DNA from: Moorena sp. SIO3I8
GTDB taxonomy: Bacteria; Cyanobacteriota; Cyanobacteriia; Cyanobacteriales; Coleofasciculaceae
DNA length: 34,033 nt
Reading direction: 5' to 3'
NCBI RefSeq assembly: GCF_010692325.1
Contig: NZ_JAAHHW010000073.1
Span: forward strand, 1-34,033
Positions 1 to 34,033 of the stretch are shown here, piece by piece. Every line of letters starts with the position of its first letter. Position 1 is the first letter of the stretch. A model generated the notes under the pieces. It saw only the letters and a program-made list of their open reading frames with translations, was not told where the DNA came from and ran no database searches. The position numbers were made by a program, and so were the translations under genes.

Positions 1-188
1 CCCCATCTCCCCCTCTCCCCACCTCCCCCTCCCCCCATCTCCCCATCTCCCCATCTCCCCACACTTCCCACACTTCCCTCTCTTTCCCGATTCCCGATTC
101 CCGATTCCCGATTCCCGATTCCCGATTCCCGATTCCCGATTCCCGATTCCCGATTCCCGATTCCCGATTCCCGATTCCCTGCGCTATA
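1..188. repeat. Polypyrimidine tract and TTCCCGA heptamer array
   Basis: Bases 1-80 are a C-rich tract built from short CCCCATCT/CCCCACCT-like units. Bases 84-179 are about 13 nearly perfect tandem copies of the 7-bp unit TTCCCGA. No coding frame is supported. This resembles the short tandemly repeated repetitive (STRR) heptamers known from filamentous cyanobacteria. Confidence 0.9.
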
Positions 189-372
189 CTAATTATTTTC
201 AAGATACTTTTCTATCAATAGTCTAATTTTTGGTAATTTAAATTCATTAGCATAATTCGATATAGTCTGAGCAAAGGGAACAAATTTATCATCTAGTTGA
301 GGTATTGGCTGATACACCCACTCTAACTGCAAATATTGCCCTAAGAAAACTTGATTGGTAGCTTGCACTACA
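189..372 (-). pseudogene. Hybrid histidine kinase, C-terminal fragment
   Basis: The reverse strand encodes a tail that matches, from memory, the C-terminal end of cyanobacterial hybrid sensor kinases. It has the end of a receiver domain (GQYLQLEWVYQPIP) followed by a short helical tail (DDKFVPFAQ...LLIEKYLENN) and a stop at 189. No kinase or receiver core lies upstream in this frame. The residues before GQYLQLEWV look unrelated, and the segment runs into the start of the opposite-strand membrane gene at 439. A second copy of the same YLQLEWV motif occurs in the other kinase relic (998-1440). I read both as debris of one or two decayed kinases. Homology rests on motif recognition only. Confidence 0.6.
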
Positions 373-438
373 GACAAACCATCTACTATTCTTCTAAAAG
401 GTGGACAGAAGTCGTTTTTTTTCACGGACGTATTACCT

Positions 439-831
439 ATGGTTGACTATTTTATCCAAGCTACAGAACGCCCTTGGATGAGCATTTATTTAAGAATCCT
501 CGCCTTTGTCTTTGCCTATGGCGCGATTGTCCACTTTGGTAATATAGCAGGTTTTGGGGAAATGCCGTGGTTAGAAACACCTTTAATCTGGAGAATTGGC
601 GATGTTTTCTATGGCATCCTCGATACAGCAGCCGTGATTGGACTAGGAGCACGAAAATTGTGGGGCATTGGATTATGTTTACTTGGAATTCTCTCTCAGT
701 TTATTATTTACACAGTATTTATCGATTATTTTGCCTCCACCCCTGAGCAAAGACAAACCATCTACGGTCTTTTGGGAACTGAAGCAATTTTAGTGCTGAT
801 ATTGACTACATTATTCCTGTTAAGAAAGTAA
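439..831 (+). CDS. Small four-helix membrane protein, unknown function
   Basis: This encodes 130 aa from ATG 439. The open frame extends upstream to 355, but that part overlaps the kinase relic on the other strand and has no membrane character, so 439 (MVDYFIQATERPW...) is preferred. Four hydrophobic segments are visible, around residues 14-33, 50-69, 74-96 and 105-127. This suggests an integral inner-membrane protein. I do not recognise a family or any catalytic motif. The gene lies between two fragments of a decayed histidine kinase, so it may have been brought in, or left behind, by a rearrangement. There is no evident operon partner. Confidence 0.7.
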   Translation: MVDYFIQATERPWMSIYLRILAFVFAYGAIVHFGNIAGFGEMPWLETPLIWRIGDVFYGILDTAAVIGLGARKLWGIGLCLLGILSQFIIYTVFIDYFASTPEQRQTIYGLLGTEAILVLILTTLFLLRK

Positions 832-997
832 TTTTTTTTATAACTAAACAATGTCAGCTATCAGCTATCAGCTTTGATGGGCAAATCCCCAGACTTTAAA
901 TTATCATTAATATCTCAATCTTAAATTGAGCCGTTCCCGTAGCGTGGCCATAGGCCTGCATAGGTTTATTTTAAGCTGACTGCTGACTGCTGACTGC
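832..997. repeat. Repeat-filled spacer with AGCTATC and CTGACTG heptamers and a palindrome relic
   Basis: Short 7-bp tandem runs occur at about 853-875 (CAGCTAT units) and 973-997 (TGACTGC units). Between them, 932-958 carries a degenerate copy of the CGTAGCGTGGCC palindrome family (CCCGTAGCGTGGCCATAGGCC). No gene is visible. Confidence 0.7.
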
Positions 998-1440
998 TTA
1001 CGGCACCTCTTGATCAACCCACTCTAATTGTAAATACTTCTCCAATAATGCCAGTAATTTCTGCTTTAGCAACAATATATATCACAGGTAAGGTGACATC
1101 AAACCAAAATGTTGAACCTTGGCATAATTGACTTTTAACGTTTATTTTACTTCCCATCAATTTAACGATTTGCTGACTGATAGCTAAGCCTAAACCCGCT
1201 CCAGCTATCCGAAGCTGGGTATCCCCTACTTGTTCAAAGGGTTGGAATATTTTATCTAACTGTTGAGGACTGATTCCTATCCCAGTATCGATCACCTCAA
1301 AGCGAATCTTCCGAGAATGGATGTTATAATATCCCCCTTGAATGCTTTTGTTGGAAGACTGAGAGATTGCTAAGATAGGGTTTTGTTTCTCAATGACTCC
1401 TCTTGGTCGTGAATTCTCTATCTGTATACTTCCCCTTCTG
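998..1440 (-). pseudogene. Histidine kinase ATPase-domain relic fused out of frame to a receiver end
   Basis: The reverse strand shows the HATPase_c core of a sensor kinase: [18 protein letters not shown] (N/G1 box region), then the F-box segment [10 protein letters not shown] and the G2-like [18 protein letters not shown], then [11 protein letters not shown]. After this the frame shifts. A different frame reads [19 protein letters not shown] before a stop at 998-1000, which is the end of a receiver domain. Most of the receiver has therefore been deleted and the join is out of frame. There is no start codon, sensor region or phosphoacceptor His domain. Upstream of the KIRFEV segment the frame stays open through a low-complexity linker but ends at the MITE region. 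This cannot be a functional kinase. Confidence 0.8.
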
Positions 1441-1454
1441 TAACTCAGAAGTAA

Positions 1455-1628
1455 GGCGTTGCTGAATTAAGGAATGAATGCGCGATCATCTGGTTTTATT
1501 ACAGCCCCCTAAATCCCCCGAGCGAGGGATTGCTCGCTCGGGGGACTTTGAGAGTTTTGTTCCCCCCAGCGAGGGATTGCTCGCTGGGGGGTTAGGGGGG
1601 CAAAACCATACCCATAATCAGCAACGCC
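1455..1628. mobile_element. 174-bp MITE with 11-bp inverted ends and 8-bp target duplication
   Basis: The ends are perfect inverted repeats, GGCGTTGCTGA (1455-1465) and TCAGCAACGCC (1618-1628). They are flanked by an exact 8-bp direct repeat AGAAGTAA (1447-1454 and 1629-1636), the expected target-site duplication. The interior has no ORF. It contains two strong hairpins whose arms are GAGCGAG/CTCGCTC and AGCGAG/CTCGCT, each bounded by C-runs and G-runs. These sit inside an outer stem CCCCCTAA/TTAGGGGG. The element must have been moved by a transposase encoded elsewhere. The exact duplication suggests a recent insertion. Confidence 0.9.
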
Positions 1629-1719
1629 AGAAGTAACACCACAAAATGGAACTAAAGCAATTTTCGGCTCTTGAGTTATGCCAAATGGTTTGAATCATGA
1701 AAACAGCTCTAGCAACACC

Positions 1720-2652
1720 ATGCAACATATCAAATCTATTTCCCTAGCAATTTTACTATTGGCTTCGGTTCTATATCTGCCAAGCTGCAACCTCACTGGG
1801 GCTAAAAAGAACTCCAACTCAACTAGTAGCTCTTCTACTAAAGTTTTAGATCAAACCCCTGATGCTCGTCTGGTGGAGGAATTGACAACTAGCTATCTCA
1901 ACAAAACCCCAGCTAGAGCAGTTGCGACTAAGCTAACCCTTGAACAAGCTCAGGCTTTGCAAGACCAATTTGTACAACAGTTGAGCTCTAGTTTAGGAAA
2001 CGTTGTAGGTTACAAAGCTGGACTGACTAATCCTGCTGCTCAACAGCGCTTCAAAGTCTCTGAACCCTTACGAGGTGTACTTCTCGAAAAAATGTTGCTC
2101 AAAAGTGGAGCGGTTGTCCCTGCCAACTTTGGTGCTCGACCTGTATATGAAGGAGACTTAATCGTTAGAGTTGGTAGCGAAGAGATTAATAGTGCTACTA
2201 CCCCTAAAGAAGCATTAGCTGCTCTTGATGCTGTCATTCCCTTCATGGAACTACCAGATTTAGTTTATGACCCAAAAGTGAGTCTTAATGGCACTGCTTT
2301 GGCAGCCATTAATGTCGGTGCTCGCTTGGGAGTTTTAGGAACACCGATTCCTTTATCTGCTACCCCTGATTGGGAAGAACGATTAAAAAATATCAAGATT
2401 GTAATGGTAGATAAGGCTGGCAATCAGTTAGCTGTTGGTAAAAGTAGTGCTTTATTAGGGAATCCGTTACAGGTAGTACTTTGGTTAAAAGATTCTTTGA
2501 AGGCATCAGGTAAAGTTTTGAAGAAAGGCGATTTACTGTCTTTAGGCTCCATGACTCCCCTAGTTCCTGTTAAATCTGGTACTACTATTCGTGCTCAATA
2601 TATTGGATTAGATCCAAAAGACAAGGTAGAAATATCCGTTAGTTTTGAGTAA
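1720..2652 (+). CDS. Exported lipoprotein with a fumarylacetoacetate hydrolase/MhpD-like fold
   Basis: This encodes 310 aa from ATG 1720. An ATG at 1678 is in frame, but 1720 gives a clean lipoprotein signal: MQHIK, a hydrophobic stretch, then LPSC with Cys23 as the likely lipidated residue (the Pro makes the lipobox imperfect). A Ser/Thr-rich linker follows. From about residue 75 the sequence resembles 2-keto-4-pentenoate hydratases and related enzymes. It has GNVVGYKAGLTNP, then a possible metal-ligand segment VYEGDLIV, then AVIPFMELPDL, NGTALAAINVGARLG and, near the end, GDLLSLGSMTPLVPV. In that family the fold binds Mg and acts on 2-oxo acids in the cytoplasm. Placing it outside the membrane is unusual, and the substrate is unknown. 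It has no operon partner, as the next gene is on the opposite strand. Confidence 0.72.
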   Translation: MQHIKSISLAILLLASVLYLPSCNLTGAKKNSNSTSSSSTKVLDQTPDARLVEELTTSYLNKTPARAVATKLTLEQAQALQDQFVQQLSSSLGNVVGYKAGLTNPAAQQRFKVSEPLRGVLLEKMLLKSGAVVPANFGARPVYEGDLIVRVGSEEINSATTPKEALAALDAVIPFMELPDLVYDPKVSLNGTALAAINVGARLGVLGTPIPLSATPDWEERLKNIKIVMVDKAGNQLAVGKSSALLGNPLQVVLWLKDSLKASGKVLKKGDLLSLGSMTPLVPVKSGTTIRAQYIGLDPKDKVEISVSFE

Positions 2653-2673
2653 TATTAAGTCCGGTATAACAAA

Positions 2674-2771
2674 GGGAATAGGGAGTAGGGAGTCGGGAGT
2701 AGGGAGTCGGGAGTCGGGAGTCGGGAGTCGGGAGTCGGGAGTAGGGAGTAGGGAGTCGGGAGTCGGGAGTA
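2674..2771. repeat. GGGAGTC/GGGAGTA heptamer array
   Basis: About 14 tandem 7-bp units, mostly GGGAGTC and GGGAGTA with a leading GGGAATA, start about 20 bases after the lipoprotein stop codon. It is open in several frames on both strands only because the unit lacks stops. It is not a gene. Confidence 0.9.
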
Positions 2772-2873
2772 GCGATGTATCGCTTTTACAATTAGGCAAA
2801 AAGTCTAAGAAACTTCCCATACTTCCCACACTTCCTAGACTTCCCATTCTTTTTTACAAATATGAGATGCACC

Positions 2874-3290
2874 CTATCTAATCAGTTTACCGAACTGCGA
2901 AATTTGCCGTAACCATAGCCAACCTAAGACGCTGCCAATGGCATAATAGAGGAAATCCCACCATACAAAGGTAGTTCCTAAGAGAAATTTACCGATTAAG
3001 GAAGCACGAATCGGTGCTAATATAGGGGTTTGCCAAAGTTGTAATAATTCTATGGCACAGGTAACGCTAAAAACTCCTAAGGTAATTCGGGTTATTGCTT
3101 GGCGATTGGGGATAATAAAAAATATCAATAAACACCAAAAAATCTCATATAAAATAGCACCAGAGTAGTCATGAACCCATTTTTCTCCAAGACCAGAGTA
3201 GTATTTGGAAAAAATCCCTAATGGTGTAATAATCAATAGAGAGAGAATAATAAACCAGCGTTGAGGAGTAATTTTTAATAGTTTAGTCAT
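2874..3290 (-). CDS. DUF2809-family membrane protein
   Basis: This encodes 138 aa from ATG 3290. An upstream in-frame TTG at 3305 would add five residues. The protein is hydrophobic with about four helices. Features I associate with DUF2809 are visible: GIFSKYY in the first part, WVHDYSGAILYEIFWCLL in the middle, CAIELLQLWQTP with the conserved acidic E before a Q, and FVWWDFLYYAIGSVLG near the C-terminus. The family is of unknown function and is predicted to lie in the inner membrane. The gene is divergent from dacB (3362), from which it is separated by about 70 bp, so the two may share a promoter region. Confidence 0.75.
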   Translation of the reverse strand: MTKLLKITPQRWFIILSLLIITPLGIFSKYYSGLGEKWVHDYSGAILYEIFWCLLIFFIIPNRQAITRITLGVFSVTCAIELLQLWQTPILAPIRASLIGKFLLGTTFVWWDFLYYAIGSVLGWLWLRQISQFGKLIR

Positions 3291-3337
3291 TAGCGGATTA
3301 GACAAATGATTTGAGTGCTGAGGGCGTCAGTGGGTCA

Positions 3338-3364
3338 GTTGTGAGTTATGAGTTGTGAGTTATG
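3338..3364. repeat. GAGTTAT/GAGTTGT heptamers running into the dacB start
   Basis: Three 7-bp units (GAGTTAT, GAGTTGT, GAGTTAT) end exactly at the ATG of dacB, so the start codon ATG lies in the last unit. No Shine-Dalgarno motif is visible upstream. The repeat forms the translation initiation region. Confidence 0.6.
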
Positions 3365-5050
3365 CCAAATCCCTTACATCGATGGGGAAAACCAATAACT
3401 TTGCTGCTGTTGTGGTTAGCTGTACAGTTAGTCATCAAGCAAGGGGTGATGGCGACACCGACAGTAGTTGAAGTAGTTGAGAAACCGGAATCCTTTCGAC
3501 AAAAGATTTGTCCTGCTGACTTAACTACAGCCATTGATGCCATAATCAGTCGTCCCGAATTTATGCGATCGCGTTGGGGGATTTTGATTCAACCCTTAGC
3601 CGACTCAGCTCCCCTCTACAGTCTTGAATCAGAACGTTTCTTTATCCCAGCATCCAATATCAAACTCTTTACCACAGCAGCAGCGTTACGTCAACTAGGT
3701 GAGCAATACCGGATTCGCACACCGGTTTATGGTACTGGCACTAGCCCCTATTTGACGTCCTTACGAATTGTGGGACAAGCAGACCCAAGCTTAAGCAATA
3801 CCCAGTTAACAGATGTGGCACAACAACTAAAGGGTCAAGGGGTAAGGTTGGTGCAACAGTTAATTGTAGAAGATGGCTATACTCCCTATGGTATTATCAA
3901 TCCAACCTGGGAGTGGAGCGATAGTTATCTATACTATGGCGCTTCGGTTAATCGACTTATTCTCAATCAAAATACTGTTGGACTAACCCTATTGCCCCAA
4001 CAGCCTGGTAAACCATTGCGCGTTAGTTGGAGTGATGGGGTAGCGGCTAGACAGTGGCGTGTGGATAATCGTGCTGTTACGGGTAAGGCGGGAATACCAT
4101 ACTCAGTGGAAATAATGGGAGTTTTAGGTGAGCCGGTGTTAGTGATTAACGGTCAACTGGCAGCAGATGCTGCACCAGACTTTTGGGGGTTAGCAGTTCG
4201 CGACCCAGCCCATTATTTCCTGGAGTCCTTCCGCCGTATCCTAGAAGCTGAGGGAATTGCTGTGATTAAGGCATTGGTGAAAGACAGTTCAGCTGAGATG
4301 GTCAGATCATCAGATCAGGGGATGGGAAGAGAGGTTAATAATACAGAAATAACCAAAATAACCAATACAGCAGGACTTACGCAAAGCCCCCTAAATCCCC
4401 CAATTATGGGGGACTTTAACATCATTCCCCCCCAAAATTGGGGGGTTAGGGGGGCAAAACCAAGTAAACTTCGTAAGTCCTATACAGAAAGAACCAGAGA
4501 GTTGGCAGCAGTGGAATCTCTTCCGTTAGCGCTATTGTTAAAGGAAATCAATCAGCAGAGTAATAATTTGTATGCTGAGGCATTATTGCACCAGCTGGAG
4601 ACAGAGGAAAGGAGTGAGTCTAGCCCTAAGTTTGGTCTGGTAGCGGTTCAACAGAGCTTAACGGAGTTAGGGGTTGACCCAAAAAGCTATAGTATGGCTG
4701 ATGGGTCTGGGCTATCTCGCCATAATTTAGCTAGTCCGTTTGCGATCGCACAAACTCTGAGACTGATGGCACAAACCCCATTAGCTCAGGTTTATCGAGA
4801 ATCCTTGGCTACGGCTGAGGTTAGTGGAACTTTACGCGATCGCTTTCGTGATACCGCAGCTGTTGGTAAGCTCCAGGCTAAGACTGGTACATTAAGTGGT
4901 GTCTCAGCCTTATCAGGCTATCTTGATATTCCTGACTATCAAACCTTGGTATTGAGTATTCTGGTAAATCAATCTGACCAATCTGCTGCTAAACTCCGTA
5001 ATGCTATTGATGAAATTGTTCTATTATTGACTCGCTTGGGTTATTGCTAA
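3362..5050 (+). CDS. dacB: D-alanyl-D-alanine carboxypeptidase/endopeptidase, PBP4 (peptidase S13) type
   Basis: This 562-aa protein has an N-terminal hydrophobic export signal (residues 12-30). All three penicillin-binding motifs are present: SNIK (S98 nucleophile, K101), SNN (S400-N402) and KTG (507-509). PBP4-type enzymes act in the periplasm, trimming the terminal D-Ala from peptidoglycan stem peptides and cutting cross-links. The protein is longer than usual for the family. Residues about 337-373 are encoded by a 111-bp MITE inserted in frame (4371-4481), in a region between the S98 half and the SNN motif. The flanking segment (310-390) is also Ser/Asn/Thr-rich and poorly conserved in appearance, so the insertion probably sits in a tolerant loop. 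The reading frame is intact, and all active-site motifs are retained. Confidence 0.92.
   Translation: MPNPLHRWGKPITLLLLWLAVQLVIKQGVMATPTVVEVVEKPESFRQKICPADLTTAIDAIISRPEFMRSRWGILIQPLADSAPLYSLESERFFIPASNIKLFTTAAALRQLGEQYRIRTPVYGTGTSPYLTSLRIVGQADPSLSNTQLTDVAQQLKGQGVRLVQQLIVEDGYTPYGIINPTWEWSDSYLYYGASVNRLILNQNTVGLTLLPQQPGKPLRVSWSDGVAARQWRVDNRAVTGKAGIPYSVEIMGVLGEPVLVINGQLAADAAPDFWGLAVRDPAHYFLESFRRILEAEGIAVIKALVKDSSAEMVRSSDQGMGREVNNTEITKITNTAGLTQSPLNPPIMGDFNIIPPQNWGVRGAKPSKLRKSYTERTRELAAVESLPLALLLKEINQQSNNLYAEALLHQLETEERSESSPKFGLVAVQQSLTELGVDPKSYSMADGSGLSRHNLASPFAIAQTLRLMAQTPLAQVYRESLATAEVSGTLRDRFRDTAAVGKLQAKTGTLSGVSALSGYLDIPDYQTLVLSILVNQSDQSAAKLRNAIDEIVLLLTRLGYC
4371..4481. mobile_element. MITE inserted in frame inside dacB
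   Basis: The termini are inverted repeats AGGACTTACG (4372-4381) and CGTAAGTCCT (4472-4481). ATACAG occurs just outside both ends (4365-4370 and 4482-4487) and is a possible target duplication. The interior has the layout CCCCCTAAATCCCCC, hairpin, GGGGGACTTT, second hairpin, GGGGGGTTAGGGGGG. This matches the interior of the MITE at 1455-1628. The insert is 111 bp (117 with the duplication), a multiple of three, and has no stop in the dacB frame. Confidence 0.85.
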
Positions 5051-5142
5051 GTGTTGAGTGTTGACGGGTAGCAACGGTTGAACATTTTTCGCAGCCCAAC
5101 CCTCCCTCCCCGGGCCCGGTTTTCCCACGCCCGCTGACTCTT

Positions 5143-5175
5143 AGCCCTACTCCCTATTCCCTATTCCCTATTCCC
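5143..5175. repeat. CCCTATT/CCCTACT heptamers
   Basis: About four 7-bp units (CCCTACT, then CCCTATT three times) lie in the 174-bp gap between dacB and the epimerase gene. The GC-rich CCCGGGCCCGG tract just before (about 5108-5120) is a short palindrome. Confidence 0.75.
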
Positions 5176-5224
5176 GCGCAACCCAGAACGAAAGTACTTC
5201 AGCCAATTGAGAAATGCTGTAATT

Positions 5225-6412
5225 ATGAAACCCCTGGAAATTCCCCCAGACCCTACACCCAAGACCCTAAACCAGGGTTCAACCAAGTCTCCAATTCAAA
5301 TCTGTATCACATTAGGAACTCGTCCGGAGGCAATTAAGTTAGCTCCAGTGATTCTTCAGTTCCAACGCTCTGGTAAATTTAAGACTCAGGTGGTGTTAAC
5401 GGGTCAGCATCGGGAAATGGTAGACCAGGTGATGGGGATGTTTGACCTGAGGGCGGATCGGGATCTAGAAATTATGCAGCCCAAGCAAACTCTGACCGAT
5501 ATTACTTGTCTTAGTTTACGGGGGTTAGAGGAATTATTTCAGGAATTGCAGCCCCAGTTAGTAGTTGTGCAGGGGGATACAACTACAGCCTTTGCTGCGG
5601 CCTTGGCAGCCTTTTACCAACGTATCCCGGTGGGTCATGTCGAAGCGGGATTGCGCACCAATGATTTGTTTAATCCCTATCCAGAGGAAGCCAATCGACG
5701 GCTGATTTCTCAGATTACTCAATTACATTTTGCCCCCACTCCCCTGGCAGTAGAGCATTTGCAGGGGTCTGGGGTGACTGGCGCAATTCATAAAACTGGG
5801 AATACCGTGATTGATGCCCTGTTGATGGTAGCTGAGCGGGAACCAGTGTGTGAGGTTCCGGGTTTAGATTGGGAAGGATACCGGACGATTTTAGCAACAG
5901 TACACCGTCGGGAAAATTGGGGGAAACCACTGGAGGATATAGCCCAGGGGTTTCTCCAGATTTTAGATAAGTTCCCAGATACAGCCTTATTGTTACCTCT
6001 CCATCGCAATCCTACGGTCAGGGAACCCCTGAGGGCAATCTTGGGTGACCATGAGCGGGTATTTTTAACAGAACCACTGGATTATGTGGAATTGGTAGCA
6101 GCAATGCAACGGTGTTATTTAGTGATGACTGATTCTGGCGGATTGCAGGAGGAAGCACCGAGTTTGGGTAAGCCAGTGCTGGTATTGCGTAAGACCACGG
6201 AACGACCGGAAGCGATCGCAGCTGGGACTGGTAAGTTGGTAGGAACCGACCCGGAACAGATGGTAGGGGCGGCAAGTTTGTTGTTGAGTGATTCAGTAGC
6301 TTATCAGGGGATGGCAAATGCCATTAATCCCTTTGGGGATGGTCGTGCGGCGGAGCGTATAGTACAGATTGTGGAGGATTACTTTGGTCTAAATTTTTCT
6401 GACAATCAATAA
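5225..6412 (+). CDS. wecB: UDP-N-acetylglucosamine 2-epimerase (non-hydrolysing)
   Basis: This encodes 395 aa from ATG 5225. A TTG at 5207 is in frame but has less support. The enzyme interconverts UDP-GlcNAc and UDP-ManNAc in the cytoplasm for surface polysaccharide synthesis. Signature segments are in the expected order: LGTRPEAIKLAPVI, TGQHREMVDQVM, VVQGDTTTAFAAALAAF, VGHVEAGLRTND, PYPEEANRRLI, TVHRRENWG, PLHRNPTVRE, and the UDP-binding MTDSGGLQEEAPSLGKPVLVLR followed by TTERPEA. Length is typical. It ends 2 bp from the stop of the opposite-strand DUF4335 gene with no hairpin between, so convergent transcripts probably overlap. No polysaccharide cluster surrounds it. Confidence 0.95.
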   Translation: MKPLEIPPDPTPKTLNQGSTKSPIQICITLGTRPEAIKLAPVILQFQRSGKFKTQVVLTGQHREMVDQVMGMFDLRADRDLEIMQPKQTLTDITCLSLRGLEELFQELQPQLVVVQGDTTTAFAAALAAFYQRIPVGHVEAGLRTNDLFNPYPEEANRRLISQITQLHFAPTPLAVEHLQGSGVTGAIHKTGNTVIDALLMVAEREPVCEVPGLDWEGYRTILATVHRRENWGKPLEDIAQGFLQILDKFPDTALLLPLHRNPTVREPLRAILGDHERVFLTEPLDYVELVAAMQRCYLVMTDSGGLQEEAPSLGKPVLVLRKTTERPEAIAAGTGKLVGTDPEQMVGAASLLLSDSVAYQGMANAINPFGDGRAAERIVQIVEDYFGLNFSDNQ

Positions 6413-6414
6413 CC

Positions 6415-8319
6415 TCAATTCATTCCCTCCAACAACGTTTGAACCTTACCATCCGGGTGTAGCAGCACGCGAATTTTTGGTATACCTTCCCCTTCTAAAG
6501 GGGACACAAAAGTTTCACCGATCAGAGGTATGGGGGCGTTATCTATATAGGTTTTCGCTGCTTGCCCAAGGGGAATTATACGTCGGATAGTACCATTATT
6601 ATTTAACCACAAACTATAGTTCAAGGTTTTCTGTAGCCCTTCGGGAGGTTGCCAGCGCTCCTGGAAATATCGTCTAGCTTCTGCTACCTGAGAAATCTTA
6701 TCAAACAGGGTATTTTGAGATATCTGATTGGCAACGGTAGGCTCGGATGGGTTTAAAGAATCAGAAACAGGGCTACTCGGGACATTCAGTCCAGGCACAG
6801 CTTGATCGATAACAGAGCTACTCGGGACATTCAGTCCAGGCACAGCTTGATCGATAATTCTAGAGGTAGAAGAACCTCTGTCGAGAGTAGACACATTCTG
6901 TTGAGGAGCAGGGATGGCTTGAACCGCCACATTAGTAGTAGAAGAAGTAGAAGTAGAAGAAATCGAAGCAGTAGAAGTAGAAGAAATCGAAGACTCAACG
7001 TCAGGGATTACCACTGTTTCTGTGGGGATCGATAGACTTTCTCTAGAGGAATCCTGAGTTTCCAGCTCAGTAGGAGAAGGGGCTGGTTTAATAACCGGCA
7101 ATTCTGACAAAGTTTGTACTACAGCGATGGGACTGGGTGGAGTTGGTTTGGGTTGGGTATTTGCCTTAGCAGTAGGTACATTAGTTTTACTAGCCTCAGA
7201 AACAGGTGCCTCACCGTTACTAGCCCCAGGAGCAGCAGCAGGACTAACAGCAGAACTAGCTACAGGACTAGTAACAGAAGTAGCTACAGGACTAACAGCA
7301 GAACTAGCTACAGAACTAGCAGCACTCAGTTTGGGAGAGTCTGGTGTCCTAGCTGGAGCAGGAACAATCTTGAGCATCGGACGTGAATTCGGGCGTGAAG
7401 CTATTGCTGGCGCAGTGCGTACTGGTGGTGGAGAGGGTGGCTTAACGGGAGGCGGTGGCGGAGTGCGTACTGGTGGAGAGGGTGGCTTAAGGGGAGGCGG
7501 TGGGGGTAACTTGGTTCCTGGGGACAGACGGGGTGGTACCGATGGAGTTGGGATGGGAGTGCTCGGTGCTGGGGGTACCTGGGAGATGGCTCGCTTTTTC
7601 CCAATCTTGCTGGACTCTAATGCTGTTGTTGGGACTTCTGTGGTTAGTGTTTTCCCTTGTTCAACAGGCTGAGGTTTCTCAAGCAACTTAATCACTGCCG
7701 CTGTTACACCCACTGCCAACACCATCGATGCTGCTGTACGCATCCAAGCGGATGATTCTGGTTTCCAACTGGGCTGATTGAGTTTTGGTAGGGATACTAC
7801 TTCAGCCGCATATTCATCCAAAGCGGTAGCTAAATCAAACAGCTGTGTAGCACTTAAATCAACCACTGACCCAGATTCTTCATTAGCCAGCTTACCCAGA
7901 AACAGGCTATGGCTCAGTAACCCTTTCGATTGCAGATGGATTGGCTGAGTTGGAACTGCTGTGGCATTTTCTGCCTGAGGGGTTGGAAGAGTTAGGACAG
8001 TCAAGGGAGTAACCTCAGCCGATCGCGTAGCGTGGCCTACGGCCTTAGAGTTTCCAGAGGCAACCAGTTGCTTTGGGGACGGCTCAAGGAAGTGCTGAAC
8101 ATAGCCATCTACCGCTTCATACAACACATCTAAATCCTCTGCGTTGCCTCGTAACGTTACCTGTTGTTCTTCTGGCTTGCGGGGGTCATCAAAACGCAAC
8201 TCAAACCGCAACTTCTTCACCACAGATTGTCCCACCCAGCGGGATAAGGGTGAGCGGTTTGCCCAAATTGATAGGGTACAGGTAGGAGGAGTGTAACGTC
8301 GCAGGACTATGTTAGTCAT
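6415..8319 (-). CDS. DUF4335 protein, Pro-rich, single membrane span
   Basis: This 634-aa protein belongs to a cyanobacterial family of unknown function. The N-terminus (IVLRRYTPPTCTLSIWAN, LRFELRFDDPRKPEEQQVTLRG) is the conserved DUF4335 part, to about residue 190. A probable transmembrane helix follows at about 195-213. Then comes a long low-complexity region (about 225-530) with PPPPPVKPPSPPPV-type proline runs, Ala/Ser/Val repeats and Ser/Thr runs. It includes an exact 15-residue duplication (SSVIDQAVPGLNVPS units, 6773-6862). The C-terminal 110 residues are again structured (YSLWLNNNGTIRRIIPLG...IRVLLHPDGKVQTLLEG). Residues about 91-99 (KAVGHATRS) are encoded by a copy of the dispersed GTAGCGTGGCC palindrome. 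DUF3038 lies upstream, its usual neighbour. The layout suggests a membrane-anchored protein spanning the cell wall. Confidence 0.85.
   Translation of the reverse strand: MTNIVLRRYTPPTCTLSIWANRSPLSRWVGQSVVKKLRFELRFDDPRKPEEQQVTLRGNAEDLDVLYEAVDGYVQHFLEPSPKQLVASGNSKAVGHATRSAEVTPLTVLTLPTPQAENATAVPTQPIHLQSKGLLSHSLFLGKLANEESGSVVDLSATQLFDLATALDEYAAEVVSLPKLNQPSWKPESSAWMRTAASMVLAVGVTAAVIKLLEKPQPVEQGKTLTTEVPTTALESSKIGKKRAISQVPPAPSTPIPTPSVPPRLSPGTKLPPPPPLKPPSPPVRTPPPPPVKPPSPPPVRTAPAIASRPNSRPMLKIVPAPARTPDSPKLSAASSVASSAVSPVATSVTSPVASSAVSPAAAPGASNGEAPVSEASKTNVPTAKANTQPKPTPPSPIAVVQTLSELPVIKPAPSPTELETQDSSRESLSIPTETVVIPDVESSISSTSTASISSTSTSSTTNVAVQAIPAPQQNVSTLDRGSSTSRIIDQAVPGLNVPSSSVIDQAVPGLNVPSSPVSDSLNPSEPTVANQISQNTLFDKISQVAEARRYFQERWQPPEGLQKTLNYSLWLNNNGTIRRIIPLGQAAKTYIDNAPIPLIGETFVSPLEGEGIPKIRVLLHPDGKVQTLLEGMN
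8021..8048. repeat. GCGTAGCGTGGCC palindrome copy inside the DUF4335 gene
   Basis: GATCGCGTAGCGTGGCCTACGGCC matches the intergenic palindrome copies at 9398, 9443 and 31461 in its first 13 bases. Here it lies within the N-terminal coding part of the DUF4335 gene and keeps the frame. Confidence 0.7.
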
Positions 8320-8334
8320 TGGTGATTATTTATT

Positions 8335-8396
8335 AGTCATTTGTTAATTGTTAATTGTTAATCGTTAATCGTTAATCGTTAATCGTTGATTTCTAT
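8335..8396. repeat. GTTAATC/GTTAATT heptamer array
   Basis: About seven tandem 7-bp units (GTTAATT, then GTTAATC) lie just upstream of the DUF4335 start, in the 378-bp gap to DUF3038. They may form part of its leader. Confidence 0.85.
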
Positions 8397-8583
8397 AGCA
8401 TTTCCCAAGAAATCATAAAACCCAATACTGATTTATCATAACACCAAAAAATCCTCTGCTCTCTTTCCTAATGTTCTCTGTTTACTGTTCCTATTCCGTT
8501 CTTTAATCAATTTTTTATCAAAAATGCTATAGCGTTTATCATAGCTATGAGGTACACATAATTTTTGACCATTTATGAGTTAC

Positions 8584-8636
8584 CTACTCTCTACTCCCTA
8601 CTCCCTATTCCCTATTCCCTACTCCCTACTTCCTAA
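8584..8636. repeat. CCCTACT/CCCTATT heptamer array
   Basis: About six 7-bp units (CTCTACT, CCCTACT, CCCTATT) lie in the same gap, 60 bp from the DUF3038 stop. The reverse complement is the GGGAGTA family of 2674-2771. Confidence 0.85.
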
Positions 8637-8697
8637 AAACCAGGATTTTGTACCTCACCCAATTGATAAATGCTATATATTTTCCTGGATGCAATCC

Positions 8698-9285
8698 TTA
8701 AGATACTTTACCTAATAAGGCTAACCATAAACGCTGATGACCTTTTGCTCCACTATAGAAGAGTAATTTGATTAATAGTTTAAGAGCCAGTTGCTTTAAA
8801 CTATCAGTTGACACCTTTTCTTCTTGCACCATCCGTTCTCGGTAAGTGTTATTAAAGTTGTCTAAATAATCTCCCAATAAAGCAGCACGATGAGGTTCAC
8901 TGTTTTGTTGTGTCATTTGTTCGAGTAAAGCCACCGCACGACGGATTAGTTCTTGATGGTCTTTAGCCAAGTGACAGATGATTAAAACTAGCGATCGCGC
9001 TTCCTCCACATCCAGCTTTTTCCGTCCTCCTGAACTTTTGCGCAGGGGATTAGACTGACGCAGACGCCACAATGCTACTCGGTCTGTGATCATTGACTCT
9101 AAATTTAATTCAGCAGCAGCTTGCAGCATCTCCTCTGAGCCAATACCTGCTAGAGCTTCTAGGCTAAGCAAGACTAAATCTAGCTGGGTTTTGATATTAT
9201 CGAGATCGATTGAGTCTGCGGCTTGACTCAGAGGCAAATCCTCCCAAGCAGGAGGTGATTTTGGCATCTTGACAGTGGAAACCAT
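8698..9285 (-). CDS. DUF3038 cyanobacterial protein
   Basis: This is a 195-aa soluble, helix-rich protein with no signal or membrane segment. Conserved-looking parts are LDLVLLSLEALAGIGSEEML, the MITDRVALWRLRQSNPLRK stretch, EEARSLVLIICHLAKDHQELIRR and YLDNFNNTYRERM. The function is unknown. DUF3038 genes are usually found directly upstream of DUF4335 genes in cyanobacteria, as here (same strand, 378 bp apart). The gap is longer than expected for an operon because two heptamer arrays lie in it. A start at ATG 9285 is taken. A joint role of the two proteins is inferred from this pairing. Confidence 0.85.
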   Translation of the reverse strand: MVSTVKMPKSPPAWEDLPLSQAADSIDLDNIKTQLDLVLLSLEALAGIGSEEMLQAAAELNLESMITDRVALWRLRQSNPLRKSSGGRKKLDVEEARSLVLIICHLAKDHQELIRRAVALLEQMTQQNSEPHRAALLGDYLDNFNNTYRERMVQEEKVSTDSLKQLALKLLIKLLFYSGAKGHQRLWLALLGKVS

Positions 9286-9360
9286 AATTTTATTTTACTA
9301 AAGCAAATCCGGTTTACCCGTCGCTGTTACAGGTTTGGAAACAGGACTACGAAAGATTAA

Positions 9361-9706
9361 GGTATGTTTCCTGCTGGTAAAGCTTTGGTTGTCTGTTGTT
9401 CGCGTAGCGTGGCCTATTGGCCAAGGTTGAAGGTTATCTGGTTGTTCGCGTAGCGTGGCCTTTTGGCCAAGGTTGTCTGGTTGAAGGTTGAAGGTTGAAG
9501 GTTATCTGGTTGAAGGTTGTCTGGTTGAAGGTTGTCTGGTTGAAGGTTGAAGGTTGAAGGTTGTCTGGTTGAAGGTTGTCTGGTTGAAGGTTGAAGGTTG
9601 AATGTTGTCTGGTTGAATGTTCAAAAATGCATTGTAACCTGCTAACCTGCTAACCTGCTAACCGGTTAACCTGCTAACCTGCTAACCTACTAACCTGCTA
9701 ACCTAT
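9361..9706. repeat. Two GTAGCGTGGCC palindromes followed by GGTTGAA/GGTTGTCT and CTAACCTG arrays
   Basis: Two palindrome copies (9398-9426 and 9443-9472) contain TTCGCGTAGCGTGGCC and GGCCAAGG. They are followed to about 9620 by mixed GGTTGAA (7 bp) and GGTTGTCT (8 bp) units, then by about eight CTAACCTG (8 bp) units (9637-9706). The array ends a few bases from the mutS2 stop codon. It fills almost the whole DUF3038-mutS2 gap, where no gene is visible. Confidence 0.9.
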
Positions 9707-9710
9707 GACC

Positions 9711-12272
9711 TTATTTAAGGTAAGCAACGGTAACACCAGTCCCACCCTCAGATTGTTCGGCTAGCTTAAAACGCTCCACTAGAGGGTGCTGTTCCAAGAA
9801 AGCGTGGACACCTTGTCTTAATCGACCAGTTCCTTTGCCATGAATAATCCAGAGTACTCCAAACTCTATCGCCTTAGATATTGCTTGGTCGATGTCAATC
9901 TCTGCATTAGCTACCCGACTTCCTCGAATATCAATGGTATTTTTCGAGGTGCGCACAGCCGTAGCTGGCCGCGAGACTGGGGTTGGGGCTGGAGCTGGTT
10001 TTGATGTAGGTTTTACCACATTTTCCGGCTTTTGTCCATCCAAGGATTCCACATCTGTTAGGGCAACGGTCATTTTCATTAAGCCAAAGCGTACCGTTAG
10101 TTCCCCATTATCTGCGGTACTTAGTATCTCGGCTGTCTGATTCAATCGGGGAATGCGAATGCGATCGCCTACTTTGGGGCGGAATCCTGGTTTTGGTTTA
10201 GGAGGCGGTGCGGCTGGGATTTGACGCTCGGCAATCTCCTTAAGAGCGTTTGTGGCTTTTTGGGCATTTTGAGCGGTTTGGGAGCCTTGCTGCAACTGCC
10301 GAATCACTTGGGCAATTTCTTTCTTAGCTTGTGCGATCGCATCTTGCACAGACCGTTCCTGGGAAAGCTTCAATTCCCGTTCCCGCTCCTGCAAAAGTTT
10401 TGCCCGTTCAGAGAGTTCCTGATGGAGAGATTCAGCTTGTTGCAGTAACTGATTTGCCTGTTGGGCTTTAGTTTCCTGAGTGCGCCGTTGAGCTTCTAAA
10501 CCGGCAATTACCTCATTCACATCTTCCGAAGCTCCCCCCAAAAGGGTTTGAGCCTGATCCACCACCGATGGGTTTAACCCTAAGCGTCTAGCAATGCTCA
10601 AGGCATTGGAGCGACCAGGAATACCCCACAATAGACGGTAAGTGGGTGAGAGGGTTTGGTCATCAAACTCCACCGAGGCATTCTCAAACCGCTCGTCTTG
10701 ATATTTTAGTGCTTTGAGTTCCCCATAATGCGTAGTCGCAATGGTTAATTGTGTGGTGTTTGCTAGGTATTTCAGTAATGCGATCGCTAAAGCACTGCCT
10801 TCTGCGGGGTCAGTCCCTGCTCCTACTTCATCTAATAGTACGAGTGACGCACGAGGAGTTGAAGGTTCTTCAAGGTTGGCAGGTTGAAGGTTATCTGGTT
10901 GAAGGTTATCTGGTTGAAGGTTATCTGGTTGAAGGTTATCTGGTTGTTCGCGAAGGACTTTCAACCTACCAACCTGAAACTCTTGAGAACCTCCAACTTT
11001 CAACCTGTCAACCTGTAACTCTTCTTTTGGGGTAGTTATCGCCTCAATAATTCGACTAATCCGGCGAATGTGACCCGAGAAAGTGGATAAACTCTGTTCT
11101 ATAGACTGCTCATCCCCAATATCTGCCAGAATTTGCTCAAACCAAGGAAGTTCTACTGGTTCCCTTGCTGGCACAAATAAACCCGCTTTTGCCATCAGTG
11201 CCGCTAAACCAAAGGTTTTCAACGTAACGGTTTTACCGCCAGTATTCGGACCGGTAATAGCAACTACCCGAATGTAGGACTGAATCTGGACATCAATGGG
11301 AACAACTGATGTGCCTTGTTCATGTTTTTGCTGCCATACCAGTAGAGGATGGCGTAGTTGCCGTAGAGTAATGCTTTCATTCTGATTGCGGTCAATAAAT
11401 CTGGGGGGATTGGCTTCTAACCACAGACTATATCTTGCCTTAGCGGTAGCTAAATCTAGGGTAGTTGCTACAACCAGCAACCGTTCTAAGTCTGGCTTAA
11501 CTGCTGCTACTTGTTCGGTCAACGCACGACGTACTGCTTCCGCTTCCACTTGTTCTTGCCGCCGCTGGGTCCGAAGTTGATTGCCTAAGCTAACAATGGC
11601 CTTCGGTTCCACGTATAGGGTGGCACCGGTGCTAGAGGTATCCTGAACAATACCAGGAATAGCATCTTTCTGGGGAGCTTTAACCGGGAGTACAAACCGA
11701 TCACCCCGTTGAGTAATTAACTGTTGTTGTAATGCCCCCCCTTTACGCTGGACAATCCCCTGGAGGATTTCATAAATTCGGTCTCGTAATGATTTCATCT
11801 GAGTCCGAATCCCTGCCAGCTTCGGGGTTGCCCGGTCAGCTACATCGCCTCGCTCATCGATACAACGGTGAATTTCTTGTTCAAGTTCTGGGTAAGTGCG
11901 GCTGTCAGCCACCAGTTCCTTCAGAATTGGTACATCCTCTTGGTCTTCAATAAACCGCCGTAGACGCCTCACACCAGCTAAGGTTGTTGCGATCGCTAAT
12001 AGTTCCTCACCAGACAAAATGCCTTGGAGCTCTGCCCGATCCAGAGATTCACCAATATCTTGGATGCCGTCAAAGGTTAGTCCTGTGTCTAAACTAGTTT
12101 CCAGTTGATAGGCTTCTTTAGTCTGGGCTAGCAGGTCTAGGCTTTCCGGTTGAGTTGCTGGGGGGTGGAGATAACGAGCCGCAAAGGCTCCCAGCTTAGT
12201 AGCCGCAAACGTAGCCAGGTGTTGGCACAGGCGGGACCATTCCAGTAGTTCTAAGGTTTCAGATTGAATCAA
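9711..12272 (-). CDS. mutS2: MutS2 endonuclease/recombination suppressor with repeat insertion
   Basis: This 853-aa protein is a MutS-family ATPase with a C-terminal Smr nuclease domain. MutS2 proteins act on branched DNA and, in some bacteria, on collided ribosomes. Visible features are the N-terminal clamp/core (residues 1-300), Walker A GPNTGGKT (341-348), the Walker B and signature segment LVLLDEVGAGTDPAEGSAL (about 477-495), ATTHYGELK, a coiled-coil (about 590-680), and the Smr domain from about 776 with IDIRG and HGKGTGRLRQGV. Between the Walker A half and Walker B, residues about 412-473 are an insertion. It includes four DNLQP pentapeptides encoded by the GGTTATCTGGTTGAA repeat found between genes nearby. 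Without it, the length would be near the usual 780-790. The frame is intact. The start at 12272 (MIQSETLELLEW) fits the family. Confidence 0.95.
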   Translation of the reverse strand: MIQSETLELLEWSRLCQHLATFAATKLGAFAARYLHPPATQPESLDLLAQTKEAYQLETSLDTGLTFDGIQDIGESLDRAELQGILSGEELLAIATTLAGVRRLRRFIEDQEDVPILKELVADSRTYPELEQEIHRCIDERGDVADRATPKLAGIRTQMKSLRDRIYEILQGIVQRKGGALQQQLITQRGDRFVLPVKAPQKDAIPGIVQDTSSTGATLYVEPKAIVSLGNQLRTQRRQEQVEAEAVRRALTEQVAAVKPDLERLLVVATTLDLATAKARYSLWLEANPPRFIDRNQNESITLRQLRHPLLVWQQKHEQGTSVVPIDVQIQSYIRVVAITGPNTGGKTVTLKTFGLAALMAKAGLFVPAREPVELPWFEQILADIGDEQSIEQSLSTFSGHIRRISRIIEAITTPKEELQVDRLKVGGSQEFQVGRLKVLREQPDNLQPDNLQPDNLQPDNLQPANLEEPSTPRASLVLLDEVGAGTDPAEGSALAIALLKYLANTTQLTIATTHYGELKALKYQDERFENASVEFDDQTLSPTYRLLWGIPGRSNALSIARRLGLNPSVVDQAQTLLGGASEDVNEVIAGLEAQRRTQETKAQQANQLLQQAESLHQELSERAKLLQERERELKLSQERSVQDAIAQAKKEIAQVIRQLQQGSQTAQNAQKATNALKEIAERQIPAAPPPKPKPGFRPKVGDRIRIPRLNQTAEILSTADNGELTVRFGLMKMTVALTDVESLDGQKPENVVKPTSKPAPAPTPVSRPATAVRTSKNTIDIRGSRVANAEIDIDQAISKAIEFGVLWIIHGKGTGRLRQGVHAFLEQHPLVERFKLAEQSEGGTGVTVAYLK
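10868..10952. repeat. In-frame GGTTATCTGGTTGAA array within mutS2
   Basis: There are four tandem 15-bp units (GGTTATCTGGTTGAA), preceded by AGGTTGGCAGGTTGAA and followed by GGTTGTTCGCGAAGG. The 15-bp unit is one 8-bp plus one 7-bp unit of the intergenic array at 9470-9620. The end GTTCGCG matches the start of the associated palindrome. Confidence 0.9.
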
Positions 12273-12359
12273 GGCTCAGAGACAAACGCATACCTCAATT
12301 GTATTATCCGATAATTCGGTTAGGAGTGGGAAAGTTAAGATTGATCAAATTACCAATAA

Positions 12360-12600
12360 CGTGAGTATTCAGCAATCAGCACTCAGCGGTCAGCTTATTT
12401 TATTCAAAAGCTGTCTCGTTCCCGTAGCTTGGCCTACAGCTAATGGCTGATAGCTAATGGCTGATAGCACCTCAAGCAGCGTGTTCATAGGCTGATAACT
12501 GATAGCTGATAGCTCATAGCTGATAGCTGATAGCTCATAGCTGATAGCTTATAGCTGATAACTGATAGCTGATAACTGATAACTGATAGCTGATAGCTTA
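12360..12600. repeat. AGCTGAT/AACTGAT/AGCTCAT heptamer array
   Basis: Degenerate 7-bp units cover most of 12440-12600, preceded by a CCGTAGCTTGGCCTA palindrome relic at 12418-12438. The remaining 12601-12849 holds no gene that I can support. Confidence 0.85.
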
Positions 12601-12849
12601 CCTAATTACTAATTGCCATCTGAAAAAGACACAAAAACCCCAAATTGGGATATGCTGGAATAAGTTGATGTATGCCCTGCCAGATTTATCCTAAATTCTC
12701 CTTCTTCAGATGGTTTAATCGTATGGTAGGGCTTCCCTAAGGTTTTTATATCCAGTAAGAGTACTGTAACTTACGTACTAAGCCCTGAGTGGAGCCATTG
12801 ATTTTATCCACTTCACCCGATTATCTCATCATTCCAGCATTATCAAAAA

Positions 12850-13734
12850 CTACTTGTCGGATAACAGTCTGCTGGTGGTATCCGGTAAAGTAGGAGTAGG
12901 TTTGTACGGCAGAGGAATATACTGTACCGATGGACGTCCACCTTGAGGTTGGGGGTACAAATCCATTAGTTTATAGATAGCTTTAGGTAGACCAACTGTG
13001 ACAGGTAGACCTAGTTCAGAGGCTTCCTCGACAGTAATCGGACAGTCATGGGTGATTTGACCAGTGGTAAGAAAGTCAATAATTCTATCGATGTGTTCTG
13101 GGTCAATCTTCTGCTTAGGGATATCGTCTAGCAGTAGCGTTCGCACGAAACGTTGCACCTGCTTAATGGCTTTGCCTGCCAAATCAGCCATCATCAAGGT
13201 TTGGTCATCAATAGCCTCAACGGGCTTTTGCTCCACAACTCTGAGAATGCTAGCAGCAGCAGTATTCCCTAGTTGAGGGTCAACCGGTCCAAGGACAGCA
13301 TTGGCATCCATCACAATTTCATCTGAGGCTAGGGCTAACATGGTACCACCACTCATGGCATAGTGGGGTACAAAGACAGTAACTTTAGAAGGATGACGAA
13401 TTAAAGCTCTAGCAATTTGTTCTGTAGCCAGCACCAATCCCCCAGGAGTATGTAAAATAAGATCAATAGGAACATCTGGTGGAGTTAGACGGATTGCCCT
13501 GAGCACTTGTTCAGAATCTTCAATAGATATGTAGCGGGATACAGGGATGCCAAACAAGCTAATAGACTCTTGTCGGTGAATCAGTAAAATTAACCGACTT
13601 TTTCGCTTATGCTCGAATTCTTGCAAAGCTCGAAAACGTCTATATTGCATCTGACGACGTTGCCACAAGGGCTGCAACGAGGAGATGATCAAAAAAATCC
13701 AGAACAGATCAAAAAAGTTAAAGCTAAAGTTCAT
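12850..13734 (-). CDS. Membrane-anchored ClpP-fold serine protease (SDH/PF01972 family)
   Basis: This 294-aa protein has an N-terminal hydrophobic anchor (residues 5-22), then a basic segment. The ClpP-like core follows: DLILHTPGGLVLATEQIARAL (oxyanion/substrate-groove strand), VTVFVPHYAMSGGTMLALA with nucleophile Ser128 in the MSGGT motif, and the SDEIVMDANAVLGPVDPQLG segment. This combination is typical of the serine dehydrogenase proteinase family, related to SppA and ClpP, which acts at the membrane on unknown substrates. The N-terminal anchor makes a cytoplasmic-side membrane protease likely. It is divergent from the small ORF at 14007, with two GTTAAC-centred palindromes between. Confidence 0.85.
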   Translation of the reverse strand: MNFSFNFFDLFWIFLIISSLQPLWQRRQMQYRRFRALQEFEHKRKSRLILLIHRQESISLFGIPVSRYISIEDSEQVLRAIRLTPPDVPIDLILHTPGGLVLATEQIARALIRHPSKVTVFVPHYAMSGGTMLALASDEIVMDANAVLGPVDPQLGNTAAASILRVVEQKPVEAIDDQTLMMADLAGKAIKQVQRFVRTLLLDDIPKQKIDPEHIDRIIDFLTTGQITHDCPITVEEASELGLPVTVGLPKAIYKLMDLYPQPQGGRPSVQYIPLPYKPTPTLPDTTSRLLSDK

Positions 13735-13909
13735 CGCTTACTTACAGGTATCAAGTAGTTGTACCCTTTAGTTTTCCCGTGGTTAGGATGCTTTATTGCT
13801 AATTTTTAGTTTTTTTGGCTTAGTGTTGTGGGCTGATGCCTTGCTAGAGAACCTCAAACTGTTTTGAAGTCCTATCATATGTAGTGTAAGCAACATCAAA
13901 ACTCCTGTG

Positions 13910-13927
13910 AGTTAACTTAAGTTAACT
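13910..13927. promoter_or_regulatory. 18-bp perfect palindrome, candidate operator
   Basis: AGTTAACTTAAGTTAACT is a perfect palindrome in the 272-bp divergent region between the ClpP-fold protease and the 66-aa membrane protein, 80 bp before the latter. A second palindrome, AGGGTTAACCCT, lies at 13964-13975 and shares the GTTAAC core. The spacing of their centres is about 51 bp. A binding site is inference. Confidence 0.45.
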
Positions 13928-14006
13928 TTTGTTACAAAACGCCCATCTCAGCCATAAAAGTTAAGGGTTAACCCTGATTAGTATTTAGTGACTCAATCGA
14001 GAGTAT

Positions 14007-14207
14007 ATGCCCTTACTAATCAGTTTGGTGATTGCTGCAGTAGCGACTTACCTTTCTCTGAACACTACGGAAGAAATATTGAAAGTGGCATCATTATTAA
14101 TTGTGATAATTTGCCTGTTGCTAAGCTTTGTTTTTGCCCCACTACTAATTAAAGTGTTGATTGTCGTAATTTTCCTAGTAATTCCTAAAATCCCCAGGAA
14201 ATCTTAA
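14007..14207 (+). CDS. 66-aa hydrophobic membrane peptide
   Basis: This is a short ORF with two or three hydrophobic segments (residues 2-18, 25-45, 47-60) and a basic C-terminus (PKIPRKS). GAGAG lies about 7 bases before ATG 14007 as a plausible ribosome-binding site. A small protein of this kind, with a SLNTTEEILK-like loop after the first helix, seems familiar from other cyanobacteria, but I cannot name a family. The function is unknown. It is divergent from the protease gene and followed by a convergent amidase gene. Confidence 0.6.
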   Translation: MPLLISLVIAAVATYLSLNTTEEILKVASLLIVIICLLLSFVFAPLLIKVLIVVIFLVIPKIPRKS

Positions 14208-14260
14208 CTCTTGTGGCTGAATGCTTAAACCCACATTCCCTAGGTTGGAGAGGAGATTAT

Positions 14261-14288
14261 AAAAACCCCTACAATAACTCGTAGGGGT
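14261..14288 (-). terminator. Probable terminator of the amidase gene
   Basis: On the reverse strand, ACCCCTAC, an 8-nt loop, GTAGGGGT and then TTTTT form an 8-bp stem with a T-run. It lies about 155 bp beyond the amidase stop at 14444. On the forward strand there is no T-run. Confidence 0.75.
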
Positions 14289-14443
14289 GTGTGGATGATT
14301 TCTATTGATTTATTGGTTGTTACTAGATTGCTGAATCAGGTAATCTAAAATAGTTCCGATTCCCTCACTTAGCAGCACTAGTAGTACCTTGAGACTCAGT
14401 TAGTTATGATTTGGTCTAGATCCCAAAAAATCTCAGTTACCCA

Positions 14444-16078
14444 CTAATATTCAAAATTTTCACCGGGCAAAGCAGGAGTGGTTGTTGGAGGTCGCCGAAA
14501 CTGGGTTGCCTGTTCGTAAGCATAAGCGAATCCCAGTAAGGTAGGCTCACTGTAAGGCTTACCAAAGAAAGTCAGTCCTAGGGGTAATCCCTGCTGAGTA
14601 AAGCCCATTGCCACAGAAATGCCGGGAAAACCAGAAACGTTGGCTAAGTACCCTGGTATGTAGGGGTCACTTGAGGCACATTGATAGGTTGGATCCTCGA
14701 CATTATAGAGCGGACCGGCAGGACAAGTCATGGTGGGCCAAATAATCGCGTCGAGATTTTGGGCACTCATAATCGATAAAATTTCCTGCCGAACCCTAGG
14801 AAACTCGAAATGGAGAATATAAAGATATTCGGTATCAGCCAGTTCTGGATGCTTTAGAGATTCTTCAAACCCTCCGACGCGACCGGGATTGAGAGCCTGT
14901 TCTGAATTGACTAATGGGTTAGATAAGCTCATCGAATACATTTCCCTCAGGGTGTCAGGGAATGGAAGCTGGAGGTTTTTGAGGTAACTATCGATCTGGG
15001 GTTCAAACTCAGCCTCTGTTACCGGTGCCATGAAAGGCCAGAGGTTTTCCAATTTGGGAGAGAAATCCACCGACTCAACTGTTGCACCTAATTCCCTCAG
15101 CTTAGCAACTGCTGCATCAGTTGCAGCATCTACCTCAGGGTTACCACCGCGAAAATCAATCGCCACCCCAATTCTTGCCCCTTTTAGGGCTTGTTTATTG
15201 AGAAACTGGGTGTAGTCCTTATATGTTTTCCCTTCACTGTCCAGGGTACGGTAATCATTGGGATCAACCCCTGCCATTACACCCAAAGCGATCGCTGCAT
15301 CTGTCACGGTTCGAGCTATAGGGCCCGCACTATCAAAGGAGAGGGTTAGGGGGATGATACCATCTCGACTAACCAGTCCCTGAGTAGGTTTGATACCGAC
15401 AAGACCTGCTACTGCTGCAGGGCCACGAATTGAGCCTGAAGTATCGCTTCCGGTGGCTAAAACAGCAAAATTTGCCGCAATTACAGCCCCACTGCCTCCA
15501 CTCGAACCCGAAGGATCACGAGTTAATTTGTAGGGATTGCGTGTCAGTCCCCCAAGGGAACTGTAACCTAGCCTACCATAGGATTCAGCAAATTCACTCA
15601 TATTTGCTTTACCAAGAATAATCGCTCCTGCCTCTCGCAACTTCTTAACAGTAAAAGCATCATCGGGGGGTAAGGAACCTTCCAGCAGCACCGATCCTCC
15701 TGTTGTGGGTAAATCGGTAGTGTCATAGTTATCTTTCAGAATGATGGGGATGCCATGTAAAGGACTTCGCGGTCCTTTCTGCTGGCGTTCTTGGTCTAAC
15801 GCCCTTGCTTCTTTAAGGGCATTGTTATTGATAGAAATTAGCCCATTAATTTTCGGACCTTGATCGTCATAGGCTTCAATACGATTGAGATAAAGTTGCA
15901 CTAATTGTTCGGAAGTGAGTGCATTCTTATCAAAAGCTTCGTTAATCTCTGCGATTGTTGCTTCCCTGAGACGAAAGGTCTCAGCGACTACCTCTGAGGG
16001 AAAACTACTCAGAGCGAACATGAAAAGATAAGTCAGCCCTTGTTTAGCTATTTGCCACCAGGTCAGTTTTTGTTTCAT
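14444..16078 (-). CDS. Exported amidase-signature family hydrolase
   Basis: This 544-aa protein begins with a signal-like N-terminus (MKQK then hydrophobic residues 12-30, with a likely cut near VVAE). The amidase signature triad is present: Lys115 in PIILKDNYDT, the cis-Ser192 in GSSGGSG and nucleophile Ser216 in GSDTSGSIRGPA. KPTQGLVSRDG and DSAGPIARTV follow as in the family. It hydrolyses an amide bond, but the family covers many substrates and the sequence does not fix one. GatA of the tRNA amidotransferase is unlikely because of the signal peptide and lack of GatB/C neighbours. The gene is monocistronic with a terminator at 14261-14288. Confidence 0.9.
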   Translation of the reverse strand: MKQKLTWWQIAKQGLTYLFMFALSSFPSEVVAETFRLREATIAEINEAFDKNALTSEQLVQLYLNRIEAYDDQGPKINGLISINNNALKEARALDQERQQKGPRSPLHGIPIILKDNYDTTDLPTTGGSVLLEGSLPPDDAFTVKKLREAGAIILGKANMSEFAESYGRLGYSSLGGLTRNPYKLTRDPSGSSGGSGAVIAANFAVLATGSDTSGSIRGPAAVAGLVGIKPTQGLVSRDGIIPLTLSFDSAGPIARTVTDAAIALGVMAGVDPNDYRTLDSEGKTYKDYTQFLNKQALKGARIGVAIDFRGGNPEVDAATDAAVAKLRELGATVESVDFSPKLENLWPFMAPVTEAEFEPQIDSYLKNLQLPFPDTLREMYSMSLSNPLVNSEQALNPGRVGGFEESLKHPELADTEYLYILHFEFPRVRQEILSIMSAQNLDAIIWPTMTCPAGPLYNVEDPTYQCASSDPYIPGYLANVSGFPGISVAMGFTQQGLPLGLTFFGKPYSEPTLLGFAYAYEQATQFRRPPTTTPALPGENFEY

Positions 16079-16359
16079 ATCTATACTGAAATTGATTGAT
16101 AAAGGATATCACTAATTGGGTGCATTTCATATTTGTAAAAAAAAGGGGAGTGTGGGGGAGGGTAATCGCCATCTTTAGTGTATAAAATGTTACTTGAAAT
16201 TTGTCAAATTTGATACGTCTGAGAGGACAGAGAAGTTGTGCTCACCTGAGAATCAGGCTTAGCTGTTAATGTAAAGAAATCTAAAATGTGACCGAGCAAA
16301 AGATTGCAAAAAACTTTGTTAAAAAGGCGTTGAGCCCCAGAGAGGAAAAAGAGGCTTCC

Positions 16360-16590
16360 GCTGCAGCAAGCGTAGTCTGCTGAAGAATTTTAAACTCCTA
16401 GAAGACCCCCGAGTGGAAAGAACACGACAGCATAACTTAGTCGATATGGTCACTGTGTCCCTGTTAGCAGTATTATGTGGTGCCGATGGATGTTTGGGGA
16501 TAAAGACCTACAGATTAGCGTTGCAATTGTGGTTGAAAAGGTTTTTAGAGTTGCCCCATGGAATACCGTCCCATGACACGATTGGAATAG
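16360..16590 (+). pseudogene. ISAs1-family transposase, N-terminal relic
   Basis: The frame reads LLEDPRVERTRQHN, LVDMVTVSLLAVLCGADG and LELPHGIPSHDTIG. This is the characteristic N-terminal (H-repeat) region of ISAs1-family transposases. It breaks off abruptly at about 16590, where sequence of a second transposase on the opposite strand begins. There is no DDE catalytic core, so it is inactive. Confidence 0.75.
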
Positions 16591-16770
16591 CAATAACCTC
16601 TGGGTTGAGACTCAAATTGGCTTGAACGTGATAGGTGATGTGCTTCGGTTGGGTTCGAGCTTTGGGCTTGCCCCCTTTCTGATAGTGGGGTTTCGACACC
16701 ACAGTGCCGGTCTCCAGTCGATACATTCTCGGATCGGCAATAGCCTTCTATTCCTTTTTCAGTTAATTCT
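16588..16770 (-). pseudogene. Second transposase relic, possibly IS1634-like
   Basis: The reverse strand reads YRLETGTVVSKPHYQKGG, then KPKARTQPKHITYHVQANL and SLNPEVIA. I recall similar text from the middle of IS1634-type transposases, but the match is from memory. It ends at the junction with the ISAs1 relic. No ends or target duplication could be seen. Confidence 0.45.
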
Positions 16771-16923
16771 TAATGTGACACTTTAAAGTGCGGAATATCT
16801 GCTTAAGGTTAATCTTTCAAAAACATTAAAAATACTATACATTTTCCCGATTTCCAAGAAACCAGTCGTTAGGCTGGATATATAGAGCAACAATTCATTC
16901 AAAAAACGCGATCGCATAAACCC

Positions 16924-17625
16924 ATGCTATTTGACCTAGCCAACCTCCCCTACTGGATCTTTTTGGGTATGGGAGTTCTATTGTTTGTGTTAGTCATTGT
17001 TTCCGGTGGCGGAGACGATGACATTGATATAGATGCAGATGTAGATCTGGATGTGGATCTGGATGTAGATGCAGATTTCGGTACTGATACAGATACTGAT
17101 GCCGATGGTGAAGGTGGTATTGAGATTCTAGGATGGCTAGGTATCGGCAAAGCCCCCCTAATTTTGCTCCTGGCAACAGACTGTAGCCTTTTGGGACTTT
17201 TCGGCTGGATGTTCAATGTCATGATTGGTGGTGTTACTGGCAGTATTCCCACTGGGTTTTTAGCTGGGGTGGTATCAGTAATGTCATTGTTTCTGACCCT
17301 AGTTACCGGAGGATTCATCTCTCGACCGATAGGAAAAGTTTTCGCCTCCTTTGGAGAAGATACCAGTAGCGATCGCTTAGTTGGCTGTCACGGTACAGTT
17401 TCCTCTGCCACCCTTCCCAAGGAAAACCAAGGCAAAATCGGTCAAGTCGATGTCCTAGATCCAGCTCGTAATTTAGTTACAGTTAATGCCACCTTACCAA
17501 CTTGGGCAACAGTTACTCCTAAACGGGGGAACAAAGTGTTAGTGATTGACCGACACCATCATAACTATCTCGTAGTCCTTAAAGATAGTGCTGATCAGCA
17601 AGCCTGGTTAGACAATGCTTATTAG
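16924..17625 (+). CDS. NfeD/YqiJ-like OB-fold membrane protein with Asp-rich repeat
   Basis: This 233-aa protein has an N-terminal helix (residues 8-28), then a low-complexity acidic stretch (about 30-62) of alternating Asp with Ile, Val, Ala, Leu or Thr. Two or three further helices follow (about 78-130), and then a C-terminal soluble domain (about 150-233) starting LVGCHGTVSSATLP. This layout matches YqiJ-type proteins, which carry an OB-fold and are encoded beside flotillins, as here (next gene 130 bp downstream, same strand). They are thought to work with flotillin in membrane microdomains. The acidic repeat may bind Ca or other cations, which is inference. Confidence 0.82.
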   Translation: MLFDLANLPYWIFLGMGVLLFVLVIVSGGGDDDIDIDADVDLDVDLDVDADFGTDTDTDADGEGGIEILGWLGIGKAPLILLLATDCSLLGLFGWMFNVMIGGVTGSIPTGFLAGVVSVMSLFLTLVTGGFISRPIGKVFASFGEDTSSDRLVGCHGTVSSATLPKENQGKIGQVDVLDPARNLVTVNATLPTWATVTPKRGNKVLVIDRHHHNYLVVLKDSADQQAWLDNAY

Positions 17626-17754
17626 TCAGCAAGGGCGCACAACCTGCTGTGATAACCTGCTGTGATGTATATCAGTTCCTCAAGATTATCATAAATTTTC
17701 TGATCTTCCCTGATTAGTATATAGAGCTCCATTTATCAGCAAATCTATTTAGCC

Positions 17755-19830
17755 ATGTCAAACTCATCGATGAATACAACAGTGCAAACTGTTCCGGTAC
17801 AGTCATCTATAGCCCAGCTTCCTCCTGGAATTCTATTTTTCCCCGGTGTGATTGGAGGTCTGATTGTATTATTGCTATTAAGCATCTGGGCTTACACCAG
17901 AGTTTATGTCATCACGCCCAACAACGAAGCATTTTTGCGGACAGGTGGTGTCTTTGTCAAAAAGAAAACGGTTATTCTCAGTGGCGGGTGTGTGGTTTTG
18001 CCAGGATTTCATGAACTTACCCGTGTCCCACTCAGAGAAATTTCTATTGATGTTGAGCGCACCGGTAACCTAGCAGTTCGGACCCAAGACTACCTGCGGG
18101 CTAATATGCGGGTAACCTTTTATGTCTGTATCAATGCCAATGAAGAAGATGTGATTACTGCTGCCCAACGACTGTCTCGTGAAGGTAAAATTTCCCCCGA
18201 AGATATTAAAGAAGCTATCGAAAAACGGGCGGATGATGCTATTAGAGCAGCAGCTAAGAAAAAGAATTTGGCAGAAATTGATTCCGATAAATTAGGATTT
18301 GCTGATGAAGTGTTGAATTTAATTCAGCAAGACTTAAGAAAAGTCGGTTTAACTCTCAATAATATCGCGATTTCTGAGATAGAAGAGAGTGATACCTACG
18401 ATACGAATAACTTCTTTGATGCCCAAGGAGTACGTCTGCGCACGGAAACCATTCAACAATCAATTCAGCAAAAAACTGAAGTTGAGCTAAATACCAAAGT
18501 TGCCATTGAAGAGAAAGAACTCAACGCTGAAAAGCAATCCCTACGCATTGCCCAAGAACAAGAAGAAGCGAAACTGGCGCAAAAGCTTGAGGTTGAAGCC
18601 CTAAAAGCCCAGCGTGAGCGGGAAATAGAAGAAGCTAAAGCCACAGAAGCAGCCACAATTCAGCGGACTAAAATTTTACAGAATAAGTCTGTAGAAGAGG
18701 AAGAAATTCGCAAACTACTGGCCTTGCAGCAAAGCCAAATTGAAGCCGATATTACCCTCGAAGAACGGAATAAAGCCCTCAAGGTAGCCCAAACTCTGCA
18801 AAAACAAGAAGCGGAATTGGCAGAAATTAATCGTCAGAAAACCTTAGAAGAGGAAAAGGTTCAACAACAGCTGGCAGTCCAAGCTAAGAAAATTCAGGCA
18901 GATATTGAATTAGAAGAACGGAATAAAACCCTCAAGGTGGCACAAATCCTGCAAAAACAGGAAGCAGAAGTAGCAGAAGTTACTCGTCAGAAAACCGTCG
19001 ATGCTGCCTTGCTTAATTCTCAGGTAGAATTGGCAGAAGCAGAACGAGAGTCAAAAATTGCTCAACAAGACGCTGCGATCGCAATTGCCGAAAAAGAACG
19101 CGATCGCTTCAATTCCGAAGCCGAACGAGCTCAAGCTGAAGCCGCTGTAGCCACCGCTACGGAAGTAGAAGAAGCCGAACGGCAACAACGCCTTTCTATC
19201 ATTGCTGCTGAACAAGAAGCCGAACAACGGCGGATTGGTGAGCAAAACGTGATTGAAATCGATGTATTCCGCCGGTCTCGTCAAGCTGAAGCAGCCAGAC
19301 AAGCAGCAGAACTAGAAGCTGAGTCGATCCGCACCCTAGCAGAAGCAAATCGGGATAAAGCCTTGGCAGAGGCAGAAGGTAAACGATCCCTGATCGAAGC
19401 CGAAAATTCCATCAGTGATGCTCAGCTAACTGCTAAAATTATCACTACCATATGGCCAGAGTTAGCCCATCAACTACCAGAAATTGCCAAAGCCTTGGCT
19501 CCCCAGCCAGGAATTTTGGGAGATACTCGGATTTACTCCTTCCCCGGTGTCAATGGCAATAATGGTAACGGAGTTAGCAGTGTAGGTGACATCAACAAAC
19601 TGCTACTATCTACCAGTGGCTTATCAATGATTAATGGTTTGTTAGAGGAAGGCAAGCTAGGGGAGTTGATTAGTCAAATCCGCCAGATGATGACTCACAA
19701 CAGTAGCACAATCACCAGTAACACAATCACACCAAAGGAGAAGAAAACCCCGACCACCGATATCATCCCATCACGGGCAGCAGCCACCTCAAACCTTACC
19801 GAAAAAAACCACCTTACCCGAAATTCATAA
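17755..19830 (+). CDS. Flotillin-family (YqiK-like) SPFH protein
   Basis: This 691-aa protein has one N-terminal membrane helix (about residues 25-47) followed by an SPFH/band-7 domain (about 50-230, with VYVITPNNEAFLRTGG and RTQDYLRANMRVTF). A very long Ala/Glu-rich coiled coil (about 235-560) with flotillin-type EA/AE repeats follows, then a C-terminal oligomerisation part (AKIITTIWPELAHQLPEIAKAL) and a Ser/Thr-rich tail. Flotillins scaffold membrane microdomains at the cytoplasmic face. A segment of about 51 residues in the coiled coil is duplicated (about 325-375 and 376-426, both with LEERNK.LKVAQ.LQKQEAE), which makes the coil longer. The partner gene is the YqiJ-like gene upstream. Confidence 0.92.
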   Translation: MSNSSMNTTVQTVPVQSSIAQLPPGILFFPGVIGGLIVLLLLSIWAYTRVYVITPNNEAFLRTGGVFVKKKTVILSGGCVVLPGFHELTRVPLREISIDVERTGNLAVRTQDYLRANMRVTFYVCINANEEDVITAAQRLSREGKISPEDIKEAIEKRADDAIRAAAKKKNLAEIDSDKLGFADEVLNLIQQDLRKVGLTLNNIAISEIEESDTYDTNNFFDAQGVRLRTETIQQSIQQKTEVELNTKVAIEEKELNAEKQSLRIAQEQEEAKLAQKLEVEALKAQREREIEEAKATEAATIQRTKILQNKSVEEEEIRKLLALQQSQIEADITLEERNKALKVAQTLQKQEAELAEINRQKTLEEEKVQQQLAVQAKKIQADIELEERNKTLKVAQILQKQEAEVAEVTRQKTVDAALLNSQVELAEAERESKIAQQDAAIAIAEKERDRFNSEAERAQAEAAVATATEVEEAERQQRLSIIAAEQEAEQRRIGEQNVIEIDVFRRSRQAEAARQAAELEAESIRTLAEANRDKALAEAEGKRSLIEAENSISDAQLTAKIITTIWPELAHQLPEIAKALAPQPGILGDTRIYSFPGVNGNNGNGVSSVGDINKLLLSTSGLSMINGLLEEGKLGELISQIRQMMTHNSSTITSNTITPKEKKTPTTDIIPSRAAATSNLTEKNHLTRNS

Positions 19831-19878
19831 ATTCATCTCACCGCCAAATCAAAGATTATGGCGGTGAGATGAATTTAT
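19827..19878. terminator. 20-bp perfect inverted repeat overlapping the flotillin stop codon
   Basis: The arms at 19827-19846 and 19859-19878 are perfectly complementary and include TCATCTCACCGCCA/TGGCGGTGAGATGA. The 12-nt loop can pair further (AATC/GATT). The left arm includes the TAA of the flotillin gene (19828-19830). It could be a bidirectional terminator or the left-end hairpin of the TnpB element. There is no T-run. Confidence 0.55.
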
Positions 19879-19941
19879 GCCGACAAAAAAAGGACGGGGA
19901 GATTGTCCAAATCCGACGTTGATTTGTGGTATAATAAATTT

Positions 19942-21273
19942 ATGATAGTTAGAGAAGCTAAACTGCTAAACGGATCATTAGCCCAATACCAAGCTTTAGA
20001 TGAAGCTATACGAACCGCTCAATTCATCAGGAACAAGGCCGTTAGACTATGGCGTGATCAGCCAAAAGTAAACAAGGCTCGTCTATCTCTGTTGTGCAAA
20101 GAATTGGCTGGTGAGTTTCCCTTTGCTAAAAAGTTGAACTCAATGGCTCGTCAAGCTTCTGCTGAAAGGGCATGGCTATCAATCTCTAACTTCTATCGAC
20201 GTTGTAGAGAGGGTGCTAAAAAGAAAGGTTATCCTCAGTTCAAGAAACATTCTCGCTCAGTTGAGTATAAAACCACGGGGTGGAAACTTTCACCTGAGTG
20301 CATGACCATCAACTTCACTGACGGGTTCAAGGCGGGTCAGTTTTCTGTGTTCTGCAACTATGAAACACGAGAGGACTTGTTCAGACTCAAAATCAATCGG
20401 GTACGAGTGGTCAGACGAGCCGATGGTTATTACGCCCAGTTCTGCTTTGATGCTAACCGAAAAGAGAAAGGTAGCTATACTGGGAATGTGGCGGGTCTTG
20501 ATTTAGGGATCAAGTATTTTTACAAAGACCAAAACAACAATGCTGCCATCTACCCTAAGTATCTTAGGCAAGCTGAAAAGCGTTTAAAAAAACTACAACG
20601 TCGATTGTCCAGAAAGTTTGTAAGAGGTAAAAAACCTCAATCAAATAACTACCACAAAGCTAGAATTCGACTGGGTAAATGCCATTTGAAGGTTCAAAGA
20701 CAGCGTAAAGACTGGGCTGTAAAACAAGCTCGGTGCGTAGTCCACTCTCACGATGTGGTTGTCTATGAAGACCTCAAAATAAGCAATATGGTCAAGAACC
20801 ATCACTTGGCAAAGTCGATATCCGATGCCGGTTGGTATCAATTCACCCAATGGTTAAACTACTACGGTAATATTTGGGATAAGACTGTGATTGCGGTCAA
20901 CCCAAACTACACCAGTCAAGATTGTTATAACTGTGGTTATCGGGTGAAAAAATCTCTCAGTACCAGAACTCACAAATGTCCTCGTTGTCAAACAGAAATT
21001 TGTAGAGACACGAACGCTGCTCTCAACATTTTGAAGCGTGGCTTAGAAGTTTTAGGTATTGAGTACAACAGCGGTGCGACCCCGCACGGGTTCCCCGTGC
21101 TAGGAAACGCGCACCAAGAGAGTACCCAAGGGCATTGGGAAACTGCCGTTGATTCGGAAACGCTTGGGGAGAGTGCAACCTCTGTTGATGAGAGGAAACT
21201 TGATTCAATAAGTTGTCTCAATGAACCAAGAATCACATATTGTGAGAATCCCCCGTTAGAATCTCCGATTTAA
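19942..21273 (+). CDS. tnpB: TnpB RNA-guided endonuclease (IS200/IS605)
   Basis: This encodes 443 aa from ATG 19942. The frame is open from 19903, but MIVREAKLLNGSLAQ is the natural start, with a TATAAT box about 14 bases before. The RuvC nuclease is complete: Asp187 in GLDLGIK, Glu276 in VVYEDLKISNM and Asp356 in CRDTNAALNILKRG. The four-cysteine zinc finger lies between (CYNCGYRVKK...HKCPRC). The N-terminal helical domain matches OrfB/TnpB. TnpB cuts DNA at a site set by an RNA transcribed from the end of the element. The last about 70 residues after the RuvC-III motif are poorly conserved in appearance and overlap the predicted guide RNA scaffold. All active-site residues are intact, so it may be active. 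Confidence 0.93.
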   Translation: MIVREAKLLNGSLAQYQALDEAIRTAQFIRNKAVRLWRDQPKVNKARLSLLCKELAGEFPFAKKLNSMARQASAERAWLSISNFYRRCREGAKKKGYPQFKKHSRSVEYKTTGWKLSPECMTINFTDGFKAGQFSVFCNYETREDLFRLKINRVRVVRRADGYYAQFCFDANRKEKGSYTGNVAGLDLGIKYFYKDQNNNAAIYPKYLRQAEKRLKKLQRRLSRKFVRGKKPQSNNYHKARIRLGKCHLKVQRQRKDWAVKQARCVVHSHDVVVYEDLKISNMVKNHHLAKSISDAGWYQFTQWLNYYGNIWDKTVIAVNPNYTSQDCYNCGYRVKKSLSTRTHKCPRCQTEICRDTNAALNILKRGLEVLGIEYNSGATPHGFPVLGNAHQESTQGHWETAVDSETLGESATSVDERKLDSISCLNEPRITYCENPPLESPI

Positions 21274-21290
21274 CGGGGGAGTATGTCAAC
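21060..21290 (+). ncRNA. Probable omega RNA (reRNA) scaffold at the tnpB 3' end
   Basis: Three stem-loops lie in the sense strand over the tnpB tail. GCACGGG/CCCGTGC (21084-21100) is nested in GGTGCG/CGCACC (21073-21078, 21110-21115). CCTCT/AGAGG lies near 21179-21195. CCCCCGTTA/TAACGGGGG spans 21250-21279. In known TnpB systems the guide RNA is this 3' region, plus a guide read from DNA beyond the right end. That would put the guide from about 21291. Confidence 0.6.
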
Positions 21291-21328
21291 CACCCAAGCA
21301 TCAAGAAACCCAAATCAGGGCAAGGCTA

Positions 21329-21375
21329 AGGTGCGCTTGACCCATTAAGAATTAAATTCGCCACGGGTCGCACCT
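21329..21375. repeat. AGGTGCG...CGCACCT inverted repeat
   Basis: This is one copy of a family seen again at 23432-23477. Both copies have AGGTGCGC at the left and GGGTCGCACCTG at the right with unrelated centres. Confidence 0.65.
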
Positions 21376-21486
21376 GAAGTATGAAGGTAAGCATTCAGCA
21401 CTCAGCGCTCAGTCGTCAGCTTTTGGCTCACGTTACTTGAGGTGCTTATTTGCTTCAAAAGCACCGATTGCGCTACTTGAGGTGCT

Positions 21487-21566
21487 GCGCGAACAGTAGC
21501 GTGGCCTTTGGCCAAGGCTCTTGGCCACGCTACGCGAATAGCTGATAGCTGATAGCTGATAGCTAA
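21487..21566. repeat. Head-to-head GTAGCGTGGCC palindrome with AGCTGAT heptamers
   Basis: GTAGCGTGGCC (21496-21506) and its complement GGCCACGCTAC (21523-21533) form an 11-bp stem whose loop contains a further GGCCAAGG. Four AGCTGAT units follow at 21539-21566. The rest of 21376-21693 contains no gene. Confidence 0.85.
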
Positions 21567-21693
21567 ATGCTTACGTATTAAGAATTCATAATTTATACTT
21601 CATGCTTCACAATTCATAGTTTCTTTGTATAGTTCGAGCAATCTTCGCTCCAATTTGATAACCTAGCTAAAATAATCTCGGAAGAAAAACAGC

Positions 21694-22857
21694 GTGGATA
21701 TTCAAATTGGGCGAGGTAAGATAGCTCGCAGAGCCTACGGCATAGATGAAATTGCACTTGTTCCCGGACAGCGGACACTCGACCCCAGTTTGGCTGATAC
21801 TCGCTGGCGTATTGGCGGTATTGAACGAGAAATTCCTATTATCGCCAGCGCTATGGATGGGGTGATTGATGTGTCCATGGCAGTCAAGTTATCCCAAATT
21901 GGGGCAATGGGGGTTCTCAACTTAGAAGGGATTCAAACCCGTTATGCTGACCCATCACCGATTCTAGACCGCATTGCTTCGGTGGGAAATTCTGAGTTTG
22001 TTCCCCTGATGCAGGAACTTTATAGTTCACCGATTAAGCCAGAATTGATTACCCAGCGAATTCGGGAAATCAAGGACCAAGGTGGTATTGCAGCTGTGAG
22101 TCTGACCCCTGCTGGAGCCAGTAAATATAGTCAGGTAGTGGCAGAGGCTGGTGCTGATTTAATGTTTGTTCAAGCAACAGTCGTTTCAACAGCTCACCTG
22201 TCACCAGAGTCTATCAATCCCCTGGATTTGGGACAGTTTTGTCAGGATATGCCCATGCCAGTAATTTTGGGGAATTGCGTGACCTATGATGTTGCCCTCA
22301 ATTTGATGAAAGTTGGGGCAACTGCTGTCTTGGTGGGTATTGGTCCTGGTGCTGCTTGTACCTCTCGGGGTGTCTTGGGTGTCGGTGTACCTCAGGCAAC
22401 AGCAGTTGCAGATTGCGCTGCTGCCCGTGACGACTACTATCAGGAAACCGGTAACTATGTCCAAGTGATTGCTGATGGCGGTTTAATTACAGGAGGTGAC
22501 ATCTGTAAGTGTATTGCTTGTGGTGCTGATGGAGTGATGATTGGTTCTCCTTTTGCCCGTGCCAAAGAAGCTCCCGGACAAGGGTTTCATTGGGGTATGG
22601 CAACCCCTTCGAGCGTGCTACCCCGTGGGACACGAATAAAAGTGGGCAGCACTGGCACACTTGAGCAAATTCTGACTGGACCAGCCCAAATGGATGATGG
22701 CACCCACAACCTTTTGGGAGCCTTGAAAACCAGTATGGGAACCCTCGGAGCAAAAAACCTCAAGGAAATGCAACAAGTGGAAGTAGTGATTGCTCCCTCT
22801 CTGCTAACAGAAGGAAAAGTGTACCAGAAAGCTCAGCAGTTGGGTATGGGGAAATAG
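21694..22857 (+). CDS. guaB3: GuaB3-type IMP dehydrogenase-like protein
   Basis: This encodes 387 aa from GTG 21694, with GGAAG about 10 bases before. It is a TIM-barrel of the IMPDH/GMPR family without the two CBS domains that sit in the middle of normal GuaB. Key parts are IIASAMDGVIDVSMAVKLSQ, the active-site loop GIGPGAACTSRGVLGVG with Cys222 as expected nucleophile, VIADGGLITGGDICKCIACG and GADGVMIGSPFA. Length fits the GuaB3 subfamily of actinobacteria and cyanobacteria. It acts in guanine nucleotide synthesis (IMP to XMP) or a related step. Yfr1 and trxA follow on the same strand, a conserved cyanobacterial neighbourhood. Confidence 0.92.
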   Translation: MDIQIGRGKIARRAYGIDEIALVPGQRTLDPSLADTRWRIGGIEREIPIIASAMDGVIDVSMAVKLSQIGAMGVLNLEGIQTRYADPSPILDRIASVGNSEFVPLMQELYSSPIKPELITQRIREIKDQGGIAAVSLTPAGASKYSQVVAEAGADLMFVQATVVSTAHLSPESINPLDLGQFCQDMPMPVILGNCVTYDVALNLMKVGATAVLVGIGPGAACTSRGVLGVGVPQATAVADCAAARDDYYQETGNYVQVIADGGLITGGDICKCIACGADGVMIGSPFARAKEAPGQGFHWGMATPSSVLPRGTRIKVGSTGTLEQILTGPAQMDDGTHNLLGALKTSMGTLGAKNLKEMQQVEVVIAPSLLTEGKVYQKAQQLGMGK

Positions 22858-23007
22858 TATAGTGTCTAGTTGAATACTGATCATTCTTAGTTGTTCATCA
22901 ATTGAAAATTGAAACTTGACCATTGACAATTCCCAAATATTATGGTAATTCATAAATTGAACAGCTTTTTTACAGGTTTCTAAAGTTCACGAACAACTGT
23001 TGTCAAT

Positions 23008-23058
23008 AGTTAAAGCTAAATAGTTAAAGCTAAATAGTTAAAGCTAAATAGTTAAAGC
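23008..23058. repeat. 14-bp AGTTAAAGCTAAAT tandem repeat
   Basis: There are about 3.5 copies of a 14-bp unit (twice seven) just before the Yfr1 promoter region. It is not coding. Confidence 0.9.
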
Positions 23059-23147
23059 GATGATTATAGATACTTATCGCGACCACCGCCAATCGTCAAA
23101 ATTTTTCGACTGGCTTGGAAATTGCTGAAAAAAAATCAACGGTGACA

Positions 23148-23153
23148 TACAAT
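23148..23153 (+). promoter_or_regulatory. -10 box of Yfr1
   Basis: TACAAT lies 7 bases before the expected Yfr1 start at about 23161. A -35 is not clear (TTGCTG at 23122 is 20 bp away). Confidence 0.6.
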
Positions 23154-23160
23154 GGAAAAA

Positions 23161-23232
23161 GCGGAGACAAATGTTTCCGTTCACTCCTCACACCACACTC
23201 CGCCCGGACATAGTTCGGGCGGTTCCTTATTT
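23161..23232 (+). ncRNA. yfr1: Yfr1 regulatory RNA
   Basis: All parts of the known cyanobacterial Yfr1 layout are present. A 5' hairpin CGGAGAC/GTTTCCG (23162-23179) is followed by the unpaired, highly conserved ACTCCTCACACC (23183-23194). A 3' terminator hairpin CCGCCCG/CGGGCGG (23200-23222) then leads into a T-rich tail. Yfr1 is a short antisense-type RNA of about 60 nt that blocks translation of target mRNAs such as porin-like genes through its CUCCUCAC motif. Its location between a guaB-type gene and trxA is conserved in several cyanobacteria, which strengthens the call. Confidence 0.95.
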
Positions 23233-23236
23233 TATA

Positions 23237-23352
23237 TTGAAGGTTGAAAGTTGAAGGTTGAAGGTTGAAGGTTGAAGGTTGAAGGTTGAAGGTTGAAAGT
23301 TGAAGGTTGAAGGTTGAAGGTTGAAGGTTGAAAGTTGAAGGTTGAAGGTTGT
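23237..23352. repeat. TTGAAGG/TTGAAAG heptamer array
   Basis: About 16 tandem 7-bp units begin right behind the Yfr1 terminator. The array ends with GGTTGTTCGC, the beginning of the palindrome family, here followed by a diverged CTTTGGCGTTCGG. Confidence 0.92.
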
Positions 23353-23394
23353 TTGGTTGTTCGCCTTTGGCGTTCGGTGTAGGGTAGGTTGAAC

Positions 23395-23535
23395 GGCGTT
23401 GCTTAATAATGGAATGATTTTAAGAGTGTTTAGGTGCGCGCCTCCAAGGCCGGGGAACCCGGCCTTGGGTCGCACCTGTGGAATAGGCATCTTGCCGTGG
23501 AATGGGCATCTTGCGTGGAACTGGCATCTTGCCAG
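23395..23535. repeat. Nested repeats: MITE end, AGGTGCG inverted repeat, GGCATCTTGC repeat
   Basis: 23395-23424 (GGCGTTGCTTAATAATGGAA) resembles the left end of the MITE at 1455 but has no partner end. 23432-23477 is an AGGTGCG...CGCACCT inverted repeat with an inner GGCCGGG/CCCGGCC hairpin. 23478-23535 has three copies of an 18-19 bp unit ending GGCATCTTGCC. A reversed GGGCAGGATGCCCAC lies at about 23555. No gene is visible. Confidence 0.75.
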
Positions 23536-23635
23536 TTTCATGCTTATTTTGGGGCGGGCAGGATGCCCACTCTACTCCTATTCATTCAAAGACTGACGCA
23601 ACGCCGGTTGAACGCGATGGACGAAGTCCCGCTTT

Positions 23636-23770
23636 CAGCGAACGCGTGGCCGAAAAGCCAAGGTTGAGACGATAACCTGTAACCTGTAACCTGTAACCTG
23701 TAACCTTCAAGCTGTAACCTTCAACCTGTAACCTTCAAGCTGTAACCTGTAACCTGTAACTTGTAACCGC
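23636..23770. repeat. Diverged GCGTGGCC palindrome and CTGTAAC heptamer array
   Basis: The palindrome relic at 23636-23666 (GAACGCGTGGCCGAAAAGCC) is followed by about 12 units of 7 bp (CCTGTAA or CCTTCAA/GCTGTAA). The array stops about 120 bp before trxA. Confidence 0.85.
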
Positions 23771-23886
23771 CTCACCTGTTCCGCCCTATGGGAGTGTTAA
23801 CTTTTGCCCAAGATATTTAATCGGTGTTGTGACTATGGTAAAATTTCGGAGGTACGTAGCAAAAGTATTCGCAAGGATTTCCAGGC

Positions 23887-24213
23887 ATGTCAACAGCCGC
23901 CCCACAAGTTACAGACTCCAGCTTTCAGGCAGAGGTACTTGAGAGCGACATCCCAGTATTGGTAGATTTTTGGGCACCTTGGTGCGGTCCCTGTCGGATG
24001 GTGTCTCCGGTTGTGGATGAGATAGCACAGCAGTACGAAGGTCAGGTGAAAGTCGTTAAGCTGAACACCGACGAAAATCCTAAGGTGGCAGGTGATTATG
24101 GTATCCGCAGTATACCAACCTTGATGATTTTCAAGGGAGGCCAACGAGTAGATATGGTGGTGGGTGCAGTCCCCAAAACTACCTTGGCTAATACTCTAGA
24201 AAAGCACCTCTAA
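23887..24213 (+). CDS. trxA: Thioredoxin
   Basis: This 108-aa protein is a classic cytoplasmic thioredoxin with the active site WCGPC (Cys33 and Cys36) in [17 protein letters not shown]. The cis-proline segment is [13 protein letters not shown] and the length is normal. It reduces protein disulfides, drawing electrons from thioredoxin reductase. AAGGA about 10 bases before ATG 23887 is a good ribosome-binding site. It is convergent with the methyl-accepting protein gene at 24280, and the 66-bp gap contains no clear terminator. Confidence 0.97.
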
Positions 24214-24279
24214 TGGCAAAAGGCTTGTAGGCAAAAGGGGACATGTAAAAGATTGCTTCCAACCTCCTCAGATCCTCAG

Positions 24280-27258
24280 CTATTCGTCACCAATCTTAAA
24301 TTGACCAACGGACATCTGCAACTTCTGGGCAACCTCGACAGTTGTTCGTAGGGATTGAGAGACTTCGCCAGAAGAATGAGAGGTTTGTCGGGAGGTGGCA
24401 GCAATTTCCTGTATTAAGTCAGTAACGTCCCGAGATGTTTTGGCTTGGGAAACTGTGGCGTTAGAAATAGATTGGACTAACTGGTCAATCTCATGGGAGA
24501 CGGCAACAATTTCTTCTAGGCTCTGTTTAGCCTTGAAAACCATTTGGGTTCCATCAACCACTTGTTTTTTTCCGTCTTCCATGGCTTTGACCACCTCTTG
24601 GGTTTCCTGCTGAATGGTGTCAATCACCTGTTCAATGTCTTTGATGGCATTGGCTGACTGGGTTGCTAGTCTACCCACTTGTTCCGCAACTACTCGAAAC
24701 CCTTCTCCCTCTTCTCCCGCACGGCTCGCTTCAATCCCAGCATTGACTGACAGTAAATTAGTCTGTACAGCTATTTCCTGTACCAACCCGACTACTTTAG
24801 CAATCTCCTTGGAGGATTCCCCTAGCAGCTTTACTTTGTTTGCTGTGTTGACTACAGTCTCTCGTAAATTTACAATAGTCTCAACTGTGCTATCCATAGC
24901 TTGCCCACTAGTAAGGGCAGCGTTTGAGGCGATGTGAGAAACCTCTGCTGCTTGGCGGGCATTATTTGAGACGGCTTCAATCGAGTACATCATCTGCTCA
25001 ATAGAGCTTAGTGTGTGGGTAATCTTATCTGACTGAGCCATTGCTTGCTGGGCTAATTCACCCACTGCCTGTTCATCAGCAGCAACAGCACTATTAACTT
25101 GGGTTGAGGCAAGTTTGACCTGGAGCACAATTTGCCGCAAACTTTCAATCAGGGCATTAAAGAAGTCCGCCACTGTACCAATTTCCCCCTCACCCACTTC
25201 TGCTCGGACGGTGAGGTCTCCCTTGGCAGCATTTTCGACATTATACAAGAGTTCCAAAACTTGGTGCTGGAGTGCTTCTTTTTGCTGACGTTGCTCAATA
25301 GCATTTAACTCCGCCGCCCGGCGGGCTTGTTCGATTTGATCAGAGGTTGATGCTGCTTTCTTGAGCGCTAAGTCCGCGTCTACTCGTGCTTGTTGTAACT
25401 GTTCAAACAGATGAGCTTGCTTGAGGGCAAAGCCAATCTGAATGGCCAATTGTTTTAATAAATCGGCCTCTTCTGGCTGCCAGTCCCGTGGCTCAGAACA
25501 CTGGTGAGCACATAATAAACCTACCAGTTCCTCCTCATGCAAAATGGGCGCAACCATATTGGCTTTGACCTGTAGCCGTTCGAGAATATCACAGTGGCAG
25601 CCCGTTAAGCTAGCTTCATAGACGTTATGGCAAACCCAGACTCGCCCACTTTTGAACCGATCCAAAGACCCTTCCCGCAATGGGTCATTGATAATTTTCC
25701 CCATGGCTTCAATCCAACCAGGTGCTACGGATTCCGCCATGATTGTTCCACTATCCCACCCTTCATTGAAGCTATAGATCAGCACCCGGTCGGTTTGCAA
25801 GATGCTGCGAACTCCATCTACTGAAGTACTTAGGATATTTTCTGATGTCACAGATTTATAAAGAAGGCTGGTAAACTCAGCCAATAACTGGGAGCGCTCC
25901 GCTATGGCTTGCTGGAGAAAAGCCTGTTGAGCGAGAGCTTCTTCCTTAGATACGATGTTGTCAGCAAGTTTATTGAAGGTATCTGCCAGTTGACCAAGTT
26001 CATCAGTAGCTATGACCTCAGCACGGGTTTCGCGATCGCCTGCGGCAAATTTATGGGTAGTCTGCTGTAGCATTTTAATCGGTTCAGCAATTGACCGCCC
26101 CAGCAGAATTGCCAAAAATACATCTGTTGCTAATGCCAAGAACACAACGGACCCTTGTAGCAGTAGGCTACCTGTAAGAAAAGCATTCAGGTCAGATTCG
26201 CTAGTCCCCCGCACTAATACTGCCACCGGTTCTCCCTGAGAATCCATTAGAGCTTTTGCTGCCATGGTGTAGGTTTGGTTTCCTACCTTCTGACGGTCGG
26301 TAACTAACTCGTCTACTTTACCAACATTAACGACTTTCTCAAGTAGGGATGGATTAGGTAAGGGAATATCAGATTGGGCTTGCTCCCAATTGGCAGCTTT
26401 ACCTTGGTCTAAGGCTGTTACTAAGGTAAATTCTCCCGAAGGCTGATGCAAATAAACAGCACTGTAGCCTCCGTTAAAGGTTTTCAGGGTTTCCTTGACA
26501 ATGGGTTCCTTGCCATTAACAATATCCCCAGAAACCAAAGCACCAATCACATCATCAGTTTTTGGGTCTTTTACTGGTGTGACCGTGTAACGAATTAGGG
26601 CACCTTGCTTTAGGGCATCTTGCTTCATCAACCCCTCAAGTAAAGGGGGTGATTCTTTTCTCAATTCTTGCCAGCTGACAATTTGATTAGCTGTAATTTG
26701 CTCAGACTGCTTGAGGACTTGACTAACCAGGTTATTGGGATTAAACGTTTCTCCTTTCCGGTCAGCATTAGCATTAACAATAATTCGTAAATCTTTGTCC
26801 ACCAGAGTGGCATATTCAATCTGGCGAGCTTTAACTTCATTCTGGAGAATTTGCTTAACTTGTCCCTCTAGTGATTTGGACAATAACTGATTTCTACTAT
26901 GGGCAAGAGCAGCTTCAATAATAGCAGTATTTTCCGATTGACCACGGAACCCAAACCCCATTTGGTTGATTTTAATGTTGTAGTTTATTTCTGTGACAGC
27001 CAACTCTGACTGAGCTTGCCCACGTAATTGAGCTCTTCCCCCTATGATAATTAATAATGCTCCTACACCCATCAGTGCAGCCACAGAGATTACTTCGGAG
27101 GAAAACAAACCAACAATTTGCTTGGTTTTAACTGGTAAGTTATAAAACCATTGTAGGTGTGATTTTTTGCTTTGTTGAGAGGAAGAAATTTTGAGGCTAG
27201 TGGTTGGCTTGATTACCGGGCGCAATTGTATACCTGTCATTAGTGAGTAACTATTCAA
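24280..27258 (-). CDS. Methyl-accepting taxis protein with cyanobacteriochrome-like GAF (PixJ/PilJ-like)
   Basis: This 992-aa protein has membrane helix 1 (about 48-72), an extracytoplasmic sensor region (75-355), helix 2 (about 360-383), HAMP (384-435) and GAF (about 455-615). A second HAMP-like stretch (665-715) and the MCP signalling domain (about 720-985, tip GEGFRVVAEQVGRLATQSAN) complete it. The GAF domain has the chromophore-site context of cyanobacteriochromes: SLTGCHCDILERLQVKANMV, with Cys554-His555 where those proteins attach a bilin. The second cysteine motif DXCF is absent (NDPLREG). It probably relays light or redox signals to a CheA/CheW system for phototaxis or pilus motility. 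Neither cheA nor cheW is in the window. A CheY-like gene lies upstream on the same strand. Confidence 0.9.
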   Translation of the reverse strand: MNSYSLMTGIQLRPVIKPTTSLKISSSQQSKKSHLQWFYNLPVKTKQIVGLFSSEVISVAALMGVGALLIIIGGRAQLRGQAQSELAVTEINYNIKINQMGFGFRGQSENTAIIEAALAHSRNQLLSKSLEGQVKQILQNEVKARQIEYATLVDKDLRIIVNANADRKGETFNPNNLVSQVLKQSEQITANQIVSWQELRKESPPLLEGLMKQDALKQGALIRYTVTPVKDPKTDDVIGALVSGDIVNGKEPIVKETLKTFNGGYSAVYLHQPSGEFTLVTALDQGKAANWEQAQSDIPLPNPSLLEKVVNVGKVDELVTDRQKVGNQTYTMAAKALMDSQGEPVAVLVRGTSESDLNAFLTGSLLLQGSVVFLALATDVFLAILLGRSIAEPIKMLQQTTHKFAAGDRETRAEVIATDELGQLADTFNKLADNIVSKEEALAQQAFLQQAIAERSQLLAEFTSLLYKSVTSENILSTSVDGVRSILQTDRVLIYSFNEGWDSGTIMAESVAPGWIEAMGKIINDPLREGSLDRFKSGRVWVCHNVYEASLTGCHCDILERLQVKANMVAPILHEEELVGLLCAHQCSEPRDWQPEEADLLKQLAIQIGFALKQAHLFEQLQQARVDADLALKKAASTSDQIEQARRAAELNAIEQRQQKEALQHQVLELLYNVENAAKGDLTVRAEVGEGEIGTVADFFNALIESLRQIVLQVKLASTQVNSAVAADEQAVGELAQQAMAQSDKITHTLSSIEQMMYSIEAVSNNARQAAEVSHIASNAALTSGQAMDSTVETIVNLRETVVNTANKVKLLGESSKEIAKVVGLVQEIAVQTNLLSVNAGIEASRAGEEGEGFRVVAEQVGRLATQSANAIKDIEQVIDTIQQETQEVVKAMEDGKKQVVDGTQMVFKAKQSLEEIVAVSHEIDQLVQSISNATVSQAKTSRDVTDLIQEIAATSRQTSHSSGEVSQSLRTTVEVAQKLQMSVGQFKIGDE

Positions 27259-27444
27259 CTAGAATAATATAGATTTTTTTTTAAAAAAATAAAATATATA
27301 GCCGATCTTATATTAATCAGTAATCAGGTACAGACAATTATTTTCCCCCTGTTCCCTAAAATCCAAAACTTGTGTACTTTACCTATTTTTTTGAATATTT
27401 TTGGCTCTTCCGTACTTGTTATGCTAAATTAACACTTTCTTGAT

Positions 27445-27570
27445 GCAGTCGCTCATGGGGGAAACCACGGCAGTCGCTCATGGGGGGAACCCCCAAGACC
27501 GCGCTGCCTCCCCAAGACCGCGCTGCATCGCTTGGCAAAGGGAGCAGGGAGCAGGGAGTAGGGAGCAGTG
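27445..27570. repeat. GCAGTCGCTCATGGGGG and CCCCAAGACCGCGCTGC duplications with GGGAGCA heptamers
   Basis: Two copies of CAGTCGCTCATGGGGG (27446 and 27471), two of CCCAAGACCGCGCTGC (about 27492 and 27511) and four GGGAGCA/GGGAGTA heptamers (27541-27569) lie in the 676-bp gap between regulator and receptor genes. The rest of the gap is A/T-rich, with TTTATTTTA runs at 27821-27870. No gene is seen. Confidence 0.8.
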
Positions 27571-27934
27571 GAAAGAGGCAGTATTTAGAAATTATTGTTA
27601 ATTAAATAGCATCATTTCCATTGTAGAGTAAGCTTTCTGATTTTTTTTACTTGAAATGAGCGCATAGCAGGTACTGAAGAACCATATTTTTTAAATGCTA
27701 GCATTATTATGACAGGAGTGTTTTATCTGTCATTTCTATATAAAAAAACAATAATAATAGCAAGCTAGCTATTATAACAACCGAAATAAATTACTATGAA
27801 GTAAATCTATTTTTATGTATTAATTTATTTTATTTATTTTATTTTATTTATTTTATTTTATTTATTTAATATATAAACTCTTTAAAAGATTAGGGTATAA
27901 TTAGTATTACTACTCCTAGGACTCAACTGATGAA

Positions 27935-28297
27935 TCAAACCACAGCCAACTTAACAATGTCCACTAGCTGCTGTTTAGAAAAAGGTTTGGTGAGATAGGC
28001 ATCAGCGCCTTGTTTCATACCCCAGAGACGGTCGATGTCCTGATTTTTAGAAGAACAAATAACAATGGGAATGCTAGTGGTATCCCGATGGTTCTTCAGG
28101 CTGCGGCACAACTCGAAGCCACTCATTCCTGGCATAACTATATCTAGAACTATAACATCAGGTTTTTCGGTTACTGCCTTATCCAAAGCATCTTTAGCAT
28201 CAGCAATACAAATAACTGTGTTACCACTGTCCCGTAGGTATCTAGCCATTAACTCTAACTGAGCCAGGTTATCTTCCACAATCAAAACTTTACTCAT
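27935..28297 (-). CDS. CheY-like response regulator (PilH/PixH type)
   Basis: This 120-aa protein is a single receiver domain without an output domain. The phospho-acceptor is Asp52 in VIVLDIVMPGMSG, with acidic Glu8-Asp9 in VLIVEDN and Lys104 in YLTKPF. Text such as LWGMKQGADAYLTKPF is typical of cyanobacterial PilH/PixH regulators of twitching motility and phototaxis. It is encoded upstream of, and on the same strand as, the methyl-accepting receptor, though 676 bp of repeats separate them. It probably takes phosphate from a CheA-like kinase encoded elsewhere. Confidence 0.92.
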   Translation of the reverse strand: MSKVLIVEDNLAQLELMARYLRDSGNTVICIADAKDALDKAVTEKPDVIVLDIVMPGMSGFELCRSLKNHRDTTSIPIVICSSKNQDIDRLWGMKQGADAYLTKPFSKQQLVDIVKLAVV

Positions 28298-28445
28298 AGT
28301 TCAATTAATTGGTTGGTGTTTAACACTATAATCTAATCATGAACTTGTTGACTGTTGACTATTGGTTTACTATTGAATGTTGACTGTCCAATAGGGTCAA
28401 CTCAACAAAAAACGTTCAATTCAATAAACTTTTCATTGACCTAGT

Positions 28446-28498
28446 CAAAAATAAAACTTTAATAAAACTTTAATAAAACTTTAATAAAACTTTAATAA
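28446..28498. repeat. 11-bp TTAATAAAACT tandem repeat
   Basis: About four perfect copies lie in the 492-bp divergent gap between the regulator and the C-S lyase gene. Unlike most arrays here, its period is 11, close to one helical turn. No gene is seen in 28298-28789. Confidence 0.88.
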
Positions 28499-28789
28499 TT
28501 AATACGGATAATTAGAACGGTTCGAGCTTACTGCTATGGACTTAATCCAAAGACAGTAGTAGAGTTAGTTTACTGGTGCATACATAATAAAATAACCCCA
28601 AGACTAACGGATTAGTGTTAGCTACCGTCAACTGAGGAATTGCTGAAAATTTATACATATGCACTTGACAAGCTAAAGAAGCGCTATAGAAATGCACGAA
28701 ATTCGCGCTCTTTAAATTAAGACATATGTCTTAGTCCAATATATCCAAAAAATTTTAGCTTGTCCACGGGGCTGATAAGATAAAATACC

Positions 28790-30013
28790 ATGGGATTGAC
28801 TAAAATGCTCATGACTGGTATATCTACTACAGTAACTCCACGGGACATCCACCGACAGCAATTTCCGGCATTAGCCCACAAAGCCTATTTCAATTTTGGG
28901 GGCCAAGGGACTCTGCCTCTGGTATCTCTAAATGCCATCCAACAAGCCTATGAGTATGTGCAGCGCTATGGCCCATTCTCGGGTAAAGTCAATGACTGGG
29001 TTACCGAGGAATCCCACAAAACTCGAAGTGCGATCGCATTAGAGTTGGGGACATCAGCAGAAACCATCACCCTCACCGAAAATGTTACCGTTGGCTGCAA
29101 TATTGCCATGTGGGGGATTGATTGGCAACCGGGTGATCACATCCTGATGAGTGATTGTGAACACCAAGGCATTATCGCTACTGCCCAGGAAATCTCCCGT
29201 CGGTATCAGGTAGAGGTATCTACTTGTCCAATTATGGCAACTCTAAATCAGGGAGACCCCACTAAAACTATTGAGCAATACTTACGACCTCAGACGCGAT
29301 TGGTGGTATTGAGTCATCTACTGTGGAATACGGGTCAAGTATTGCCACTCAAGGATATAACTCATGTGTGTCACAACTATGATCAGAGTAGCCAATTGGT
29401 GAGGGTTCTAGTGGATGCAGCTCAGTCAGTAGGTTCTTTGCCCTTAAATCTAACTGAACTGGGGGCAGATTTCTATGCCTTTACCGGTCACAAGTGGTGG
29501 TGTGGCCCAGAAGGAGTGGGAGGTCTCTATGTGAGTCCAGATGCCTTGAGCAGCCTCAATCCCACATTTATTGGTTGGCGGGGGATTATTCTGGATAAAG
29601 CTGGGAAACCTGTGGATTGGCAACCAGATGGACAAAGATTTGAAGTGGCTACCTCGGCTTATCCCCTGTATGGAGGATTACGTAGTGCGATCGCAATTCA
29701 TCAGCAATGGGGAACTGCTGAGGAACGTTATCAGCAAATTTGTCAATTGAGTGAATACCTATGGCAAGGCTTATCCAAGTTGGAAGCAGTCAGGTGTTTG
29801 GCTACTTCACCTCCCAAAGCTGGTCTGGTGTCCTTTGTGTTGACTAATGGCAAGCGCCATAACACGTTAGTAGAGTTTCTGGAGCAGCAAGGCTTTTTGC
29901 TACGAACTCTCCGGGACCCAGACTGTGTCCGTGCCTGTGTTCACTACTTCACCCAGCCGGATGAAATTGATAGGTTGATTGAGGCCATTGATGGGTTTAG
30001 TTTTGATAATTAA
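28790..30013 (+). CDS. L-cysteine/cystine C-S lyase-like PLP enzyme (class V aminotransferase fold)
   Basis: This encodes 407 aa from ATG 28790. In-frame ATGs at 28805 and 28811 are alternatives. It has a class V fold with PLP-binding Lys235 in FTGHKWWCGPEGVGGLYV, the LVDAAQSVGSLPLN Asp segment, and the N-terminal HRQQFPALAHKAYFNFGGQG. These closely recall C-DES of Synechocystis. That enzyme cleaves cystine to pyruvate, ammonia and cysteine persulfide and can feed iron-sulfur assembly. The sequence also shows LSHLLWNTGQVLPL and FEVATSAYPLYGGL as in that enzyme. It differs from IscS/SufS cysteine desulfurases, as I see no mobile-loop cysteine of that kind. It has no operon partner. Confidence 0.85.
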   Translation: MGLTKMLMTGISTTVTPRDIHRQQFPALAHKAYFNFGGQGTLPLVSLNAIQQAYEYVQRYGPFSGKVNDWVTEESHKTRSAIALELGTSAETITLTENVTVGCNIAMWGIDWQPGDHILMSDCEHQGIIATAQEISRRYQVEVSTCPIMATLNQGDPTKTIEQYLRPQTRLVVLSHLLWNTGQVLPLKDITHVCHNYDQSSQLVRVLVDAAQSVGSLPLNLTELGADFYAFTGHKWWCGPEGVGGLYVSPDALSSLNPTFIGWRGIILDKAGKPVDWQPDGQRFEVATSAYPLYGGLRSAIAIHQQWGTAEERYQQICQLSEYLWQGLSKLEAVRCLATSPPKAGLVSFVLTNGKRHNTLVEFLEQQGFLLRTLRDPDCVRACVHYFTQPDEIDRLIEAIDGFSFDN

Positions 30014-30014
30014 T

Positions 30015-30068
30015 CAGAAAAGCTTAAGTCAAAGCTTAAGTCAAAGCTTAAGTCAAAGTTTAAGTAAA
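30015..30068. repeat. 12-bp AAGCTTAAGTCA tandem repeat
   Basis: Four copies lie immediately behind the C-S lyase stop codon. The unit contains the palindrome AAGCTT/CTTAAG. The rest of 30069-30346 holds HIP1 and the hairpin at 30210, but no gene. Confidence 0.85.
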
Positions 30069-30209
30069 GATGCACCCCATTAGATAGTCATGGCCTACGA
30101 TTCACACACATTTCATACTTTCTATAATGAGGGGCTAGTGTTTGCGATCGCATTTGCAGTTAGGTTTGTTTTGTATGAGTTGATGTTTGTTTTCGTTGAC
30201 GATTGACGG

Positions 30210-30241
30210 TTAAGGGTTGACGGTTAACTGTCAACCCTTAA
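30210..30241. terminator. 12-bp inverted repeat between convergent genes
   Basis: TTAAGGGTTGAC (30210-30221) pairs with GTCAACCCTTAA (30230-30241) across an 8-nt loop. It lies between the C-S lyase (+) and the ABC ATPase (-) genes and may stop both transcripts, though no T-run follows on either strand. It is itself built of diverged 7-bp TTGACGG-like units. Confidence 0.5.
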
Positions 30242-30346
30242 TATCATCTCAGGATAATTAGCCTTAATAAAAATCTCCCCCATCTCCCCACACCTCCCAC
30301 CCTCTAACTCAATCCGCGCCGAGGCTCCATACTTTTATTATGGGTA

Positions 30347-31138
30347 TTAAACCGGACTTGATATTACACTCCTACTTACTTCCTCTGGCCTATCCCGGAG
30401 CAAATCCATAATTTCCTCAGTGTAGTGATGGAATTCAGGATGACGCTTGATTTTGTAAGTGCGCTCACCCTGTAACTCAATCCGCAATTCCCGTTGAATT
30501 GTACCAGGTCGTGCTGTCAGCACATAAATCCTTTGAGACAAAAACACTGCCTCTTCTACATCATGGGTAATCATTAATATAGTGCAACCCGTCCGCTGCC
30601 AAACCTCAAGCAAAAACTGTTGCATGGTTTCCTTAGTTTGTACATCAAGTGCGCCAAAGGGTTCATCCATCAGCAGGATTTTAGGATGACAGGCTAGAGC
30701 TCTTGCGATCGCAACCCGTTGTTTCATGCCCCCAGATAATTCTTTCGGATAGGACTTAGCAAACCCAGACAGCCCAACCACATCTAAATAATAACCAGCC
30801 TGTTCTCGGCGTTTTTGCTTTGGGACACCTTGCAGCTTTAAGCCAAACTCCACATTATGGATCACATTCATCCAAGGGTATAGGGTATATCGTTGGAAAA
30901 CCATGCCTCGCTCTGAACTAGGTCCAGTCACCGTCAAACCATCAACCGTAATTTCTCCAGCTGTAGGCATATCTAAACCAGCTATCAGACGCAACAGGGT
31001 AGACTTACCCGAACCAGATGCACCCACAGCACAGACCAATTCCCCTGTCTCAACATGCATATTAATATCCTTTAGGGCAACAATAGTACCTTGTTTCGTG
31101 GGAAATTGTTTGTAAAGGTGATAAATTTCTAAGTGCAT
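30347..31138 (-). CDS. ABC importer ATPase (nitrate/sulfonate/taurine type)
   Basis: This 263-aa protein is the nucleotide-binding subunit. It has Walker A GASGSGKST, Q-loop VFQRYTLYPWMNV, signature LSGGMKQRVAIARAL, Walker B ILLMDEPFGALD and switch His in MITHDVEEA. The YPWMNV text after the Q-loop is typical of the SsuB/TauB/NrtD group. It is the last gene of a three-gene minus-strand set with permease and binding protein. A 368-bp stretch of repeats separates it from the permease. No Shine-Dalgarno sequence is obvious before ATG 31138, and no terminator with a T-run is seen after the stop. Confidence 0.93.
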   Translation of the reverse strand: MHLEIYHLYKQFPTKQGTIVALKDINMHVETGELVCAVGASGSGKSTLLRLIAGLDMPTAGEITVDGLTVTGPSSERGMVFQRYTLYPWMNVIHNVEFGLKLQGVPKQKRREQAGYYLDVVGLSGFAKSYPKELSGGMKQRVAIARALACHPKILLMDEPFGALDVQTKETMQQFLLEVWQRTGCTILMITHDVEEAVFLSQRIYVLTARPGTIQRELRIELQGERTYKIKRHPEFHHYTEEIMDLLRDRPEEVSRSVISSPV

Positions 31139-31149
31139 GGTTTTTTATT

Positions 31150-31222
31150 ATTAGTGATATTGGTAATTCGGTATTGGGTATTGAGTATTCGGTATATTGA
31201 GTATTGGGTATTAGGTATTGTA
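31150..31222. repeat. GGTATTG heptamer array
   Basis: Degenerate 7-bp units (GGTATTG, AGTATTC, GGTATTA) lie just upstream of the ABC ATPase start, within the operon gap. Confidence 0.75.
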
Positions 31223-31279
31223 ATTCTCAATTTTCCTGCAAGCCTTTTCCCTTTTGCTTGTGATTACGTAAGCATATGC

Positions 31280-31490
31280 TGTTCGCTTAGCGTGGGCTTC
31301 GACGCTGGGAAGTAGCCCATTAGCTGACAGCTTACCTTCAACCTTCAACCTTCAACCTTCAACCTTCAACCTTCAACCTTCAACCTTCAACCTTCAACCT
31401 TCAACCTTCAACCTTCAACCTTCAACCTTCAACCTTCAACCTTCAACCTTCAACCTTCAACCTTGGCCTTTCGGCCACGCTACGCGAACA
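31280..31490. repeat. CCTTCAA array (about 19 units) with a TTCGCGTAGCGTGGCC palindrome
   Basis: A degenerate palindrome (31280-31310) comes first, then about 19 perfect CCTTCAA units (about 31330-31463). A palindrome copy CCTTGGCCTTTCGGCCACGC (31461-31480) then continues TACGCGAACAACC. The array sits between permease and ATPase genes of one transporter. Confidence 0.92.
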
Positions 31491-31506
31491 ACCGTTAACA
31501 AAAAAT

Positions 31507-32325
31507 CTAATCAATCGCCCATTTACAGGTAAGTCTGAGCAGCAATCGGAAGGATAAATCAATGGCAAATCCGATTAATCCTAGAATAATCAAGCAGGCA
31601 AATATTTCATCGGTTTTTAGAAACTTTTGGGCTAGCAAAATACGTTTACCTAGTCCCACTTTTGCTGCGACCAATTCTGCTACAATCACTAAATTCCAAG
31701 ATGCTGCCATGTTGACTCGAAATGCATCAATAATATTGGGAATCACATAGGGAGTAATCACCTGTAATAGGACTTGTCTTCGTAGTCCTCCCAAAGTGTA
31801 GGTGCTTTCAATTAAATCCTTGGGAACAAACTTTACTGCATCCATAATCATTAAGGTATTGAAAAAGACAGTACCGATAAAAATAAGTGCAATTTTCGGT
31901 GCTTCATCAATACCTAGATAGATAATGAATAGAGGGATAAATGCCGGAGCTGGCATATAGCGAACAATACCAATTATTGGTTCTGTTAACCCTCGGATAC
32001 TGGCAAATGCTCCCATGGAAATCCCCAAGGGAATGGAAATAAGTGCTGCTAACAGAAAGCCAGCAAAAACTCTGAGTATGCTAGCAATAGTATCTTGAAT
32101 AAGAAAGCCTTGTTGCCACAAACGGATAACGGCTTTACCCACGTCAATCGGTGACGGGAGGAAGACGGAATCAAGGCCAGCAAAACTTGAGATGAGCCAC
32201 CAAACAACAAACGGAATAGTAACTGATAGGATAATTAATATCCAGTTTAAGGATTTGGGAATATCCTCAGCAATGCGCCAAAAAACGGTGGGTTTTAGAG
32301 TTTTGGTTGTCTGGGAACTATTCAT
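31507..32325 (-). CDS. ABC importer permease (binding-protein-dependent, SsuC/TauC-like)
   Basis: This encodes 272 aa from ATG 32325. An in-frame GTG at 32373 is the open limit, but that part is encoded by an inverted repeat and is unlikely to be translated. It has six hydrophobic segments, with the ATPase-docking EAA-like loop around ESTYTLGGLRRQVLLQVITPYVIPNIIDAFRV. This contains the conserved Gly and the hydrophobic-Pro pattern. FLLAALISIPLGISMGAF in the third span and YMPAPAFIPLFIIYLGI are typical of the family. It moves an anionic or small organic solute in across the inner membrane, together with the ATPase (30347) and the binding protein (32401). Confidence 0.92.
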   Translation of the reverse strand: MNSSQTTKTLKPTVFWRIAEDIPKSLNWILIILSVTIPFVVWWLISSFAGLDSVFLPSPIDVGKAVIRLWQQGFLIQDTIASILRVFAGFLLAALISIPLGISMGAFASIRGLTEPIIGIVRYMPAPAFIPLFIIYLGIDEAPKIALIFIGTVFFNTLMIMDAVKFVPKDLIESTYTLGGLRRQVLLQVITPYVIPNIIDAFRVNMAASWNLVIVAELVAAKVGLGKRILLAQKFLKTDEIFACLIILGLIGFAIDLSFRLLLRLTCKWAID

Positions 32326-32348
32326 TAAAGAGTCTAAGAAATGTGGTG

Positions 32349-32374
32349 GGTGCGTTAACGACGTGTAACGCACC
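32349..32374. repeat. GGTGCGTTA...TAACGCACC inverted repeat
   Basis: Nine-bp perfect arms lie around ACGACGTG, in the 75-bp gap between binding-protein and permease genes. Repeats of this GTGCGTTA...TAACGCAC type are widespread between cyanobacterial genes. In mRNA it forms a hairpin that could stabilise the upstream part of the message. Confidence 0.75.
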
Positions 32375-32400
32375 GGTTTAATTAGATGGGTTATTAATGA

Positions 32401-33438
32401 CTAAGAACGACCTGCGGCATAGGCTTTGACAAACTGGTCATCAAGTATCTTATCTAAATCAGGAACTTTTTGAATAAATCCCACATCCAGCATAAACTGA
32501 GACATCTTTTTAGCGGCAAACGGCATATGCTTCATACTATTACCAGGGATAAATGCCTCTAGGTTTTCTTCCAGGGTAAATATTCGAGTTCCTTCTTTAA
32601 ACTGTTGGAATTCCTCAACACTAACATTAGCGCGTTCCGCCAGCAGTTCATCGGCCTTCTTGGGATTATTTTTGATAAACTCTAGGATATCAAACCAAGT
32701 CTTTACTAGAGCTTGAACTTGGCCAGGACGTTCATCAATCAGCTTTTGAGTAACGACAAGTAAGTCAGGGATTGCCCCAGGAAATGCTTTGGAACTAATT
32801 AATTCTTTACTTCCCTTTCGTTTTAGGGCAGTGAGCCAAAAGGGAGGGAATGCACCCACGGCATCTACTTTACCCGCTGCAAATGCTGCTGCTGCTGCCC
32901 CAGTTTCTAAGGGTACAATTTCCACATCTTTTCTGGACATTCCCTCTTCTTCTAGGGCTAAGCTAAGCAAGAAGTCATCTACAACTCCCTCTTCTATTGC
33001 TACCTTTTTACCTTTCAAATCTTTCAGGGAATTAATCTCTGCTGTGACAATAATTTTGTCATTGCCAGCAGAGTTATCATTCACCAGAACCGCTACTTCA
33101 CCATTAACAGCATCAGCAGCAAAAGATATCGTATCATTAAGGGTTTGGCAATTAGCATCTAGTTTTCCTGCTGCCAAAGCTTCCATGGATTCTAGGTAGC
33201 CATCAAACCATTTTAGTTGTACATTAAGGCCATTGGCTTCAAATAAACCTTCTTTTTCCGCAATGTACCACGGCCACCAACCAGGCCAACTGCTGTATCC
33301 CATAACAATGGGAGTAGAATCTTTAACGGCTTGGGAGTTATCTGAGGGTTTGGTGTTTGGGGATTGGTTGCAGCTAATAGCTAGGACTAAACTAAGTAGA
33401 AATACAGCACATAGGGATAGTAATTTGGGAATTTTCAT
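32401..33438 (-). CDS. ABC importer substrate-binding lipoprotein (NMT1/SsuA-like, urea-carboxylase-region type)
   Basis: This encodes 345 aa from ATG 33438 (AGAAG close before). The upstream extension to 33507 lacks a signal. The lipoprotein signal ends LVLAISC, Cys23. The mature part starts VMGYSSWPGWWPWYIAEKEG, followed by LFEANGLNVQLKWFDGYL and ANCQTLNDTISFAADAV. This recalls the binding proteins encoded beside urea carboxylase, and of guanidine-related importers, more than plain sulfonate-binding SsuA. This is memory-based. VVDDFLLSLALEEEGM and AVGAFPPFWLTALKR fit the NMT1/THI5 fold. It carries the solute to the permease (31507) and heads the operon. The substrate is not settled by the sequence. 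Confidence 0.88.
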   Translation of the reverse strand: MKIPKLLSLCAVFLLSLVLAISCNQSPNTKPSDNSQAVKDSTPIVMGYSSWPGWWPWYIAEKEGLFEANGLNVQLKWFDGYLESMEALAAGKLDANCQTLNDTISFAADAVNGEVAVLVNDNSAGNDKIIVTAEINSLKDLKGKKVAIEEGVVDDFLLSLALEEEGMSRKDVEIVPLETGAAAAAFAAGKVDAVGAFPPFWLTALKRKGSKELISSKAFPGAIPDLLVVTQKLIDERPGQVQALVKTWFDILEFIKNNPKKADELLAERANVSVEEFQQFKEGTRIFTLEENLEAFIPGNSMKHMPFAAKKMSQFMLDVGFIQKVPDLDKILDDQFVKAYAAGRS

Positions 33439-33507
33439 TCTTCTATTGCGGCAGTATAACACACCTACACTCCTAGAGTTAGGTGGGAATGAATGCTGCA
33501 CCTCCAA

Positions 33508-34033
33508 CTAATGGTTTACAGATTAATCCGACACTGGGTTCAAGTAACCGTTTTTTCTGGACAGAAAATTGTCCAAGTCTTTTCCAGTTAACATCTGACC
33601 CAGACACCTGATCATCCTACCATCCACACTTTCCTTTCAGGAGTGTTGGATGTGACATGGTAGATGGCTGCTAAAGTTACACCGTCTACGGCGTAGGTTG
33701 CTGGTATCTGCTTACTTTTTTCGGCTTTATCTTTGTCTAGCCTGATGTCCTAAGGTTAGAGGTTTCCCCAGAAGTGTTTAATCCAGCTATCAAAGTTTAC
33801 CAAAATTGCTAATGTCTGTCTATCGTTGTTGTGAACAGAGCAAGAATTAGGATAAAGATGCTAAAAACTGTAGTTAAAGATACCAAGTTAATCTAAAACT
33901 AGTTCATCCGAAGTTCCCTGATCTAAAGTTAAACACTTCTGCATCCCACCTTGAGTGGGAAGGAATCCAATCAATCATTAACCCCTAAGCTTTCAGTGCC
34001 GCGTTTAGGGAGACCAGCTTAGTGATGAACAAC
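33508..34033. other. Intergenic region with hairpins, no gene seen
   Basis: No plausible ORF. Hairpins are TGGACA/TGTCCA (33558-33575), CATCCACACT/AGTGTTGGATG (33621-33652, with a possible outer CTACCAT/ATGGTAG pair at 33617-33663) and TCCCAC/GTGGGA (33944-33960). The edge (about 33990-34024) has CTAAGCT/AGCTTAG and competing CCCTAA/TTAGGG pairings. An ATG at 34025, with GGAGA about 10 bases before, may begin a gene outside the window. Confidence 0.5.

Follow-up and report, generated by a model that had tools for sequence, protein, structure and literature searches.

Heptamer repeats of cyanobacteria are known as STRR. The heptamer GGGGA(T/C)T of Nostoc sp. PCC 7120 is 68% intergenic (excerpts of PMC4692102), which leaves about one third of it intragenic; the same excerpts report only a few inverted heptamer pairs in Nostoc, and, for the GGGAATC heptamers of Xanthomonas, 70 and 75 convergently oriented inverted pairs. 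Rickettsia palindromic elements (RPE) are palindromic repeats inserted in frame in unrelated genes (excerpts of PMC10969869 and PMC3733652). Intragenic REPs of the GTAG and CGTC types lie inside open reading frames (ORFs), often of replication and repair genes, and GTAG families are found in cyanobacteria (excerpts of PMC3733652). MutS2 suppresses recombination in Helicobacter pylori and Thermus and promotes it in Bacillus subtilis, where its ATPase splits collided ribosomes and needs both Walker A and Walker B (excerpts of PMC12292046 and PMC10897456). Plant MutS2 genes of cyanobacterial type are called uncharacterised (excerpts of PMC12292046), and the cyanobacterial protein appears in a gene table with the annotation, not an experimental finding, that it inhibits recombination (excerpts of PMC5101192). 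Here, we describe a mutS2 gene of Moorena sp. SIO3I8 whose product carries a repeat-derived insertion.

The window is the whole stretch of DNA that was analysed, 34,033 nucleotides (contig NZ_JAAHHW010000073.1, positions 1 to 34,033 of the forward strand). Its mutS2 gene has the following features.

9711..12272, minus strand: mutS2, 853 amino acids, with MutS_V, MSSS and Smr domains.
11229..11252, minus strand: GPNTGGKT, which we take to be Walker A, residues 341-348 (from the translation; invariant columns in a 41-sequence alignment).
10827..10844, minus strand: LVLLDE, which we take to be Walker B, residues 477-482 (from the translation and alignment).
10851..11036, minus strand: repeat-derived insertion, residues 413-474, unmatched against 7qv3 and hypervariable in cyanobacteria.

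The only Pfam matches of the protein at E<=0.001 were to MutS_V (over two separate stretches), MSSS and Smr; it has the make-up of MutS2, a MutS_V ATPase with Walker A and B and a C-terminal Smr domain, without MutS domains I and II. Residues 3-412 and 475-853 aligned to B. subtilis MutS2 (7qv3), and 413-474 were unmatched. The 62-residue insertion stands where 7qv3 has two residues, after the conserved STFSGHIRRI and immediately ahead of the Walker B strand LVLLDE. The original prediction had placed a DNLQP insertion of about 60 residues at 10850..11037, which agrees almost to the codon, and its claim that an intergenic repeat family lies in frame within mutS2, between Walker A and Walker B, was borne out. 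The insert itself is composed as follows.

10882..10946, plus strand: GGTT arm, 4.3 perfect copies of the 15-bp unit GGTTGAAGGTTATCT (TRF, 100% matches); the coding strand reads DNLQP.
10946..10954, no strand assigned: centre GTTCGCGAA, the tip of the GTTCGCGTAGCGTGGCC palindrome, which has other copies in the window.
10960..11015 (about), plus strand: AACC arm, in the opposite orientation to the GGTT arm; the coding strand reads LQVDRLKV...FQVGRLKV.

The layout of GGTT arm, TTCGCGAA centre (10947-10954) and AACC arm is inverted, a point that had been missed; the arms are 90% complementary between 10873-10892 and 10995-11014. GTTCGCG (10946-10952), first taken for the end of the insert, is instead part of its centre, and the AACC arm continues beyond it in the opposite orientation. 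The palindrome expected there is represented in the window copy by its tip, the full form being absent from it; three alleles of relatives, those of G001 (as a one-base variant), G002 and L039, have the full palindrome inside the mutS2 coding sequence. Coding-strand RNA from 10855-11037 is predicted to fold at -54.4 kcal/mol (z -4.64), and 0 of 200 shuffles folded as low. Such a strong predicted hairpin might also mark an untranslated RNA-level element (intron-like or bypassed). We consider this extremely improbable given the reading-frame filter described below and the stop-free coding frame: it has zero stops; of the other five frames, one has a single stop and four have at least two.

A second inverted element lies downstream of the gene.

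9425..9621, plus strand: downstream GGTT arm, in which 7- and 8-bp units are mixed; it contains one copy of the palindrome (9444-9460).
9635..9704, plus strand: downstream AACC arm, (TAACCTGC)n, completing the inverted element, whose centre is AATGCATT (9626-9633).
9387..9475, plus strand: two copies of a 46-bp palindrome-bearing unit (GTTCGCGTAGCGTGGCC..GGCCAAGG).

The six relative loci that were read (L010, L011, L013 and L039-L041), some of which represent one genome twice, had the same plan of GGTT arm, centre and AACC arm. The downstream array had been said to share the 15-bp pattern of the insert; this is right as to the 8+7 units, but extra 7-bp units are mixed in and the octamer is mostly GGTTGTCT (five copies, versus two of GGTTATCT). 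With up to two mismatches the 15-bp unit occurs 14 times in the window versus 0.09 times expected in shuffles, and 11 of the 14 matches fall in the insert or at 9425-9610. Across the genome (7.99 Mb, 510 contigs) the insert region has 90 DNA matches, itself included. The exact 17-mer GGTTGAAGGTTATCTGG occurs seven times: mutS2 has four copies, the downstream repeats have two, and one lies elsewhere; that six of the seven lie at the mutS2 locus points to local copying or a shared origin. Other loci of the genome hold other octamer variants. A plasmid search gave no match, and a scan for promoters and terminators gave signal at the shuffle level. The window also contains further long 7-bp arrays at 84-179, 12491-12598, 23237-23351 and 31334-31464, with units TTCCCGA, GCTGATA, TTGAAGG and ACCTTCA, of which TTGAAGG and ACCTTCA are the same motif read from opposite strands.

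The bearing of reading frame on repeat period was measured with TRF in 60 stretches of 20 kb (40 from G001 and 20 from G002; 1.2 Mb in all) of two Moorena-type genomes, with ORFs as a proxy for gene calls. By this proxy 69 of 732 arrays lay inside ORFs, 92 partly inside and 571 between them, and the period was divisible by three in 55/69, 31/92 and 117/571, respectively (coding versus intergenic, Fisher 1.9e-22). For the GGTT family the corresponding fractions were 7/7, 2/7 and 8/27 (coding versus intergenic, p=0.0012), the seven coding arrays lying in five ORFs and therefore not being independent. Period 7 was seen in 258/571 intergenic arrays, and the GGTT family itself mixes 7 and 8. It also occurred in 9/69 coding arrays by the proxy, some of whose ORFs may be wrong, so a frame-shifting unit size is not barred from genes. 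A 15-bp period was found in 6/27 intergenic GGTT-family arrays. The suggestion that the frame requirement selected the 15-bp composite consequently stands as far as filtering goes and fails as an account of origin: the period is common outside genes, so frame selection filters an existing variant rather than creating it.

The named genomes closest to that of the window are Moorena assemblies. All four genus genomes searched have mutS2, each with an insert. Including that of the window, there are five distinct Moorena-type alleles, the fifth from Moorena sp. SIO3H5 (L039), and the insert varies among them in unit number and length: the segment from FSGH to Walker B measures 79 residues in the window, 76 in G001, 62 in G003, 196 in G002 and 120 in L039. 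Outside Moorena it measures 19-111 residues and has no common sequence, the shortest (19-20 residues) being those of L084, L112 and L103. Conservation of length and sequence across distant cyanobacteria would have marked an ordinary domain; with 19-196 residues over the listed loci and no common sequence, a conserved domain is rejected.

Several of the non-Moorena loops are visibly repetitive with other peptides, LSTQHS in Calothrix being one example. For eight long loops, and for eight control pieces taken from the same genes, we searched the genome of origin; 150 of 365 matches were listed. Among these, the loop of L045 had at least 38 further places in its own genome, that of L079 at least 35, that of L077 at least 35 and that of L058 at least 9; for the loops of L049, L059, L101 and L062 the matches listed held no further place, and for the controls none besides their own (0/8). 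The listed matches also placed the L079 loop in at least 13 positions of another genome (G008) and the L045 loop in at least 3 of G005; part of the signal thus comes from repeat composition that lineages have in common. Shared 10-mers between loop and flank (about 6 kb or less per locus) were positive in 9/75 loops, with a group Wilcoxon p of 0.34, the 75 being those of at least 30 nt among the 79 loops parsed from 80 loci. Of 46 loops, 11 (including four from Moorena) had a hairpin with z<-3, versus 1 of 276 control windows, and the other 35 did not; the 46, from 82 loci, are those with loops of 90 to 330 nt, L012 being too long.

Similar inserts are not confined to mutS2. Ten ORFs with insert-type peptides, reached through tblastn, were scanned, and eight had Pfam-recognised domains: TPP enzyme, RecJ, SMC, AIRS, Mfd-type, radical SAM, NFACT, and proline dehydrogenase with aldehyde dehydrogenase; the other two had no domain at E<=1e-5. 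These hosts come from the tblastn matches listed, a set biased towards ATPases and the DNLQP unit. On our reading the TPP enzyme is MenD and the AIRS protein ThiL. Dispersed repeats are accordingly inserted in frame in protein genes, in the manner of RPE. In a first 400-kb sample of G001, ORFs with a length of 200 residues or more contained 8 of the 23 GGTT arrays. Across 17 host ORFs, several of them mutual orthologues, lists of GGTT and AACC motifs gave 19 repeat clusters, of which 17 had both arms, with the GGTT arm first in each; 15 of the 19 folded with z<-2 (25 shuffles each, up to 500 nt). The NFACT protein of L029, which bears an insert of the same repeat family as MutS2, is one that we take to belong to the RqcH family, a ribosome-rescue factor; B. 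subtilis MutS2 is a ribosome-rescue factor as well. Significance had been attached to the insertion having hit a gene that limits recombination. We do not uphold this: the role of MutS2 in recombination differs by organism, and with similar inserts in eight of the ten scanned Moorena proteins, among many unrelated genes, mutS2 is rejected as a special target by role.

RecJ provides a comparison of filled and short alleles. In G002 (L193) the protein has 142 extra residues, present as an inverted insert, relative to the three other genus genomes; G000 (the genome of the window), G001 and G003 (L194-L196) have a 12-residue segment at the site and neither arm. The short junction sequence is CAGGTTGAAGGTT in G001 and CAGGGTGAAGGTT in G000 and G003. 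Even this short form is similar to the repeat, consistent with seeding by microhomology, and it may be a remnant of an older element. In related genera the site ranges from 12 to 154 residues (18 sequences, from a search of 20 genomes). The RecJ loop of L216 resembles the Symploca MutS2 loop L045 in its low-complexity peptide GDKEDKE...IPNSQ...ITNNQ.

This pair of states bears on how the repeats arrive. Perfect 15-bp units and differences in unit number show that slippage or unequal exchange acts, and the inserts might in principle be native sequence expanded de novo by slippage, with no preformed element imported. Slippage alone, however, makes no inverted arm, nor does it put the genome's palindrome in the insert, and in RecJ the two arms occur together in the filled allele and are both absent from the three near-identical ones; we judge such an origin very unlikely. 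Transposition is another candidate: a Y1/RAYT-type transposase could have mobilised a MITE- or REP-like element, whose insertions would be the copies seen in genes. The palindromic centre in its full form contains GTAG, the copies are intragenic and in frame as with RPE and REP, and the genome of the window has 13 Y1_Tnp (PF01797) matches, six of them with internal stops. Against this, neither a target duplication nor fixed ends were seen in the alleles read, and the arms are variable tandem arrays rather than defined termini, which makes movement of this kind decidedly unlikely. Two of the Y1_Tnp matches lie in 204-residue ORFs and are weak.

The arms mostly follow one order. In the Moorena-type sample (L119-L178), inverted neighbours within 250 bp were arranged with the G-rich array before the C-rich one in 20 of 24 pairs, reversed in 2 and mixed in 2, and at 77 other cyanobacterial loci (L042-L118) the G-rich array came first in 10/10 pairs, five of these in mutS2 loops. 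The order is identical when read from either strand. It was also observed to hold for several unrelated unit sequences. Among MutS2 loops, the more G-skewed half was 5' in 51 of the 55 (out of 82) that reach 60 nt. All 18 RecJ loops examined, short repeat-free ones included, likewise have the G-skewed half first, so the MutS2 figure is weaker than it appears and part of it may be amino-acid composition.

That skew could reflect a pattern of acidic residues followed by Ser and Pro, as expected if the loop were an ordinary functional linker, for example a disordered partner-binding or regulatory segment whose length the repeats only tune; most listed loci also exceed the 19-residue minimum. This account is unlikely in our view: sequence and length are unconserved, down to the 19-20 residues of the shortest loops, and the same repeats are present in proteins unrelated to MutS2 and at other places in the genome.

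The explanation that we favour, and consider probable, is that a dispersed inverted heptamer/octamer element entered the loop of mutS2 ahead of Walker B and is translated, by prediction, as a low-complexity, probably disordered linker. The repeat is dispersed in the genome, inverted and in frame, and varies in length and unit number among relatives; the MutS2 loop in some other lineages holds other dispersed repeats. The insert adjoins Walker B with both motifs intact in five alleles, which argues that the loop is permissive; the insert would then be tolerated, leaving the ATPase motifs untouched, and it is presumably disordered and at the surface. New copies may arrive by homology-driven copying between arrays, in support of which we point to an array with the identical rare unit variant 1.3 kb from the insert. 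After arrival, length would shift by slippage in whole 15-bp steps, and frame-breaking copies would be removed by purifying selection. A function of its own need not be assumed for the insert.

A broader reading is more tentative, and we give it a modest chance at most: docking loops of core proteins would be filled by each lineage's own repeats, under a head-to-head rule for the arms, and the inserts would be scars of healed breaks. MutS2 ahead of Walker B, RecJ after DWRG and perhaps other sites would be such conserved docking loops. The G-rich strand of each arm would run 5' to 3' towards the centre, like two fused telomeres, a rule that could arise if arms grew by extension of a G-rich 3' end at a break or fold-back. 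Inserts left as break scars would be kept wherever the frame permitted.

Repeat DNA has here served as raw material for a protein segment within a conserved ATPase fold, at one position in several lineages, and the reading-frame filter on such DNA can be measured. The natural long and short alleles form a test series for the tolerance of a P-loop ATPase to low-complexity sequence, and the arm-order rule offers a handle on the growth of bacterial heptamer arrays.

Among known systems, the solved B. subtilis MutS2 structures (7qv3/8qpp; 7vuf) share the Walker motifs and the MSSS/SH3-like and Smr domains with the Moorena protein; unlike it, they have no insertion ahead of Walker B. Palindromes in frame inside genes (RPE and REP) and intragenic Nostoc heptamers are already in print, as the excerpts cited above show. 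Moorena resembles RPE in having a palindromic repeat family in frame in unrelated genes, but RPE, as excerpted, measures about 150 bp and encodes a conserved peptide, and the Moorena element consists of two inverted 7/8-bp arrays of variable length in a different phylum. A GTAG REP is a stem-loop of 20-40 bp with GTAG at its end and a RAYT associated with it. Copies of the Moorena palindrome contain GTAG and may be REPs; the arms, unlike REPs, are tandem arrays. Tandem heptamers are dispersed between genes as in STRR, and the heptamer arrays are spread genome-wide like those of Nostoc and Xanthomonas; the Moorena family differs from these in unit sequence and in mixing 7- and 8-bp units. The convergent Xanthomonas pairs can be read as G-then-C order, in which case the arrangement may already be known outside cyanobacteria. 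The excerpts of PMC4692102 name no recurrently filled protein loop, unlike the MutS2 case here, and the top results from open-licence literature contained no report either of lineage-specific repeats filling the MutS2 loop or of the arm order in cyanobacteria. As far as these searches show, what is new relative to the known systems is the recurrently filled MutS2 loop, together with the G-rich-then-C-rich order of the arms in cyanobacteria.
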